The notes below the pieces were generated by a model. It did no database searches. It was not told where the DNA came from and was given only the letters and a program-made list of their open reading frames with translations. The position numbers were made by a program, and so were the translations under genes. A stretch of DNA of 64,000 nt from Sneathiella marina (GTDB lineage Bacteria; Pseudomonadota; Alphaproteobacteria; Sneathiellales; Sneathiellaceae), in NCBI RefSeq assembly GCF_023746535.1, contig NZ_CP098747.1:372001-436000 (forward strand), in the 5' to 3' direction. Shown here in pieces: positions 1 through 64,000 of this stretch (its first letter is position 1; each line of letters opens with the position of its first letter).

Positions 1-1
1 C

Positions 2-1522
2 GATCAATTTGTAGGATATCTCGGTGAAGAAGAGCTAACTTCTGTCTTGCTGGTAAAGAATGGCCTGCATTTGGATATTCAAATTGATCGCGACGCCCCC
101 ATCGGAAAAGACCATCCCGCCGGAGTAAAAGACGTCATTATGGAATCAGCACTTTCAACAATTCAGGATGCAGAGGATTCCGTTGCTGCGGTTGATGCTG
201 AAGATAAGGCACTTGTTTACCGAAATTGGCTCGGGTTGATGAAAGGAGATCTTGAGGATAGTTTCGAAAAAGGCGGCAAGATAATAAAACGTACTCTTAA
301 TCCAGACCGGTTGTATCGAGATGTAACCGGAGGAAAGCTAAGACTACATGGCAGAAGTTTATTGCTGGTTCGGAATGTTGGGCATCTGATGACTACAAAT
401 GCCGTGGTTGAGGCAGACGGAACTGAAATTCCAGAAGGCATTTTGGATGTAGTAATGACAGCTTTATGTGCATTGCATGACCTCAGGAATCCGGGCGAAC
501 TGCAAAATAGCCGCTCTGGCAGTGTGTATATTGTTAAGCCGAAAATGCATGGACCGGAAGAGGTAACTTTTACAAACGATCTCTTCGCTGCTGTTGAGGA
601 AGGCCTTGGCCTGGCTCGTAACACACTTAAAGTCGGTGTAATGGATGAGGAAAGGCGGACGACTGTTAATTTGAAAGAATGCATTCGAGCGGTCTCTGAG
701 CGCGTATTCTTCATAAACACCGGGTTCCTGGATAGGACAGGCGACGAAATACATACAAGTATGGAAGCTGGACCGTTTATGCGAAAAGACGCCGCTAAGG
801 GAGAGCCGTGGATAGCAGCATATGAAGATTGGAACGTTGATATCGGGTTGGAAACCGGCTTACCTGGCCATGCTCAGATTGGCAAAGGAATGTGGGCGAT
901 GCCAGACGAAATGGCAAAAATGATGGAAGCAAAAATCGGCCATCCACTGGCAGGTGCCAACTGTGCATGGGTGCCTTCACCAACAGCTGCGACCCTCCAT
1001 GCTATTCATTATCATCGTGTTTCCGTCAAAGGCCGGCAAGCTGAAATAGCGTCGCGGGGACGGGCGAGTCTTGACGCTATTATGACGCCACCCTTGCTCG
1101 CAGGCCAAAATTTGTCGGACATTGAAATCAGTGCTGAGCTTGATAACAATGCGCAGGGAATTCTGGGCTATGTTGTGCGATGGATTGATCAGGGAGTTGG
1201 CTGTTCCAAAGTACCGGATATTAATGATATTGGTCTTATGGAAGACAGGGCAACCTTGCGGATTTCCAGCCAGCATATTGCCAATTGGCTGCATCATGGC
1301 GTGTGCTCTCCTGAACAAGTTACAGAAACCATGGAACGCATGGCCGCTGTCGTGGACAATCAGAATTCTGACGATCCCTTATACCAATCGATGGCCGGTA
1401 ATTTTGAGGCTTCGATTGCTTACAAGGCTGCTTGCGAGTTGGTTTTTAAAGGTAAAGAACAACCAAGTGGATACACAGAGCCCATCTTGCATGCGCGGCG
1501 CATCGAAGCAAAAGCTCGTTAG
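2..1522 (+). CDS. glcB: malate synthase G, 5'-truncated by window edge
   Basis: This is the C-terminal part of malate synthase G, which condenses glyoxylate and acetyl-CoA to malate in the cytoplasm (glyoxylate/glycolate use). The frame is open from base 2, and about 506 codons are present against roughly 720 in the family, so about the first 220 residues lie outside the window. Visible family motifs are VRNVGHLMT (the catalytic Arg segment, near base 370), [11 protein letters not shown] (Mg-binding acidic residues), GCSKVPDI and [19 protein letters not shown] (the catalytic Asp segment). The G isoform is indicated by length and by these strings, which are near-identical to E. coli GlcB as I recall it. 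A TTG at 47 is an internal codon, not the start. GlcG follows 38 bases downstream, as in glc operons. Confidence 0.96.
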
Positions 1523-1560
1523 GAAACAGATTCTATAGTCATAATGTGAGGCAAAGAAAT

Positions 1561-1986
1561 ATGCTTACAATAAATCGACTCTCCCACAGTGATGCACTCA
1601 TTCTCATTGACGGGGCACGTGAAAAGTCCCGGGACATTGGAATACCGATGTGTATTTCCATAGTCGATGAGTCCGGTAATCTCATTGCCTTTGAGCGGAT
1701 GGACGGGGGCAAGGTCACAAGCATTACAATCTCTCAAGACAAAGCTTTTACCGCCGCAGCTGCCAAAAAAGCGACCCATGAATACAACGCTGCCAATGTC
1801 CCCGGAAATTTGGCGTTTGGTATCCATACGGAAGTAGGCGGACGGCTATCGAGTGTTGGTGGAGGATTGCCGGTTGTGGTGGATGGTGAGGTTGTGGGAG
1901 GTATTGGATTGAGTTCTGGTACACCAGCTCAGGATATGGAATGTGCAGAAGCTGGGCTGAAGTATTTTAAAAGAACGATCGAATAG
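1561..1986 (+). CDS. glcG: GlcG/HbpS family protein (DUF336)
   Basis: A 141-residue protein of the GlcG/HbpS (DUF336) family. Relatives bind heme or small ligands, and in E. coli glcG sits inside the glycolate operon beside malate synthase G. Visible family features are an N-terminal helix with DALILIDGAREKS, the IVDESGNLIAFERMDG strand-turn, the DKAFTAAAAKK helix, and a glycine-rich C-terminal half ending GGIGLSSGTPAQDMECAEAG. I chose ATG 1561 over GTG 1546 because an AGG-type ribosome-binding site lies about 8 bases before it and the extra five residues are not family-like. Co-transcription with glcB is likely. Its biochemical role in glycolate metabolism is not established. Confidence 0.88.
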   Translation: MLTINRLSHSDALILIDGAREKSRDIGIPMCISIVDESGNLIAFERMDGGKVTSITISQDKAFTAAAAKKATHEYNAANVPGNLAFGIHTEVGGRLSSVGGGLPVVVDGEVVGGIGLSSGTPAQDMECAEAGLKYFKRTIE

Positions 1987-2085
1987 ATCTGACGGACTTG
2001 TTTTCGATCCGAAGATACGGCTAAACTGATTGTCAGATCCCATTTAAGGCGATGGGGCGGGATCGTTAATCTGGGTGCGCAATAT

Positions 2086-2553
2086 ATGAATGAAGATGCA
2101 ATAGTGGTCGGAAACGACCAAACCAAAGAACTTACTTTGTCTTCTTTAGACAAAATCGTTGGTTTTCACATGCGAAAGGCTATTTTGAAGGCTCTGAGCA
2201 GAGTGTCCAAAGTCGCCGGAAGGAATCTAGCGACCGGACAGTATTCTGTAATGGCAATTATTGATGAGAATCCTGGCCGAACTCAATCCGCCATAGCAGA
2301 AGCGGCAGGTCTTGACCGATCATCGTTGGTTCCAATTTTAAATCAATTTGAGAAAAACGGGTTCATAACCCGCGTACCAGCAACCAACGACAAACGCGCC
2401 TACTCTGTCAGTTTGACCGATGACGGCCGTCAGGAACTCAAGGATTTGGATGTTATGATTCGTGAAATTGAAATGAATGTCATTCGTGGCCTTGGCGAAA
2501 AAGATCATCAACAACTGATCGATTTATTGAAGCGATATCACAGCATTATTTAG
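2086..2553 (+). CDS. MarR-family transcriptional regulator
   Basis: A 155-residue winged-helix regulator of the MarR family, which acts as a dimer that usually represses neighbouring genes and is released by small aromatic or oxidant ligands. The winged helix spans about residues 48-115: TGQYSVMAIIDENPGRTQSAIAEAAGLDRSSLVPILNQ is the helix-turn-helix and RVPATNDKRAYSVSLTDDGR the wing with its usual D-x-R. The flanking helices form the dimer interface. It follows glcG by 99 bases on the same strand. An 8-bp inverted repeat (GATCTGAC at 1985 with GTCAGATC near 2032) lies in that gap and could be an operator, though the arms are far apart. The 3' end overlaps the convergent LysR gene by 8 bases. 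Ligand and targets are unknown. Confidence 0.9.
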   Translation: MNEDAIVVGNDQTKELTLSSLDKIVGFHMRKAILKALSRVSKVAGRNLATGQYSVMAIIDENPGRTQSAIAEAAGLDRSSLVPILNQFEKNGFITRVPATNDKRAYSVSLTDDGRQELKDLDVMIREIEMNVIRGLGEKDHQQLIDLLKRYHSII

Positions 2554-3442
2554 GGCTATTTATTGTCTCGCCACTGAGAAAATTTACGTTTTCCGATACG
2601 GTCCTTTTGAGCCAATCGGCGAAATGTCGAACTCTTGGCGTATTCCTTAGGTCTTTGTTTATTAGAAGCCAGGCTTCTCGCGATACTATGGGCTCGTCTT
2701 CCGAAAGCCGACATATACCTGGAAAAGGATCGCCCAGCTGACATGGCAGGATACCAATTCCCACTCCTGCCCGAATAGCAGTCGCCAATGAAAGAGCTGA
2801 ACCGCTCATCAAGCGAATATCTGCATTTTTGACATTTGACGCCAACCACCGCATTTCTGGAAGTTGAGCCAGGGATTCTGTATAAGCAACCCAGGGCCTA
2901 TCTTCGAATTTTTCTGCCCTGTATTCTGATACATATACGGAAGAGCCGTAAATCGAGAAACCTATTTGGGCAAGCTTGCTAATCACCATGTCTCCCTCAG
3001 TCGGACGCGCTAATCTGATCGCGACATCTGCCTGCCGTCTATTTAACTGCAAATTCTCACTGTCTGCGATGAATTCAATTTTGATGTTTGGAAACTGGTC
3101 GTGGAAAAGTTCGATTTTTGGAATGAGAAAATGGTTTATCAGACTTTCGACGGCGGTGACACGTACTATGCCTGATGGAGAGGTATCTTGATCGGTGACA
3201 ATATGCGTTATCGCCACGGCATCGAGTTCAATTGACTGTGTGTGCTCAAAAATTTTCTGGCCGATATCCGTCGGGATATATTTGCCGTCGATTTTTTGGA
3301 TAAGCGGTGTCTCAAGTTGCTTTTCAAGAATATTCAGCCGCCGCGAAACAGTTGTTTGATTTACACCAAGTTCACGTGCAGCAGAAGATAATGTCCCCTG
3401 TCTCACTATCGCTAAGTAATATTTAAGATCATTCCAGTTCAT
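2546..3442 (-). CDS. LysR-family transcriptional regulator
   Basis: A 298-residue LysR-type regulator. Residues 1-60 form the winged helix (MNWNDLKYYLAIVRQGTLSSAARELGVNQTTVSRR), and residues about 90-290 form the periplasmic-binding-like effector domain that senses a co-inducer. It is divergent from the isochorismatase-type gene starting at 3542, the classic arrangement for a LysR protein controlling its neighbour and itself. The 99-bp gap contains two TGCA-N4-TGCA palindromes, described separately. The opening MNWNDLKYYLAIVRQGT resembles the subgroup of single-target regulators close to DsdC/GcvA-like proteins, but subgroup assignment by eye is weak. The co-inducer is unknown. Confidence 0.93.
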   Translation of the reverse strand: MNWNDLKYYLAIVRQGTLSSAARELGVNQTTVSRRLNILEKQLETPLIQKIDGKYIPTDIGQKIFEHTQSIELDAVAITHIVTDQDTSPSGIVRVTAVESLINHFLIPKIELFHDQFPNIKIEFIADSENLQLNRRQADVAIRLARPTEGDMVISKLAQIGFSIYGSSVYVSEYRAEKFEDRPWVAYTESLAQLPEMRWLASNVKNADIRLMSGSALSLATAIRAGVGIGILPCQLGDPFPGICRLSEDEPIVSREAWLLINKDLRNTPRVRHFADWLKRTVSENVNFLSGETINSPK

Positions 3443-3443
3443 T

Positions 3444-3499
3444 CTGCATAATTGCAGGTTATTTTGGCAAAGTTAATCATTTTATTTGCAAAAATGCAG
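3444..3499. promoter_or_regulatory. twin TGCA-N4-TGCA operator candidates
   Basis: CTGCA-TAAT-TGCAG at 3444-3457 is a perfect inverted repeat that starts two bases from the LysR start codon. A second, near-perfect copy (TTGCA-AAAA-TGCAG) lies at 3486-3499. The two centres are 42 bp apart, about four helical turns, so a dimer at each site would face the same side of the DNA. This fits the recall/activation-site pair of LysR regulators, although the canonical T-N11-A form is not obvious. The regulator assignment is inferred from position. Confidence 0.5.
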
Positions 3500-3541
3500 G
3501 ACTACTATTTGCCACAGATCGATTTACTGATGGAGATTGTA

Positions 3542-4141
3542 ATGCCTGACCCCAAAACTCTGCTATCACTTTCCGGTGCAAATACGACCCCTTGTGCGCT
3601 GTCTGACGCTGCATTGATAATAATTGACTGCCAGCAGGAGTATGTAGATGGAATGCTTCCTTTACCTGGTGTTCAGAGGGCGTTGTCGGCGGTATCCGGT
3701 ATCTTGTCTAGAGCGAGGAATTTAGGCTCTCCAGTCATTCATGTAGCGCATAAGGGTGCGGCAGGAGGTGCCTTTGACCGAGCCGCTGCAAACGGCCAAA
3801 TTGTTCCCCAGGCTTCTCCGGATAGGGAGGAAATTGTCATCGAGAAGCCATTGCCGAACGCCTTTGCCGGCACCACCCTGGCGGATGAACTGGCCCGCAT
3901 TGGGCGCAAGGAACTGATTATATGCGGATTTATGACCCATATGTGCGTTAGCTCAACGGCTCGAGCTGCTTTGGATCTTGGTTACAGAAATACAATCATC
4001 GGGGAGGCTTGCGCAACAAGGGATCTACCGATGGTTGGCGGTGGCGTTCTAGACGCAGTCACGTTGCATCAGGCGAGTTTAACAGCTTTAGCAGATCGAT
4101 TTGCGGTGATCGCGGGCAGCCAGGGAGATGTCCCGGATTGA
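3542..4141 (+). CDS. isochorismatase-family cysteine hydrolase
   Basis: A 199-residue hydrolase of the isochorismatase-like superfamily, which includes nicotinamidases, N-carbamoylsarcosine amidases and isochorismatases. The catalytic triad is visible: Asp29 in ALIIIDCQQEY, Lys102 in IEKPLPNAF, and Cys135 in GFMTHMCVSSTAR, preceded by the expected cis-peptide region. I chose ATG 3542 because GGAG lies six bases upstream; the in-frame codons from 3452 run through the regulatory region and give no family-like residues. It is divergent from the LysR gene and probably controlled by it. The superfamily does not reveal the substrate; the short form with GFMTHMC is common in amidohydrolases of unknown physiological role. 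Confidence 0.88.
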   Translation: MPDPKTLLSLSGANTTPCALSDAALIIIDCQQEYVDGMLPLPGVQRALSAVSGILSRARNLGSPVIHVAHKGAAGGAFDRAAANGQIVPQASPDREEIVIEKPLPNAFAGTTLADELARIGRKELIICGFMTHMCVSSTARAALDLGYRNTIIGEACATRDLPMVGGGVLDAVTLHQASLTALADRFAVIAGSQGDVPD

Positions 4142-4378
4142 ACTAGCCCTGCACTTCATGAGCTGATTCGCCCTGGTATCTGATTTCCTCGAAGATTGAC
4201 AGGAGCTTTCTACCAATGAAAATGGTTTTGCTTGTTTATTAATCAACATCTAGTGTGTCACGTCGAGTGTAATTGATAGGAATGAGTATTGTATCGCAAT
4301 AAGAGTATAAAATAATTAAAGATCTACTATTGCGCTTGTTATTATTTATTTCTCCCTCATACTTTTCCCATCAATAAC

Positions 4379-4403
4379 TCCGAGATGAGCCGGCGTACTC
4401 GGA
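4379..4403 (+). promoter_or_regulatory. small hairpin before the 60-residue ORF
   Basis: TCCGAG (4379-4384) pairs with CTCGGA (4398-4403) around a 13-base loop containing AGCCGG. It ends 11 bases before a strong GGGGAGG ribosome-binding site. The preceding stretch from 4142 is AT-rich and without genes. The hairpin could tune translation of the small peptide or be incidental; I could not match it to a known riboswitch. Confidence 0.25.
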
Positions 4404-4424
4404 TGGAAAAGATGGGGAGGCCAT

Positions 4425-4607
4425 ATGAATTTGATATTTGGAGATTTAAATAGAGCTTTGTCAGTTAAACTTTGTTATTCACGATATGTGTCTTCATTCG
4501 CCGTAATTTTGTTGACGATTTGCATGACGGCAGCGTTGTATTTATACGAAAATTTACCTGCCGATGAGAAAGCTGAGTTGTCACATCAGCTGTCTTCTGT
4601 CGAGTAG
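4425..4607 (+). CDS. 60-residue single-pass membrane peptide, unknown
   Basis: A short open frame of 60 codons preceded by a near-ideal ribosome-binding site, GGGGAGG, four bases before the ATG. The product has a polar N-terminus, one hydrophobic segment at about residues 22-41 (VSSFAVILLTICMTAALYLY) and an acidic, helix-prone tail (ENLPADEKAELSHQL). The topology is likely a single-pass inner-membrane peptide with an N-in basic side. I do not recognise a family. It lies 138 bases before the FliM-motif gene and may belong to the same transcription unit. The case for a real gene rests on the ribosome-binding site and the clear membrane segment. Confidence 0.5.
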   Translation: MNLIFGDLNRALSVKLCYSRYVSSFAVILLTICMTAALYLYENLPADEKAELSHQLSSVE

Positions 4608-4745
4608 CTACAGTTGGGAATGGGCTATACTTGAAAGGCCCTAAGTGCAGCAATACGATTTTTTAATCATTTGAATGATACCATTGTAATTCGTCTGAAA
4701 TTTGCAGACTGAGGTTCTGGTAACAGGCAAAATTGATGGTTGTTC

Positions 4746-5297
4746 ATGGATGAAGTACTAAGTACGTTGGAAGAATATCAAGCCCGTGCGCAGGGAACGA
4801 ACGTCAATGCAGTAACTCTTCTCGCAACCGATTACCTAAACCATTTCAATGAAGCTTTGATGCTCGCGGAATTAGTCGTGGATATGCCGGATATGCTGGC
4901 GGATTTCGTTGACTGGAAACCAAAATCCTATGTTGATCATTTTATCGAAAGCGGCATAGCTGATCGCAACCTTGCAATCGAAGCCTATGAGTATTCTCCT
5001 TCTGAGTTTAAAGTGGAATTGAACTCTACTATAGCGCAATTGGATACCGAAATTCTGAGTTTGCAAATAGTATTGGGTGACTTCGTTTTAAGAAATGAGC
5101 TCGCTGAAAATTCAGATTCCATTGATAAAAGCTGTCTTAGCTTGAGAAACCTCATAGATCGAGCTGGCTCAATTATCAACGGTCAGTCCGCAGGTGATGA
5201 AGCTCGGGTTTCCTTGATGCCTCAAAGTGCCCCTGCTTGTTCTCAGCATGAGGATGATATTTTAGAACAAGGTGATATCGATGCCCTGTTCGGATGA
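4746..5297 (+). CDS. conserved protein with C-terminal FliM-like CheY-docking motif
   Basis: A 183-residue soluble, acidic, helical protein. Residues about 1-130 form a domain (EYQARAQGTNVNAVTLLATDYLNHFNEALMLAEL and WKPKSYVDHF) that I associate with an uncharacterised family in Rhodospirillales-type bacteria. A polar linker rich in Ser, Ala and Pro follows. The last 14 residues, DDILEQGDIDALFG, closely follow the pattern of the FliM N-terminal peptide (D-I-L-S-Q-x-E-I-D-A-L-L) that binds phospho-CheY; CheZ also carries a CheY-binding peptide at its C-terminus. I infer a partner or phosphatase-like regulator of a CheY-type receiver. ATG 4746 is preferred over TTG 4740. The gene overlaps the next one, so translation is probably coupled. 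Confidence 0.72.
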   Translation: MDEVLSTLEEYQARAQGTNVNAVTLLATDYLNHFNEALMLAELVVDMPDMLADFVDWKPKSYVDHFIESGIADRNLAIEAYEYSPSEFKVELNSTIAQLDTEILSLQIVLGDFVLRNELAENSDSIDKSCLSLRNLIDRAGSIINGQSAGDEARVSLMPQSAPACSQHEDDILEQGDIDALFG

Positions 5298-5988
5298 TAG
5301 ATACATATATAAACTCGTTATCGGTATATCTTTGGTGCTTGGCGGATTTATCTTTAACACCAGCTTAGTACAAGCGGCGACAGACAGAGAATGCCTGGCG
5401 ACGTGGGAATTCCCTGAGATTCAAACTAACTACGTCAAAGCTAAATCCAATCTTAAACGAAATAAGTCAGGCAAGCAGATTGAAAAAATTGCAAAAAAAA
5501 GCGGGTACGCCAAGCGACGGGGCCATGGAGGTCTGTTGGGACTGACACATTCTTCTATTGGTCCCAGCTTTGCCGTATCTACGAAATATATCGAAGTGGA
5601 AAAGGGCCGGTATTGTTTGAAATTACGTAAAGTCGAATTTACGTTTGGTATTCGAAAGTCAGAAATTTACGTCGATCGGAAATACCGCAAATCGTCATGT
5701 GCTTATAAAGTCATTTATGCACATGAGAAAGAGCATGTTCGAATAAATGAAAAAACTCTCGATGACTATGCGAGTAAAATCTCGAAGGTACTTAAAAAAC
5801 GAGCGGCTGCTATCAAGCCTTTCTATACTGATAACCCTAAAAAAGCCGCTCAATCAATCATCGACAAGCTTAACTCGGGCATGAAGCCGATTCTCAAAAA
5901 ATTCTCTGATCAACGGGAAAAGGCAAATGATGTGATTGATACGAATAAGGCTTACGCCGCAACACAAGCGAAATGCAGTGATTGGTAA
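5281..5988 (+). CDS. secreted HExxH protein, DUF922-like putative Zn protease
   Basis: A 235-residue protein with an N-terminal signal peptide (KLVIGISLVLGGFIF, cleavage plausible after VQAA). The mature part is very basic and has four cysteines. HEKEH at about residues 148-152 is an HExxH zinc-binding motif, preceded by AYKVIYA, which resembles the DUF922 family of predicted secreted Zn-dependent proteases (COG5661). No proteolytic activity can be shown from sequence. ATG 5281 is preferred over GTG 5272 because AAGGTGAT lies just upstream. It begins inside the last codons of the FliM-motif gene (17-base overlap), so the two are probably co-translated. The pairing of a cytoplasmic CheY-docking protein with a secreted protein is unusual. 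Confidence 0.7.
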   Translation: MPCSDDRYIYKLVIGISLVLGGFIFNTSLVQAATDRECLATWEFPEIQTNYVKAKSNLKRNKSGKQIEKIAKKSGYAKRRGHGGLLGLTHSSIGPSFAVSTKYIEVEKGRYCLKLRKVEFTFGIRKSEIYVDRKYRKSSCAYKVIYAHEKEHVRINEKTLDDYASKISKVLKKRAAAIKPFYTDNPKKAAQSIIDKLNSGMKPILKKFSDQREKANDVIDTNKAYAATQAKCSDW

Positions 5989-6103
5989 CCGGTAAATCAC
6001 CGCATTCGTAATTTATTAACAATTTCTTGCTCTAATTCCAAAAGATCTATGGCACACTAGAGATCTAGCTGAAAAATCAGCTGCTTAGGGACAGAGAACT
6101 GAC

Positions 6104-6505
6104 ATGATCATTGCCGAAGACATTAAGAATATGCTGAAGGCCCTGGAGGCGGAAAATAACCATAAACATGGCGGTTCCATTCAAGATCGTGTTTATCCTC
6201 GTCGAGACGGAGAATGGCAAGCAACAATCAGAGCTGAACAGGGGCATGAGTGTTTACACGAAGCGGAACGCGAAGTGTCTGGAGTGATAAAGGATATTTC
6301 CGCCAATGGAGCTCGAATTGACGTGGAGAGCTCCTTCTTTGAAAAAAATAATCTGATTTTGACCATTTCGGGACAATGTGAATTCCGATGCGATCTTGTT
6401 TGGCGCCGCGGTAATAAAATTGGTCTGCAGTTTTCAGAAGACCCGAAGAAGGTTGTCAAGGAGCTTGAGAAAGTTTCTCCCAAGATTGAGTCTATTCATA
6501 ATTGA
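6104..6505 (+). CDS. PilZ-domain protein
   Basis: A 133-residue single-domain PilZ protein, a cytoplasmic c-di-GMP receptor type. Both ligand motifs are present: R-x-x-x-R at residues 29-33 (RVYPR) and D-x-S-x-x-G at 64-69 (DISANG). They are followed by the barrel strands and the terminal LVWRRGNKIGLQFSED that closes the domain. Residues 1-25 form an N-terminal helix. Its stop codon abuts the ATG of the receiver gene with no spacer, so the two are co-translated and probably functional partners. PilZ proteins usually control motility, surface polysaccharide or adhesion. Confidence 0.9.
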   Translation: MIIAEDIKNMLKALEAENNHKHGGSIQDRVYPRRDGEWQATIRAEQGHECLHEAEREVSGVIKDISANGARIDVESSFFEKNNLILTISGQCEFRCDLVWRRGNKIGLQFSEDPKKVVKELEKVSPKIESIHN

Positions 6506-7462
6506 ATGGTCAACAACTCTTATCAGCCGGCCACTGTTCTTCTATATGATCCGGATCCCGCCCTTCGGCACAATACAAGAAGTGCACTCCTGAATATCGG
6601 GTTTGGCGATGTTGTCGCCATTCAGGAATTTAACGAATTCATTGAAAAAACTTCTACCAAAGATTTTGATCTTGTTCTGGCGGATTCGCGCGCTGTTGAT
6701 GGCGATCCCGTGGAGGCCGTTCGCAAAATTCGACGCCATGTAATTGGTAAAAATCCATTTGTTAATGTTATTGTTTCACTCTGGAACACCACGCCGGAGA
6801 CTGTAACGAATGCGATCAATTCCGGCGCCGACGATGTTATCTCCCGTCCAATGTCCAGAACACATATTTTGGAGCGGGTGGGTCGTCTTGTGCGTGCACG
6901 AAAACCCTTTATTGTTACGCCTGATTACCTGGGGCCGGATAGGCGACAAGTACCAAGAGGGTATCCGCAGGGTTCCGCAATGGTTGTTCCAAACTCATTA
7001 CAAGCCAAAATAGAGAACCGACCTGAATTTGCAGCAACCCCCGAAGCTATCCAGGCGGCAATGAATGCTGTAAACGATCGGAAGATCTCGATATTCACGG
7101 AACAATTAATCAGGTTGTCATCGGCGATACTCCTTCTCTCTGACGCGAATGATGGTCAAGGCGATCGTGAGAATGTAATCCAGGCATTGCGCCAAATTAA
7201 TGATCGGCTATCCGCCAGAATTAAGGGAACGGCTCTCACACCTGTTCTTTCATTATGTGAGGGGTTAAATGATCTTTTGGACAATATTGGAAAATCCGGC
7301 AAAATCCTTGAGGAACAGGAGCAAGAACTATTGAAGCAAATTCCCTACGCCATTCACAAAGGCTGCAAGGAAGTCCAACAGTCAGCTTCCCTTGCTTTCG
7401 ATATTCGAGATCTTTCACTGGAACTACAAAGCCATCGCACATTATCGCGATCCTCTGTCTAA
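6506..7462 (+). CDS. response-regulator receiver protein with GPDRR linker
   Basis: A 318-residue protein with an N-terminal CheY-like receiver (about residues 8-130). The acidic pair is D15/D17 and the phospho-acceptor D60 (DLVLAD). The usual conserved Lys of the KP pair is Arg114 (ISRPMS), a conservative change that may alter phosphorylation-dependent switching. YLGPDRRQ at about 142-149 is a linker motif I associate with alphaproteobacterial receiver proteins. The C-terminal 170 residues are helical and not recognised; no DNA-binding, GGDEF, EAL or HD domain is seen. It is translationally coupled to the PilZ gene, so output is probably through protein contact within a c-di-GMP/chemotaxis-type circuit. 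Confidence 0.85.
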   Translation: MVNNSYQPATVLLYDPDPALRHNTRSALLNIGFGDVVAIQEFNEFIEKTSTKDFDLVLADSRAVDGDPVEAVRKIRRHVIGKNPFVNVIVSLWNTTPETVTNAINSGADDVISRPMSRTHILERVGRLVRARKPFIVTPDYLGPDRRQVPRGYPQGSAMVVPNSLQAKIENRPEFAATPEAIQAAMNAVNDRKISIFTEQLIRLSSAILLLSDANDGQGDRENVIQALRQINDRLSARIKGTALTPVLSLCEGLNDLLDNIGKSGKILEEQEQELLKQIPYAIHKGCKEVQQSASLAFDIRDLSLELQSHRTLSRSSV

Positions 7463-7605
7463 TATTTGAAAACATACCGTAGCCTGCATTTTACAATAGT
7501 TAGCAAGCGCACTACATTAGATTTTGATGGACTGCGCTGCTGTATCATTGTTCCACAAAGTATAATTCCAGTTGAAGAAAACAGGGATGAAAGGAGTTGC
7601 CTAAA

Positions 7606-8664
7606 ATGAGTGATAAAGATGCTCCTGCTTGCAGCAAGATTTATAGCAACATATTTACAAGGCAGGTTGCTCCTGTTTTGATGATTGTCTTCAGTTTGTT
7701 GTTGGTGCCAATTGGCCAATCCATCGCCCAGGACATTTCCTTTTTTCGAATTGGTACTGGATCTTCCTCTGGGACCTATTATCCAATAGGGACGCTGATT
7801 GGATCGGTTATCTCCAGCCCACCCGGTAGCCGTGCCTGTGAAGACGGTGGATCTTGCGGCGTCCCAGGGCTCATCGTCACCGGCCAAACCACACGTGGAT
7901 CTATCGCGAACATTGAAGGCGTCATGGCGGGTTCTTTGGAAACAGGGCTCGCGCAATCAGACATGGTTCAAGCTGCATATACAGGAACAGGCGTCTATCG
8001 TTTGAAAGAACCGGCAAAGAACTTGCGCGTTATTGCCAACTTATATCCGGAAAATATCCATCTCGTTGTACGCCGCGATGCCGGTATTGCAAATATTTCC
8101 CAACTTAGAGGCAAGCGAATTTCACTGGATGTTCCAGGCTCAGGCACGCGCGAAAACGCCAAATTAATCCTTTCAGCTTATGGAATTGCGCCGCTCGAAT
8201 ATCAGGCAATTCCTGTAAATGCCGACAAGGCTGTTGGAATGATGTTGAACAAAGAACTGGATGCTTTTTTCTTTGTGGCGGGATATCCAGTTACGGCCGT
8301 TTCAGAGCTAGCAGATACCGGGATCATTGACCTTCTGCCTATCGATGGAAAGGTTGCTGCAAAGATCGTTGAAGAGCACAGTTATTATTCTCTCAGCGAA
8401 ATTCCGGCAAATGTTTACGAGGGGGTTGCCGCGACACCTTCCTTGGCCGTCAGCACCCAATGGGTCGTCAATGCAAATATGGAGGATGATGTTGTATATG
8501 AAGTCACGCGTGCCTTATGGCATCCAAACAACCGGGCTCTTCTGGACAACGGACATTTAAAGGGGAAGCATATTCGTCTTGAAACAGCTTTGGATGGCAT
8601 CGCGACCCCATTACATGCAGGAGCAGAAAAATATTATCGAGAAAATGGAATGATCAAAAACTAG
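7606..8664 (+). CDS. TAXI-family TRAP transporter solute-binding protein
   Basis: A 352-residue periplasmic binding protein of the TAXI (TRAP-associated extracytoplasmic immunogenic) family. A signal peptide ends near SIAQD, about residue 40. Family marks are FFRIGTGSSSGTYYPIG at the mature start, VPGSGTRENAKLIL in the middle and the PHH-like helical C-terminus ending EKYYRENGMI. A cysteine pair (ACEDGGSCG) probably forms a disulfide. The ATG at 7606 has AAGGAG nine bases upstream; a TTG at 7597 is rejected. TAXI receptors deliver small organic acids or amino acids such as glutamate to a fused TRAP permease, but no permease gene is present nearby, so it is an orphan receptor here. Confidence 0.92.
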   Translation: MSDKDAPACSKIYSNIFTRQVAPVLMIVFSLLLVPIGQSIAQDISFFRIGTGSSSGTYYPIGTLIGSVISSPPGSRACEDGGSCGVPGLIVTGQTTRGSIANIEGVMAGSLETGLAQSDMVQAAYTGTGVYRLKEPAKNLRVIANLYPENIHLVVRRDAGIANISQLRGKRISLDVPGSGTRENAKLILSAYGIAPLEYQAIPVNADKAVGMMLNKELDAFFFVAGYPVTAVSELADTGIIDLLPIDGKVAAKIVEEHSYYSLSEIPANVYEGVAATPSLAVSTQWVVNANMEDDVVYEVTRALWHPNNRALLDNGHLKGKHIRLETALDGIATPLHAGAEKYYRENGMIKN

Positions 8665-8737
8665 ATAAGAGCCGTTAATACGGGTTGTATGGGCTAGAGG
8701 GCTTTGTTACTGTCCTTTTAATTCGAGGAGAAGCCCC

Positions 8738-10123
8738 GTGACCCCCAATATTGTATCTGCCGCAAACACAGAAACCCATCCAATTTTTGTCGTCGAGAAG
8801 TCTCAGTTTGATGACTGGCTAATCAGCCAACCAGAGCAATGGCAAAACTGGATCAAATCACAAGGCTTTGAGGCTGAAGGCGGCCGACATTTACTGCTGC
8901 CAAATGAAACATCCCAGTTTAGCTCCGTTTTGTACATTCGAAGTAAAGAGCTTTCAATCTGGTCTCTGGCGGATCTATCAATGAAATTGCCAAAAGGGAC
9001 TTATGCTCTCGAGGCAGAAATATCCCCGAAACAGGCAACTGACATCGCCATTGGCTGGTCTTTGGGAACATATGTGTTTGATCGATATAAAGAGAGTAAA
9101 GCTGAGCCCGCCCAATTGGTCCTACCTTCCGGTGCAGATGCAGCATTGGTCCAGCGGACAGTTAAGGCGACATATCTTGTCCGGGATTTAATCAATATAC
9201 CGGCGGCAGATATGGGGCCATCTGCACTTGAGGCCGCAGCTTCACAAATCGCTGGCGAATTTGAAGCAAGACAAGGCAATATTGTTGGAAGTGATCTCAT
9301 AACCTATCATTATCCCATGGTACATGCCGTTGGTCGGGCAGCTGCGGATCCGCCGCGTGTCATTGATATCACTTGGGGAAACCCGGATGCTCCAAAAGTG
9401 ACTCTTGTCGGGAAGGGGGTCTGTTTCGATACAGGAGGCCTGGATATCAAACCCTCCGCGGGTATGTTGATGATGAAAAAAGATATGGGTGGTGCAGCGA
9501 CGGTTCTCGGTTTGGCACATATGATCATGGATGCCGCGCTACCTGTGCGCCTGCGGGTTCTGATCCCGGCGGTTGAAAACTCAATTTCTGGGAATGCTTA
9601 TCGACCGGGCGATGTCCTAACGAGCCGAAACGGAAAAACCGTTGAAATTGGAAACACAGATGCGGAAGGAAGGCTTGTTTTAGCGGATGCATTAACGGCA
9701 GCAGATGATGATGAGCCAGATTTACTTATTGATATGGCGACATTGACCGGAGCAGCGAGGGTTGCGGTAGGGACGGAAATTTCTGCAACTTTTACGGATG
9801 ATGATGAGTTGTTTGCCGCTTTGGCAGCCCATGCCGAAATTGAGGCGGATCCGGTTTGGAGGCTTCCACTTTGGGACGGATATCGACATTTAATCGACAG
9901 TAAAATTGCCGATATAAATAACGCCGGGTCGAGCTCTTTCGGTGGTGCGATAACAGCTGGGTTGTTCCTGAAGGAATTTGTCGAAAAGAGCAAGAGCTGG
10001 GTTCATTTTGATATCATGGCCTACAATTCACGCAGCAGGCCCGGCCGCCCGATTGGCGGTGAAGCCTTTGCCCTGCGTGCTCTGTATGCAATGATTAGCG
10101 CGCGATATTCAGTTGCACCCTAA
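8738..10123 (+). CDS. leucyl aminopeptidase, M17 family
   Basis: A 461-residue cytosolic M17 aminopeptidase that removes N-terminal residues from peptides with a two-metal site. Metal and catalytic residues are all present: K226, D231, D249, D308 and E310, with the catalytic K238 and R312, in VGKGVCFDTGGLDIKPS, MKKDMGG and NTDAEGRLVLADAL. The N-terminal domain (1-150) is short compared with E. coli PepA, as in PepB-like members. The GTG start at 8738 is supported by GAGGAG seven bases upstream. The last four bases overlap the convergent reductase gene. It probably finishes breakdown of imported peptides. Confidence 0.94.
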   Translation: MTPNIVSAANTETHPIFVVEKSQFDDWLISQPEQWQNWIKSQGFEAEGGRHLLLPNETSQFSSVLYIRSKELSIWSLADLSMKLPKGTYALEAEISPKQATDIAIGWSLGTYVFDRYKESKAEPAQLVLPSGADAALVQRTVKATYLVRDLINIPAADMGPSALEAAASQIAGEFEARQGNIVGSDLITYHYPMVHAVGRAAADPPRVIDITWGNPDAPKVTLVGKGVCFDTGGLDIKPSAGMLMMKKDMGGAATVLGLAHMIMDAALPVRLRVLIPAVENSISGNAYRPGDVLTSRNGKTVEIGNTDAEGRLVLADALTAADDDEPDLLIDMATLTGAARVAVGTEISATFTDDDELFAALAAHAEIEADPVWRLPLWDGYRHLIDSKIADINNAGSSSFGGAITAGLFLKEFVEKSKSWVHFDIMAYNSRSRPGRPIGGEAFALRALYAMISARYSVAP

Positions 10124-11049
10124 TAGCCTTTATCCACATCAACAGCATAGAGAAGTTCTTCTCCATTCTGAGTACGAATGATATTTTGAGCCACTAGTTT
10201 TGCCACGCTTTCAGGGTCCGAAATACTTGCCACATGAGGGGTAATCCGGATTTTTGGATGTTCCCAAAACGGATGCTCCTCTGGAAGGGGTTCTATACGG
10301 AACACATCAAGGGTGGCTGCGGAAAGATGGTCGCTATTTAATGCCGCAATTAAGTCTTCGTCGACCACATGAGGCCCCCTTCCGGCGTTGATAATGCTCG
10401 CCCCTTTGGGCAGCTTTGCGAAAAGATCTGCATTGAGGAAATCTGTCGTAGCGGCTGTCAGGGGCAACAGGCAGACGAGAATTTCCGTGCGTGCCAGAAA
10501 CGCATCCAGCTGATCTTTGCCAAAAAAGCTGGTAACGCCATCGATTTTCTTTTCAGATCTACTCCAACCCGCAACATCAAAGTTAAGGGCTGTTAGTGCG
10601 CTTGCTGCGTCACCACCAAGTTCTCCCATTCCCAAAATTCCAACTTTTCGGTCGGACGCAAAGGGGGCGAATTCTTCTTTCCATATCTTCTGCTGCTGAT
10701 TATTGTCATAGATAATTTCGAAACGATGATGATTGAGGACATGCTGCACAACATATTCTGTCATCCGTCCGGTTAAATTCGGATCGACAACTCGGGAAAA
10801 CGGCAAATGGCGCGGAAAATCCGGATCTGACAGAAGATGATCAACGCCAGCCCCTAAAGAATAAACAGCCTGCAGGTTATTGAACGTGGCCAACTCACCA
10901 TGGGGCATCTTCCAGCATAGGGCATATTTGATATCATCCCGATCTCCGATGTCGGGCCAAATACGAACTTCCAGATCCGGAATATATTTATTTAATTCGC
11001 GTCGCCACCAGTCGGCTCGATCAACGTTACTTTTGAACAGCAAAGCCAT
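10120..11049 (-). CDS. ghrA: glyoxylate/hydroxypyruvate reductase A-like D-2-hydroxyacid dehydrogenase
   Basis: A 309-residue NAD(P)-dependent D-isomer-specific 2-hydroxyacid dehydrogenase of the GhrA type, expected to reduce glyoxylate and hydroxypyruvate. The Rossmann loop is GMGELG (140-145), and the catalytic residues are Arg224 (NAGRGP), Glu253 (FRIEPLP) and His272 (TPHVAS). The segment YSLGAGVDHL near residue 64 and the terminal ENxxRxxxGE-like region fit the GhrA clade. ATG 11049 is preceded by a GGAGGC-like site. It is read leftward, 51 bases past the end of the peptide ABC operon, and could be partly read through from it. Confidence 0.88.
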   Translation of the reverse strand: MALLFKSNVDRADWWRRELNKYIPDLEVRIWPDIGDRDDIKYALCWKMPHGELATFNNLQAVYSLGAGVDHLLSDPDFPRHLPFSRVVDPNLTGRMTEYVVQHVLNHHRFEIIYDNNQQQKIWKEEFAPFASDRKVGILGMGELGGDAASALTALNFDVAGWSRSEKKIDGVTSFFGKDQLDAFLARTEILVCLLPLTAATTDFLNADLFAKLPKGASIINAGRGPHVVDEDLIAALNSDHLSAATLDVFRIEPLPEEHPFWEHPKIRITPHVASISDPESVAKLVAQNIIRTQNGEELLYAVDVDKGY

Positions 11050-11100
11050 TTTTTGCCTCCAGCCTCTTATTGGGGATGTTTACTTATAAAGAATGAGTGA

Positions 11101-12723
11101 TTACGTACTAAGAATATTGCTGCCGGCCGTTTCCAAATCAAACGCCGCCTTCATCAATGCTTTTGTATAGTCTGTCTGCGGGTTGTCAAAGATTTGTTTA
11201 GAATGGCCCTGCTCAACGATTTTGCCATGACGCATGACGATGACACTATCCGCCAGCGCGCGAACAACTTTAAGGTCGTGGCTGATAAATAGATAGGTAA
11301 GGTTATGGCGGTTTTGCAAATCGCGCAGCAAATCAACGATCTGGGCTTGTACAGACATATCAAGTGCAGAAGTCGGTTCGTCGAGAACAATAAATTTTGG
11401 TTTCAGGATCAGGGCGCGTGCGATGGCAATACGCTGACGTTGGCCACCTGAAAACTCATGTGGATATCTATCCTGGGCTTCGGGTGGAATACCAACTTCC
11501 TTTAGAATGTCGGAAATCCGTTCCCGGCGTTCTAATGGATCGCCCCGACCTTCATGAACCGTTAGCCCTTCTTCAATAATCTGGGCGACTGACAAGCGCG
11601 GACTTAGGCTGGAATAGGGATCCTGAAAAACAATCTGAATTTCAGATCGCAGAGGACGCAATGTTTTCCATTTGGCGTTCTGAATAGACTGCCCTTCAAA
11701 CAAGATATCTCCTTTAGAGGAGATTAACCGCAAAAGAGCCAATCCGAGGGTAGATTTACCTGACCCGCTTTCTCCGACAACACCGACGGTATGCCCCTGT
11801 TTTACAGATACTGAAATATCATCAACAGCACGAACATAATCAATGGTACGCTTGAAAAACCCGGCCTTTATCGGAAAATAAACTTTCAGATTTCGGCCAC
11901 CCATAATTTCGGGTAGCGCTTCATTCTTCGGTACGGGCAGACCCTTTGGTTCAGCCTCAAGCAGCATTCGTGTATATTCATGCTGCGGATTGGAAAATAG
12001 CTGTTCCGCGTTATTGGCCTCGACAATTTCGCCGTCTGTCATAACACAAACATTTTTGGCCATCTTGCGGACAATTCCCAGATCATGGGTAATGAGCAAT
12101 ATGGCCATTCCCAGACGGTCCTGGAGTTCCAATAACAATTCGAGAATTTGCGCCTGGATTGTTACGTCCAAAGCCGTTGTCGGTTCATCAGCAATCAATA
12201 AATCCGGCTCATTGGCCAATGCCATTGCAATCATGACACGCTGACGCTGGCCACCGGATAATTCATGGGGAAACGCGTTCAATCGCTCGTCAATAGCGTC
12301 CAGGCCCACGAGCTCCAGCAATTCGCGGACGCGTGCAGCAGCGGCGGCGGGCTTCATCCCTTTATGCACCAGCAAGGTTTCGTTTATCTGCTTCTCAATT
12401 GTGTGCAAAGGGTTCAACGATGTCATTGGCTCCTGGAAAATCATGGAAATATTTTTCCCTCTGATTTTCCGCATGTCCTTTTTCGCTTTCCCAACGACTT
12501 CCATGCCATCGACAATTATGGATCCTTTTGGGTGCTTCGCAAGGGGGTAGGGGAGCAATTGCAATAGGCTGAGGGCGGTAACCGACTTACCAGAACCGCT
12601 TTCACCAACAAGCGCTAACGTCTCCCCTTTTTCAATTGAGAAAGAAACACCCTTAACCGCTGGGACATCAACGCCGTCCGTTTTAAATGTGACCCAAAGA
12701 TCCTGTACGTCTATGAGTGCCAT
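11101..12723 (-). CDS. yejF: peptide ABC transporter ATP-binding protein, fused double NBD (YejF-like)
   Basis: A 540-residue protein with two complete ABC ATPase domains. Walker A GESGSGKS is at 40-47 and again near residue 315, the signatures LSGGQRQ and FSGGQRQ precede Walker B segments LLIADEP and FIVLDEP, and oligopeptide-type C-terminal extensions ([22 protein letters not shown]) end each half. This fused arrangement is typical of YejF, which powers uptake of oligopeptides and peptide antibiotics such as microcin C in E. coli. The start overlaps the stop of yejE by one base, so it is translationally coupled. It is the last gene of the leftward operon. Confidence 0.94.
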
Positions 12724-13748
12724 TATTGAAAGGTCTTTCTGGGATCAAAGGCATCGCGGATGCCCTCTTGCATAAAGAAAGCAAGTGTCAACATGATAGA
12801 AAGGGTGAGAAAAGCGGTGATTCCCAGCCATGGAGCTTGGAGGTTTGCCTTGCCTTGGGCGAGCAGTTCGCCAAGCGAGGCGGAGCCCGGTGGAAGGCCA
12901 AGCCCCAGAAAATCGAGAGATGTCAAACTGACAATGGAACCGGTCAGAATGAAAGGCAAAAAAGTAAGAGCTGAAACCATGGAATTGGGCAGGAGATGCT
13001 TGAACATTATTACGCTATCACGAACACCTAAAGCGCGAGCCGCCCGAACATAGTCAAAATTCCGAGATCGCAAAAACTCTGCCCGGACAACACCGACGAG
13101 ACTTGGCCAGCTAAAAAGTAACAGGAGAACCAACAGAATGACAAATGTTGGTTCGATAAGTGAGGCGAGAATTATCAGAATATATAAACTTGGCATACCG
13201 CCCCAGATCTCTAAAAGCCGTTGAAAAATCAGGTCAGTCCAGCCTCCAAAATATCCTTGTACGGCCCCTGCACTGACACCGATTAAGGAGCTGAAAATGG
13301 TGAGGATTAGACCGAAGGCGACCGATATACGATACCCGTATATTACGCGCGCAAGAACGTCCCGTCCCTGATCGTCAGTTCCGAGCCAGTTTTCTGAATC
13401 AGGCGGGGAGGGGGCAGGTGATTTCAAGTCATAATTGATCGTCGTGTAGCTATATCGGATCGGTGGCCATATTTGCCAGCCATCTTCTTCGATGAGTTCC
13501 GCCACGAAAGGATCCCGATAATCCGTTGCGGTTTCAAAATCTCCGCCGAAATCTGTCTCCGGATAGGTGACAAAAGTCGGGAAATAAAATTGGTCTTTGT
13601 AGGAAACCAGTAAGGGCTTGTCGTTGGCAATGAACTCGGCGAAAAGCGAAAGTACGAAAAGACCGACGAAGAAGATCATCGACCAGTAACCGCGCCTATT
13701 GGCTTTAAAATTCTGATATCGGCGGCGATTTATGGCGGATAAGCTCAC
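12723..13748 (-). CDS. yejE: peptide ABC transporter permease (YejE-like)
   Basis: A 341-residue inner-membrane permease of the DppC/YejE class. It has one N-terminal membrane segment (about 18-38), a long periplasmic stretch containing YSYTTINYDLKSPAPSPPDSENWLGTDD-type residues (LGTDDQGRDVLARV is the family mark), then five membrane helices. The EAA loop that contacts the ATPase is seen in RAARALGVRDSVIMFKHLLPN. It is read after yejB with only two bases between and shares one base with yejF. It forms the channel with YejB. Confidence 0.93.
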   Translation of the reverse strand: MSLSAINRRRYQNFKANRRGYWSMIFFVGLFVLSLFAEFIANDKPLLVSYKDQFYFPTFVTYPETDFGGDFETATDYRDPFVAELIEEDGWQIWPPIRYSYTTINYDLKSPAPSPPDSENWLGTDDQGRDVLARVIYGYRISVAFGLILTIFSSLIGVSAGAVQGYFGGWTDLIFQRLLEIWGGMPSLYILIILASLIEPTFVILLVLLLLFSWPSLVGVVRAEFLRSRNFDYVRAARALGVRDSVIMFKHLLPNSMVSALTFLPFILTGSIVSLTSLDFLGLGLPPGSASLGELLAQGKANLQAPWLGITAFLTLSIMLTLAFFMQEGIRDAFDPRKTFQ

Positions 13749-13750
13749 CT

Positions 13751-14854
13751 TTATGCCTCCCGTGCTTCAAAATCGATGCGAGGGTCTATCAAGGTGTAAG
13801 TCAAATCACCGATAAGGTTCATAATGAGACCCAGCAGCGCAAATACATAGACAGTCGCGAATATGACGGGATAGTCGCGATTGATGGCGGCTTCAAATCC
13901 CAGCAAGCCAAGGCCGTCGAGACTGAAAATAACCTCGATTAGCAATGAGCCAGTGAATAAAATGCCAATGAAGGCGCTAGGAAATCCAGCGATAACGATA
14001 AGCATGGCATTGCGAAAGACATGGCCATAAAGGACCCTGTTTTCGCTTAGTCCTTTTGCGCGTGCCGTTAAGACATATTGCTGGCTGATTTGATCGAGAA
14101 AAGAATTCTTGGTAAGTTGTGTAAGAGCGGCGAAACCGCCAATAACCATTGCCGCAACGGGGAGAGTAATATGCCAGAGATAATCGGTTACTTTTCCAAA
14201 TAAACTCATTTGGTCCCAGTTCTCGGACGTTAAACCACGTAAGGGGAACCAGTCCCAATAGGAACCGCCCGCGAATAAAACAATCAATGCAACAGCGAAC
14301 AGAAAACTAGGAATGGCATTTCCAATTATGACCAGTGAACTGGTCCATACATCAAATCGGGAGCCATCACGAACGGCCTTCGCGACCCCTAACGGAATTG
14401 AAATCATATAAACCAGAAGTGTCGTCCAAAGCCCCAGAGAAATGGATACAGGGAGTTTTTCAATGACAAGGTTCACAACGGATTCATCGCGGAAATAGCT
14501 GGTGCCAAAATCAAACACCAGATAATTCTTCATCATCAGGAAGAAACGCTCATAAGCTGGTTTGTCGAAACCGAACTGGACTTCCAATTCCTTGATAAAT
14601 TCCGGGTCCAGGCCTTGCGCTCCTCGATAGGAGCTTTCTCCCCCCAAGCTGGTGGTGGCAGTGCCGCCTGCCGCATCACCGCTCGCACTACCGCCAATAC
14701 GCGAGGTGGCGCCGACTGCTGTGCCTTGAATTTCAGCAATAATTTGTTCGATCGGGCCGCCAGGGGCAAATTGTATAACAACGAAATTGAGGACCATGAT
14801 GCCGAAAAGGGTCGGGATCATGAGTAACAAGCGTCTCAGTATATAGGCAAACAA
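13751..14854 (-). CDS. yejB: peptide ABC transporter permease (YejB-like)
   Basis: A 367-residue permease of the DppB/YejB class. [18 protein letters not shown] at the N-terminus is the typical first membrane segment. It is followed by a periplasmic insert that here includes a Gly/Ser/Ala-rich low-complexity run (about residues 45-75), which probably makes a flexible loop and is longer than I expect. Five further helices follow, with the EAA motif in [22 protein letters not shown]. It lies 29 bases downstream of the nearer binding-protein gene and two bases upstream of yejE. Confidence 0.93.
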
Positions 14855-14883
14855 AAACTATCCCCTCTTGCCCATGACAAGGC

Positions 14884-16734
14884 TTACTTTCCCCGGCGCT
14901 CCGCCAGATCTTTGGCTTTCACAGGATCATACCACCAGCTGTGCAGAACCGCACGATCAAAACCGGGTTTTTTGGCATCTGGTCGACCGAATTTATCCCA
15001 ATAAGCTATAAAGTTTGTGTTTTTGTACCATTGCGGGATGAAATAATAGTTCCACATCAAAACGCGATCTAACGCGCGCGCTGCCGCCGTCAGGTCTTCT
15101 CGTGATTTAGCTTGGATAATTTTTTCAACCAGGCTGTCAATTGCAGGGTTTTTGGCTCCGGCAATGTTTAGACCACCATCTATGTCTGCTGACGTCGAAC
15201 TCCACCAATCCCGTTGTTCAACACCTGGAATCTGCGGCTGTGGAAATCGCCGGACGATTATATCAAAATCAAATGAACGCATGCGGTTTTGCCAGCTGGC
15301 GGAATCGATAACACGAACAGAGGCGTCTATACCCAATCGCCGAAGGTTTTTTACATAGGGGTTAATTATTCGGGTGAATGACTGTTCGTACAACAGAAAT
15401 TCAGCTGTCATCTGGCTTCCAGATTGATCCACCAGCTTTTTATTTTCCAGGGTCCAGCCGGCAGCTTTGAAAAGACCAAGTGCTTCTCTAATCTGCGGAC
15501 GAATATTCCCAGATCCATTTGTCTTGGAAGGTGAAAATTCGGCAAGGAAAATGTCCGCTGGAAGGGTTTCACGCCAAGGATCGAGGAGATTCAGTTCAGC
15601 TTCCGAAGGCAATCCCGTCGCTTTCATGTCCGAATTTTCGAAAACCGAGCCCAATCGATCATATAACCCATAGAATAAGTTCGTATTCGTCCATTCAAAA
15701 TCAAACAGAAGATCAAAGGCCTTGCGAACTCGAACATCCTCAAACGGCGCACGTCGTGTATTCATGAAAAATGCTTGCAACCCCGTCAAAGACGAATTTT
15801 GCAAGGTATCTCGTAATATATACCCTGCGCGGACAGCAGGTTTGTTTTCATATTCTGTCGCCCAACTCCGCGATGTGAACTCTTCTCTAAAATCATACTC
15901 GCCGGCAAAGAAGGCTTCCAAAGCGATTGTTCTGTCACGATAGTAGTCCACGTGAATGCTGCCAAAATTATAGCGTCCCTTATGAACGGGCAGGTTCTCT
16001 GCCCAGTGATTTTTTATCCTCTTATAAGTGATGGATCGACCAGGGCTGACTTTCGCAACTTTGTAGGGCCCCGATCCCATAAGCGGATCCATACTTGTCA
16101 CACCGAACTTTCGATCCTTAAACGACGCTTTGGAGAGAATCGGCATCACGGCGATTTGCCGGGGTAAATCTCTGGTCAGCGCGTCTTCCCTAAAATTAAA
16201 GCGGATTTTAAGGGGAGATAGAATTGTAGTGTCCATAATATCGCGATACTGAAATCGATAGCGAGGATGGCCTTCCGTTTTCAATGTCTCGAAAGTAAAA
16301 GCCACATCCTCTGCTGTGATCGGACTATCGTCATGAAAACGGGCGGTCGATCTCAAGCTGAATTCAACCCATCGGCCTTTTTCGTCAACTGTCGCGGATT
16401 CCGCCAAAAGGCCGTAGACCGCATCCGGCTCATCAAGAGACCGGGTCATCAATTGTGTGAAAGTATATTCAGTCTTACCGCCAATATCTCCATTGACGAT
16501 GCCGACTTTTCCTTTAAGTAAAAAGGGATTGAGGCTATCGAAACTATCGATGTCCCGCAGCTTTATGGCACCACCTTTCGGAGCATCAGGGTTTACATAA
16601 TCGAAATGTTTAAAATCAGCCTTGTATTTTAAATCACCGAAAGCAGACAGGCCATATTGCGGAACAGGTTCAGCCAGGCTATAGGTGGCAAACACCACCC
16701 CAACAATCAGGGCTTGGAAGAATGTAGCTTTCAA
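14884..16734 (-). CDS. yejA: peptide ABC transporter substrate-binding protein, copy 1 (YejA-like)
   Basis: A 616-residue periplasmic binding protein of the SBP_bac_5 class and YejA type, with a short signal peptide (FFQALIVGVVFATYSLA). Family marks are YGLSAFGDLKYKADFKHFDYVNPDAPKGG at the start of the mature protein, shown here only as its type, WVEFSLRSTARFHDDSPI, and GSGPYKVAKVSPGRSI. It is the second gene of the operon, 25 bases after copy 2 and 29 before yejB. It is clearly homologous to copy 2 and of the same length (both 616 residues) but quite diverged, so the duplication is old and the copies probably differ in peptide preference. Confidence 0.93.
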   Translation of the reverse strand: MKATFFQALIVGVVFATYSLAEPVPQYGLSAFGDLKYKADFKHFDYVNPDAPKGGAIKLRDIDSFDSLNPFLLKGKVGIVNGDIGGKTEYTFTQLMTRSLDEPDAVYGLLAESATVDEKGRWVEFSLRSTARFHDDSPITAEDVAFTFETLKTEGHPRYRFQYRDIMDTTILSPLKIRFNFREDALTRDLPRQIAVMPILSKASFKDRKFGVTSMDPLMGSGPYKVAKVSPGRSITYKRIKNHWAENLPVHKGRYNFGSIHVDYYRDRTIALEAFFAGEYDFREEFTSRSWATEYENKPAVRAGYILRDTLQNSSLTGLQAFFMNTRRAPFEDVRVRKAFDLLFDFEWTNTNLFYGLYDRLGSVFENSDMKATGLPSEAELNLLDPWRETLPADIFLAEFSPSKTNGSGNIRPQIREALGLFKAAGWTLENKKLVDQSGSQMTAEFLLYEQSFTRIINPYVKNLRRLGIDASVRVIDSASWQNRMRSFDFDIIVRRFPQPQIPGVEQRDWWSSTSADIDGGLNIAGAKNPAIDSLVEKIIQAKSREDLTAAARALDRVLMWNYYFIPQWYKNTNFIAYWDKFGRPDAKKPGFDRAVLHSWWYDPVKAKDLAERRGK

Positions 16735-16759
16735 GAAATACGCTCCAATCGTGATTCCC

Positions 16760-18610
16760 CTAATTTCCCTGTCTCAGATTGCGCAGCCCTTCTTCCAGTT
16801 TTGCTTCCTTTTCAGGGTCAATCCACCAACTGAGAATATCTGTTCCCTGTGATGGGTTGATATCAGAATGGCCAAATTTATTCCAATAGGCAATGCGATC
16901 ATAGGCGGCATGGAACTGCGGAATAACAAAGAAATTCCAGGTAAGTACCCGATCAAGGGCATGAACGGCTGGTTTCAAATCTTCATAAGTCGGAGCAGCA
17001 ATGAGATTTTCAATTAACGCATCGATTACTGGATCATCAATGCCCATCAAATTCCGGCTACCCTGCCGCTTGCCTGCTGCGGAACCCCAGAATTCCCGTT
17101 GCTCATTTCCAGGACTGATGGATTGTCCAAATCCACTTGTTGCCATATCAAAATCATAATTCCGTAGACGTTCGGTATATTGTGCCGTGTCAACAACCCT
17201 GGATGAGGCATCTATGCCCAACCGTTTCAGGTTTTTAATAAACGGGCCGGTAATTCTCAGGCTGTTTGCATCATACATCAGGAATTCGATGGTTAGCGGC
17301 TGGCTTGTTTTCGGGTCAATCAGCTTGCCATTTTTAACTTCCCAGCCTGCTTCAGCCAAAATTTTCTTGGCGGTTCGAAGCGGGCTTCTATCCCGGCCCG
17401 TTCCGTCGCTAACCGGAGCCTTATACGCTTCGCCAAAGACACGTGCAGGAAGCTGATCACGAAAAGGTTCAAGTATCGCCAATTCCTTCTCACTCGGCAG
17501 GCCGGTTGCCGCCATCACTGAATTTTGAAAATAGCTGCTGGTTCGTGAATATTGATCGTAGAAGATGTTCTTGTTCAGCCATTCAAAATCAAAAACATAA
17601 CCCAGTGCTTCGCGAAGTGCGGGATCCTGAAATTTTTCCCGGCGAAGATTGTAGACATATCCCTGAAGGCCCGCAGATCGATCATTTTCAATTTCTTCTT
17701 TTACCACCAGCCCTGCCTTTACAGCTGGAAAATCATAGCCGGTAGCCCAGTTTTTTGCACTATTCTCCGATCGATAGTCATATTCTCCCGCTTTGAAGGC
17801 TTCCAGCAACACGGCAGTATCACGGTAAAAATCATACCGAATGGTATCGAAATTGTTTCTGCCTTTGTTAATTGGAATATCGGCGCCCCAATAGTCCGGT
17901 ACCCGTTCATAGGTGATATATCTATTAGCCTCGAATTCTTTTACCTTATAGGGGCCTGAGCCCAAAATAGGGGAAAGTGTCGTTTCGTCGAAATTGTGGA
18001 TTTCAAAATATTTCTTTGAAAGGAGTGGAAGAAGCTGTCCAACAATCTGTGGTAATTCACGGTTTGGCGGTCCGGAAAAATGAAATTTTACGCGGTGATC
18101 TGCCAGTTTTTCAGCTTTTTCAACATCCGCATAATAGTAGCGAAACAGGGGCGTCCCTTTCTCTTTGACGGCCGCTAAGCTGAAAATAACATCGTCTGCA
18201 GTAATGGGTGATCCATCATGAAAACGGGCTTCGGGTCGCATGTTGAATATGGCGAAGCTCAGGTCTTCGGCAACCTCCACGCTTTCTGCGACCAAACCAT
18301 ATTCAGCGCTCGGGTCATCCAGTGATTGTGTAAGCAAAGTTTCAAATGTCAGGCCCAATCCATTGGCAGACTGTCCCTTTGATATATATGGGTTAAGATT
18401 ATCAAATCCCCCCATTGCTGAAAGTTTGATGTTACCGCCCTTTGGCGCCTCTGGATTGGCGTAGTCAAGATGGGTGAAGTCTGGGCCATATTTAAGTGGT
18501 CCCGCAAGGGATAACCCATGGCTTTTTGTGGTTTTTACATCTGCAGCAAAGCTGGGAACGGCAACCGCCATCAGAATAGCAAAGGCGGCGGCAGTCTTTA
18601 AAATTCCCAT
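16760..18610 (-). CDS. peptide ABC transporter substrate-binding protein, copy 2 (YejA-like)
   Basis: A 616-residue periplasmic SBP_bac_5 protein that heads the Yej operon. The signal peptide is MGILKTAAAFAILMAVAVPS, cleaved near SFAAD. Conserved segments match copy 1: HGLSLAGPLKYG, NPEAPKGGNIKLS, ARFHDGSPITADDV, ILGSGPYKVKEFEANRY. Both copies have the aromatic-rich C-terminal NKFGHSD/NKFGRPD and WWxDPxKEA ends. A GAGG ribosome-binding site lies just before the ATG at 18610. As first gene it may be made in the largest amount. The 100 bases upstream carry AT-rich sequence with a TGTATACA palindrome but no promoter I trust. Confidence 0.93.
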   Translation of the reverse strand: MGILKTAAAFAILMAVAVPSFAADVKTTKSHGLSLAGPLKYGPDFTHLDYANPEAPKGGNIKLSAMGGFDNLNPYISKGQSANGLGLTFETLLTQSLDDPSAEYGLVAESVEVAEDLSFAIFNMRPEARFHDGSPITADDVIFSLAAVKEKGTPLFRYYYADVEKAEKLADHRVKFHFSGPPNRELPQIVGQLLPLLSKKYFEIHNFDETTLSPILGSGPYKVKEFEANRYITYERVPDYWGADIPINKGRNNFDTIRYDFYRDTAVLLEAFKAGEYDYRSENSAKNWATGYDFPAVKAGLVVKEEIENDRSAGLQGYVYNLRREKFQDPALREALGYVFDFEWLNKNIFYDQYSRTSSYFQNSVMAATGLPSEKELAILEPFRDQLPARVFGEAYKAPVSDGTGRDRSPLRTAKKILAEAGWEVKNGKLIDPKTSQPLTIEFLMYDANSLRITGPFIKNLKRLGIDASSRVVDTAQYTERLRNYDFDMATSGFGQSISPGNEQREFWGSAAGKRQGSRNLMGIDDPVIDALIENLIAAPTYEDLKPAVHALDRVLTWNFFVIPQFHAAYDRIAYWNKFGHSDINPSQGTDILSWWIDPEKEAKLEEGLRNLRQGN

Positions 18611-18710
18611 TTATGACCTCACTGTATACAATTTAATTTTGTCTAAACAACAACATGGTAGGTTAACCCTGTGACATCAAGATCAAATTTTGTTTATCAG
18701 GAAATCGGAT

Positions 18711-19484
18711 TTAGGCTAAGATTTTGATAATTTGGTTGTGAAGTTCCGTCGTTGCTGCCGCTAAAACATAACCGGGATTGGATATAGTAAGGGGATTTCC
18801 CTCCCAATCAGTGATTTTACCGCCTGCATTTTCGATTATTGGAACCAATCCGCAATAGTCATAAGGTTTCATGTCGCAATCGGCAACGATATCGACAAAC
18901 CCGGTAGATAAAAGCGCATATGCATAACAATCATATCCAAAGCGCTTGCGAAGTGCCTGATCGTACAGCCTTTTGAAACCGTCGCCTTTATCACTATCAA
19001 AAAGCTCCGCCCCCCAGGAAAAAAGAGTTGCCTCAGATACGTCTTCGCAGCTCCTCGCTTTGACGACTTCACCATTTAACGTGGTTTTGCCATTCACGCC
19101 AATCCATCTTTCGCCGGAAATAACCTGGTCGAGAATACCCAAAATGGGTACGCCGTTTCGGGTCAGGCCGATTAAACAGCCAAAAGTCGGGCAGCCGGAA
19201 ATGAAGGAAAGGGTGCCGTCAATTGGGTCGAGGACCCAGACATATTCTGCGTCGGTCCGAACCTCCCCATGTTCCTCACCAAAAATGCCATGCTCCGGAT
19301 ATTCAGCTTCAATGATTTCACGCATGGCGGCTTCTGCATTCCGGTCAGCGATCGTCACCGGGCTTGCATCATCTTTGCCAATAATCTCGATTTTTTGACG
19401 AAAAAGAGGACGGATCACATCACCGGCCGTATTTGCCAGCCGGTGGGCAAGGTCAATAAATTCCTGAGGGCACTCTTTGGTCAT
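18711..19484 (-). CDS. hisN: histidinol-phosphate phosphatase HisN
   Basis: A 257-residue member of the inositol monophosphatase superfamily, of the HisN type that dephosphorylates histidinol phosphate in histidine biosynthesis. Metal-binding motifs are present: FGEEHGE (Glu-Glu motif), WVLDPIDGTLSFISGCPTFG (D-P-I-D-G-T core) and CDMKPYDYCGLVPIIENAGG (C-terminal Asp). The SFISG-PTFG continuation favours HisN over SuhB or CysQ, which usually show NFxHGxP. It is separated by 18 bases from the upstream cytochrome c gene on the same strand, so the two may be co-transcribed. Confidence 0.86.
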   Translation of the reverse strand: MTKECPQEFIDLAHRLANTAGDVIRPLFRQKIEIIGKDDASPVTIADRNAEAAMREIIEAEYPEHGIFGEEHGEVRTDAEYVWVLDPIDGTLSFISGCPTFGCLIGLTRNGVPILGILDQVISGERWIGVNGKTTLNGEVVKARSCEDVSEATLFSWGAELFDSDKGDGFKRLYDQALRKRFGYDCYAYALLSTGFVDIVADCDMKPYDYCGLVPIIENAGGKITDWEGNPLTISNPGYVLAAATTELHNQIIKILA

Positions 19485-19502
19485 GAGTTCCCCGATACCT
19501 GC

Positions 19503-20048
19503 TTATTCTGCTGGCGGCAGTGGAACATCTTCCTTACCAAGTGAGCGGAGGTAGGCGATTAAATCGGCACGCTCACTAGCTTTTTTAATTCCGGCAAAGG
19601 CCATTTTCGTGCCTTTAATATAGGTGCTTGGCTTTTTCAGGAATACATCCAGGTCGTCATATCCCCAGGCGCCACCTTTATCCACAAGCTGGTTTGAATA
19701 GGCGAAGCCGTCGACTGCCCCTTTGTCGCGATTTAAAACACCATGAAGATTTGGCCCAATTTTATTGGCGCCGCCTTCTTCTACAGTATGACAAGCTCCG
19801 CATTTTCTGAACACTTTCGCGCCTTTCTCAATATCTGCGTCTGCCATCAAGATGCCAAGAGAAGGGCCTGCTGCAACAGCATTGGACGCAATTTCCGAAG
19901 CACCAACATTGCCTGTATCAATTGCATAGGCATTGGTTTCCGGATAAGTCGGATGAATGGCGAGCGTCGCCACTTCATTGATGACCATGATGATAAGGGC
20001 GCCCGCTAAAACGGCGCCGGCGATTTTATTAAACTCAAAAGTATTCAT
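19503..20048 (-). CDS. membrane-anchored cytochrome c (CycM/c552-type)
   Basis: A 181-residue class I c-type cytochrome held by an N-terminal membrane segment (residues 9-30, AGAVLAGALIIMVINEVATLA). The heme attachment site is CGACH at 83-87, and the axial Met lies in GTKMAFAG near residue 149. IGPNLHGVLNRDKGA and the final ADLIAYLRSLG are standard class I segments. Alphaproteobacterial CycM-type proteins carry electrons from the bc1 complex to the aa3 oxidase, which is the likely role at the periplasmic face. It is divergent from kdsB; the 165-base gap should hold both promoters. Confidence 0.92.
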   Translation of the reverse strand: MNTFEFNKIAGAVLAGALIIMVINEVATLAIHPTYPETNAYAIDTGNVGASEIASNAVAAGPSLGILMADADIEKGAKVFRKCGACHTVEEGGANKIGPNLHGVLNRDKGAVDGFAYSNQLVDKGGAWGYDDLDVFLKKPSTYIKGTKMAFAGIKKASERADLIAYLRSLGKEDVPLPPAE

Positions 20049-20213
20049 TGCTGACCTCAGCTATCAAACCTGCCGGTACATTTAACAGTAGCGATAAAAA
20101 AAAGCGAGGGGAAATTAACGGCTTTCGTTGTATCAGTGCAAGACGTATATATGCAGCAGCACAGGAAACATAATTTTGTGGCGTGTGTGCAACAATTTGA
20201 GGGCGAAAAGAGC

Positions 20214-20966
20214 GTGACTATTGCAAGCAATCCAATAATCGTCATACCGGCAAGAATGGCATCTACCCGGCTACCTGGGAAACCGTTGGCTGATATAGAT
20301 GGCAAGCCGATGATTGTACAAGTTCTTCGTCGTGCGGAGGAGGCAGATATCGGTCCGGCTATCGTCGCCTGCGCCGAACCTGAAATTGTTGAGGTGGTGG
20401 AAGCCGCTGGCGGCCAGGCAATTTTGACACGGGCAGATCATCCTTCCGGTTCTGACAGAGTATTTGAAGCCATGGAAATTTTTGATCCAGAAGGCCAATA
20501 TGATGCTGTGGTTAATTTACAAGGAGATTTGCCGGCCCTTGACCCAGGGGCGGTTTCTGCCGTTTTTCAACCGCTTTCTGTGCCAGATGTCGATATTTCT
20601 ACACTTGTGGCCGAGATAACAGATCCGACAGAGTTAGATGATGAAAGCGCGGTGAAAGCAGTTGTTAGTTTTCCAGAGAACTCCAAGACGGGTCGGGCCA
20701 TCTGGTTTAGCCGATTTAAGTCACCCTGGGGAATGGGGCCTCATTATCACCATATCGGAATATATGCATATCGTCGCGATGCATTGAAACGCTTTGTCTC
20801 ATTACCGGTAGCGCCGCTGGAGGCTCGTGAGAAGCTGGAGCAATTGCGGGCATTAGAGGCAGGAATGAGAATCGACGCAGCTCTCGTTGACACCGTGCCC
20901 CTTGGTGTTGATACTCCCGGAGATTTAGCGCGTATACGTCAGTTGTTTACCACGTCCTCAAGCTGA
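20214..20966 (+). CDS. kdsB: 3-deoxy-manno-octulosonate cytidylyltransferase
   Basis: A 250-residue cytoplasmic enzyme that activates Kdo as CMP-Kdo for lipopolysaccharide inner-core synthesis. The N-terminal nucleotide-binding motif IVIPARMASTRLPGKPL is diagnostic, followed by LTRADHPSGSDRVFEA, VVNLQGDLP and HHIGIYAYRRDAL. I chose GTG 20214 because a GAGGG site precedes it and the length then equals the family's 250 residues; in-frame codons from 20136 add 26 unlikely residues. It is followed at 27 bases by pheA, an arrangement (cytochrome c, kdsB, pheA) I recall in several alphaproteobacteria. Confidence 0.96.
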   Translation: MTIASNPIIVIPARMASTRLPGKPLADIDGKPMIVQVLRRAEEADIGPAIVACAEPEIVEVVEAAGGQAILTRADHPSGSDRVFEAMEIFDPEGQYDAVVNLQGDLPALDPGAVSAVFQPLSVPDVDISTLVAEITDPTELDDESAVKAVVSFPENSKTGRAIWFSRFKSPWGMGPHYHHIGIYAYRRDALKRFVSLPVAPLEAREKLEQLRALEAGMRIDAALVDTVPLGVDTPGDLARIRQLFTTSSS

Positions 20967-20993
20967 GGGCTTTATTGAAACGGAATATTGATC

Positions 20994-21854
20994 ATGTCCG
21001 ATTTGGACCCTGAAAACTGTATTACCTTCCAAGGCGTGCCAGGTGCCTATGGGCATTTATCCTGTAGCACGGTTTTTCCAGAAATGGAGGCGATTGCATG
21101 CGATACCTTTTCAGAGGCGCTAAAGGCCGTTCGTGAAGAGCGTGCAAAACTGGCAATGATTCCGATTGAAAATTCTCTGGGGGGGAGGGTCGCTGATATC
21201 CATCATTTGTTACCCGAATCAGGTCTTTATATTATTGGAGAACATTTTCAGCCTGTTCAGCACCAGCTGCTTGGTGTGCCTGGATCAACCCTGTCGGACA
21301 TCAAAGCTGTCCATAGCCATGAACAGGCTCTATCGCAATGCCGTGGGCTGACCCGCGACCTTGGAATCGAACCTATTATTCATGCTGATACCGCAGGTTC
21401 CGCAAAAATGATCGCTGAATTGAGCGATAAAAGCCAGGCGTCGATTGCCTCTAGCCTTGCTGGAGAAATTTATGGCCTGGAAGTGTTGCGCGACCGTGTC
21501 GAGGATCGAATCGGCAATACAACGCGCTTTGTTATCATGTCACGACAGAGAAAAGATCCGGACCCCCGGGCCGGCAACTGCATGACCAGTTTTGTGTTTC
21601 AGGTGCGGAGTCAACCAGCGGCGCTTTACAAGGCGCTTGGCGGGTTTGCGACCAATGGGATAAATGTTACAAAACTGGAAAGTTATATAACGGATGCAAG
21701 TTTTGCGGCTGCGCAATTTTATATTGATATTGAAGGGCATCCTGAAGAAGCGCATGTCGCGCGCGCAATTGAAGAACTTCAATTCTTTTCAGCGAAGCTG
21801 AAGATACTCGGTGTCTATCCATTGAATTCATATCGAACGGAATATAGTGCCTGA
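20994..21854 (+). CDS. pheA: prephenate dehydratase
   Basis: A 286-residue monofunctional prephenate dehydratase that converts prephenate to phenylpyruvate for phenylalanine synthesis. The catalytic domain (about 8-185) opens with FQGVPGAYGHLSC and contains the conserved PIENSLGGRV and the GNTTRFVIM motif with the catalytic Thr. The C-terminal ACT domain (about 200-280) binds phenylalanine for feedback control and includes GINVTKLESYI, the ESRP-equivalent site. No chorismate mutase domain is present. ATG 20994 is preferred over TTG 20988. It is probably co-transcribed with kdsB. Confidence 0.95.
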   Translation: MSDLDPENCITFQGVPGAYGHLSCSTVFPEMEAIACDTFSEALKAVREERAKLAMIPIENSLGGRVADIHHLLPESGLYIIGEHFQPVQHQLLGVPGSTLSDIKAVHSHEQALSQCRGLTRDLGIEPIIHADTAGSAKMIAELSDKSQASIASSLAGEIYGLEVLRDRVEDRIGNTTRFVIMSRQRKDPDPRAGNCMTSFVFQVRSQPAALYKALGGFATNGINVTKLESYITDASFAAAQFYIDIEGHPEEAHVARAIEELQFFSAKLKILGVYPLNSYRTEYSA

Positions 21855-21933
21855 TTTAGGTTGATTTCTGCGGGCCCCGGGCATATAAGCGCTACCGAAA
21901 TTGCAATGGCTTTGGTCCTAACAGAAATAGAAT

Positions 21934-22515
21934 ATGATGTTTCAGAAATATGTAGATGAATTCTCTGCTTTGAACGCTAAGCAGAAAGTTTTCCTTTTCA
22001 TCGGTGTTATTGCCATGGCGATTGTCGTCACGGCCTCTAATATTCTTGTTGAAATGCCCCTGAATGACTGGTTTACTTGGGGAGCAATTTCTTATCCAAT
22101 GGCATTTCTGGTTACTGACATTACCAATCGCACCTTAGGCGTAAGATTTGCGCGTGAAGTAGTTAGTGTCGGTTTTATCGCTGCGGTGGTGATGTCCCTT
22201 ATTCTTGCAGATGCCCGGATCGCCTTGGCTTCCGGAACAGCCTTTTTGGTCGCGCAGTTGCTGGACATAACAATATTCGACAAGTTGCGGCGGCAATCTT
22301 GGTGGAAAGCGCCTATTGCCTCTTCCGTCATTGCATCATTTGTGGATACCGTAATTTTCTTTTCACTTGCTTTTGCCGGGACGGGCCTTCCTTGGCATAC
22401 GTGGGCCATGGGAGATTACGCAGCGAAGCTTATAATGGTTGCTGTTTTGATCTTGCCATTTCGCGGCCTTATTCAAATTACAGATCCTCTCACATTATCA
22501 CCGGCCTCTCGCTAA
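21934..22515 (+). CDS. yhhQ: queuosine precursor transporter, YhhQ/VUT family
   Basis: A 193-residue inner-membrane protein of the VUT (vitamin uptake-like) family; YhhQ of E. coli imports the queuosine precursors preQ0 and preQ1. It has six likely helices. Family marks are ASNILVEMPL in the first helix, SYPMAFLVTDITNRTLGVRFAREVV, where the acidic TD pair is conserved, and ASSVIASFVDTVIFFSLAFAG. Two start codons lie in tandem (21934 and 21937). I saw no preQ1 riboswitch in the 79-base gap after pheA. Confidence 0.9.
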   Translation: MMFQKYVDEFSALNAKQKVFLFIGVIAMAIVVTASNILVEMPLNDWFTWGAISYPMAFLVTDITNRTLGVRFAREVVSVGFIAAVVMSLILADARIALASGTAFLVAQLLDITIFDKLRRQSWWKAPIASSVIASFVDTVIFFSLAFAGTGLPWHTWAMGDYAAKLIMVAVLILPFRGLIQITDPLTLSPASR

Positions 22516-22570
22516 AGAGGGCTCCACACTTTTAAACATAAAGTATCTGTGTTAAATTACTGAGACCTAT

Positions 22571-22704
22571 CTATGTGTGGCTAGGGTTCCGCTGAATTGA
22601 GGTCTGGTCCGAGCGCCATGTAACGCCGCCAATGGCAGACACCTTAAAGACTAAAAAACTAGGGGGGATAGACGGGTGCGATTTTCTGCGCCCGCAACCT
22701 TAAG
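22571..22704 (+). promoter_or_regulatory. ykkC-class riboswitch
   Basis: The leader of the EamA gene contains the two highly conserved strings of the ykkC RNA: CTAGGGTTCCG at 22581-22591 and GGTCTGGTCCGAG at 22601-22613. An outer helix is possible between GTGT (22575-22578) and ACAC (22639-22642), and GCCAT/ATGGC (22615-22636) forms an inner stem. Downstream, ACGG (22672) precedes a GGGTGC/GCGCCC hairpin with a GATTTTCT loop, in the place of the conserved ACGG...GCCCG element, but the usual GGGAGA tail is not seen. ykkC subtypes sense guanidine, ppGpp, PRPP or nucleoside diphosphates; the transporter context suggests guanidine. There is no T-run, so control of translation is more likely than termination. 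Confidence 0.82.
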
Positions 22705-22718
22705 TTTGAGTGTTTGCC

Positions 22719-23576
22719 ATGAGTCTTCTTGCCTTATTTCTTATTCTTGCTGCGGCCAGTTGCCATGCCATATGGAATTTTCTGGTAAAACGAATTGATG
22801 GCGGCCCGGAACTTGTATGGCTGTTTTCCACCTGGACTTGCATAATTTACCTGCCATTGGTTGTGATATTCTGTTGGATAGAACCCCCGGCATTCGGTGT
22901 ACGAGAGTGGCTGTTTCTTAGCGGAAGTGCCAGCATACACATGGCTTATTTTCTTCTGTTGCAACAAGGGTACAAAAAAGGAGATTTGTCTCTTGTCTAT
23001 CCGACTGCTCGTGCGACAGGACCGTTTTTATCCATAATCCTGGCCGTTCTGATTTTGGGCGAAACAGTTACGCCGCAAATTATTGTGGGTGGTGTAGCCA
23101 TAATTATCGGTATATTTTTCTTAACCGGAGGGTTTCGACGAGAGGGAACGAAATTAACAACTTCACTGACCTTCGGCTTGGCCACTGGCGTATTGATCGG
23201 AAGTTATACCGCGTGGGATGCTTATTCGGTGACGGTTCTCGCCATTCCACCGCTTATTCTGGACTACGCATCTTCGATTTGCCGAGCTGTCCTTTTATCA
23301 CCCTATGCGATCACCCGTCGTGCATTGGTCCGGCAACATTGGCGAAATCATAAGATCGCCGTGCTTTGTGTGGCCGTTTTCAATTCTCTGGCCTTTATCC
23401 TCTTTCTGATCGCGTTGACATTTACACCACTGGTCTACGCGGCACCTGCACGTGAAGTAAGTGTATTAATTACTGTCATGCTTGGAACCTTATTACTCGG
23501 AGAGGGTAATTTCCGGCAACGAATTGCATGGGCGCTATTAATTATGCTCGGGATGGTATTATTAACAACAGGCTGA
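22719..23576 (+). CDS. EamA/DMT-family transporter under ykkC riboswitch
   Basis: A 285-residue ten-helix protein of the drug/metabolite transporter superfamily with two EamA repeats (about 1-135 and 145-285). Visible marks are the LSLVYPTARATGPFLSIILAVLILGE segment type ending the first repeat and APAREVSVLITVMLGTLLLGE ending the second. ATG 22719 is chosen over GTG 22710; the ribosome-binding site (GAG in TTTGAGTG) is weak, as expected where a riboswitch controls access. If the riboswitch senses guanidine, this protein would be a guanidinium or related cation exporter, a role known for SMR proteins of the same superfamily but not assigned to this subgroup. Confidence 0.85.
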   Translation: MSLLALFLILAAASCHAIWNFLVKRIDGGPELVWLFSTWTCIIYLPLVVIFCWIEPPAFGVREWLFLSGSASIHMAYFLLLQQGYKKGDLSLVYPTARATGPFLSIILAVLILGETVTPQIIVGGVAIIIGIFFLTGGFRREGTKLTTSLTFGLATGVLIGSYTAWDAYSVTVLAIPPLILDYASSICRAVLLSPYAITRRALVRQHWRNHKIAVLCVAVFNSLAFILFLIALTFTPLVYAAPAREVSVLITVMLGTLLLGEGNFRQRIAWALLIMLGMVLLTTG

Positions 23577-23590
23577 TGATGAAACGCGCT

Positions 23591-24535
23591 TTAGGCAAGC
23601 CATGCCTTCGCCAATTGATGGGCGAGAGACATTTCCGGTGACATTCGAAGGCCGGTGGGATTTGTACTGCTCGCCAGCATTTCTCGAACCTGGTCACGGG
23701 TGAACCAACGCGCATCACCAAGTTCACTCGTGTCCACCGTAATATCCTCGCTGATAGCGTCGGCAAAACATCCAATCATTAAGGATGATGGATATGGCCA
23801 AGGCTGTGACGCATGATATCGGACATCTGCTACTTTGATACCTGATTCTTCGAACACCTCCCGTCGGACGCCTTGCTCGATGGTTTCGCCAGGCTCAATA
23901 AAACCTGCCAAGCAAGAGAAAAAATCCGAGGGGAAATTTATGCCTTGCCCCAATAAGCATTTATCCTCTTTGGTGACCATCATAATGGCGACCGGGTCCG
24001 TTCGCGGGAAATGCACGGAGTTGCAAGACGAATCAGAACAGATACGGGAATACCCAAGTTCTTGCGGATGCGTCTTGGCGCCGCATACTGCACAAAATCC
24101 GTGCCGGTTATGCCAATCAATCATCGATCTTGCTTGCGCGAGCGCGGCGGCATCTCCTGGTCGCACCTGGGCTGCGACAGACCGTACATCAATAAATTTA
24201 CCCCAGTCAGATATAGGGGGCTGTTTTGGATTTTCAATCGACGATACATCGATGGCGAAATGACAGGAAAAATCGGCAATTCCAAGAAAAATAAAAGGCG
24301 CGCCAGCGTCAATAAACTCTCGAACGTCACTGATGCCGCGCCAATCAATGCAGGCCGGTCCTTGCAAGTCGATTAGGGCTTTTAAGCCGTGTAGAGGTAA
24401 AAACCGGCTGCTCGGGTCGCTGAGTTTTTTGGCAAGCCATTCAGGATCAGAACGATGATGTGCAGCCCGGTCCAGCCGGCTGCCTGTAAATACAATAGGT
24501 TTTGTCATGGCCGGCAGAGTGTCATATGTTTTCAT
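23591..24535 (-). CDS. nudC: NAD(+) diphosphatase, NUDIX family
   Basis: A 314-residue NudC-type enzyme that cleaves NADH and related dinucleotides and, in E. coli, removes NAD caps from RNA. The zinc ribbon is CAVCGAKTHP...CSDSSC, followed by HFPRTDPVAIMMV and the NUDIX box in GFIEPGETIEQGVRREVFEESGI, where the EExGI core is intact. SQPWPYPSSLMIGC is the SQPWPFPxS motif specific to NudC. ATG 24535 is preferred over TTG 24544. It converges with the EamA gene, 14 bases apart. Confidence 0.94.
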   Translation of the reverse strand: MKTYDTLPAMTKPIVFTGSRLDRAAHHRSDPEWLAKKLSDPSSRFLPLHGLKALIDLQGPACIDWRGISDVREFIDAGAPFIFLGIADFSCHFAIDVSSIENPKQPPISDWGKFIDVRSVAAQVRPGDAAALAQARSMIDWHNRHGFCAVCGAKTHPQELGYSRICSDSSCNSVHFPRTDPVAIMMVTKEDKCLLGQGINFPSDFFSCLAGFIEPGETIEQGVRREVFEESGIKVADVRYHASQPWPYPSSLMIGCFADAISEDITVDTSELGDARWFTRDQVREMLASSTNPTGLRMSPEMSLAHQLAKAWLA

Positions 24536-24605
24536 AGATCGCAATTAGCAAGATAACATTTTGAACAATTGTTCTGATAATAAGTCGTTTTCTAAGAAAA
24601 AGGGC

Positions 24606-24634
24606 TTGCTAATCCGCATAAACTGAATGATATA
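24606..24634 (+). promoter_or_regulatory. candidate promoter of SRP RNA gene
   Basis: TTGCTA at 24606-24611 and GATATA at 24629-24634 are spaced by 17 bases. Transcription from here would start close to 24641, matching the 5' end of the SRP RNA helix. The -10 element is weak, so TATAAG at 24631 is an alternative. Confidence 0.5.
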
Positions 24635-24639
24635 AGCGG

Positions 24640-24736
24640 TGGAAGGCTGGCGATGGGCGTGCTCCTCGCGAACCCGGTCAGATCCGGAAGGAAGCAGCCG
24701 CAACGAGTTTCGGCGCGGGTCGTTGTCAGTCTTCTT
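24640..24736 (+). ncRNA. ffs: signal recognition particle RNA, small bacterial type
   Basis: The apical SRP loop and Ffh-binding site are unmistakable: CCCGGTCAGATCCGGAAGGAAGCAGC at 24673-24698, containing GGTCAG, the GGAA tetraloop and AAGCAGC. The flanking arms pair (AGGCTGGCGAT near 24644 with GTTGTCAGTCTT near 24723), giving the expected rod of about 97 nt. The RNA binds Ffh to target nascent membrane proteins. A T-rich run follows. Its position directly before dnaX is the usual alphaproteobacterial order. Ends are estimated to within a few bases. Confidence 0.95.
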
Positions 24737-24833
24737 ATTTTACTCCTTCTTCAAGATCGTCAATTGGATTATTTGTTCGGTCAATCCCGTTAATGCTTTG
24801 ATATTGTCGCCCGGTCTCTGGTAAGATCATCCT

Positions 24834-26654
24834 ATGTCAGATGAAAATTCCAGCACTCCCTATCGTGTTCTTGCTCGCAAATACAGGCCCTCGACTTTTG
24901 ACGAGTTGATCGGCCATGAAGCTATGGTAAAAACTCTGTCCAATGCGCTGGATTCGGGGCGCCTTGCACATGCGTTTGTGCTTACAGGAACGCGTGGTAT
25001 TGGCAAGACAACAACGGCGCGCATAATTGCACGCGGCTTGAACTGTATCGGTGAGGAGGGGACTGGCGGCCCGACGATTGCACCTTGCGGGGTTTGTACA
25101 AATTGTGTCGCAATAGCGGAAGACAGGCATCAGGATGTTCTGGAGATGGACGCTGCAAGCCGAACCGGCGTTGATGATATTCGAGAGTTAATCGATGGGG
25201 TCAGATATTTACCAGTCGCTGCACGATTTAAGATTTATATCATCGACGAAGTTCATATGCTTTCAAAGAATGCTTTTAATGCACTTCTAAAAACGCTGGA
25301 AGAGCCGCCCGAGCATGTAAAGTTCATTTTTGCCACAACTGAAATTCGAAAAATACCGGTTACCGTTTTGTCGCGCTGTCAGCGGTTTGATTTGAAGCAC
25401 GTTGATGGGGAAACCCTTTCTTCCTATTTTGCGACAATTGCCGAGAAAGAAAAGGCGGAGATTGAACCCGATGCGCTTGCCCTGATCGCGCGCTCTGCGG
25501 AAGGATCTGTTCGTGACGGTTTATCATTGCTTGATCAGGCGATCGCGCATGGCGACGGTGCGGTTTCTGCACTTCAGGTTCGGGATATGCTGGGCCTGGC
25601 GGACCGAACACAAATTCTCGATCTTCTAGGACTGCTAATGTCCGGCGAAATCCAGAAAGCACTAGGTCTTCTGCGGTCTCAATATGATAGCGGGGCGGAT
25701 CCAATCATCATTATTCAAGATTTATTGGAACTGACACATTGGCTTACGGCGCTGAAAGTGACACCAGAGGCGGCAAATAATGTTGCAATGTCCGGCGGTG
25801 ATGCTGCTCGTGGCCAGGAATTATCAGCAGGATTGTCTATGCCGGTGCTGGCGCGCACATGGCAAATGCTGCTCAAAGGCCTTGATGAAGTGAGAAAAGC
25901 GCCGATGTCGTTGGCGGCGGCGGAAATGGTCCTGGTTCGTATCGCCTATGTCAGTGATTTGCCGTCTCCTGAAGAACTGGCAAAACAGCTTGACCAGCGA
26001 AACGATGCGTCCCCAGCACCTGCTGCCGCTGGAAAATCAAGCCCATCGTCGGGCCCAGCTCCGGTAATGGTGGCGTCTACAGGGGCCTCGGCTGTGCCAC
26101 AAACGGTCGCTCCTGTAGCGGTTCCTGATAAAAGCCCGAGGGCCCATCTATCGATTGTCGCAAAGACTGATCCGGCGCTGGATATACTGCCTGTTGAGAG
26201 GATTCCGGAACCGGTCACAGAGAAGATTAAAGTCACAGACCCGCAATCACTTGAAGATATTATTGATCTTCTTTCTGAACGTCAGGACATCAAGCTTAAA
26301 GCTGAGGTTGCCAATTTCATGCGGCTCGTAAAATTTGAGGAAGGCCTCATAGAATTTAGCCCGACGACAGGTGCGTCACCAGATCTTGCGGCAAAACTTG
26401 GGCTTCGGCTACGTGAAATTACAGACGGTAAGTGGGTTGTCAAAATGTCGGCGGCCGCAGAGGGTGCGCCCACAATTGCAGAAAAACGGCGGCATGACAA
26501 AGCTGAGGAAATTAGCGCACTGGAAAACCACCCGATGGTACGCAATATTCAAACAGTCTTTCCAGGTGCCACAATCCGTGAAGTCCGCAATCTCGGTCCA
26601 ACCCTTGACAGCTCTGACGTACATATCATATCCGAAGAAGATGAATTCGACTAA
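24834..26654 (+). CDS. dnaX: DNA polymerase III subunits gamma and tau
   Basis: A 606-residue clamp-loader ATPase. Domain I opens with YRVLARKYRPSTFDELIGHE, carries Walker A GTRGIGKTT near residue 52, a zinc site (CIGEEG...CGVCTNC), Walker B IYIIDEVHMLS, and the arginine-finger segment LSRCQRFDLK. Domain III follows to about residue 370, then a Pro/Ala-rich linker (375-455) and a C-terminal tau region (about 460-590) that contacts the polymerase. I saw no A-run slippery heptamer that would make a gamma form as in E. coli. It is followed by ybaB and recR in the conserved order. Confidence 0.97.
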   Translation: MSDENSSTPYRVLARKYRPSTFDELIGHEAMVKTLSNALDSGRLAHAFVLTGTRGIGKTTTARIIARGLNCIGEEGTGGPTIAPCGVCTNCVAIAEDRHQDVLEMDAASRTGVDDIRELIDGVRYLPVAARFKIYIIDEVHMLSKNAFNALLKTLEEPPEHVKFIFATTEIRKIPVTVLSRCQRFDLKHVDGETLSSYFATIAEKEKAEIEPDALALIARSAEGSVRDGLSLLDQAIAHGDGAVSALQVRDMLGLADRTQILDLLGLLMSGEIQKALGLLRSQYDSGADPIIIIQDLLELTHWLTALKVTPEAANNVAMSGGDAARGQELSAGLSMPVLARTWQMLLKGLDEVRKAPMSLAAAEMVLVRIAYVSDLPSPEELAKQLDQRNDASPAPAAAGKSSPSSGPAPVMVASTGASAVPQTVAPVAVPDKSPRAHLSIVAKTDPALDILPVERIPEPVTEKIKVTDPQSLEDIIDLLSERQDIKLKAEVANFMRLVKFEEGLIEFSPTTGASPDLAAKLGLRLREITDGKWVVKMSAAAEGAPTIAEKRRHDKAEEISALENHPMVRNIQTVFPGATIREVRNLGPTLDSSDVHIISEEDEFD

Positions 26655-26680
26655 TTTGCGAGAAATGGAGAATATCTCGA

Positions 26681-27004
26681 ATGAAGAACCTGGGCAATCT
26701 TATGAAGCAGGCCAAAGAAATGCAGTCCAAAATGGCCGAGATGCAGCAGTCTTTGGAAAATCATGAAGTGACGGGTGAATCCGGTGCAGGTATGGTGAAA
26801 GTTACACTGAACGGTAAAGGGGATATGCGTCGCTTAAGTGTCGACACGTCCTTGATCGACCCGGAGGATGGAGAAGTCATGGAAGACCTTATTGTCGCTG
26901 CCCATGCGGATGCGAAATCCAAAGTAGAAGCATATTCCGCCGACAAAATGAAGGAAATGACGGGTGGGCTGGAATTGCCACCTGGAATGCAAATGCCGTT
27001 TTAG
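26681..27004 (+). CDS. ybaB: nucleoid-associated protein, YbaB/EbfC family
   Basis: A 107-residue YbaB/EbfC protein, a small dimeric DNA-binding protein. The N-terminal helix [22 protein letters not shown] forms the arm of the dimer tweezer, and [19 protein letters not shown] gives the central sheet. The C-terminus [13 protein letters not shown] is typical. A GGAG site precedes the ATG. It lies 26 bases after dnaX and 22 before recR, and is co-transcribed with both. Confidence 0.96.
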
Positions 27005-27026
27005 GCTGGGCGGAAATTGTAGTCGG

Positions 27027-27629
27027 ATGAGTAATTCTGAAATTGATCACCTAATACAGCTGTTATCGAAGTTACCGGGCCTGGGCCCGCGATCTGCGCG
27101 GCGGGCGACGCTTTATCTGATTGGTCGGCGGGAAAGTCTTCTGGCTCCTTTAAGTAAAGCGATGGCACTTGCCGCAGAGAATGTAAAAATTTGCCGAACT
27201 TGCGGTAATCTGGATACCGTTGATCCCTGCGCAATCTGTTCAAACCCAAAACGGGATCAATCGATAATTTGTGTTGTTGAAGATATTGCCGATTTATGGG
27301 CTCTGGAAAGATCTGATGCATTTCGCGGAAGGTATCATATTCTTGGAGGAACATTGTCTGCGCTGGACGGTATTGGACCTGACGAATTGAATATTGAAGG
27401 GTTGGTGTCACGCGTGCGAGAACCCCAGATTACAGAAGTAATCCTTGCCTTGAATGCAACTGTCGACGGGCAAACGACTTCTCATTATATATCAGACAGG
27501 CTGGACGCTTCAGATGTCAAAATCAGTCGATTGGCCCATGGTGTTCCGGTGGGCGGTGAGCTTGACTACCTGGATGACGGCACTTTGTCGGCTGCCCTGA
27601 AGTCACGGCGCTCATTAAGGGGCGACTAA
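27027..27629 (+). CDS. recR: recombination protein RecR
   Basis: A 200-residue RecR, which works with RecF and RecO to load RecA at gaps. Order of domains: helix-hairpin-helix ([21 protein letters not shown]), four-cysteine zinc finger ([16 protein letters not shown]), and Toprim domain ([34 protein letters not shown]), then a Walker-like end. ATG 27027 gives the usual length; earlier in-frame codons from 26964 overlap ybaB and are not family-like. It is the last gene of the dnaX operon and converges with rmuC. Confidence 0.97.
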
Positions 27630-27634
27630 TCTGT

Positions 27635-28759
27635 TTAATCTCTCTGCCTAAGTAAGTCTGCGGGCGGCGAAATTAGATCTTCCGATCTCTCTTCGCCCAA
27701 TTGCAGGTCTTCGATTTTTTCGCCGCGGCTGCTTATTTTCCGACTGGATGTTTCTATGCCTTCAATATCCTTCGATGCTTGAGCGAAATGCCGTCCCAAA
27801 CTATCCACACGACTTTCCAGTCTGGTAACATCTTTGAGAAGAACGCCGACCTCTTTTTGGATAACGCCAGCTTGCTCCCTCATCTGGCTATCTTTGAGTA
27901 CCGCCCGAACCGTATTCAAGGTTGCCATTAAGGTTGTTGGTGAAACAATCCAAACCCGCGCCTGATAGGATTTTTCCAAAATTGCCGGGAAGTTTGCATG
28001 CAGTTCTGCGTAAACCGCTTCAGAAGGAAGGAAGAGTAAGGCAGATTCTGCGGTTTCTCCGTCGACAATATATTTGTTGCTGATGTCGCCGATATGTTTC
28101 TGCATAGCGGATGTAAAGGCGCGGGAGGCGACTGTTTTATCGCTGTCCGTTTCCGCTTGCCGCAGCTGATGGAAACTTTCCAAAGGAAACTTTGCGTCAA
28201 CAACAATAGAGCCCGGCGGATTTGGCAGCTTAATCAGGCAGTCTGCCCGCCGGCTGTTGCTTAATGTCACTTGAAACTCGTAAGCGGAAGGCGGCAAGGC
28301 TGATTTTACCAGATCATTCAGCTGTAATTCACCAAAGGCACCGCGCGCCTGTTTGTTTGCCAGAATATCCTGCAAGCCAACCACTTGATTGGATAGATCC
28401 GTTAAATTGTCCTGCGCTTTATCAATGACGGCTAACCGGGTTTGCAAGTCGGTCAGGCTTTTCCCGGTTTTCTCCGTCGATTGGGTTATGCTGTCTCCCA
28501 GCCTTTTGGACACGGTATCCAGACGTTCGGCCAGTGTTTTATTGATTTCAGTTCGGCTGGCTGCACCATCAGCCGACATTTGTTTCAGCTGGCCCTCAAG
28601 TTGGGATTGCTGTGAGAGGAGGCTTTCAGATAATCGGGCTAAATGTTCACTATTGGTGGAGGCCATCGAAATCAGTTTTTCTGCATTCCTCATGCGTATA
28701 AGTAAAAATACCGTCACGGCAACCAGAATGCCAATAACTGCAATGAGGGCGAATTCCAT
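27635..28759 (-). CDS. rmuC: DNA recombination protein RmuC
   Basis: A 374-residue RmuC protein, a predicted membrane-anchored nuclease-fold protein that limits inversions at short repeats in E. coli. It has an N-terminal membrane segment (FALIAVIGILVAVTVFLLI), a coiled coil (about 30-135), then the RmuC core with GAFGELQLNDLVKSALPPSAYEFQV, IVVDAKFPLESFHQL and VWIVSPTTLMATLNTVRAVL. ATG 28759 is chosen because GGAG lies six bases upstream; ATG 28774 would add five residues. It sits between recR and def, but on the opposite strand. Confidence 0.93.
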   Translation of the reverse strand: MEFALIAVIGILVAVTVFLLIRMRNAEKLISMASTNSEHLARLSESLLSQQSQLEGQLKQMSADGAASRTEINKTLAERLDTVSKRLGDSITQSTEKTGKSLTDLQTRLAVIDKAQDNLTDLSNQVVGLQDILANKQARGAFGELQLNDLVKSALPPSAYEFQVTLSNSRRADCLIKLPNPPGSIVVDAKFPLESFHQLRQAETDSDKTVASRAFTSAMQKHIGDISNKYIVDGETAESALLFLPSEAVYAELHANFPAILEKSYQARVWIVSPTTLMATLNTVRAVLKDSQMREQAGVIQKEVGVLLKDVTRLESRVDSLGRHFAQASKDIEGIETSSRKISSRGEKIEDLQLGEERSEDLISPPADLLRQRD

Positions 28760-28881
28760 AAAATACTCCAACATGATGGCCTTCAATGGCGCCAATTGCC
28801 TTGACGAAAGCAAGTTGGCGTAATACGTAGACCCTAGATCCAGACTTTGGGTTATCGTAACTTGAACGACATCGGAATACC

Positions 28882-29400
28882 ATGGCCATTTTGCCGATAT
28901 ATACAGCGCCAGACCCGCTATTAAAAACTATCTCGACACCTGTTACGGAAGTAACGGATGAGACACGGTTGCTGATCGATAATATGTTTGAAACAATGTA
29001 TGACGCGCCAGGCATAGGATTGGCAGCCATTCAAGTCGGCATTCAGAAACGGCTGCTGGTCGTTGATGTGATTGGCAGGCAACAAGACGAACCCGCTCAG
29101 CCCATCGCCATGATTAACCCGGAAATTACCTGGGTTTCAGATCATGATGCAACTTATGAAGAAGGCTGTTTATCGCTTCCTGAACATTATGCCGATGTTG
29201 TGCGCCCTGCGGAAATCGAGGTTAAATATTTGGACCCGGACGGCAACCCGCAAAAAATGAAGGCAGAGGGATTGCTGGCGACTTGTATCCAGCATGAGAT
29301 GGATCATCTGGACGGGATCTTGTTTGTCGATCATATTTCGGCGTTGAAGCGCAACATGATTTTACGCAAGCTTCTAAAATTGAAGAAAATGGCCAGCTAA
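28882..29400 (+). CDS. def: peptide deformylase
   Basis: A 172-residue iron/zinc peptide deformylase that removes formyl from N-terminal methionine. The three signature motifs are intact: GIGLAAIQVG, EGCLSLP with the metal-binding Cys, and QHEMDHLDG with the two His and catalytic Glu. It is read 11 bases before fmt, the standard def-fmt pair that couples addition and removal of the formyl group. Confidence 0.98.
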   Translation: MAILPIYTAPDPLLKTISTPVTEVTDETRLLIDNMFETMYDAPGIGLAAIQVGIQKRLLVVDVIGRQQDEPAQPIAMINPEITWVSDHDATYEEGCLSLPEHYADVVRPAEIEVKYLDPDGNPQKMKAEGLLATCIQHEMDHLDGILFVDHISALKRNMILRKLLKLKKMAS

Positions 29401-29411
29401 AGGAACAGGCG

Positions 29412-30335
29412 ATGGGAGGACTGCGGATTGCGTTTATGGGAACGCCGGATTTCTCCACTCATGTGTTAACGGCGCTCATTGATGCGGGCCATGACATTGT
29501 TTGTGTCTACTCTCAGCCACCTCGACCGGCGGGACGGGGGAAAAAGCTGAGAGCGTCTCCTGTTCATTCTCTGGCAGAAGCCCATAATATTGAAGTAAGA
29601 ACGCCAACTTCTTTAAAATCCGAGGAAGTGCAATCCGATTTTGCAGACTTAAACCTGGATGTTGCTGTTGTAGTTGCCTATGGCCTAATTTTACCGGCTG
29701 CTGTCTTGGCAGCTCCGAGGTTCGGATGCCTGAACCTTCATGCGTCCTTGCTTCCCAGATGGCGCGGTGCGGCGCCTATCCAGCGGGCAATTATGGCAGG
29801 TGACACTGAAACCGGCGTCGCAGTAATGCAGATGGCCGAAGGGCTGGATACCGGTGATGTCCTGGAGGAAACAAGAATTCCGATTTCTGATCAGACAACA
29901 GCAGGCAGCCTGCATGATCAGTTGGCGGAGGCCGGGGCAATTTTAATGGAAGAAACAGTTTCACGCTTGAAGGATGACAATTTGGTGGCTGTTGCACAAT
30001 CCGATGACGGTGTGACATATGCAGAAAAAATTTCCAAATCGGAAGCCGCCATTGACTGGGCACGTCCTGCCGAGGAGCTTTGCCGTCATATTCATGGCTT
30101 GAGTCCCTTTCCCGGAGCATATTGCACACATAATGACACGCGAATTAAAGTGCTCGGGGCGACGGCGGTAAAGGGGACAGGTCAGCCAGGTCAGGTATTG
30201 GACAATGATCTGACAATCGCGTGCGGAAAAAACGCCCTCAAACTTGTTCTGCTACAACGGGCTGGAAAGTCTCCGATGCCCACTAGAGTTTTCTTAAACG
30301 GACATCCCATAAATATAGGCGAGGTGTTGGCCTGA
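29412..30335 (+). CDS. fmt: methionyl-tRNA formyltransferase
   Basis: A 307-residue enzyme that formylates initiator Met-tRNA using 10-formyltetrahydrofolate. The N-terminal catalytic domain shows [15 protein letters not shown], the [18 protein letters not shown] loop that contacts tRNA, and the [18 protein letters not shown] site with the catalytic His. The C-terminal OB domain spans about 210-307. It overlaps truA by one base (TGATG), so translation is coupled. Confidence 0.97.
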
Positions 30336-31078
30336 TGCCGGATTACAGGGTTGTTATTGAGTATGATGGCAGAGGCATGGTCGGCTGGCAGCGCCAGAAA
30401 AAAGGCGTGTCTGTACAGCAAAGTATAGAAGAGGCGATATTTAAATTTTGCGGTGAAGAGATCCGAATTCAAAGCGCCGGACGTACAGATGCCGGTGTTC
30501 ATGCTTTGGGCCAGGTTGCAAATTTTTCACTTCAATCGTCTCGCAAGCCCCATGTGGTCATGAACGCCATTAACTACCATCTGAAGCCAAACTCAGTAGT
30601 GATCTTGTCTTGTGAAGAAGCCGAACCAGAGTTTAATGCACGGTTTTCAGCGACCGGACGCCATTACCTGTATCGGATCATTAACCGCCGGGCACCGCTT
30701 ACCGTGGATTATGGCTTGGCTTGGCAGTTTAAACGCCCGCTCGAGCATGAGGCGATGCAGGAGGCTGCACAGCTCCTCGTTGGCCGTCATGATTTTACGA
30801 GTTTTCGTGCCGTTGCATGCCAGGCCAAATCGCCGGTTCGAACACTGGAAAGTTTAACGGTTACGCGCGTCGGTGATGAAATTCAGATCCGAACCTCGGC
30901 CCGGTCCTTTTTGCATAACCAGGTTCGATCGATGGTCGGGAGTTTGTCACTTGTGGGGACGGGGCAATGGCGAATGCAGGATATGCAAAAGGCGCTTGAA
31001 GCAAAAAATCGTCAAGCTGCCGGACCTAATGCGCCGCCTTATGGATTATACTTGGTCGCTGTTGATTACGAATGTTAG
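30335..31078 (+). CDS. truA: tRNA pseudouridine(38-40) synthase
   Basis: A 247-residue TruA that modifies uridines 38-40 in the tRNA anticodon arm. The catalytic Asp lies in [20 protein letters not shown]; the segments [32 protein letters not shown] and [17 protein letters not shown] are typical. The ATG overlaps the fmt stop. def-fmt-truA is one transcription unit and is followed by the convergent membrane protein gene nine bases on. Confidence 0.97.
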
Positions 31079-31086
31079 GCCGCGCG

Positions 31087-31665
31087 TCAAGCCGCGGTTG
31101 TAATGAGGAAATCTGAAAAAAGAACCTGCGTTAAGATCGCGATCATAAACTCCAGGAAAGCAAATCCAACCGCAAGCAAGCCTGAAATGCCCAATGTTAT
31201 CCTCAAAATTCGCCATAAATATACGTATGTGGCAGCAATAAATAACAGACTGATAATTGAGGACAGGCCGATGTTCAAAAATCCCGTGGATAGCACCGAG
31301 AGTGGCAGCCAAACAATAACTATAGCTAGTTGGGACCAGTTATAGACAATCACGAAAACAGTAAATTGTTGGAAAAAATCCAATAGCCGGGCGAAAAAAC
31401 CTGCGGCAATCAAGTAACTCATCCAGCTGACAGCCAAGGCAATCCCAAGCAGAATTAAAAATGGTACGAACGAGGTTGCCGTTTCCAGTTTTTTATAATC
31501 GATGGCATTTTCGATCAAGAAAAAGGGCAATGCCAAAAATACTGCCGCAAACGATCGGTAGAATCCGGATGCTGAGATATTGAAATACTGCAAGGCATCG
31601 GGGTCCATGCGGGCAAGTCTGTAAGCACCGTACAGTGATGAAGTTATTTCCTTGATACTTACCAT
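31087..31665 (-). CDS. conserved membrane protein, unknown
   Basis: A 192-residue protein with about five membrane segments (near 38-55, 68-88, 100-125, 128-150 and 160-185) after a 35-residue cytoplasmic N-terminus (MVSIKEITSSLYGAYRLARMDPDALQYF). The pattern SxxGxYRLARxDxxxxxxFNxSxxGFxRSF suggests a short amphipathic segment, and I associate it with alphaproteobacterial genes beside truA/dapE, in some ways like Yip1-domain proteins. No catalytic motif is seen. Its stop lies five bases before that of dapE in the leftward direction, so it is probably co-transcribed with dapE. Confidence 0.75.
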   Translation of the reverse strand: MVSIKEITSSLYGAYRLARMDPDALQYFNISASGFYRSFAAVFLALPFFLIENAIDYKKLETATSFVPFLILLGIALAVSWMSYLIAAGFFARLLDFFQQFTVFVIVYNWSQLAIVIVWLPLSVLSTGFLNIGLSSIISLLFIAATYVYLWRILRITLGISGLLAVGFAFLEFMIAILTQVLFSDFLITTAA

Positions 31666-31670
31666 TGGGG

Positions 31671-32840
31671 TTACGCAAAGTACCTTTCCAAAATATCTGT
31701 ATAGATATCTGCCAGTGCTTCTATATCAGCGATATTGGCGCATTCATCGACCTTGTGCATGGTTTGGCCTACAAGCCCAAACTCTACTACAGGGCAATAA
31801 TTTTTAATATATCTTGCGTCGGAGGTACCGCCAGTGGTTGATAATTCAGGCTCCTGACCAAGCCGCTGTCCGATGGCGTTTGCGACGAGAGTACTGAAAT
31901 CGCCTTTTTCAGTGAGAAATGGTTCCGAATTTTTTAAGGCTCGTAATTCGTAGACGGTCCCGTTTTTCTCGGCGGCCTGATCGAGGCATGCACGAATTGT
32001 CGCTTCAAGGCTATCCAGGCTATGGTGAGTATTGAAACGAATGTTGAACGTTGCCGTTGCCGTTCTTGGAATCACGTTAGTTGCCGTATTTCCCACATCC
32101 ATGGTTGTGAACTCAAGATTACTGGCCTGAAAATGCTCGCTCCCGTTATCAAGTTCGAGATTGCTTAAAGCGGTTACCAATGCTGTCAAATGCGGTATCG
32201 GATTGTCTGCCAAATGAGGATAGGCGACATGTCCTTCGCTACCAATTACATTTAAGAAACCTGTAAAAGAGCCGCGACGACCGATTTTGACCATTTCCCC
32301 CATTTTAGTTGGATTAGTTGGCTCACCGACGACACAGTGATCAATTCTTTCCCCATTTTCCGCCATCCATTCCAGCACTTTTCGGGTACCATTGATAGCG
32401 GGACCTTCCTCATCACCGGTAATCAAGAGACTGATGGACCCTTTAAAATTCCCGCCAGAATTTTCAATAAACCGCGCGGAAGAGGCGGCAAAACATGCTA
32501 CTGCCGCTTTCATGTCTGCAGCACCGCGACCGTAGAGAATTCCGTTCTTGATGACGCTTTCAAAGGGGCCGGTCTTCCAAGCTGCCTCATCACCTACCGG
32601 TACGACGTCCGTATGGCCGGCAAAACAGAAATTTGGAGCTTCGGAACCAAATCGAGCATATAAGTTGTCGACATCTGGTGTATTCTCGTCCGAAAACACA
32701 AGTCTTTGGCAGGTGAAGCCAATCTTTTCCAGCGCTTTTTGCAGCACATCGAGCGCGCCTGCGTCGGCAGGTGTTATGCTGGGGCAATTCATCAGTTCCT
32801 GCGTCAGGGGAACGACGTCTATGGTATTATTTTTGTTCAT
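31671..32840 (-). CDS. dapE: succinyl-diaminopimelate desuccinylase
   Basis: A 389-residue M20-family metallohydrolase that frees L,L-diaminopimelate from its succinyl derivative in lysine and peptidoglycan synthesis. Zinc ligands are visible in [31 protein letters not shown] and the terminal HKVDECA. The catalytic Glu lies in GDEEG. ATG 32840 is supported by AAGGAA five bases upstream; the frame extends 17 codons further but without family-like residues. dapD, the enzyme two steps earlier, lies 1 kb away on the same strand. Confidence 0.96.
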
Positions 32841-32972
32841 AGTTTCCTTTACCGTCCGCTTGGGCTGTCCGTCAATGGCGAAGGTTGCCAAAGTAATGAA
32901 TTGACATCAAACAATATTGCTAATTCGATCTGATCAAGATAAGACTAAATCTCCCACGCGAAAGAAACCCCC

Positions 32973-33854
32973 ATGACAGCCCTTATGCCGATCAAATCGA
33001 AGAATATACAAGGTATTGCCTTTATGCTGATTGGCGTCTTTTTGATGTCATCAATGGATGCCGTGGGCAAATTTTTAGTACAGGCAGATTACTCTGTCAT
33101 TCAAATTCTGGCAATTCGTGGCATGTTTAACCTGACCATTTTGCTGGGATGGATGGTTACCCATGGCGGATTTGGCTCGGTGAAAACCAAACAGTATAAA
33201 GGTCACGGGTTAAGAATAATTTTCGGCCTTTTAGCGCCTTTGCTTTTTTTCATGTCGCTCAAGCATTTGCCATTGGCGGAAGCTACGGTCATATTTTTTG
33301 TATCTCCTTTTATCATGACGGCCCTATCAGTCCCGATTTTTAAAGAAAAAGTTGGGCCGCATCGTTGGGGCGCCATTTTCGTAGGGTTCGCCGGTGTATT
33401 GATTGTCATGCAGCCGACGAGCGGACTTTTGGAACTGGAAGCTTTTATGGTTTTAGGGGCTAGTTTGAGTTATTGCGCGATTATGTTGATCGGGCGCTGG
33501 CTTGGAACGACAGAATCAACCTTTACAATCATCTTTTATATGACATTGGGAACAGCAACGATTACAGGGTTTGCTTCGATTTTTGTCTGGCAGCCTATCC
33601 CGCTTGAAGATGTTGGATTAATCGCAGCGATGGCGGTTCTGTCTTTGACCGGGAATATATGTCTGATTAAGTCCTTCAGGGTAGGTGAAGTGGGGGTGAT
33701 TACACCCTTCGAATATACGGGCTTGTTTTGGGCTGTGACGTTGGGCTACCTGGTATTTGCCGAAATTCCGGCAGCGCATGTCTGGACCGGTGTTGCCGTG
33801 ATCGGCGCCAGTGGTCTGTATCTTGTATATCGGGAGAATCGCTTAAAGCGTTAG
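32973..33854 (+). CDS. EamA/DMT-family transporter
   Basis: A 293-residue ten-helix transporter with two EamA repeats. SMDAVGKFLVQADYSVIQILAIRG marks the first, PLAEATVIFFVSPFIMTALSVPIFKEKVG closes it, and VGVITPFEYTGLFWAVTLGYLVFAE closes the second. The substrate is unknown; relatives of this length in alphaproteobacteria are annotated only as DMT transporters. It lies between dapE and dapD and is convergent with dapD across a perfect palindrome at the stop codon. It resembles the EamA protein at 58209 more than the riboswitch-linked one. Confidence 0.85.
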   Translation: MTALMPIKSKNIQGIAFMLIGVFLMSSMDAVGKFLVQADYSVIQILAIRGMFNLTILLGWMVTHGGFGSVKTKQYKGHGLRIIFGLLAPLLFFMSLKHLPLAEATVIFFVSPFIMTALSVPIFKEKVGPHRWGAIFVGFAGVLIVMQPTSGLLELEAFMVLGASLSYCAIMLIGRWLGTTESTFTIIFYMTLGTATITGFASIFVWQPIPLEDVGLIAAMAVLSLTGNICLIKSFRVGEVGVITPFEYTGLFWAVTLGYLVFAEIPAAHVWTGVAVIGASGLYLVYRENRLKR

Positions 33855-33874
33855 GATGGAGCTAGCTCCATCCT
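33853..33874. terminator. palindromic hairpin between convergent genes
   Basis: AGGATGGAGCT (33853-33863) is followed directly by its exact reverse complement (33864-33874), giving an 11-bp perfect stem that begins at the EamA stop codon. An AT-rich tract (GAATTTATAATTTT) follows on the + strand. It lies between converging EamA and dapD genes, so it probably works as a terminator, though the T-run is poor. Confidence 0.5.
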
Positions 33875-33886
33875 GAATTTATAATT

Positions 33887-34732
33887 TTAATCGCGAAGCA
33901 GATCATTAATTGAAGTCTTTGAACGTGTCTGCTCATCGACGGTTTTTACAATGACCGCGCAATACAAGCTTGGCCCCGGCGTACCATCGGGTAGCGGCTT
34001 GCCAGGCAAGCTTCCTGGAACAACGACTGAATAGGCTGGAACCCGCCCAATATGAATTTCTCCGGTATCCCGATTGATAATCTTCGTGGATGCGCTAATG
34101 AAAACGCCCATGGATAATACAGAGCCTTGCTCAACAATCACACCTTCCACGACTTCCGAACGTGCGCCAATAAAGCAGTTGTCCTCAATGATAACAGGGT
34201 CTGCCTGCAACGGCTCCAACACACCACCAATACCGACACCGCCCGATAAATGAACATCCTTGCCGATTTGAGCGCATGATCCGACGGTTACCCATGTATC
34301 GACCATGGTGCCACTATCTACATAGGCGCCTAAATTGACGAAGCTCGGCATTAATACCGCACCTGGGGCAACATAGGCACTTCGCCTGACAACACAATTT
34401 GGCACAGCGCGAAACCCGGCGCCTTTAAATTTCTCTTCGGTCCAGCCTTCGAACTTGCTGGGAACTTTGTCGTACCAGTTTGAGTTCTGGCCAGGGCCGC
34501 CGTTGATGATCTCCATATCATTGAGGCGAAAGGACAAAAGAACAGCTTTTTTCAGCCATTGATTGACGATCCAGCCATTATCGGTTTTTTCGGCGACACG
34601 GGCGGATCCGCTATCCAGAGCTTCCAATGTTGCTTCAACAGCATCCCGCTCTGCACCTTTGGTGGCGGGCGAGATGGCGTCTCTATTTTCCCAGGCCGCG
34701 TCGACGACAGGCTGCAAATCTGCTAATGTCAT
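33887..34732 (-). CDS. dapD: 2,3,4,5-tetrahydropyridine-2,6-dicarboxylate N-succinyltransferase
   Basis: A 281-residue trimeric left-handed beta-helix acyltransferase that succinylates tetrahydrodipicolinate in the lysine/diaminopimelate pathway. The N-terminal helical domain (1-100) contains [18 protein letters not shown]; hexapeptide repeats follow ([38 protein letters not shown]), with the C-terminal [16 protein letters not shown]. Together with dapE and dapD the window encodes two of the succinylase-branch steps. Confidence 0.97.
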
Positions 34733-34818
34733 AGTAATTCCTTAAGCAAGTGACTGAGTATTTTTCGAAAACATAAACTGCCCCGATAGGATGTCAACAT
34801 AAGCCTTTGAGATGAGGA

Positions 34819-35517
34819 TCAGACTTGACTGACAGCCCTATCATTCAGCAGGCTCCGCAACCATTGGGCCAAGTTATCGGTAGAATGTTGAATATGACCT
34901 TCTTCTGCGGTTTCATGAGACCAGTGTTCCTCATTGGGTAACCAAACCGTTGTCATACCCATTTCCCTGGCAGGAGCTAGATTCTTCGCCATATCTTCGA
35001 ATAGAACAGCTTTTTTCGGATTGATTTCGAGCTCCTGGACGAGTTTTTCGTAAACACTCATATCCGGTTTAGGGCGATAGTCCGCAGCTACGATATCGAA
35101 AATATGATCGAAATGATGATCTATACCCAATTGTGATGCCACATTGGTTGCATGATAATGTGAGCCATTGGTGAAGATAATTTTTCGACCCTGAAGCTCT
35201 TCTAGCGCGGTGCTAAGCTGGGGTGCAGTCGCTAGATCTGTGACATCAATGTCGTGGACATAATCAAGAAACTCCTTGGGATCCATTCCGTGATTTTGCA
35301 TCAATCCGTTCAATGTCGTTCCATGCTCGTGAAAATATTTTTTCTGAACGGTTTTTGCTTCGGATAACCCGACTCCCAGAAAATCCGAGACAAACTCTCC
35401 CATTTTCTTGTCTATTTTTGCAAACAGGTTCGAATGCGCCGGATAAAGGGTGTTATCCAGGTCAAAAATCCAAGTATCGATATGCTCGAAGTCGGCCCAT
35501 TTAGGTATAAGTTTCAT
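34819..35517 (-). CDS. pyrimidine 5'-nucleotidase, HAD superfamily
   Basis: A 232-residue HAD-family phosphatase of the Sdt1-like pyrimidine 5'-nucleotidase type. HAD motif I is WIFDLDNTLYP, motif II FTNGSHYHA, and motifs III/IV ADYRPKPDM and AVLFEDMAKNL. Sdt1-type enzymes dephosphorylate UMP, CMP and damaged nucleotides. ATG 35517 (MKLIPKWADF) is preferred over 35553. It sits between dapD and argB, a neighbourhood I recall as conserved in alphaproteobacteria. Confidence 0.88.
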   Translation of the reverse strand: MKLIPKWADFEHIDTWIFDLDNTLYPAHSNLFAKIDKKMGEFVSDFLGVGLSEAKTVQKKYFHEHGTTLNGLMQNHGMDPKEFLDYVHDIDVTDLATAPQLSTALEELQGRKIIFTNGSHYHATNVASQLGIDHHFDHIFDIVAADYRPKPDMSVYEKLVQELEINPKKAVLFEDMAKNLAPAREMGMTTVWLPNEEHWSHETAEEGHIQHSTDNLAQWLRSLLNDRAVSQV

Positions 35518-35701
35518 AACATTGATTGTGGCTCTGATTACGGGATAGGACAAGGCCTAATAAAGCAATTTGCGGCAAAAACGGCCCTTGGAATTAAGGA
35601 GGTTTAAGAGGCTATTAAGATATTTCCTCTAGTCTTGCGCGCATTGAGATTTCATAAAAACTTCTGAGTTTTTGTTCTTAGTTTGACCGGATTCGTATGT
35701 A

Positions 35702-36952
35702 ATGGGCCGTACCAGCAACGCAAATAGCAAAATGACGGTGTTTTCTTACGAAGAAAACAAACTGCGGGCCCATAGCAATGAAACAGATGTGCGCGTAGAA
35801 GTTGCTCTTGCAAGCGAAACTGAACCAGAAATTCTCTATTATCTTGCAGATGATACCGACTTAAATGTTCGAAGAAGCCTGGCACAAAATCCAGCAACGC
35901 CGGTTCAGGCAAATGCGTTGCTCGCCAAAGATGAGGAAGATGAAGTCCGGCAGGATCTCGCGAGAAAGATATGCAAGATCCTTCCGGATTTGTCCGGGCA
36001 GGATGCCGCGGCCCTTCAGGAAAAGACAATTGAAGTTCTGGAAATGCTGGCGGAGGATCAAGCCACAACTGTGCGCGCGATCGTGTCAGAGGCCTTAAAG
36101 GATACGATGGAAGCTCCGCGCCATATCGTTTTGGCATTGGCCCGGGACCTTGAAGAAATCGTTGCCGGGCCTATTCTGGAATATTCACCATTGCTAAGTG
36201 ACGACGATTTAATTGAAATTATTGCAAGTGGCGTTGCTGTAGAAGCATTGCCGGCGATCGCACGGCGCGAAGCAATTGGTGAGGATGTTTCTGCTGCGGT
36301 TGCTGCCAGTCTTGAAATTCCGGCGGTGGCTGCGCTCCTGGCTAATCCATCTGCCAAGGTGCGCGAAGAGACCCTCGATGAAATAATTGACCAGGCTGAG
36401 ACCGTTGCGGATTTGCATGAGCCTTTGGCAATGCGGCTCGATCTTTCGCTTCGTGCTGTTCGCCGGATTGCCGGTTTTGTCGGGGCATCTCTGGTAGAGA
36501 AACTGGCTCGAAAACGAAACCTCTCGCCGGATGTAGAGGCTGACTTAAAACAAATTGTGCGATCCCGCATCGATAAGGCAGAAGAAATTTCTGCATTACA
36601 GGAGCCAGGTTCTGCGTTAACCGCAGAGGCTTTATGGGCGACAGGCACGCTCGATGAAGAACGCCTGACGGACGCCATCAAGGAAAAGGATCATTCTTTT
36701 GTCGCAACATCGCTCTCTCTGATGACCGGGTTTAGCCAAGAGAAAATCCAGACAATGATGGAAGCCCGGAATGGCAAAATAGTGACGTCTTTATGCTGGA
36801 AGGCCGGCCTTTCCATGAGACTCGCCTTTAAAATCCAGACAAAAATAGCCCATGTTCCAAGGCAGGAAATAGTCAATGCCCGGAATGGAATAGAATTTCC
36901 GTTTACCGAAGAGGAAATGAACTGGCAGCTTTCTTTTTACACGGAAGACTAA
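35702..36952 (+). CDS. DUF2336 domain protein
   Basis: A 416-residue soluble, acidic, almost wholly helical protein of the DUF2336 family, common in alphaproteobacteria and without an assigned function. HEAT-like repeats are visible (for example [41 protein letters not shown] and [11 protein letters not shown]), suggesting a protein-interaction scaffold. The C-terminal part, about 330-416 ([26 protein letters not shown]-like), is the DUF2336 core. Start choice between 35702 and the in-frame ATG at 35732 is open, as neither has a clear ribosome-binding site. The 3' end overlaps the convergent argB by four bases. Confidence 0.85.
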
Positions 36953-37860
36953 TTTATATGATCAGTGACCATGGTACCGATACCGTGCTCTGTAAATATC
37001 TCCAACAGTAATACGTGAGGAATACGCCCATCTAATATGGTCGCGGCATCGACACCTTCCTCAAGAGCAAAGAGGCAGGTTTCCAGTTTGGGAATCATGC
37101 CGCCGGCTATTGTTCCATCTTTCTGCAGCCTCTTGACGTCGGCAGGGCTTAGTCTGGAAATGAGGTTTTTGTCTTTGTCCAGAACGCCTTCGACGTCGGT
37201 CATCATGATTAATTTTGTGGCCCCGATTGCTGCCGCAATATGTCCAGCTGCGGTATCTGCGTTGATGTTGTAAGTCTGCCCTTTTGGGCCAATACCAATT
37301 GGTGCAATCACCGGAATCGCGTTATTCTCTTCAAAATTTTCAAGAATTTCCGGATTTATCCGCCGCGGTTCCCCGACAAAACCAAGGTCAAGGATCCGTT
37401 CAATGTTGCTGTCCGGATCCCGCTTCGTGCGTGTTAGTTTCTGGGCCTCGATCAAGTTTCCATCTTTGCCGGAAAGCCCTACTGCCAGTCCGCCCGCAGA
37501 ATTGATGGACGATACTATTTTCTTGTTGAGAGATCCCGAGAGAACCATTTCAGCGATCTCGACGGTTTCCTTGTCCGTTACCCGTAAACCGTCAACGAAA
37601 GAACTTTGAATTTTCAATCTCTCAAGCATGGCGCCAATTTGCGGCCCACCGCCATGGACGATAATCGGGTTGATGCCCACTTGTTTGAGGAGCGCAACGT
37701 CACGGGCAAAATCATGGGCAAGATTTTCATCCCCCATGGCATGTCCGCCATATTTTATGACGAACGTCTGGCCTGCGAAAAGATGCATATAGGGAAGGGC
37801 TTCAGAGAGGGTTTGTGCTTTCCTCAATTGTTCTTCCACTGTTAATTCCGTATCACTCAT
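36949..37860 (-). CDS. argB: acetylglutamate kinase
   Basis: A 303-residue amino-acid kinase that phosphorylates N-acetylglutamate in arginine synthesis. Motifs present: [12 protein letters not shown] (phosphate binding), [26 protein letters not shown] and [29 protein letters not shown]. The N-terminal helix (about 1-25) is the type that forms hexamers in arginine-inhibited enzymes, so feedback inhibition is likely. It follows engB by nine bases on the same strand. Confidence 0.97.
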
Positions 37861-37869
37861 AATTCTTAC

Positions 37870-38523
37870 TCATTCTTCCGCAAGCGACGCGAGCTCTGCG
37901 CGAAGCGCTTCAATTCCGATACCTTTGGCGGAGCTGGTCATAAACACTTCCGGATGCGCCGCAGGTCGCTTCGCAAGCTCCTGTTCAATTTTCTTCAACA
38001 CGGATTTCAAGTCACTTTGATTGGTCTTGTCAACCTTTGTGAGGATAATCTGATAATTGACAGCATTCACATCGAGCATGTCCATCACTTCACGGTCGGT
38101 TACCTTCAATCCGTGTCGTGCATCTACCAAAAGGCAAACGCGACGAAGTTTTGCCCGTCCTTTCAAATAGGTATTAACGAGATCCGTCCAGGCGCTGATT
38201 TTTTCCTTCGATGCTTTCGCATAACCGTGACCGGGCAAATCGACTAGATACAGGCGGCCCCCGAGGTCAAAAAAATTTATTTGCTGAGTGCGGCCGGGTG
38301 TATTGGACGTTCGTGCCAATGTATTGCGGTTTGTCAAAGCGTTTATAAGGCTTGATTTGCCGACATTAGACCGGCCGGAAAAAGCAACTTCATTTAACGG
38401 TAGTTCTGGCAGCATATCCAGCGTCGCCGCGCCTGCAACGAATTGACACTCTTGGGCAAAAAGTAAACGGCCCGCGTCAATGCGGGCCGCCTTTTTTCCA
38501 TCCGGATCCATGTTATCCGTCAT
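37870..38523 (-). CDS. engB: ribosome biogenesis GTPase YihA/EngB
   Basis: A 217-residue GTPase needed for 50S subunit assembly. G-domain motifs are complete: G1 GRSNVGKSSLIN, G2 NTPGRTQQINFF, G3 DLPGHGYA, G4 ILTKVDKTN and G5 TSSAKGIGIEAL. I chose ATG 38523 (MTDNMDP), which follows the yidC stop by 13 bases; a longer frame from 38565 would overlap yidC. The yidC-engB-argB order is widespread in alphaproteobacteria. Confidence 0.96.
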   Translation of the reverse strand: MTDNMDPDGKKAARIDAGRLLFAQECQFVAGAATLDMLPELPLNEVAFSGRSNVGKSSLINALTNRNTLARTSNTPGRTQQINFFDLGGRLYLVDLPGHGYAKASKEKISAWTDLVNTYLKGRAKLRRVCLLVDARHGLKVTDREVMDMLDVNAVNYQIILTKVDKTNQSDLKSVLKKIEQELAKRPAAHPEVFMTSSAKGIGIEALRAELASLAEE

Positions 38524-38536
38524 TATGTTTCTTCCT

Positions 38537-40276
38537 TCAGGTTTTTTCGCCCGACACGGAAACACCCATACGTTTCATAATGAGCCATTGTTGTGCCATG
38601 CTGAGAATATTGTTCCAGGTCCAGTAAATCACCAGGCCAGCCGGGAAACTTGCCAACAGATATGTGAAGAAAATTGGCATGAACAGGAAGATTTTTGCCT
38701 GTATCGGATCCGCCGGTTGCGGGTTGAGCTTTTGTTGCAAATACATGCTGACACCCATGAGAAGCGGTAGCACGCCAATCATTAGGAATTGCGGTGGATC
38801 CCAAGGAATAAGGCCGAAAAGATTAAATATTGTCGTGGGATCCGGTGCTGCAAGATCCTTGATCCAACCGTAAAATGGTTGGTGGCGCATCAGAAGCGTC
38901 ACGAACAGAACTTTATAAAGGGCGAAGAAAATCGGAATTTGCATGGCAATTGGCAAACAGCCAGCTGCGGGATTAGCTTTTTCCTTTTTATACAGCGCCA
39001 TCATTTCCTGATTGAGCTTTTGTTTATCGTCACCATATTGCTCACGCAGTTTGACCATTTCCGGTTGAAGTTTCTTCATTTTACTCATGGAAACATAGGA
39101 TTTATGAGCAAGTGGTAGAAGAATGATTTTGATAACAACTGTCAATGCCATGATGGCGAGGCCAAGATTGCCAATTAATCCATTGAAAAACTCAAGTGCG
39201 AAGTAAATTGGTTTCGTCAGGAAGTAAAACCATCCCCAATCAATGGCGAGGTCGAATTTCGCAATACCGTATTCCTGCTCATATGTATCAATGACAGAAA
39301 CAACCTTCGCCCCGGCAAATAGATGATTGGTAACGCCAACTGTCGATCCTACGGGAACATTTATGCCCTGTTGATCAAGGAAATCTGTTTGGAAGCGATC
39401 TCCCTGGCTTGAATGGGTGAAGCGCGCCTTGATTTTTGTTTGCTGATCGGGAATGAGAGCGGTTAACCAGAACTTATCCGTAATTCCGATCCATCCGCCA
39501 GTAGAATTATAAGATTCGTCAGCACCCTCTGACAAATCATCATAGTCTACTTCTTCCAGAGTTTCATTCAGGACGCCAATTGGCCCTTCGTGCAAAATAT
39601 AGAAATTCGTGGTTTCTGGTGTTCCGTGTCGCGAAATCAAACCGTATGGGTAGAGCGTTACATCCGATGAGGTTTTATTCTCAACCATTTGCTCAACGGT
39701 AAACAGATAGTTTTCGTCAATCGAGATCGTTCTGTGAAAAATCAGTCCAGCGCCGTTATCCCAGGTTAGTTTGAGGGGTTTCTCCGGCGACAATTCATCT
39801 GATGTGGTCGACCAGAGAGTGTTTGCATTTGGTAAAGCTACAGAGGATTCCGGGGAGGGGCTCCAGCCAAATTCTGCATAATAAGGGTTCGGGCCGCCTG
39901 CCGGTGATAAGAGTTTGATCTCTGGGCTCGTCGGATCAACCGTCTCGTGATACTTCACCAAAGTCAGATCGTCCAGACGTGCTCCCAAAAGTGAAATGGA
40001 ACCATGCAGCGACGGCGTGTTGATTTTTACACGTTCTGATTTTTGAAGGCTTTCTTCCCGGGTTACTGCATTTGGGATCGCGGAGCCTGGAATGCTTGGT
40101 GATGAGGCATCAGCGCCAACTGTCGGCGCTTGGCCAGATGTGCCATCTGCCGCATTTGTTGCAGCTTGTTTTTGCTGCTCTGCATCGACTTGCGGCCCTT
40201 CAACAAAATATTGAAACCCGAAGATTATCAGGAAACAAAGGACGATCGCGATGACCAGGTTTTTCTGATCTGACAT
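38537..40276 (-). CDS. yidC: membrane protein insertase YidC
   Basis: A 579-residue inner-membrane insertase. The first membrane segment (LVIAIVLCFLIIFGFQYFVEGP) is followed by a large periplasmic beta domain (about 60-355) and five conserved helices containing FLTKPIYFALEFFNGLIGNLGLAIM, PLAHKSYVSMSKMKKLQPEM with the cytoplasmic coiled loop, and PAAGCLPIAMQIPIFFALYKV. The hydrophilic-groove Arg is probably the one in LPLAHKSY-flanking KPIYF region as in other gammas; I cannot assign it by number. It is read after yidD with a 17-base gap. Confidence 0.97.
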   Translation of the reverse strand: MSDQKNLVIAIVLCFLIIFGFQYFVEGPQVDAEQQKQAATNAADGTSGQAPTVGADASSPSIPGSAIPNAVTREESLQKSERVKINTPSLHGSISLLGARLDDLTLVKYHETVDPTSPEIKLLSPAGGPNPYYAEFGWSPSPESSVALPNANTLWSTTSDELSPEKPLKLTWDNGAGLIFHRTISIDENYLFTVEQMVENKTSSDVTLYPYGLISRHGTPETTNFYILHEGPIGVLNETLEEVDYDDLSEGADESYNSTGGWIGITDKFWLTALIPDQQTKIKARFTHSSQGDRFQTDFLDQQGINVPVGSTVGVTNHLFAGAKVVSVIDTYEQEYGIAKFDLAIDWGWFYFLTKPIYFALEFFNGLIGNLGLAIMALTVVIKIILLPLAHKSYVSMSKMKKLQPEMVKLREQYGDDKQKLNQEMMALYKKEKANPAAGCLPIAMQIPIFFALYKVLFVTLLMRHQPFYGWIKDLAAPDPTTIFNLFGLIPWDPPQFLMIGVLPLLMGVSMYLQQKLNPQPADPIQAKIFLFMPIFFTYLLASFPAGLVIYWTWNNILSMAQQWLIMKRMGVSVSGEKT

Positions 40277-40293
40277 TATTTAAACCCTAATTT

Positions 40294-40575
40294 TTACTCA
40301 ATGCTGACGTGGCTGGAAGGTTCCGCCCCGCAATGTTGACATTCGTTTTTCTTTTCAGGGACAGGATCATAGCCTTGACCACCAAAAGGATGACATCTAC
40401 CCAATCGACCCAACGTCAAAAACAAACCTTTTACTGGTCCATGTTTATCAAGCGCTTGCAAAGCATAGCTTGAACAGGTTGGGTAATACCGACAACTCGC
40501 AGGTAAGTAAGGCGAGATGGCATATTGATATACCTTTACCAAGCCCTTTAAAACCACTGTTATCGGATTTATCAC
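40294..40575 (-). CDS. yidD: membrane protein insertion efficiency factor YidD
   Basis: A 93-residue YidD, a small membrane-associated protein that helps YidC insert substrates. The core [27 protein letters not shown] and [15 protein letters not shown] strings define the family with three conserved Cys. The C-terminal tail has an extra CQHCG. It overlaps rnpA by four bases (ATGA), so the two are translationally coupled. Confidence 0.96.
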
Positions 40576-40949
40576 GATTGTCCCCGAATTTTTTTGTTTT
40601 GGGGTGACGTGACTTTTTTGAGGGCGGTTCGCAAGTCTGTTTGCAAATCCCTGAAATCACGATTTATGGTCATTTGTCGACCGATCAGGACGTAATCCCA
40701 TCCCGGAATTGCATGTCCGGGAATTACGTCCTGTGCAACAGCACGCAGACGCCGCTTCACGCGATTACGGATTACTGAATTTCCAACCTTTTTAGTCACA
40801 GTAAAGCCGACACGTACTCTGCCGGTATTTTGCTCGGCAGTATCACATGCGGCCTGCAAAACGAGGCCAGGGGCAGCCCATTTGCGACGAACAGAGGCGA
40901 CACGGAGAAAGTCCGCGCGCTTCTTTAATCGTTCGACGCCGATTGGCAT
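40572..40949 (-). CDS. rnpA: ribonuclease P protein component
   Basis: A 125-residue basic protein that joins the catalytic RNase P RNA to mature tRNA 5' ends. The signature RNRVKRRLR within [19 protein letters not shown] binds [24 protein letters not shown] and [12 protein letters not shown] are typical. The gene follows rpmH by three bases and is the usual partner in the rpmH-rnpA-yidD-yidC unit. Confidence 0.96.
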
Positions 40950-40952
40950 GAT

Positions 40953-41087
40953 TTAAGCTGAAAGGCTCTTACGGCCTTTTGAGCGGCGATTGGCAAGGAC
41001 CCGGCGACCACCTACAGTTGCCCGGCGGGCACGAAAACCGTGGCGACGTGCGCGCACCAATTTGCTCGGTTGATATGTACGTTTCAA
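40953..41087 (-). CDS. rpmH: 50S ribosomal protein L34
   Basis: A 44-residue, strongly basic ribosomal protein. The translation starts [20 protein letters not shown] after the initiator and ends [11 protein letters not shown], which is unmistakably L34. The only suitable start is TTG at 41087, with GGAG seven bases upstream; an ATG would be expected for most L34 genes, so the rare start may limit translation. It opens the leftward rpmH-rnpA-yidD-yidC-engB-argB unit. A strong promoter lies 57 bases upstream. Confidence 0.95.
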
Positions 41088-41404
41088 GAAACTTCTCCGT
41101 CGATCATCCACGCCTCAGGGCGTAGAGAGAAAACAAGCCCCGCTGTATAAGGTTTCTGCCATGCGAAGTCAATGCACGAGATGAAAAATGCGAAATTCAT
41201 TTTTGCGCCAGGTTCAACTCGTCTCACGTTTGGGTGAGCAGGGCTTTCGGAAACGCCTGCGCATAATATGTTCTGAGGACTTAGAGGTTCTCGGCAAACA
41301 CAGATCGACCGTGCAGATTAGAGTGAAATTATGTTTTCAAATTCCTGTATGTGCTAGTCTGCCGAAATGGGGCCTCCTAACGTTAGTTAAGGAACGAATC
41401 GAAC
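41088..41404. other. divergent intergenic region, rpmH and TVP38 genes
   Basis: 317 bases without a credible gene. It holds the rpmH promoter and a CGCC-TCAG-GGCG hairpin (41111-41122) in the rpmH leader, then the leader of the TVP38 gene. Although rpmH often lies near dnaA and the origin, I saw no cluster of DnaA boxes. Confidence 0.6.
41144..41172 (-). promoter_or_regulatory. sigma-70 promoter for rpmH operon
   Basis: Read on the minus strand, TTGACT (41172-41167) and TATACA (41149-41144) are separated by exactly 17 bases, a near-consensus housekeeping promoter. Transcription would begin near 41137, giving a leader of about 50 bases to the rpmH start. It fits the high expression expected for a ribosomal protein gene. 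Confidence 0.72.
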
Positions 41405-42193
41405 ATGGATAAATCCACCAGCCAAAACGGGAGTAAAGGGGGCGGCTTCTCCTTTAAAAAACTTGCACCGTTGATTATCATTGTTTTGCTTTTCGCCTCG
41501 TTCTTTTTGTTTGGACTGGATAAATATCTTACGTTTCGGGCATTGAGCGAGAATCGCGATGGTTTGCTAAATTTCGTCGGTGAAAATTATCTTGCGGCAA
41601 TCCTGCTTTACATGGCGCTCTATATTGTGGCTGTTGCTTGCTCGTTTCCAGGCGGTTTGCTGATGACAGTTACCGGCGGGTTTTTGTTTGGCTGGATTGT
41701 TGGGGGTGCAGCGACGGTCATTGCAGCAACGATTGGCGCAACGATTCTCTTTCTTGTTGCCGCCACCTCTCTTGGCGAGCCGCTTCGAAAAAAAGCAGGG
41801 CCCTGGCTGAAGAAACTGGAAAGCGGTTTTGCGGAAAATGCCCTTAGTTATCTATTGTTCCTTCGCTTGGTTCCAGCTTTTCCGTTTTGGCTGGTCAACA
41901 TTGCCCCGGCTTTTCTTGGTGTGAAGCTCAGGACTTATATCATTGGAACTTTAATTGGCATCATTCCAGGCACTTTCGTTTTTGCCTTCTTAGGTGTTGG
42001 GCTTGACAGCATCATAGTCGAACAAAAAAGTAAATATGACGCCTGTATGGCTTCTGGTCAGACCGGTTGTACGCTTGATTTTCAGATATCCTCTCTCATC
42101 ACTACTGAAATCATACTGTCATTTGTTGCACTTGGCGTTGTTTCCCTGTTGCCGATTGTTCTTAAAAAACTGCGCAAAGGCAAAGCCACATAA
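41405..42193 (+). CDS. TVP38/TMEM64-family membrane protein
   Basis: A 262-residue inner-membrane protein of the TVP38/TMEM64 (DedA-like, VTT domain) family, whose members act in lipid or ion handling across membranes. There are about six hydrophobic segments. The family core is FPGGLLMTVTGGFLFGWIVGGAATVIAATIGATILFLVA and LLFLRLVPAFPFWLVNIAPAFLGVKLRTY. Residues about 210-225 hold a small periplasmic loop with a Cys pair (CMASGQTGC). It precedes the MerA-like flavoprotein by 15 bases; in other proteobacteria the two are found as one fused polypeptide, which argues for a joint function. Confidence 0.9.
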   Translation: MDKSTSQNGSKGGGFSFKKLAPLIIIVLLFASFFLFGLDKYLTFRALSENRDGLLNFVGENYLAAILLYMALYIVAVACSFPGGLLMTVTGGFLFGWIVGGAATVIAATIGATILFLVAATSLGEPLRKKAGPWLKKLESGFAENALSYLLFLRLVPAFPFWLVNIAPAFLGVKLRTYIIGTLIGIIPGTFVFAFLGVGLDSIIVEQKSKYDACMASGQTGCTLDFQISSLITTEIILSFVALGVVSLLPIVLKKLRKGKAT

Positions 42194-42208
42194 ATAGGAT
42201 GGCCGATT

Positions 42209-43639
42209 ATGACAACACTTATTAAAGCTGATATTTGCGTTATCGGTGGCGGTTCAGGCGGCCTGTCGGTTGCTGCGGGGGCCAGTCAAATGGGCGCAAA
42301 AACAGTGCTCGTTGAAGGCGGTAAAATGGGGGGCGATTGCCTAAATTATGGCTGTGTACCTTCAAAGGCCCTGATTGCGGCAGCAAAAAAGGCAGCAGCC
42401 TTGAAAGGCGCAGAAATTTTCGGTGTGTCTGGCCCGGACCCGGATGTGGATTTTTCAAAAGTTATGGATCATGTGGCCGGCGTTATCGCCTCCATAGAGC
42501 CGCATGATTCAGTTGAGAGATTTGAAGGTCTTGGCGTCCAGGTATTGCAGGGGTACGGCAAATTCACCGGGCCAAATGAGATTGAAGTGGGAAATAACAG
42601 GGTCAGAGCCCGTCGTTTCGTTGTGTCCACCGGCTCGACGGCAACAGCGCCACCGATTGAAGGGCTGGAAGAGGCGGGATATCTCACCAATGAAACAATT
42701 TTTGAAAACCGGGTAAAGCCGGAACATCTTATCATTATCGGGGGCGGGCCCATCGGACTTGAAATGGCCCAGGCTCATGTTCGTTTGGGGTCAAAAGTGA
42801 CCGTTCTTGAGGCTTTTAAAGCGTTTGGCCGAGATGACCCGGATTTGAGCTCTGTTGTTTTAGAGCATTTGAAAGAAGATGGGATTGATATTCGAGAAGG
42901 TGTAAATATCGTAAAAATCTCAAAAGGATCTGATGGTGTTTATAACGTAATGCTGGGTGAGGGAGAGGCGCTGGAAACCCTGTCAGGCTCGCATTTGCTC
43001 GTTGCCGCGGGGCGAAAAGCGAATGTCGAAAATCTGAATCTGGAAGCCGCTGGGATAGAATACTCCCCGAAAGGAATCGAAGTCGATGCACGTTTACGCT
43101 CTACCAACAAAAAGGTTTTTGCCATTGGTGACGTCGCCGGAGGGTATCAGTTTACCCATGTAGCCGGTTATCACGCTGGCATTGTCATCAGAAATGCCCT
43201 GTTTCGGCTACCGGCAAAAGTGGATTATTCTGCTGTTCCATGGGTTACGTATACAGATCCCGAATTAGCCAATGTAGGATTGTCAGAAGCTGAGGCGCGA
43301 AAGCAATATGGGGATCGGATCAAAGTTCTGGAATTTCCCTTTGCCGATATTGATCGGGCCAGAGCGGAGAGGAAGACGTCCGGCCTGATCAAGGCCATAA
43401 CGACAGATAAAGGAAAGATTCTCGGCGCGGGAATCGCCGGTGCCCATGCCGGTGAACTTATCCATCCCTGGGGTGTGGCTATTACTGCAAAACTCAAAAT
43501 CGGGACCATGGCAAGCTATATCGCGCCTTACCCGACATTAGGCGAAGTGAGCAAGCGCGCTGCGGGAAGCTACTACACTCCTAGCTTATTTAGTGAGAAA
43601 ACCCGGAAAATAGTGAAATTTTTGTCCTTATTTGGCTGA
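42209..43639 (+). CDS. MerA-like FAD-dependent pyridine nucleotide-disulfide oxidoreductase
   Basis: A 476-residue flavoprotein of the dihydrolipoamide dehydrogenase/mercuric reductase group. FAD motif: CVIGGGSGGLSVAAGA (10-25); redox disulfide C44/C49 in GGDCLNYGCVPSKAL; NAD motif LIIIGGGPIGLEMAQAHVRLGSKVT; second FAD motif VFAIGDVAGG. The C-terminal catalytic base of lipoamide dehydrogenase (His in HPTxxE) is Tyr here (YPTLGE), as in mercuric reductases, but the vicinal C-terminal Cys pair of MerA and the N-terminal metal-binding domain are absent. So it is neither a standard Lpd nor a true MerA. It pairs with the TVP38 gene. Substrate unknown. Confidence 0.9.
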   Translation: MTTLIKADICVIGGGSGGLSVAAGASQMGAKTVLVEGGKMGGDCLNYGCVPSKALIAAAKKAAALKGAEIFGVSGPDPDVDFSKVMDHVAGVIASIEPHDSVERFEGLGVQVLQGYGKFTGPNEIEVGNNRVRARRFVVSTGSTATAPPIEGLEEAGYLTNETIFENRVKPEHLIIIGGGPIGLEMAQAHVRLGSKVTVLEAFKAFGRDDPDLSSVVLEHLKEDGIDIREGVNIVKISKGSDGVYNVMLGEGEALETLSGSHLLVAAGRKANVENLNLEAAGIEYSPKGIEVDARLRSTNKKVFAIGDVAGGYQFTHVAGYHAGIVIRNALFRLPAKVDYSAVPWVTYTDPELANVGLSEAEARKQYGDRIKVLEFPFADIDRARAERKTSGLIKAITTDKGKILGAGIAGAHAGELIHPWGVAITAKLKIGTMASYIAPYPTLGEVSKRAAGSYYTPSLFSEKTRKIVKFLSLFG

Positions 43640-43648
43640 TCTTTTACC

Positions 43649-43666
43649 GATAACGCTTTCGTTATC
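43649..43666 (+). promoter_or_regulatory. stem-loop after oxidoreductase gene
   Basis: GATAACG (43649-43655) and CGTTATC (43660-43666) form a perfect seven-base stem with a CTTT loop, 10 bases after the oxidoreductase stop codon. No T-run follows directly. It may protect the 3' end or attenuate read-through into the cysteine-repeat gene. Confidence 0.4.
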
Positions 43667-43760
43667 TCAGTTGATTCGGCTTTTCCCTGTAAAATTGCCA
43701 TGTTTGACGTCTAAGGATTTGATCTTAGTTAAACAATTTATGAAGAGACAGGAGACGTCT

Positions 43761-44006
43761 ATGTTCAAGGAAGTTCTAACCGCCGCGGCGATCGCAACAA
43801 TGGCTTCATCCGCAATTGTTCCTGCTGCAGTTGCCAGCTGTTCAGCTGCAAAAGTATGCAAAGCCTGCGGTGCTTGCGGTGCTAAAAAAGCCTGTGGTGC
43901 TTGCAACCCATGTGCTGCTAAAAAAGCTTGTGGCGCCTGCAATCCTTGCAAAGCAGCAAAAAAATGCAGCCCATGCAACCCGTGTGCAGCTAAGAAAAAA
44001 GACTAA
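43761..44006 (+). CDS. small secreted cysteine-repeat protein
   Basis: An 81-residue protein with a signal peptide (MFKEVLTAAAIATMASSAIVPAAVAS) and a mature part of about 55 residues containing 13 cysteines in repeats of the form AC-G-AC-[NG]-PC-AAKK. Lysine-rich spacers alternate with CxxC/CxxCxxC units. Such density of paired Cys suggests binding of copper, zinc or another soft metal, or extensive disulfides, in the periplasm; this is inference. AGGAG lies six bases before ATG 43761. A strong terminator follows. Low-complexity ACNPC-type proteins occur in other alphaproteobacteria, but I know of no assigned function. It may act with the neighbouring MerA-like flavoprotein. Confidence 0.75.
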   Translation: MFKEVLTAAAIATMASSAIVPAAVASCSAAKVCKACGACGAKKACGACNPCAAKKACGACNPCKAAKKCSPCNPCAAKKKD

Positions 44007-44051
44007 TGTCTAATGGCTAAGCCGTTTTTGAGCGGCTCGCTCTATAATCGA

Positions 44052-44089
44052 GGGCTGGCATCAATTTATTGATGCCAGCCCTTTTTTTT
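44052..44089 (+). terminator. strong Rho-independent terminator
   Basis: GGGCTGGCATCAAT (44052-44065) pairs perfectly with ATTGATGCCAGCCC (44068-44081) and is followed by eight T residues. This ends the cysteine-repeat gene transcript. The next gene starts only 16 bases beyond it. Confidence 0.95.
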
Positions 44090-44104
44090 GGTCTATTCTA
44101 TCGC

Positions 44105-45496
44105 ATGATCTATATTAAGAAAATTGCCCGCGTCTTTAAGAGCCTTTCTGCAAGACTGCTATTGATGACACTTTTATTTGTCATGTTGGCAGAGGTACTT
44201 ATTTTCGTACCCTCCGTCGCTTTCTTTCGACTTAACTATTTAGCAAAAAAGACCGAATTTGCCCATTTGGCAACATTGTCTCTCCTGGCGTCACCGGACA
44301 ATATGGTGTCCGAAGAATTGAAGGAGGAGTTGTTATTTAGAGTGGGCGCGCGCAGCGTTGTTTTACATGGGGCAAATTCACGGCTTCTTATTTTAAGTGA
44401 AAATATGCCGCCTGGTATCGACGCCGAGTTCAATCTTGCCAACAGCAGTCCGCGCGCATTGATTGAGGATGCGTTTATGAGCCTGATGGTAGGGCCGGAC
44501 CGTATCATTCGTATAATTACGCCCATAGAAAACGAACCCAATTCGTCTTTGGAAGTTGTCATTGATGAAAGCCCTCTCATCGACGCTATGTATGATTACG
44601 CGTGGAATATTTTCTGGTTGTCATTAATCATCTCTTTGCTGACCGCAATCCTGGTTTATTTATCCCTGCATTGGTTGATGGTACGCCCGATGCGGCGGTT
44701 GAGTGAGAATATGATTAGTTTTCGTCGGGCGCCCGAAGATCCAACAACCGGTCTGATTGCAACAGGTCGGCAAGATGAGATTGGCGTGGCGGAACGGGAA
44801 CTGAAGATAATGCAGACAAGGCTGAGGACAGCGCTAAAGCAAAAGCAGCACCTGGCCGCATTGGGAACCGCTGTGACCAAGATCAGTCATGATCTTCGAA
44901 ATATCCTTTCAACTTCGCAAATTGTCAGCGACAGCCTCGCACAGATTGATGATCCCAAGGTACAAAAAATTGTTCCCAGGCTAATGACAAGCATCGATCG
45001 GGCAATAGAGCTTTGCTCGCAGACATTGAAATATGGCAAGGCCGAAGAACGAGAGCCGAAACGGGAACGGTTTTTACTGGAGCCGCTGGTAAACGAAGTA
45101 AAAACTTCTGTTGGGATGTCAGCTGGTACGGATATTGTCTGGAAGAACGATATTCCAAGTGGCTTGATGCTGAACGCTGACCGAGACCAATTGTACCGCG
45201 TACTCCTAAACCTTAGTAAAAATGCAATCCAGGCGATGGGCTCGGAAGGATTGATCGAAATTGAGGCGCGGCGTGCAAATAGTCGAACGATCTTGCGGAT
45301 CAGTGATAGCGGGCCTGGCCTGCCGGCAAAAGCAAAGGAACATCTGTTCGAACCTTTCTCAGGCTCCGCGCGGGCGGAAGGAACAGGGCTGGGTTTGTCA
45401 ATTGCCCATGAATTGATCACCGCGCATGGCGGGGATATCACGCTGGAGCGAACAGATGAATCCGGAACGGTTTTCAGAGTGAAGGTTCCGGATTAA
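44105..45496 (+). CDS. sensor histidine kinase, orphan
   Basis: A 463-residue membrane histidine kinase. Two membrane segments (about 18-45 and 172-195) flank a periplasmic sensor of about 125 residues; HAMP-like region, then the dimerisation/phosphoacceptor helix with His in KISHDLRNILSTSQIVSD, and the ATPase domain: N box NLSKNAIQAMG, G1 ISDSGPGLP, G2 GTGLGLSIAHELI. No response regulator lies beside it, so the partner is elsewhere. ATG 44105 is chosen because the longer frame from 44069 would start inside the terminator stem; no clear ribosome-binding site is seen, so translation may be weak or leaderless. The signal is unknown. Confidence 0.88.
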   Translation: MIYIKKIARVFKSLSARLLLMTLLFVMLAEVLIFVPSVAFFRLNYLAKKTEFAHLATLSLLASPDNMVSEELKEELLFRVGARSVVLHGANSRLLILSENMPPGIDAEFNLANSSPRALIEDAFMSLMVGPDRIIRIITPIENEPNSSLEVVIDESPLIDAMYDYAWNIFWLSLIISLLTAILVYLSLHWLMVRPMRRLSENMISFRRAPEDPTTGLIATGRQDEIGVAERELKIMQTRLRTALKQKQHLAALGTAVTKISHDLRNILSTSQIVSDSLAQIDDPKVQKIVPRLMTSIDRAIELCSQTLKYGKAEEREPKRERFLLEPLVNEVKTSVGMSAGTDIVWKNDIPSGLMLNADRDQLYRVLLNLSKNAIQAMGSEGLIEIEARRANSRTILRISDSGPGLPAKAKEHLFEPFSGSARAEGTGLGLSIAHELITAHGGDITLERTDESGTVFRVKVPD

Positions 45497-45574
45497 CCTA
45501 ATTTAAACCGCTAAATGATACGGTTATCCCCGTGAAATACTATTAATGTTACGTTGCGGGGTTTGCGATCGGTT

Positions 45575-45958
45575 ATGTTTGGGCTGTGTAAAATAGGATG
45601 CGTGATGGGCAGCGTCGTTTTTCTGGCGGCCTGTACGACAGATATCGTCAAATCCATCGATAAACAGATTTCTGAATATGCGGGAATAAACTGTTCAGCA
45701 ACCAATCTATCCGTTGGAGAAGATTACTGCCAATCCCCAAAGCAGAGTTTTGTGCAGGCATCCGTATATTGCTATAAAACCATGGGAGGGGTTGATTGTT
45801 ATCGGCAGCCAAATCCCTATCACACCGAAAAATCCGAAAGAGTCCGGCAAACACTATCCTTGGGATCTTATGGTGCTGAAGTCATGACTGCAGAAGAATT
45901 TGAACTGCGGCAAATCATGGCCGAAAAAACAAAATCCAGCAGCAAACCGGCTGAATAG
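45575..45958 (+). CDS. small putative lipoprotein, unknown
   Basis: A 127-residue protein with a lipobox (VVFLAAC) near residue 20, so probably a membrane-anchored lipoprotein. The mature part has several Cys (NCSA, EDYC, VYCYKTMGGVDCY) and a conserved-looking SVYCYKTMGGVDCYRQPNPY segment. I do not recognise a named family, though similar small lipoproteins occur in alphaproteobacteria. ATG 45575 gives a normal signal sequence with a positive residue; ATG 45605 has the better ribosome-binding site (AGGA) but leaves too short a signal peptide. Confidence 0.6.
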   Translation: MFGLCKIGCVMGSVVFLAACTTDIVKSIDKQISEYAGINCSATNLSVGEDYCQSPKQSFVQASVYCYKTMGGVDCYRQPNPYHTEKSERVRQTLSLGSYGAEVMTAEEFELRQIMAEKTKSSSKPAE

Positions 45959-46078
45959 AATTGTATCTGTCCAGAAAAACGGGCCTCAGATTTCACGAAA
46001 TATTCTCTATCTCCTCTTTATTATGTGCGTAAAAATGCTACGTTACCTAATAACATTCATTGGGAGATCAGAGAGACT

Positions 46079-46852
46079 ATGGCTTGGAATCCAGAACAAT
46101 ACACACTCTTTTCTGATCACCGTTTACGACCGGCTTTGGACTTGTTGGCGCAGGTTCCCATAAATCCACCGTCGGTAATTTATGACCTGGGTTGCGGCAC
46201 GGGAAATGTAACCTCGATAATTTCTCAACATTGGAATGATGCCGTTGTTGTTGGTATCGACAGTTCTGAAGAAATGCTGGCGAAAGCCCGTGGCGACCAC
46301 CCTTCCATTGAATGGAAACAGGGCGATATTTCAAATTTCAACCCGACCAGCAAAGGCAATCTGATTTTCAGTAATGCCGCATTGCATTGGCTGGATGATC
46401 ACGAAACGCTGTTTCCAATGCTGTTATCGAATTTACGCCCAGGGGGTGTTCTTGCGGTTCAAATGCCGAATAACTTCAATGCACCATCGCATCAGAATAT
46501 CTATGAACTGGCGCAAACCCCCAAATGGATTGACAAGTTAGGCGGATTAGTCCGTCCAGCGCCTGTTCATAATATCAATTGGTATTTTGACTTGCTATCC
46601 CCTTTGGCCCGCCGGATCAACATATGGGAGACGACATATTTTCAGGTGCTGGAAGGTAAAAACGCGGTTTTGGAATGGACGCGAAGCACGGCCCTGCGCC
46701 CCTTTTTACAAACCCTTGACGAGAAGAGTGTCGATACCTTCGAAGCCGAATATGCGGAGCGACTGCTTGAAGCTTATCCGCAAAGGCGTGACGGCTCGAC
46801 CCTTTTCCCCTTCTCACGATTATTTATCGTCGTCCAAACCGACGAAGATTAA
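46079..46852 (+). CDS. tam: trans-aconitate 2-methyltransferase
   Basis: A 257-residue SAM-dependent methyltransferase of the Tam type, which methyl-esterifies trans-aconitate, an inhibitory side product of the TCA cycle. It opens with MAWNPEQYTLFSDHRLRPALDLL, typical of Tam, and shows motif I VIYDLGCGTGNVT, the acidic residue in VVGIDSSEEMLAKA, and IFSNAALHWLDDHE. Length matches E. coli Tam (about 252). ATG 46079 is chosen over an upstream in-frame codon. Converges with ggt. Confidence 0.92.
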   Translation: MAWNPEQYTLFSDHRLRPALDLLAQVPINPPSVIYDLGCGTGNVTSIISQHWNDAVVVGIDSSEEMLAKARGDHPSIEWKQGDISNFNPTSKGNLIFSNAALHWLDDHETLFPMLLSNLRPGGVLAVQMPNNFNAPSHQNIYELAQTPKWIDKLGGLVRPAPVHNINWYFDLLSPLARRINIWETTYFQVLEGKNAVLEWTRSTALRPFLQTLDEKSVDTFEAEYAERLLEAYPQRRDGSTLFPFSRLFIVVQTDED

Positions 46853-46861
46853 AAACCAAAA

Positions 46862-48577
46862 TTATCGGTCAAGGACGATGCCTTCACGACGCGGATCGGC
46901 ACCGCCTTGCAAGCCTTCCTTTGTTACCAATATGCCGTGAAGACCGCTGTTAAGGGATCTCAGTTTCACTTTGTACCCCATTTTTTCCAGATCGGACTGG
47001 TGTGAGGCCAGAGAGGTGTCTTTTTCCAAATCCAGGGTCCCATTGCGATTTATATGATGGGGCATCTCTATGGCGGACTGCATGTCCATGTCCCAATCCA
47101 AAACCGCGATGACCGTAGAGGCGACGTAGCCAATGATCCGGCTGCCACCAGGGGATCCAATCACCATCTGCAGATTGCCACCGTCATCTAAAACCATGGT
47201 CGGTGACATGGAGCTTCGCGGGCGTTTGCCAGGTTGAATTCGATTATTGACAGGGCCATTTTCTCCGGCGGGATTGAAAGAGAAATCGGTAAGCTGGTTG
47301 TTGAGGATAAATCCGTCCACCATCAAGCGGGAGCCAAATACATTTTCGACGGAAGTCGTCATTGAAACGGCATTCCCTTCCTGATCGATGATACTGAAAT
47401 GACTGGTGGAGGGGAGCTCAATGGCATTGTCGATGCTCAAACTGCCTTGTTTTTCTGATGGCCGGCCGGCTGTAAAGGGAATTTGCGAAACTGCAGGCGC
47501 CACCCGTTTTGCCTGGCTGGAAATATAGGTTTCGGATAACATTTCCGATGCCGGGATATCGACATAATCAGCATCGCCCAGATATTTGTTACGGTCAGCA
47601 AAAGCCAGCGCACTTGCCTGGGAAATCAAATGGATTGCCTCGGGGCTACCAGGAGTTGTCGTGGACATATCCCAGTTTTCCAAAATCTTGAGAATTTGCA
47701 GGACTGTAATCCCGCCGGACGTTGGAGGACCCATGCCGCAGACCGTATTCTCCCGATAATCGGCGCACACGGGCTCTCGCATAACGGCATGATAATTTGC
47801 CAAATCTGCCTCTGTCAGCAAGCCTGGATTTTGGAGGTCTGATTGCACGGCCGTAACAATGTCCGTGGCGATCTTACCGTGATAGAAGGCTTTGCTGCCA
47901 TTTTGTGCAATGCGTTCGAGCGTATCCGCTAACTCCGGGTTTTTGAGGATGGTGCCGACCGGTTTGGCCGTGCCATCAGGTAAATAGAAATATTTCGCAG
48001 CGGTGGCTTTGGTTTTTAAAAATTTGTCCCGCTCCAGGAGGAAATACAGCCGTTCAGAAACAGGAAATCCTTCACGCGCCAGTTTTATCGCCGGTTGAAA
48101 CAGCATCTTCCAGGGAAGAATTCCGTGATCCTGATAGGCGAGTTCCATCATCGCTACGACACCAGGCACGCCGACCGAACCGCCGCCTACAACCGCGTCG
48201 TAGAATTTTTTCCGGGTTCCGTCAGAGGTGAGAAAATGATCTTCTTCAACTGCTGCAGGCGCCATTTCACGACCGTCATATGTTTCAATCGCCTGATTTT
48301 CTCCGTCGAAATAGAGCATAAATGCGCCCCCGCCTATGCCGGAAGATTGTGGCTCCACTAATGTCAGGACCATTTGCGTTGCAATCGCGGCATCAACTGC
48401 GCTTCCGCCCTTTTCCAGTATATTCCGTCCAGCTTTGGCAGCGTGGGGATTGGCTGCGGAAATCATATATCTACTAAATTCTTGTGCAGATGAAATGCTG
48501 GTTAGGCTGGCTAAAATGGCTGCAGTTAAAACAAGTGTTTTTATGCTGGCGCGACGAAAAAATGCCGATTGGCTCAT
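46862..48577 (-). CDS. ggt: gamma-glutamyltranspeptidase
   Basis: A 571-residue periplasmic Ntn-hydrolase precursor that hydrolyses glutathione and other gamma-glutamyl compounds. A signal peptide ends near SSAQE (residue 32). The self-cleavage nucleophile is Thr391 in ELPSTSHFSIIDQEGNAVS, giving large and small chains. Substrate residues lie in GREMAPAAV (Arg), LNNQLTDFS and RPRSSMSPTMV, with oxyanion GSPGG. It supplies glutamate and Cys-Gly, consistent with the peptide-uptake theme. A GGGAAC region upstream has no obvious operator. Confidence 0.96.
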   Translation of the reverse strand: MSQSAFFRRASIKTLVLTAAILASLTSISSAQEFSRYMISAANPHAAKAGRNILEKGGSAVDAAIATQMVLTLVEPQSSGIGGGAFMLYFDGENQAIETYDGREMAPAAVEEDHFLTSDGTRKKFYDAVVGGGSVGVPGVVAMMELAYQDHGILPWKMLFQPAIKLAREGFPVSERLYFLLERDKFLKTKATAAKYFYLPDGTAKPVGTILKNPELADTLERIAQNGSKAFYHGKIATDIVTAVQSDLQNPGLLTEADLANYHAVMREPVCADYRENTVCGMGPPTSGGITVLQILKILENWDMSTTTPGSPEAIHLISQASALAFADRNKYLGDADYVDIPASEMLSETYISSQAKRVAPAVSQIPFTAGRPSEKQGSLSIDNAIELPSTSHFSIIDQEGNAVSMTTSVENVFGSRLMVDGFILNNQLTDFSFNPAGENGPVNNRIQPGKRPRSSMSPTMVLDDGGNLQMVIGSPGGSRIIGYVASTVIAVLDWDMDMQSAIEMPHHINRNGTLDLEKDTSLASHQSDLEKMGYKVKLRSLNSGLHGILVTKEGLQGGADPRREGIVLDR

Positions 48578-48685
48578 GGAAAAAAAGTTCCTATAGATTT
48601 AATTGTGCAGTTGCGAAGAAGTGTTGACCGATACAGTGCGCAAGGCTAACCTCCTTGCTCTGAAAGAAAATTTAAGAAGCAGAGC

Positions 48686-49687
48686 ATGATTAAGACTGGT
48701 CCGTTAAATCTTATCACAGATGTGGATGGCATAAAAATAGGCAATGCCGAAGATGCTAAAGTCGTGACGGGCGTCACAGCGATTATCCCCGATACTGCCG
48801 CAATTGGTGCAGTTGATGTGAGAGGGGGAGGACCTGGAACCCGGGAGACTGAAGCCCTCAATCCCGATTGTCTGGTTGAACGGGTGGACGGCGTCGTCTT
48901 GAGCGGTGGATCCGTTTATGGCCTGGAAGCAGCTTCTGGAACCGTCGCTGAGTTGGCCCGGCAAGGAAAGGGCTTCAATCACAAGGGTATTATCGTCCCC
49001 ATTGTTCCGTCGGCAATCTTGTTTGATATGTTAAATGGTGGTGATAAAAGCTGGGGAGAAATACCTCCCTATCGCCAATTGGGTATTGAGGCAACCAGGA
49101 ATCTGGTCAAGGAATTTCAACTTGGAAATGTCGGCGCTGGGTACGGCGCGACAGAGGCGCGGTATAAAGGGGGGCTGGGCAGCGCTTCTTTGGTTACGGA
49201 TAACGGGGTACAAGTCGGCGCAATTGCTGCCGCCAACCCGGTTGGCAGTGTCCTTATACCAGGTACCAAATCATTCTGGGCCTGGGCGTTTGAGCAAAAT
49301 GGCGAATTTGGGGATATTGGGCCACCGGCCTTTGTTGAAGACATGCCCCTTGACTTGCCTGCGGGCTCCAGTCTCGCGGAAAATACGACAATTTGTGTCG
49401 TTGCAACGAATGTTGCTTTGACTAAATCGGAAGCCAGGCGGGTGGCCGTCATGGCGCATGATGGAATTGCTCGTGCAATTAGGCCTGTACATACCCCGTT
49501 TGACGGGGATAGTATTTTTACATTGTCGACTGAAAAGCAAGAACTAGAAGAGCCTCGGTCGATTGGGCTGGCAAGAATAGGAGCGATGGCAGCCGATTGT
49601 GTTGCGCGTGCCATAGCCAGAGGCGTTTACAATGCGGAGAGTTTAGCAGGTGTCCCCGGATTCAAGTCAGAATTGTTCAAGGATTAA
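48686..49687 (+). CDS. P1 (S58)-family self-processing peptidase
   Basis: A 333-residue member of the P1/S58 family (DmpA aminopeptidase, beta-peptidyl aminopeptidase BapA and nylon-oligomer hydrolase NylC). The precursor cleaves itself at Asn233-Thr234 in ENTTICVVATN, and Thr234 then acts as nucleophile, as in NylC. VDVRGGGPGTRETEAL, VDGVVLSGGSVYGLEAASG and GNVGAGYGAT are typical. No signal peptide, so cytoplasmic. It is followed 17 bases on by a peptide-binding protein, suggesting it acts on imported short peptides or beta-peptides; the true substrate is not predictable. Confidence 0.92.
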   Translation: MIKTGPLNLITDVDGIKIGNAEDAKVVTGVTAIIPDTAAIGAVDVRGGGPGTRETEALNPDCLVERVDGVVLSGGSVYGLEAASGTVAELARQGKGFNHKGIIVPIVPSAILFDMLNGGDKSWGEIPPYRQLGIEATRNLVKEFQLGNVGAGYGATEARYKGGLGSASLVTDNGVQVGAIAAANPVGSVLIPGTKSFWAWAFEQNGEFGDIGPPAFVEDMPLDLPAGSSLAENTTICVVATNVALTKSEARRVAVMAHDGIARAIRPVHTPFDGDSIFTLSTEKQELEEPRSIGLARIGAMAADCVARAIARGVYNAESLAGVPGFKSELFKD

Positions 49688-49704
49688 TACTTAGGGAGAA
49701 GGTA

Positions 49705-51183
49705 ATGAGAAAATTATTTATTGCGGCTGCTGTTGCCAGTGCGGTGCTAACGCCGCTCTCGGCGCAATCAGCAAATGACAGTGCTAATTTCGCAATGCGG
49801 TTGGAACCGCCCGGGTTGGACCCACGTTCGGGCGCGGCAGCGGCTATTTCAACTATCACGCTTTATAACGTGTTTGAAGGCCTGACGCGCATTGACGCCT
49901 CTGGAAATGTTCAACCAAATCTCGCGGAAAGCTGGACAGTTAGCGATGATGGCAAGACATATACTTTTAAGCTTGTTGAAGGCGCCAAATTTCATGATGG
50001 TGCAGATTTTGACAGCTCGGATGTCAAATATACCTTTGAGGCGAATGCCGCTGAAGATAGCAAGATAAAGCGCAAAGAACGTTTCACAAATATGGAAAGC
50101 ATCACCACACCTGATGCCAATACGGTCGTCATTACGCTAAAAGAGCCGCGTCCCGATCTGCTGGCGCAACTTGGTGAATCAACTGCCGTCATCGTCGATC
50201 CGGGCTCAGTTTCCGGCAACGCGACCACGCCAATTGGAACCGGTCCTTATAAATTTGATAGCTGGATCAAGGGGGATAGCGTTAAACTTTCCGCCGCGGA
50301 AACCTATCGGGATGCTGCAAATGTCCCCATTCAAAAGGTATCTTTCCGGTTTATCGGTGACGGGACGGCACGCCTGGCATCCTTGTTGGCGGGCGACGTT
50401 GATTTTGCGGCAATACCAAATGAGCTTCTGTCCAGTAATGCGTTAAATGATAATTTTGTCATTATCGACGGCAATACAAATGGCGAAACAATCTTGAGTA
50501 CGAATAATGCCAATGAAGCATTATCGAAACTGAAGGTCCGTCAGGCGATTGCTCATGCGCTAAAGCGTGAAGATATTATTGATGGCGCCATGTTTGGCTA
50601 TGGTACACCCATTGGGTCCCATTTTGCGCCTCATCATCCGGATTATATTGATTTAACCAATACATATCCGTATGACCCGGAGAAATCCAAGCAACTACTC
50701 GCGGAAGCAGGATATCCGGATGGATTGGCCCTTTCACTGAAATTGCCGCCTGTGGATGATTATGCACGCAAGGGTGGGCAGATCGTTGCGTCACAGCTTG
50801 AAAAGGCCGGATTTAAAATCACCATTGAGAATGTTGATTGGCCGAAATGGCTGGATGAGGTCTATAAAAAGAAAAATTACGACCTTTCCATCGTTAGCCA
50901 TGTAGAGCCGATGGATATCGGGATCTATGCTCGTGACGGATATTACTTTAACTACAAGAACGAGAAATTTAACGATATCATCCGCCAGGCCGACTCAGCT
51001 CAATCACCGGCCCAACGGACGGAATTACTTCAACAAGCCCAGACAATCTTGGCGGAGGAGGCCGTCAATGGATATCTCTTCCAGTTGCCACGGGTCGTTG
51101 TGGTTCGAAAAGGCCTGAATGGCGTTTGGAAGGATTTACATTTATTTTCGACAGACGTCGCGCGCATGTCTTGGGATAACTAG
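49705..51183 (+). CDS. peptide/nickel-type ABC transporter substrate-binding protein
   Basis: A 492-residue SBP_bac_5 periplasmic binding protein. The signal peptide is MRKLFIAAAVASAVLTPLSA, cleaved near AQSAN. Family segments: LYNVFEGLTRIDASGNVQPNLAESW, KFHDGADFDSSDVKYTFE, IGTGPYKFDSW and HALKREDIIDGAMFGYGTPIGS. ATG 49705 follows a GGGAG site; an earlier in-frame codon lies inside the peptidase gene. No permease or ATPase follows: a strong terminator ends the unit, so this receptor must borrow a transporter, perhaps one encoded elsewhere. Confidence 0.93.
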   Translation: MRKLFIAAAVASAVLTPLSAQSANDSANFAMRLEPPGLDPRSGAAAAISTITLYNVFEGLTRIDASGNVQPNLAESWTVSDDGKTYTFKLVEGAKFHDGADFDSSDVKYTFEANAAEDSKIKRKERFTNMESITTPDANTVVITLKEPRPDLLAQLGESTAVIVDPGSVSGNATTPIGTGPYKFDSWIKGDSVKLSAAETYRDAANVPIQKVSFRFIGDGTARLASLLAGDVDFAAIPNELLSSNALNDNFVIIDGNTNGETILSTNNANEALSKLKVRQAIAHALKREDIIDGAMFGYGTPIGSHFAPHHPDYIDLTNTYPYDPEKSKQLLAEAGYPDGLALSLKLPPVDDYARKGGQIVASQLEKAGFKITIENVDWPKWLDEVYKKKNYDLSIVSHVEPMDIGIYARDGYYFNYKNEKFNDIIRQADSAQSPAQRTELLQQAQTILAEEAVNGYLFQLPRVVVVRKGLNGVWKDLHLFSTDVARMSWDN

Positions 51184-51204
51184 TCGCCGATTGGCCTAAA
51201 TGAA

Positions 51205-51240
51205 AAACCCGCTGGTGGGAAACCAGCGGGTTTTTTTTGA
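51205..51240. terminator. bidirectional Rho-independent terminator
   Basis: AAACCCGCTGGT (51205-51216) and ACCAGCGGGTTT (51222-51233) form a 12-bp stem with a GGGAA loop. T-runs follow on both strands (eight T's rightward, TTTTTCATTT leftward). It separates the converging binding-protein and peroxiredoxin genes. Confidence 0.95.
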
Positions 51241-51290
51241 AGAGAAAGGTATCTGAACAAACCCCTCTCTTCGCGGGAAGCTCTGGATTG

Positions 51291-52040
51291 TCAGGCAGCA
51301 GCGGACTGGTTCGTGCTTAAATAATCGTCCAATTGATCAGCACCGCCGATTTTCACGCCATCGATAAATATCTGGGGGGTTGTTAATTCTCCAGAAACTG
51401 CGCGCAATGATCTGCTGGTTGCGTCGGTTCCCAAAATGATTTCCTCAAAATTCAAGCCTGCATTTCTCAAGGCGGATTTGGCCCGAGCGCAATGTCCGCA
51501 ACCGGGTTTGGAGAAAACAGTGATGGCTTTCGGTTTGATGGCTTGCGGATTGAGATACTGAAGCATGGTGTCTGCGTCGGATACCTCAAAAGGATCTCCT
51601 GCAACATCCGGCTCGATAAACATTTTTTCTATCTTGCCGTCATTGACGATCATGGAATAACGCCAGGATCGCTTGCCGAAGCCGAGATCATCTTTGTCTA
51701 CCAGCATGCCCATGCCTTTTGTAAAGGCGCCTGTACCATCAGGTAAAAAAGTGATGTTTTCGGCTTTCTGCGTCTTTTTCCATTCATTCATGACAAAGGT
51801 GTCGTTGACGGAAAGGCAAATGACATCATCTACCCCGCAGCCCTTAAAAGTAGACACCAATTCATTGTACCTTGGCAAATGTGAAGATGAACATGTGGGG
51901 GTAAACGCGCCGGGAAGGGCAAAAAGAACAACCTTCTTACCAGCGAAGAGATCGTCGGTGGTAACGTCTTTCCAGGCGTCACCGCTTCGTGTTTTAAAAT
52001 TTACGGTTGGTATCTGATGACCTTCGATATTTTCAAGCAT
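51291..52040 (-). CDS. peroxiredoxin-glutaredoxin hybrid protein (Prx5-Grx)
   Basis: A 249-residue fusion of a Prx5-type peroxiredoxin (about 1-165) and a glutaredoxin (about 170-245), a glutathione-dependent peroxidase that reduces H2O2 and alkyl peroxides. Peroxidatic Cys50 is in [13 protein letters not shown] with the conserved Thr; the glutaredoxin active site is C181-G-H-C184 in [13 protein letters not shown], followed by TTPQIFIDG and the GGADQL glutathione-binding turn. GGAG lies eight bases before the ATG. A likely promoter and a large inverted repeat lie upstream, so it is probably induced by oxidative or metal stress. Confidence 0.95.
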
Positions 52041-52077
52041 TTAATGTCTCCGAACGCTGTAATTTGTCTCTGCGCAG

Positions 52078-52141
52078 TATATAAGGAGAAGGGATCAGAT
52101 TTGCAAATACTTTTTAGAATTATTAAAAAGTATTTGCAAAT
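52078..52141 (-). promoter_or_regulatory. promoter and 18-bp inverted-repeat operator of Prx-Grx gene
   Basis: An 18-bp perfect inverted repeat (arms 52099-52116 and 52124-52141, seven-base centre GAATTAT) contains the palindrome ATTTGCAAAT in each arm, at 52099-52108 and 52132-52141, centres 33 bp (about three turns) apart. On the minus strand, TTGCAA of the proximal copy (52106-52101) serves as a -35, with TATATA at 52083-52078 after exactly 17 bases. A regulator bound here would cover the -35. No T-run follows, so it is not a terminator. The regulator is not identified; OxyR's known pattern does not fit. Confidence 0.72.
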
Positions 52142-52165
52142 AAACGAACAACAGGCTTTCAGTCA

Positions 52166-52193
52166 TAAAAAAAGCGGCTGATTATCAGCCGCT
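52166..52193 (-). terminator. Rho-independent terminator of leftward lipoprotein gene
   Basis: AGCGGCTGA (52173-52181) and TCAGCCGCT (52185-52193) form a nine-base stem with a three-base loop, and on the minus strand seven T's follow at once (52172-52166). It ends the transcript of the lipoprotein gene at 52233 and insulates the peroxiredoxin promoter. Confidence 0.93.
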
Positions 52194-52232
52194 GCATGCA
52201 ATTTTAAAGGTGAGTATCGTACGAATATGCGT

Positions 52233-53372
52233 CTACCGTACGAATATATGAACTTCATTTGACGCAACTTGTGTGTTCGAAGTTGCGGACAGGTTTACGC
52301 GAGACGGCGGCAATCCCATATTTGTCAAAGAACGAAATACCTTTTCCGCATTGCGGGCTGACTGCGCCTGATTTGCACCAACATCTCCTTGCAAGGGTGA
52401 GATGGAAACGACATCGAAGCTGGATTGCGGCCGTTGCTGCATTGTCTGGCTGACCGCTTCGAACAGCGCCTGCTCATAGGCCACATCTTCGCGGTCGAAC
52501 CGAATGATAACCAGGGCGTTTGTGCCGCCTGTTAGCGGATCAGATGCCGAGGTCGTCTTTAAGTAGTCTCTGGTGCCGGCGCTGCCCAGGAAGCCACCAT
52601 TTTTTATGGCGTCAGAAAGATTTGTCAGATTCGCCCGCTCCGCACCCACATAAGAGGTTTGCCGAGCAATATCCCCTGAAAGCCGGCTTAGCAGACGGTT
52701 TGCAATCACCGAGGTTCTGCTGGCTTCATCTTCCAGAACCGTCAATTGCCGGTGATCCTCTTCAATTGCGCCGCTGAGCTCGAAGGTGGATTTTGTTGAC
52801 TCAAGTAAATATCCGGCTTCATTGGCGTCCGCTGAAACAGTGTTCGCCAGGCTATTCATTTGCGAGACATCATCGGCAATTTTCTCGAGGCCTTTTTGCG
52901 CATCATTCCACTGATTTATCAGAATCGGGTTTCCCTTGGTCGTGCCGATTTGCAGGCGGGCATTTATAGCCGCCATCGTCCCGTGATATTGCTGGGAATT
53001 TGATGTTGTTGCTGCTTGAAGCTGTTCAAATTGTGCACTGTGCTGGTTGATCCGCTGCTGCAGGCCAGCCAATTCACCGCGGAGACCTTCAACACGTTCG
53101 CCGACGACTGTTCCTGTGCTGGGAGCTGGTGTGATTGCCGGCAACTGATAGCGGCTGACCTTGTCCGCCATAACCGGTGCAGCGGCCGTTGTTGTTAGAG
53201 TAGGATCAGGATTACCCTCAGCCTTGGATGGAGCGATCGCGACAGCATCTGTTGATGTTGCCGGAGCCTCATCGCCCGTTAGCGGTGGTAGTAACTTGTC
53301 ATCGACAAATGAACAGCTGGCAAGCAGCAAAATAGCGCTAACCGTAAGGGGTCGGGTAATGTTGAATTTCAT
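52233..53372 (-). CDS. coiled-coil lipoprotein with OmpA-like C-terminus
   Basis: A 379-residue protein starting MKFNITRPLTVSAILLLASC, a lipoprotein signal with lipobox LLASC at about residue 20. A Pro/Thr/Ala-rich linker (25-85) follows, then a long coiled coil (about 90-270, with LRGELAGLQQRINQHSAQFEQL and SVIANRLLSRLSGDIARQ), and a C-terminal domain (280-379) with VIIRFDREDVAYEQALFEAV and ARNAEKVFRSLTNMGLPPSRVNLSA, which resembles the OmpA/MotB peptidoglycan-binding fold in its strand-helix order. I infer an outer-membrane anchored envelope spacer. Specific function unknown. Upstream frame to 53441 is not used; ATG 53372 is. Confidence 0.72.
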   Translation of the reverse strand: MKFNITRPLTVSAILLLASCSFVDDKLLPPLTGDEAPATSTDAVAIAPSKAEGNPDPTLTTTAAAPVMADKVSRYQLPAITPAPSTGTVVGERVEGLRGELAGLQQRINQHSAQFEQLQAATTSNSQQYHGTMAAINARLQIGTTKGNPILINQWNDAQKGLEKIADDVSQMNSLANTVSADANEAGYLLESTKSTFELSGAIEEDHRQLTVLEDEASRTSVIANRLLSRLSGDIARQTSYVGAERANLTNLSDAIKNGGFLGSAGTRDYLKTTSASDPLTGGTNALVIIRFDREDVAYEQALFEAVSQTMQQRPQSSFDVVSISPLQGDVGANQAQSARNAEKVFRSLTNMGLPPSRVNLSATSNTQVASNEVHIFVR

Positions 53373-53544
53373 AGTTGTAAAACACTCTTTGTTTCTATGC
53401 TCGCAAGCACCCGCGACGGGGTCGCGAAGTCTCGCTTCCATATATCCCGATTAAATAAATCGAGTGCCAGATACTAGCCAATGTCGGGCTTGGCGACAAG
53501 AACCGATTTTCCAGCAACTATTTCCACTTTTTTCGTTTAATCGC

Positions 53545-53573
53545 TTGCAATGCCCAACCCTTTTGATTAATTT
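53545..53573 (+). promoter_or_regulatory. candidate promoter of tRNA-Arg
   Basis: TTGCAA (53545-53550) and TAATTT (53568-53573) are separated by 17 bases, about 65 bases before the tRNA 5' end. An AGGCT/AGCCT hairpin lies between. A stable-RNA promoter is expected here, but the -10 is imperfect. Confidence 0.4.
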
Positions 53574-53637
53574 CCCGATCCTCGGAGGTGCGGCAATTGC
53601 TGCATCCTCACTTGTCAGGCTAAAAAGCCTGCTTTGC

Positions 53638-53714
53638 GCACCGGTAGCTCAGCTGGATAGAGCACTAGACTACGAATCTAGGGGTCGGGAGTTCGAATCT
53701 TCCCCGGTGCGCCA
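53638..53714 (+). tRNA. tRNA-Arg (anticodon ACG)
   Basis: A complete cloverleaf. The acceptor GCACCGG (53638-53644) pairs with CCGGTGC (53704-53710), the D-arm has AGCTGGATAGAGC, the anticodon stem CTAGA/TCTAG encloses loop CTACGAA with anticodon ACG at 53672-53674, and the T-arm carries GTTCGAAT. G is the discriminator and CCA (53712-53714) is encoded. It reads CGN arginine codons after A34 is changed to inosine. Its 3' end is duplicated at 55182. Confidence 0.97.
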
Positions 53715-53726
53715 TTTCTTCCCGGA
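53706..53726 (+). repeat. direct repeat, left attachment-like site (tRNA 3' end)
   Basis: GGTGCGCCATTTCTTCCCGG plus one A starts in the tRNA acceptor and runs 12 bases past the encoded CCA. The identical 21 bases recur at 55182-55202. A copy of a tRNA 3' end downstream is the mark of site-specific integration at a tRNA gene. Confidence 0.8.
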
Positions 53727-54144
53727 TATGGCCAACCTTCTTTTTAAACAAGAGTTCGAACTATGTTCGAACGGGCGCGCCATTCTCAATCAGTACAATT
53801 TAATAAGCTTCGAGGTAATTCAGTACTTACGATCGATATCTTGGAGCGAGTTAAGTTGCGTTTCTAACGTGCAACACTGGTTCGCGTTAAAGCCAAATGG
53901 GCAGACAAATTGATCAACACACAACTTAACGCTAAGCCCAAAAAAGGGCAGGAAACAGACTTTCGCTGCTACTGCCAAATCTTGTGCTTCATACCGACAT
54001 TACAGGCATCAAGAATTAAGTTGGCTTGTTCACAATGTTGAAGGAACTTGACCAACTCACAATAACAACATGAATTTGTTATCAACTAAATCGAGTTTTA
54101 CAGACACTCTGGATCCGGTGGTTGAACCGTGATAGATCTCAAGC
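53715..54144. other. non-coding leader of the mini-island
   Basis: 430 bases without a gene I trust; the longest ATG frames are about 10-20 codons. It contains the LexA-type box and a GCCC-A6-GGGC hairpin at 53936-53949. An open frame runs through the tRNA here but is an artefact. Its role is probably regulatory or it is island debris. Confidence 0.55.
53754..53772. promoter_or_regulatory. LexA (SOS) box candidate
   Basis: GTTCGAACTATGTTCGAAC contains both GTTC-N7-GTTC (53754-53768) and GAAC-N7-GAAC (53758-53772). The alphaproteobacterial LexA box is GTTC-N7-GTTC, so both orientations overlap. It lies 39 bases after the tRNA and about 370 bases before the HNH gene, so the target promoter is uncertain. 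Confidence 0.42.
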
Positions 54145-55053
54145 ATGGGACTTGGCGTTTTTATTCACCGGTCAGATTCGCGATATGATGACACCCCGGC
54201 TGAGCGATATCAGTTTCCGGGCAACTACTTGACCCGTGTTCAAGCCTGTGTCCAGAACTGGATCGTATATCTGGAACCGAGCAAGGTCCAAAATACGCGT
54301 GGATACTTTGCCATAGCCAAGGTAGAGAAGGTGGTCCCTGATCCGACTATGGAAAACATGTACCTGGCATTGATAGAGCAAGGCAGCTACTTGGATTTCA
54401 TTAATCCCGTCCCTTTCAATGATGGCACAAATATCGTCGAAAGAGGGCTTCTCAATGAGAAAGGTAAGTTGTCTGGCCGAGCTCAGTCCGCCGTGCGGCC
54501 AATCCTGCCAGAAGATTTCGACAGAATTTTAGAGCTCGGCTTTGATGAACAGCAGCCGGAATTACCACGTATCGGAGACATCAAAGAGGATCAACCATTT
54601 CCTGGTATGGCTGAAGATCAGGCACCGTATGTTTTTGAACAACCTCGTGTCCGCGTCAACCAAATGACCTCGCGTGTGGTTCGAGACCGACTGTTCCGCC
54701 GACTTGTTCTCAAAGCCTATGATAAGAGATGCGCAATTACCGGCCTGCAGCTTATCAATGGAGGTGGCCGGGCAGAAGTTGATGCCGCCCATATCAAGCC
54801 CGTTGAAGCCAATGGTCCTGACATCCTGAGCAACGGGATCGCTCTATCTGGCACCGCCCATTGGATGTTTGATCGAGGGCTAATTGGTTTGACTGATGAT
54901 CATGAAATCATGATTTCGCGCCACGTCAACAATCCTGATAGCGTCGAGAGCCTAATCAACAGAAGTGGAAAAGCCATTGTCCCTGGGCTTCCAGTCAACC
55001 AACCACATCCAAGCTTCCTGAAATGGCACCGAGAGAATTGCTTCAAGGTTTGA
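54145..55053 (+). CDS. HNH endonuclease with N-terminal reader-like domain
   Basis: A 302-residue protein. The C-terminal HNH domain (about 178-300) has RCAITG, AAHIKP (His216), SNGIAL (Asn230) and TAHWMFDRGLIGL (His239), the intact H-N-H metal/nuclease set. The N-terminal domain (1-135: MGLGVFIHRSDSRYDDTPAERY type start, NWIVYLEP, GYFAIAKVEKVVPDP, YLDFINPVPF, ERGLL) looks like a small beta-rich domain that might read modified DNA, as PUA/EVE-type domains do; that is inference. This layout suggests a modification-dependent restriction or defence nuclease. A stop codon lies just upstream of ATG 54145, and no strong ribosome-binding site is seen. It is the sole gene of the tRNA-bounded island. 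Confidence 0.8.
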   Translation: MGLGVFIHRSDSRYDDTPAERYQFPGNYLTRVQACVQNWIVYLEPSKVQNTRGYFAIAKVEKVVPDPTMENMYLALIEQGSYLDFINPVPFNDGTNIVERGLLNEKGKLSGRAQSAVRPILPEDFDRILELGFDEQQPELPRIGDIKEDQPFPGMAEDQAPYVFEQPRVRVNQMTSRVVRDRLFRRLVLKAYDKRCAITGLQLINGGGRAEVDAAHIKPVEANGPDILSNGIALSGTAHWMFDRGLIGLTDDHEIMISRHVNNPDSVESLINRSGKAIVPGLPVNQPHPSFLKWHRENCFKV

Positions 55054-55181
55054 ACCAATGAGCTTCTTAGAAATTGGACCTTCCATTCCTGACGAGCTAT
55101 GGGCGGTAAATTGCAAGTCATCAAAAATGTCTTCTATTCGGCGATATCAACTTCAATCCAGTGCCCACCTTCATCCCCCTT

Positions 55182-55202
55182 GGTGCGCCATTTCTTCCCG
55201 GA
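55182..55202 (+). repeat. direct repeat, right attachment-like site
   Basis: A perfect 21-base copy of the tRNA-Arg 3' end sequence at 53706-53726. Partial similarity extends a few bases leftward into the T-arm region (TCATCCCCC against TCTTCCCC). It bounds the HNH gene on the right. Confidence 0.8.
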
Positions 55203-55266
55203 AAGTGTTATTTTAAATACACCGGACCTGCCGCATGAATAATCACCTGCCGCAAATTGTTCTTTA

Positions 55267-55302
55267 TTGACATAAAACGGTAATCTGCCCTCTTTATATA
55301 GT
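55267..55302 (+). promoter_or_regulatory. Pho box and promoter of phoX
   Basis: TTGACATAAAACGGTAAT (55267-55284) agrees at 14 of 18 positions with the PhoB consensus of two CTGTCAT-like halves spaced by four bases. TATATA/TATAGT at 55295-55302 lies 10-12 bases after it, the usual distance when the box replaces the -35. It precedes a phosphatase gene, so phosphate-starvation control by PhoB is likely. Confidence 0.68.
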
Positions 55303-55358
55303 TCGCAAGTAAGGAAGCAACCCCAAGTCCTCAGAGTTTAATTTTGCAGGAGCGCAGA

Positions 55359-57254
55359 ATGCCAACGCCAGTGTCTGATGAAATATCTTTTGACGATTTT
55401 GATGAAATCAACAACCCGCCGCCGGTAGAAACGGCCTTTGAGGCTATTACCGAGACGGTGCTGTCCAGGCGTCGGTTCTTGAGGCATGGAGTTGCGTTTG
55501 GTGCCAGTGCATTGGTTTTAGGATCAACGGCCCTTACACCCCTTTCAGCACGAGCAGAAAGCCGGTTTAAATTTAAACAGGTGCCGGCAAATGCGCAGGA
55601 TACAGTTACCGTACCTGATGGGTATAGATGGCATGTGGTAACAAAGTGGGGAGATCCGCTTTGGTCCGATGGTACTGAATTTGATTCGGTAAGCCGTGGT
55701 ACTGCGGCAAGCCAATTAAAAGCTGTTGGTGATAACAACGACGGAATGGCGTTATTTCCAGAGGGCGGCAGAAGTATTCTGGTTTTCAATAATGAATATG
55801 TAAACAGACGTATTATTTATGGAAATCGCGACAGCAAACGTCCCGAAAATAACGATGATGTCAATAAGGGTAAAGCCGGGCATGGTGTAACGGTTGCCGA
55901 AATAGTTGTTGATGACGGCAAATGGAAAATCGCCAAGGACAGCCCCTACAACCGCCGGATCACCGCGGACACCCCCATGGAAATAACAGGTCCGGCCCGC
56001 GGGCATGACCTGATGAAAACGGCGAAGGACCCTCAAGGTATTCTCGCTAAAGGTACGTGGAACAATTGTGGGAACGGTCGTACACCGTGGGGCACGTACC
56101 TTGCTTGTGAAGAAAATTTCAACGGGTATTTTTCAAGTAGTATTGAGTCAATTATTCCATCTGCAGAAATGAAACGCTATGGCGTCGGAAACAAGGATTG
56201 GGGATATGCCTGGGCGACTGAGGACGAACGATTTGATATCAGCAAGCATCCAACAGAACCAAATCGGTTTGGCTATGTAGTTGAAATTGATCCTCTTGAT
56301 CCAACTTCCACACCCAAGAAACGAACTGCACTTGGGCGGTTTAAGCATGAGAATGCCGAGCTGGTTCTGGCGAAAAACGGTCAGGTCGTTGTCTATCTCG
56401 GAGACGATGAGCGAGGCGAGTTTCTGTATAAATTTGTCAGTAAAGATCAGTTCAAGGAAGGTGGGGATAACGCAGATCTTCTTGAAGAGGGTACTCTGTA
56501 TGCAGCGAAGTTTACCGATGAAATGCAGGGTGAATGGCTGCCTTTGACACCTGAAACAACGGGTATGAGATCGCAAGCAGAGATAAGCATTCTAACGCGT
56601 CTTGCGGCTTCTGCAGTAGGCGCAACCACTATGGACCGGCCGGAATGGGTGGCAGCACATCCGTCAAAAGCCGAAATTTATGTTGCCCTTACAAACAATA
56701 AAAACAGAGGAAAAAAGCCCAATAAGGGTGGTGATGAAACACCCGTAGGTGGCCCAAACCCTCGTGCCGAGAACAATTACGGACAAATCGTCCGTTGGCG
56801 ACCCAAAAATGGTGACCATCTGTCGAACGCATTTGAATGGGATCTATTCGTGGTTGCCGGCAATCCTGCAATTCACCGGGACGCCTATGCAGGGTCGGAA
56901 AATGTCAATGCAGACAATATGTTCAATTCACCGGATGGTTTAAAGTTTGATTCGACCGGACTTCTATGGATCCAGACAGATGGTAAATATTCTGACAAGG
57001 GCGATTTCGCCGGAATGGGAAATAACCAGATGCTGGTAGGTGATCCTGAAACAGGTGAGATCCGGCGGTTTATGGTTGGCCCAAATGAATGCGAAGTGAC
57101 AGGTTTGACCTGGAGCGAAGATCGTAAAACCATGTTTGTCGGCATCCAGCATCCCGGTGAAAAAGGCAATAGTCATTATCCCGACGGGGGAGATTCCGTT
57201 CCCAGATCAACAATTATCGGCATTTCGCGTGATGACGGTGAAACCATGGGGTAA
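55359..57254 (+). CDS. phoX: PhoX-family alkaline phosphatase (DUF839), Tat-exported
   Basis: A 631-residue enzyme of the PhoX family, Ca/Fe-dependent phosphatases that release phosphate from esters in the periplasm or outside the cell. A twin-arginine signal is visible, SRRRFLRHGVAFGASALVLG (about 37-57), with cleavage near SARAES. Family segments include NNEYVNRR, GTYLACEENFNGYF, FKHENAELVLAKNGQVVVYLGDDERGEF and PDGLKFDSTGLLWIQTDG. AGGAG lies six bases before ATG 55359. Upstream is a probable Pho box. It lies just outside the tRNA-bounded island. Confidence 0.93.
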   Translation: MPTPVSDEISFDDFDEINNPPPVETAFEAITETVLSRRRFLRHGVAFGASALVLGSTALTPLSARAESRFKFKQVPANAQDTVTVPDGYRWHVVTKWGDPLWSDGTEFDSVSRGTAASQLKAVGDNNDGMALFPEGGRSILVFNNEYVNRRIIYGNRDSKRPENNDDVNKGKAGHGVTVAEIVVDDGKWKIAKDSPYNRRITADTPMEITGPARGHDLMKTAKDPQGILAKGTWNNCGNGRTPWGTYLACEENFNGYFSSSIESIIPSAEMKRYGVGNKDWGYAWATEDERFDISKHPTEPNRFGYVVEIDPLDPTSTPKKRTALGRFKHENAELVLAKNGQVVVYLGDDERGEFLYKFVSKDQFKEGGDNADLLEEGTLYAAKFTDEMQGEWLPLTPETTGMRSQAEISILTRLAASAVGATTMDRPEWVAAHPSKAEIYVALTNNKNRGKKPNKGGDETPVGGPNPRAENNYGQIVRWRPKNGDHLSNAFEWDLFVVAGNPAIHRDAYAGSENVNADNMFNSPDGLKFDSTGLLWIQTDGKYSDKGDFAGMGNNQMLVGDPETGEIRRFMVGPNECEVTGLTWSEDRKTMFVGIQHPGEKGNSHYPDGGDSVPRSTIIGISRDDGETMG

Positions 57255-57298
57255 GGAATTGATCCCGTTGAGGCTGGGGATTTCTAGCGATACCTCTT

Positions 57299-58069
57299 TT
57301 AAAGGTTATTGAAATCTCCGCCCCGGCCTTTTCCTGCTGCAAATCGCGCCGCCCCGGCCTGCGTTTCTTCTTTGAGGGGTTTCAGCCCGCCTTTCGCTTC
57401 ATTTACCAAAGCGTCCGGGAAATCCATGTTCCATTGTTGATGCGCTGACATCCGGTCGGCTCGCAGGCAAAGCTGTGGGAATTTTGCGATTTCATGAGCA
57501 AGCTTGAGGGATTCGGCCAGTGCCTGTCCTGCGGCAACTTTCCGGTTGGCCAAACCAAATTCATAGGCTTCTTCGATTTCGACGGGTCTGCCTGTCAAAA
57601 CCATATCCATGGCCCTGCTCTGGCCAATGAGACGGGGAAGACGGACCGTGCCGCCATCGATAAGCGGAACCCCCCAACGGCGACAAAAGACGCCGAAGAC
57701 AGCGGTTTGCGAGGCCACGCGCAGATCACACCACAATGCCAGTTCCAGTCCGCCAGCAACCGCGTATCCTTCAACAGCCGCAATAACCGGTTTTGATAAT
57801 AACATACGCGTTGGCCCCATCGGTCCCTCACTATCTGGATCATGACCGATATCCGGACCTTCATTTGCCGCCACTTTTAAATCGAAGCCCGCGCAAAAAA
57901 TGCCGTTTGCCCCCGTCAAGATGGCAACAGACTGAGTATTGTCTTCGTCAAATGCCTTAAAAGCAGCTCTCAGCTCCATCGCCGTATCAGGGTCGACAGC
58001 GTTGCGCGCTTGCGGCCGGTTTAGCTTAACGATCGTTATCGGGCCCTCATTTTCGATTATTAGTGCCAT
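57299..58069 (-). CDS. enoyl-CoA hydratase/isomerase-family protein
   Basis: A 256-residue crotonase-fold protein. The oxyanion-hole segments are present: ANGIFCAGFDLK and AVEGYAVAGGLELALWCDL. The residues equivalent to the two hydratase glutamates are Gly/Trp/Val-rich here (RRWGVPLIDGG), so hydratase activity is uncertain; an isomerase or other acyl-CoA role is possible. ATG 58069 has AAGGAGAG just upstream. It is the first member seen of an acyl-CoA block continuing to the right edge, though separated from it by an EamA gene. Confidence 0.88.
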   Translation of the reverse strand: MALIIENEGPITIVKLNRPQARNAVDPDTAMELRAAFKAFDEDNTQSVAILTGANGIFCAGFDLKVAANEGPDIGHDPDSEGPMGPTRMLLSKPVIAAVEGYAVAGGLELALWCDLRVASQTAVFGVFCRRWGVPLIDGGTVRLPRLIGQSRAMDMVLTGRPVEIEEAYEFGLANRKVAAGQALAESLKLAHEIAKFPQLCLRADRMSAHQQWNMDFPDALVNEAKGGLKPLKEETQAGAARFAAGKGRGGDFNNL

Positions 58070-58208
58070 ATGGGCTCTCCTTTTTGTACGAATGAATACT
58101 CTCGAAAAGATCGAAACCCGCTTCGAGCTTTCAAGCACTGTCCAATTCCTGAGATTGCAGTTATTGGACTTACTATATCTGAAGAAAATGTATGTGTGAT
58201 CCTTTGAT

Positions 58209-59072
58209 CTAGTTTCTTTTGAACTCTCGCCTGGAAATGTAGATGCCGCTTACAATCACGATGGTAATTCCGATCCAGGTCCAGAGATCCGGAAATTGCC
58301 CGAAAACCATAAGACCGAAGAGACTCGCACTGACAATTTCCGCATAAGTGAAAGGGGCAAGCATAGGCATTTCGCCCCATTCAAAAGCTTTGATAATCAA
58401 ATAGTGACTAACGGTCCCCAAGGCCCCCATCGCCAACATCAGCAACCAGCCAGTCAAATCGGGTGCAGTCCAGTAAAAAGGGACAGCTACGGACATTATT
58501 ACCGTTCCAAAGATCGCAGTTACAAGCAGCGTAACCATGGGAGGGCTCGATTTGGCCAATTTGCGCGTATACAGCAAGTAAAGGGCATAAAGGACCGCTG
58601 AAGCCAGAGCCAGAGCGTAACCCCAACTGATGCCCTGAACATCGGGGCGTAAAATAACAAGCGCGCCTAAAAATCCGATAGCAACCGCTGTCCATCTCCG
58701 GCGCCCTACTTTTTCCTTTAGAATTAGCGGTGACAGGGCTGTCATAACCAGAGGCGCTACGAAGAATACGGCCTTCCCGTTTGCAAGGGGGATTAAGGCG
58801 AGAGCTGCAAAGAATAAAAAGGTATCGCCCAGCAGGAATGCAGCCCGGACCAGCTGCAGCCTAATATTTGTCGGTATGGATAATTTGATCTGGCCACTCA
58901 TTGCCAGCAAGGGGATGAGCGTCAGAAAATGAAAAGCATAACGGGCCCAAACAACCTGGACCACGTCAAAATCTTGCATAAGCAATTTTGCCGTTCCATC
59001 CATGACCGGCACCAAAAGCATTGCGAGCACCATTAAGGCGATGGCAAGCGCTGGCTTTTGGGTACTGATCAC
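58209..59072 (-). CDS. EamA/DMT-family transporter
   Basis: A 287-residue ten-helix DMT transporter with two EamA repeats. PVMDGTAKLLMQDFDVVQVVWARYAFHFL opens the first, IPLANGKAVFFVAPLVMTALSPLILKEKVG closes it, and EMPMLAPFTYAEIVSASLFGLMVFGQ closes the second. Substrate unknown. It is nine bases downstream of the molybdenum hydroxylase gene on the same strand, so it could export or import a metabolite of that pathway. Similar to the transporter at 32973. Confidence 0.85.
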   Translation of the reverse strand: MISTQKPALAIALMVLAMLLVPVMDGTAKLLMQDFDVVQVVWARYAFHFLTLIPLLAMSGQIKLSIPTNIRLQLVRAAFLLGDTFLFFAALALIPLANGKAVFFVAPLVMTALSPLILKEKVGRRRWTAVAIGFLGALVILRPDVQGISWGYALALASAVLYALYLLYTRKLAKSSPPMVTLLVTAIFGTVIMSVAVPFYWTAPDLTGWLLMLAMGALGTVSHYLIIKAFEWGEMPMLAPFTYAEIVSASLFGLMVFGQFPDLWTWIGITIVIVSGIYISRREFKRN

Positions 59073-59081
59073 GTCAGGAGA

Positions 59082-61412
59082 CTAGCGTGCTTGCTGAATG
59101 GCGTCCCACACTTTTTGGGGTGTGGCTGGCATATCGAGATGATCAACGCCAAGTTCCTCTAAGCCATTCAATGCAGCATTGATGATAGCCGGCGGGGCTG
59201 CAATACAGCCCGCCTCACCACATCCTTTGACACCCATGGGGTTCATGGTGCAGGGAATTTCAATGGTCTCGTAAGTAAGGTCCAGGGGAATATTATCGGC
59301 GCGTGGCATGCCATAATCCATGTAAGAACCCGTAAGAAGCTGTCCATCTTCGCTATAAACGGTGTTTTCGGTTAGGGCCTGCCCAATTCCCTGGCCAACC
59401 CCACCGATCACTTGATGCCGGACCAACGCCGGGTTCACGATGGTACCAAAATCGTCGACAATAACATAGCGCACGACATCTGTTGTGCCCGTATGTTCAT
59501 CAATCTCGACCTCGGCAATGTGGCAGCCATTTGGATATGTGAATGCTTCCAGGGTAATACTTGCTTCTGAATCCAGTCCTTCAGCCAGGTTTTCCGGCAA
59601 CTGCCCGAGCCCTCTGGCACGAGCGGCAACTTCAAGAATACTGATTTTCCGGTCTGTACCGGCGATTGAAAATTCCCCCTCTTCGGCGGAAAACTCAATA
59701 TCGATCGCGGCCGCTTCCAGGAAATGACCTGCAAGTTCTTTGCCCTTTTCGATGACTTCATCACTGGCTTTATGTATCGCGGGACCCTGAACCGTAAGAG
59801 ATCTGGACCCGCCTGTGCCACCACCGGTTTTTATTTTATCCGTATCGCCCTGAACGATCCGAATATTTTCGAACGGGACACCTAGCCGCTCTGCGACAAT
59901 TTGCGAATAAGCCGTTGAATGGCCTTGTCCCGAGGATTGAGTGCCGACGGAGACAGAGACGATGTCGTTTTCTTCAAATCGAATAAAGGCTGATTCCGTC
60001 GGATTTCCCGCTGTCGCTTCGACGTAAAAGCACATGCCTATGCCGCGACGCAACCCTTTGGCAGCGGATTGGGATTTCCGGCCATCGAAGCCGTTCCAAT
60101 CGGCTTTTTCCAGTGCCCGGTTCATGATGCGTTCAAAATCTCCACTGTCATAAACACACCCTGTTGAGGTGGTGAAGGGAATTGCCGCTGCAGGAATAAA
60201 GTTTTTCCGCCTCAATTCCTCAGGCGGTACACCCAGGTCCTTTGCGGCCGAATCCATCAGCCGTTCAATTATGTAGATCGCTTCCGGCCGGCCGGCACCG
60301 CGATAGGCATCCACGGGAACGGTGTTGGTGAACACCCCGATGCACCGATAGAAGAAATTTGGGATGTCATACACACCTGGCATCACCTTCACGGTCGCTA
60401 CTGTCGGGATGAGCGGTCCAAAAGTTGATAAATAGGCCCCTAGATTGGCATTTGACGTGACTTTCATGCCCGTAATTTTGTGATTTTCATCGAACGCCAG
60501 TTTTGCGTACGTGTAATGGTCTCGGCCCTGGGTATCAGAAAGAAACGCGTCTGACCGTTCTCCCATCCATTTAATCGGTTTGCCAAGTTTGCGCGAGGCC
60601 CAGGCGGCAGTTGCACATTCGGAATAGAAGAAGATCTTCATACCAAAAGCGCCGCCAACATCCGGAGTGACAACCCGCACCTGTTCCTCTGGAATATGCA
60701 GAACAGCATTGGCCAGAAGGGATTTCAATATCCAGCCGCCCTGCGTTCCGGAATATAAAGTCATCCGTTCAGTGTCGGTGTCCCAATCAGCAATAACCCC
60801 GCGTGGCTCCATGGAATTGACAATGACCCGGCTATTTATCAGCTCCAGCGAGCAAACATGTGCTGCCGTTTCGAAGGCGCTGTCCGTATTGTCTTCCTCC
60901 CCTTGCGCCCAGTCAAAGGCCACATTATTTTCTACCTTGTCATGGACCAAAGGATTTCCATTTTGATTGGCAGTTTTCGTTTCAGTTACAACATCCAGCT
61001 CTTCGAAATCGATAACGATAAGTTCTGCTGCATCCTTTGCCTGATCAAGGGTTGTCGCGACAACAAACGCTATGTTGTCTCCGACATAGCGGACTTTGTC
61101 TACAGCTAAGGTCGGGTGCCCTGGATCTGCACGATCACTATCATCCTGGTTTTTCAACGGGATCATACAGGGGAGCTCGTTTGCATTATCTACCGCCATT
61201 TCCGCGCCGAGGATTATGTCTACAACACCGGGCGATGCTTTTGCCTCATCAGTATCTATGGATTTTATATGGGCATGTGCAACCGGCGACCGCAGCATGA
61301 AGCCATGCAATTGGCCATCTATATTGATGTCGTCCGTATATTCACCGGCCCCTGTTACCAGGCGGATATCTTCGACACGAGCGACAGACTGATTTACACC
61401 GAATTTCACCAT
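59082..61412 (-). CDS. xanthine dehydrogenase-family molybdopterin-binding subunit
   Basis: A 776-residue large subunit of the molybdenum hydroxylase family (CO dehydrogenase form II-like). It carries the MoCo motifs GGAFGMK, the form II loop AYRGAGRPEA (not the AYRCSFR of genuine CO dehydrogenases), QSSGQGHSTAYSQI, and the catalytic Glu in VKGCGEAGCIAAPPAI. These enzymes hydroxylate aromatic or aldehyde-type substrates at a Mo-OH and pass electrons to FAD and Fe-S subunits. Neither the medium (FAD) nor small (2Fe-2S) subunit gene is in the window, so partners are elsewhere or the complex is incomplete. Substrate not predictable. Confidence 0.92.
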   Translation of the reverse strand: MVKFGVNQSVARVEDIRLVTGAGEYTDDINIDGQLHGFMLRSPVAHAHIKSIDTDEAKASPGVVDIILGAEMAVDNANELPCMIPLKNQDDSDRADPGHPTLAVDKVRYVGDNIAFVVATTLDQAKDAAELIVIDFEELDVVTETKTANQNGNPLVHDKVENNVAFDWAQGEEDNTDSAFETAAHVCSLELINSRVIVNSMEPRGVIADWDTDTERMTLYSGTQGGWILKSLLANAVLHIPEEQVRVVTPDVGGAFGMKIFFYSECATAAWASRKLGKPIKWMGERSDAFLSDTQGRDHYTYAKLAFDENHKITGMKVTSNANLGAYLSTFGPLIPTVATVKVMPGVYDIPNFFYRCIGVFTNTVPVDAYRGAGRPEAIYIIERLMDSAAKDLGVPPEELRRKNFIPAAAIPFTTSTGCVYDSGDFERIMNRALEKADWNGFDGRKSQSAAKGLRRGIGMCFYVEATAGNPTESAFIRFEENDIVSVSVGTQSSGQGHSTAYSQIVAERLGVPFENIRIVQGDTDKIKTGGGTGGSRSLTVQGPAIHKASDEVIEKGKELAGHFLEAAAIDIEFSAEEGEFSIAGTDRKISILEVAARARGLGQLPENLAEGLDSEASITLEAFTYPNGCHIAEVEIDEHTGTTDVVRYVIVDDFGTIVNPALVRHQVIGGVGQGIGQALTENTVYSEDGQLLTGSYMDYGMPRADNIPLDLTYETIEIPCTMNPMGVKGCGEAGCIAAPPAIINAALNGLEELGVDHLDMPATPQKVWDAIQQAR

Positions 61413-61518
61413 TCTTTTGATCCACTTATTATTGCGTGATGATCTAGCCGATCACATCTTGTTAGAGATACTATCAGGCCAAACATTGATAACAACAAGA
61501 ACTGCTTTTCAGATCTTG

Positions 61519-62715
61519 TTATTTTGGTTGTTCCCAGACGATTCCACTATCGATTAAATCGCTAATTTCTTCTTTGGCAAAGCCAAGTTCTTCCAGGATT
61601 TCTCTTCCATGAGCCCCAAATGCGGGTGGTACAGACTTGACGGACCCGGGAGTTCTGCTCATCTTTACTGCGACACCGGTGCCGGAATATCCATCTTTTT
61701 CGACAACCATATTACGGTGCCGTGTGTGAGGATGGTTCAAAGCTTCGGGTACTGTCATTGCGGCACCCGCCGGAACACCGGCGGCAAGCAACTGTGTTGC
61801 AACAGCGACGCCGTCCTTGCCCTTAAACAATTGATTGAGCGCGTCATTTAGATCCGCGCGGTTTTTTACCCGCAGAACATTATCGGCAAAACGGGGATCA
61901 TTTGCCAATTCCGGCTCCCCTAACGACGCACATAACTTAGTGAATTGTCCATGATTTCCAACTCCCAGAAAAACCGGAACCGTGCTTGTCTCGTATAAAT
62001 CATAAGGTGCGATATTCGGGTGAGAATTACCTGTAAGTTTTGGAGGGTTTCCAGACATTAGATAATTTGGTGCATGCGGGTGCTGAAGTTGAATGCCCGT
62101 ATCATACAGGGATGCTTCAACAGATTGACCTTTGCCTGATGTATGTCGTTCGTTGACTGCCATCAAGATCCCGATCACCGCATTCATCCCCGTGCCTAAA
62201 TCCACCAAAGGAATGCCGAGGCGAACTTGCCCTGATTCAGGGGAGCCATTAATACTGATGAGGCCCGCCCAGGCTTGGATAACGGCATCGTATCCTGGAA
62301 AACCGCCGAAAGGACCGTCGGCGCCAAATCCGGTCACGCGACAATGAATGAGGCGTGGAAATTCCTTGGATAAAAAATCTTCGTATCCCAATCCCCATTT
62401 CTCAAGACTGCCTGTCTTGAAGTTCTCTAGCATCACGTCGGCTTCAGCAAGAAGCTTGAGCAATATTTCCTTGCCCTCATCTTGCCTGATATCCAGAGAA
62501 ATTGACCGTTTATTGCGATTGGTTCCTGAAAAGTAAGCAGACAGTCCATTTTCATCAAAGGGAGGCCCCCAGCCGCGGGTCTCATCGCCTTGAGGTGGCT
62601 CAATCTTAATGACTTCTGCGCCATGATCGCCAAGAATCTGCGTGCAGAAAGGGCCGCCCAGTACGCGGGAGAGGTCGACCACTTTCAATCCGGTTAAGGC
62701 ACCTTTACTTGACAT
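61519..62715 (-). CDS. CaiB/BaiF-type CoA-transferase (family III)
   Basis: A 398-residue family III CoA-transferase that moves CoA between acids through an aspartyl anhydride. It opens GLKVVDLSRVLGGPFCTQILGDHGAEVIKIEPP, typical of the class, and shows NRNKRSISLD, FPGYDAVIQAWAGL with the catalytic Asp, and the DLGTGMNAVIGIL segment. Substrate acids are not revealed. It lies 106 bases after the molybdenum hydroxylase gene on the same strand and 62 bases before the two-subunit transferase. Confidence 0.92.
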   Translation of the reverse strand: MSSKGALTGLKVVDLSRVLGGPFCTQILGDHGAEVIKIEPPQGDETRGWGPPFDENGLSAYFSGTNRNKRSISLDIRQDEGKEILLKLLAEADVMLENFKTGSLEKWGLGYEDFLSKEFPRLIHCRVTGFGADGPFGGFPGYDAVIQAWAGLISINGSPESGQVRLGIPLVDLGTGMNAVIGILMAVNERHTSGKGQSVEASLYDTGIQLQHPHAPNYLMSGNPPKLTGNSHPNIAPYDLYETSTVPVFLGVGNHGQFTKLCASLGEPELANDPRFADNVLRVKNRADLNDALNQLFKGKDGVAVATQLLAAGVPAGAAMTVPEALNHPHTRHRNMVVEKDGYSGTGVAVKMSRTPGSVKSVPPAFGAHGREILEELGFAKEEISDLIDSGIVWEQPK

Positions 62716-62777
62716 AACAATCCTTTTTTCTTTCAGTTGATGAGTATATTGGCAAGACCCATATCTATTTATGTGCT

Positions 62778-63512
62778 TCAGCCTGCTTTTGCAAATATGG
62801 TCTCAGTGAAGTTTGGATAAACCTCGGCAATCTTGGTTCGTACTTTCAGCTCCAAAAGCTGAAGAAGAGCGGGGTCCGGAGATTCTGTTGTTGGAACATC
62901 GGCGGAATAGTCAAAATCGAAGCCCGTATTATCAAGAATATCTTCCAAAGAACTGCTTGGATGAACGGACATTAAGGAAAAGCGTTTCTGGGCCTTGTTG
63001 AAATGGAAAAAGCCCTTGCTGGTTAATAAACCGAAAGGTCCACCTTTTCTATAAACATGATCTTCCGATGTTCCGGGGGCACTGATGAAGTCAACCTTAT
63101 CGACAAGCGTTCGGCGCGAATGCTCTTCTCGAAATAAGATTACTTTCGGCACCAGAAAATAAAGGTAAGCAGATCCAAAAGTTCCCGGCCATCTCGGCTG
63201 TGAAAGCGGATACTCACCACGTCCCATTAAGTTAATATTTGCCTCTCCATCGATTTGTCCACCGCCTAGGAAAAACGCATCTATGCGGCCTTGCGCGGCG
63301 CAATCGAAAAGCTCGCCCCCGCCGCCTGTGAAGAAATTATTGGAAACGGACCCCAGGATATTTACATGCTGTGGAGTTCCCCAAGCAGCTTTCGCCAAAA
63401 GGGCTCCTGCCCCTGGTATGGGTGAGGCGGCACCGACCGCGACATGATTGCAATCCTTCAATAAGCCGGCAATCAAGCAAATCAGGGCTTTTTTATCGTC
63501 ACTTAAGCTCAT
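62778..63512 (-). CDS. CoA-transferase subunit beta
   Basis: A 244-residue beta subunit of a class I CoA-transferase (GctB/IpdB type). NHVAVGAASPIPGAGALLAKA and GRIDAFFLGGGQIDGEANINLMG are family strings. The active-site region of class I enzymes (Glu in a SENG-like motif) is not obvious in GSVSNNFFTGGGGELF, as in IpdB relatives, some of which act as ring-opening hydrolases rather than transferases. It overlaps the alpha subunit gene by four bases (ATGA), so the two are coupled. Confidence 0.88.
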   Translation of the reverse strand: MSLSDDKKALICLIAGLLKDCNHVAVGAASPIPGAGALLAKAAWGTPQHVNILGSVSNNFFTGGGGELFDCAAQGRIDAFFLGGGQIDGEANINLMGRGEYPLSQPRWPGTFGSAYLYFLVPKVILFREEHSRRTLVDKVDFISAPGTSEDHVYRKGGPFGLLTSKGFFHFNKAQKRFSLMSVHPSSSLEDILDNTGFDFDYSADVPTTESPDPALLQLLELKVRTKIAEVYPNFTETIFAKAG

Positions 63513-64000
63513 GCCCCAACACTTTCATCAAATACATAACGCTGAAGATACTCAGCAAATCCGTCATCAGATCCGGCCATTTGCATATACATCTTCAAAT
63601 GCTCGTCATCTCCGCCACCGGTAAACCAGAAAGGTAGAGGCCAGTTTCCTCCGGCGACTTCAGAAACCTTGGTGACGTAGAGGGCCGGCAATACACCTGC
63701 GGCCATTTTTTCGTCGTCAAACAAATTCCCATCGATAACTTCATCGACCGTTACGAGTGTTGACTTGGAGGCATGGGACATATTGATAAGTTCACGTTTG
63801 CGGCCAACCCAAACATTTCCTTCTTTATCGGCAAAGGGAGCATGAAACAGGGCAAAGTCCGGATTAATTGCTGGAATAGCTACTATAGGATCCTCTGACT
63901 CGACGAACGGATTTTGCAGCGTTATCCAATCCGGATGATGATCGAGAATATGACTTCCTATGATGCCGCGTAATGGCATAAAAGGGATTCCTTTTTGGGA
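63509..64000 (-). CDS. CoA-transferase subunit alpha, cut by window edge
   Basis: The C-terminal part (at least 163 codons) of a class I CoA-transferase alpha subunit (GctA/IpdA type). The frame stays open past 63979 to the edge, with GIPFMPLRGIIG at the join, so the true start is outside. PAINPDFALFHAPFADKEGNVWVGR and KSTLVTVDEVID are typical. Together with the beta subunit it forms the heterodimer. Overlap with the downstream gene indicates an operon that probably continues to the right of the window. Confidence 0.87.
   Translation of the reverse strand, partial: SQKGIPFMPLRGIIGSHILDHHPDWITLQNPFVESEDPIVAIPAINPDFALFHAPFADKEGNVWVGRKRELINMSHASKSTLVTVDEVIDGNLFDDEKMAAGVLPALYVTKVSEVAGGNWPLPFWFTGGGDDEHLKMYMQMAGSDDGFAEYLQRYVFDESVGA

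Follow-up and report, generated by a model that had tools for sequence, protein, structure and literature searches.

The leader of an EamA-family transporter gene in Sneathiella marina carries an RNA of the ykkC superfamily, probably a member of the orphan subtype 2d that would act as a translational switch of the transporter gene. The assignment to 2d is based on the published description and the target genes. We analyzed a window of 64,000 nucleotides (contig NZ_CP098747.1, positions 372,001 to 436,000) from the 4.07-Mb genome, which is a single contig. In 2020, subtype 2d was the portion of the first ykkC collection that still had no assigned ligand (excerpt of PMC7266159).

The RNA in the transporter leader

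The leader lies between a queuosine-precursor-type transporter gene (21934-22515, + strand) and the gene of an EamA-family, phn_DUF6-like DMT transporter of 285 amino acids (22719-23576, +). The sequence-only reading had placed two core strings of the ykkC RNA in the leader of a DMT-superfamily gene. Both are present, CTAGGGTTCCG at 22581-22591 and GGTCTGGTCCGAG at 22601-22613, the latter ending about 106 nucleotides 5' of the EamA start codon at 22719. The CUAGGGUUCC / CUGGUCC core is combined with P1, P1a, P1b, P2, and P3, as expected of the ykkC superfamily. The whole-window Rfam search at gathering thresholds did not report a ykkC RNA. The covariance-model search proposed in that reading does return RF00442 (Guanidine-I) over 22570-22667 with 32.3 bits and an E value of 7e-4 (801 nucleotides searched), but this is under the gathering score of 63. 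Nowhere else in the genome does RF00442 match at E ≤ 0.001. With a score below the cut-off, the window RNA is therefore not an ordinary guanidine-I RNA. RF00442 was the only riboswitch family matching the leader up to E 10, and guanidine-II, -III, and -IV gave no Rfam match there up to the same value. Those three riboswitches are other RNA folds that control small-molecule exporters, and SMR proteins fall within the DMT superfamily. Two further genes stand 3' of the transporter gene: a NUDIX gene on the opposite strand (23591-24544) and a bacterial small SRP RNA gene (24642-24737, +, 57.1 bits), the latter just 5' of a reading frame (24834-26654) resembling dnaX.

Compared with guanidine-I (RF00442, subtype 1), the RNA shares the CUAGGGUUCC...CUGGUCC core and the order P1/P1a/P1b, P2, P3, but differs in the letters that mark the class. 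GAGC replaces GAGA, ACACC replaces ACACGG, and mostly GGGGGGAU replaces GGGAG; the window itself reads GAGC, ACACC, and GGGGGG. For control we used 55 loci matched by RF00442, of which L028 and L029 are below the cut-off and three have no readable marker. The marker is GAGA in 48, AAGA in three, and GAGG in one of the 52 readable loci, and ACACGG opens all readable control tails (39 of 55). The marker of the variant ends in C (xAGC) in all 33 rows of our alignment and in 8/8 further copies, and a GAGC-type marker was not included in the search pattern. The low score and the changed letters agree with the earlier proposal of a variant rather than a plain guanidine-I RNA. The usual GGGAGA tail is missing, as had been noticed, and GGGGGGAT stands where guanidine-I has GGGAG. 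Two other details of that reading were only partly correct. An ACGG string, described as kept in the 3' part, exists at 22672-22675, but at P0/P4, 3' of the aptamer, and without homology to the guanidine-I ACGG, whose counterpart here is ACACC at 22639-22643. The GCCCG hairpin also exists, as P4 (22674-22693), but outside the aptamer.

Subtype 2 was split from guanidine-I by a pyrimidine in place of A46 (excerpt of PMC6031431), and the two flipped-out pocket residues are a G followed by an A (excerpt of PMC11661666). Because of this order, and because U15, A71, and the first A are invariant in the variant rows, we infer that the second A of GAGA corresponds to A46. C22614 would then occupy the A46 position, and under this mapping the subtype 2 pyrimidine is found as C in all of the 33 rows and eight further copies.

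Relatives and conserved structure

Among 385 genomes of the class, RF00442 matched at E ≤ 0.01 in 31, and above the cut-off in 26. Three of the five sub-cut-off genomes (that of the window, G160 with locus L030, and G082 with locus L031) have the variant 3' half and an EamA gene behind it. The model R1, built from these three copies, found L033 in the same genus (125 bits) and L067 in G588 (91 bits, EamA gene behind). Scanning 84,980 species genomes with a sequence pattern gave 30 copies, and the window, L030, and L067 bring the alignment to 33 rows, which score 85-159 bits with R1. L031, L033, and L179 were left out as apparent duplicates of L093, L073, and L079. Scanning another order with RF00442 added seven copies. 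Since the pattern imposed CTAGGGTTCC, GACACC, and AGGGGGGAT in 30 of the 33 rows, the invariance of these strings there proves nothing. The 12 copies found without the pattern are informative: GACACC, the xAGC marker, and the EamA frame are present in 12/12, and the tail AGGGGGGAT in 9/12. Departures among them are AAGC in L031/L093, the tail TTGAGGGGAT in L178, and AGAGGGGAT in L180 and L183. The R1 matches L068-L071 (30-37 bits) were rejected because their tails read as guanidine-I, and L072 because it appears to be a chance match to C/G-rich sequence.

The distribution of the RNA is sparse and patchy. The model R2 separates three of the 385 class genomes (121-146 bits) from 11 with 30-51 bits, all of which are above-threshold guanidine-I genomes and were not counted; with the strict filters used, the class count is a lower bound. 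Hosts of the pattern-found copies are mostly labeled Alphaproteobacteria (Ruegeria, Cohaesibacter, Minwuia, Sneathiella, Emcibacteraceae, Rhodovibrionaceae, Hyphomicrobiales, and others), and the remainder are Vibrio xiamenensis, a 'marine bacterium', and an Anaerolineaceae MAG. In the 910-kb record labeled Anaerolineaceae, another phylum, the RNA copy (L097, 782-928) is accompanied by a divergent EamA gene with 41% identity to that of the window. No plasmid copy was found at 1e-40 with one query protein. The collected copies provide an alignment with named hosts such as Ruegeria, Cohaesibacter, and Sneathiella. Routine annotation with Rfam release 15 will probably miss the class, since no model other than Guanidine-I returned them in our scans, and each of them scored under its cut-off.

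It is quite improbable that the RNA is a divergent guanidine-I riboswitch that still senses guanidine and controls its export by the EamA protein. RF00442 is the one riboswitch family that matches, the 5' half retains the conserved letters, and 2d was described as closest to guanidine-I with a guanidine-like ligand proposed (excerpt of PMC5912903). However, the score is half of the cut-off, GAGA and ACACGG are changed in 12/12 pattern-free copies, GGGAG is changed too, and the target genes differ. In addition, G774 and G484 hold above-threshold guanidine-I RNAs alongside a sub-threshold EamA-linked RNA, and this coexistence argues for different jobs of the two RNA kinds, although the EamA-linked RNA of G484 (L145) is a different variant. 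We regard the window RNA as a probable 2d RNA, with guanidine disfavored as its ligand. L145 itself (G484, 2040-2145, - strand) has the GAGC marker and a more guanidine-I-like 3' half (GCACCCGAGGGGCAAAAUCCCAGAGGAGG). Its RF00442 score is 47.2 bits, and two above-threshold guanidine-I RNAs are present in the same genome. It was left out of the counts because its 3' half differs.

The entire conserved RNA, a ykkC variant of putative subtype 2d, extends from P0 to P4 at 22568-22700 (+; RF00442 32.3 bits) and scores 135.9 bits over 1-135 with R1, of which the window row is one of the three source sequences. All of its elements lie on the + strand. The 5' strand of P0 (UCUAU, 22570-22574) pairs with the 3' strand (AUAGA, 22668-22672), an assignment based on covariation, and P0 closes the aptamer. 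The strands of P1 (22576-22581 and 22615-22620), placed from the 33-row alignment, have both-sided changes in 3/6 pairs. The CUAGGGUUCC...GGUCC core with P1a/P1b (22581-22610) was identified by sequence, and helix 4 has both-sided changes in 5/7 pairs. It is followed by GAGC (22611-22614), in which C22614 replaces the A of the guanidine-I GAGA, by the P2 hairpin (22625-22636, both-sided changes in 2/4 pairs), and by GACACC (22638-22643), the counterpart of ACACGG. The P3 hairpin (22648-22660) is the weakest helix, its inner part being paired in 73.5% of cells. Behind it are the tail AGGGGGGAU (22661-22669) and P4 (22674-22693), a variable hairpin that separates the aptamer from the ribosome-binding site (RBS) and has both-sided changes in 6/8 pairs.

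The 33-row alignment has 39 pairs, 23 of them with both-sided changes, and 91.9% of cells are paired, a count biased by the fitting of the alignment to the structure. When the structure was slid by 1-3 columns, 33-45% of cells were paired. RNAalifold on the same alignment gave 32 pairs, 18 with both-sided changes, P0 included. P0 is paired in 98.2% of cells in the 33 rows and has both-sided changes in three of five pairs; for the remaining two pairs, the search pattern dictated the 3' letters in 30 rows. The structural evidence is comparative, because the leader folds no better than shuffled sequence (z -0.8; 44/200 shuffles fold equally well).

The conserved and covarying P0 beside P1/P3 raises the possibility of a ykkC class apart from 2d, a fifth subtype that is mostly marine alphaproteobacterial and has its own ligand. 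The 2018 text names additional 5'/3' conservation for 2a-2c but none for 2d (excerpt of PMC5912903), and L145, being more guanidine-I-like, might be nearer to the published 2d. The EamA/phn_DUF6 association is, on the other hand, that of 2d (excerpt of PMC7266159), and we find a fifth subtype rather improbable. Compared with the excerpted description of 2d in PMC7266159, our preferred 2d assignment shares the ykkC architecture, the EamA/phn_DUF6 targets, the distinction from guanidine-I, and the orphan ligand. The covarying P0 and the proposed anti-RBS switching strand are additional here, being absent from that excerpt, and no TauE target was seen among our copies. For further work, the aptamer boundaries take in P0, and shorter constructs would miss it.

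The low RF00442 score could also suggest a functionless degenerate remnant of a ykkC RNA. A close EamA homologue (E ≤ 1e-30) was present in only four of 24 genus genomes sampled; the RNA was found in two of these four, a contig end truncates another, and the last looks broken and lacks an RNA match. This last case (L035, in G389) is from a sister species, where the EamA homologue looks broken and the leader has no RNA-model match, as if switch and gene were decaying together. Conservation and covariation over 33 copies from many families, including one Anaerolineaceae record, speak against the remnant explanation, which we consider extremely improbable.

Predicted pairing of a putative switching strand with the ribosome-binding site

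In the minimum free energy fold of the window leader, AUGGCAGACAC at 22632-22642 pairs with 22710-22720 in an 11-pair helix and closes the start codon. The RBS/start region GUGUUUGCCAUG (22710-22721, +) is closed in this predicted OFF state. In many relatives (L083, L089, L096, and others), the P3 5' strand ACCUUAAAGACGA is complementary to UCGUCUUUGAGGU, and this strand appears to be the switching strand that can pair with the RBS.

We examined the pairing between the core and the RBS by shuffling the RBS among species over the 33 copies. The matched duplexes sum to -528.5 kcal/mol, compared with -433.3 kcal/mol (sd 14.1) for permuted ones, and 0/10,000 permutations reach the matched sum, although shared ancestry inflates such permutation tests. 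When 20 windows along the RNA were compared, variation with the RBS was confined to the four that start at columns 119-131 (z -3.9 to -6.4), and the other 16 have z values of -2.3 to +1.2. Column 130 forms A-U in 17, G-C in 11, and no pair in 5 of 33 rows with its P3 partner (pair 130-142), and A:U in 17, G:C in 8, C:G in one, G:U in one, and no pair in 6 with its RBS partner, the latter taken from best duplexes, which favor pairs. The column thus seems to behave as a strand with two alternative partners should. In the eight further copies, the matched combination ranks 404 of 40,320 permutations, and 6/8 beat at least 97% of shuffled RBSs.

The folding ensembles point the same way in most copies. 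Core-RBS pairing has a mean probability above 0.5 in 18/33 in the free ensemble. When the aptamer fold was imposed, the Shine-Dalgarno region became more open in 24/33 (means 0.32 to 0.44; window 0.07 to 0.44) and failed to open in 9/33, by nearest-neighbor energies that leave out the tertiary fold. Anti-RBS pairing is weak in 8/33 (L078, L079, L092, L093, L095, L097, L099, and L100), which fail to beat 95% of shuffled RBSs. Another aptamer window binds the RBS better in 14/33, including the RNA of the window itself (four windows), and cutting the core at column 119 leaves the duplex of the window RNA at only -6.4 kcal/mol.

A translational ON switch is the likely mode of action. In the absence of ligand, the strand around GACACC together with the P3 5' strand would pair with the RBS and block translation. 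The register in the window would be shifted, with the P2 3' strand and GACAC closing the start codon. A ligand bound at the junction of P0, P1, and P3 may lock the strand into P2/P3 and free the RBS. The transporter would then be turned on and move the ligand or a related compound. The ON direction matches that of the guanidine-I and PRPP switches (excerpt of PMC6031431). A specific translational switch of this kind can be tested by a simple reporter.

There is a slim chance that the RNA acts on transcription rather than translation. PRPP switches act on transcription termination (excerpt of PMC5912903), and guanidine-I was described as promoting transcription (excerpt of PMC12186494). However, no terminator-like site was found within 22400-22760, where a search for sigma-70-like promoters was likewise negative, and the RNA varies with the RBS.

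The transporter and the expected ligand

An EamA frame with HAxWN begins 43-60 nucleotides behind the tail in 33/33 copies, of which five frames are cut by the end of the locus sequence (L074, L076, L081, L092, and L095) and two end early at a stop (L082 and L084). Together with the covariation and the 12/12 pattern-free copies, this bears out the proposal of a ykkC-class riboswitch before an EamA transporter. The same gene behind every copy fits the EamA/phn_DUF6 or TauE targets of subtype 2d and not those of 2a-2c, namely purine or amino acid metabolism and NUDIX/HAD hydrolases. The 54 longest ORFs behind the control RF00442 matches include no EamA and 36 NMT1-type proteins; some of these ORFs are probably shadow frames, and L142 was left out as it has no ORF reference. 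The window transporter scores 75.3 bits with Pfam EamA, and its only NCBIfam match is TIGR03340 (phn_DUF6) with 101.8 bits against a cut-off of 288. TIGR03340 was matched by 31/31 proteins scanned, with a best E value of 1.7e-39 and none near the 288-bit cut-off. L092 and L095, with very short proteins, were left out of set A5. The sequence-only reading had presented an EamA target as a novelty. The RNA fits the published 2d with EamA/phn_DUF6 targets, so the target is not new: EamA (phn_DUF6) and TauE transporters are the hallmark of subtype 2d (excerpts of PMC7266159 and PMC5912903).

Other phn_DUF6-like proteins were found apart from the RNA. A second phn_DUF6-like gene of the window's genome (G000:C1:2408808-2409620, - strand) scores 148 bits on TIGR03340, above the riboswitch-linked gene, and has no R1 RNA, as R1 matches only once in this genome. 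An R1 scan of 30 loci (L036-L065) with proteins scoring above that of the window on TIGR03340 gave no real match, the best being 8.4 bits with an E value of 9.9.

Gene neighbors give no clue to the ligand. In 32 loci (the window left out), with mechanical ORFs and BLAST, no family occurs in more than four loci. Among the most frequent families, one is found in related lineages and another, AsnC-like by eye, in unrelated ones. No phosphonate operon was seen by eye among the listed neighbor ORFs, apart from ORFs of L082 that resemble a PEP-mutase-family protein and a TauD-type dioxygenase.

The ligand of subtype 2d was on record as undetermined in 2020 (excerpt of PMC7266159), and none of the candidates suggested earlier (guanidine, ppGpp, PRPP, or NDP) found support. 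A small, charged, toxic, guanidine-like ligand has been proposed for 2d as the variant most similar to guanidine-I (excerpt of PMC5912903). No later report of a 2d ligand appeared in the titles and abstract beginnings of open-licence PMC literature or in the portions of later reviews consulted, and a literature search on DMT proteins with guanidine-I returned only unrelated papers.

The PRPP riboswitch (2b, T. mathranii) offers a structural comparison. It shares with the variant a P0 formed from two ends and a pyrimidine at the A46 equivalent, C49 in the PRPP RNA (excerpt of PMC6031431). Its tail CCCGGGAGGAUAGG, read by eye as the reverse complement of primers (PMC6031431, in part), aligns gap-free to CUAGGGGGGAUAGA of the variant. 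In the PRPP aptamer, the ligand is contacted by A101-G105, with P0 further out (excerpt of PMC6031431), whereas the AUAGA of the variant that matches A101-G105 in the alignment by eye is itself the 3' strand of P0; the target genes also differ. The polyphosphate site therefore seems closed in the variant. Because the segment that holds the phosphates of PRPP is here paired into P0, the ligand would more likely be small and lack a polyphosphate than be ppGpp, PRPP, or an NDP. A class of its own beside 2d would combine P0 moved inward over the phosphate site, a P3 anti-Shine-Dalgarno strand coevolving with the RBS, a small metabolite moved by the phn_DUF6-like transporter, and a cassette carried also on phages; we hold this idea as a speculative, unlikely one.

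The same RNA (123.5 bits with R2) and an EamA gene occur at 8674-9681 of a viral contig (L149, IMGVR_UViG_3300026534_000121). This was the only match in viral_contigs with the two kinds of query used. The RNA and the gene are flanked by genes for a tail terminator and for phrog_6367 in a phage head-tail cluster with major head protein, head decoration, maturation protease, and tape measure genes, and appear to be a phage-borne sensor-transporter cassette. A phage with sensor and transporter would mean that the compound matters to phage-carrying cells.
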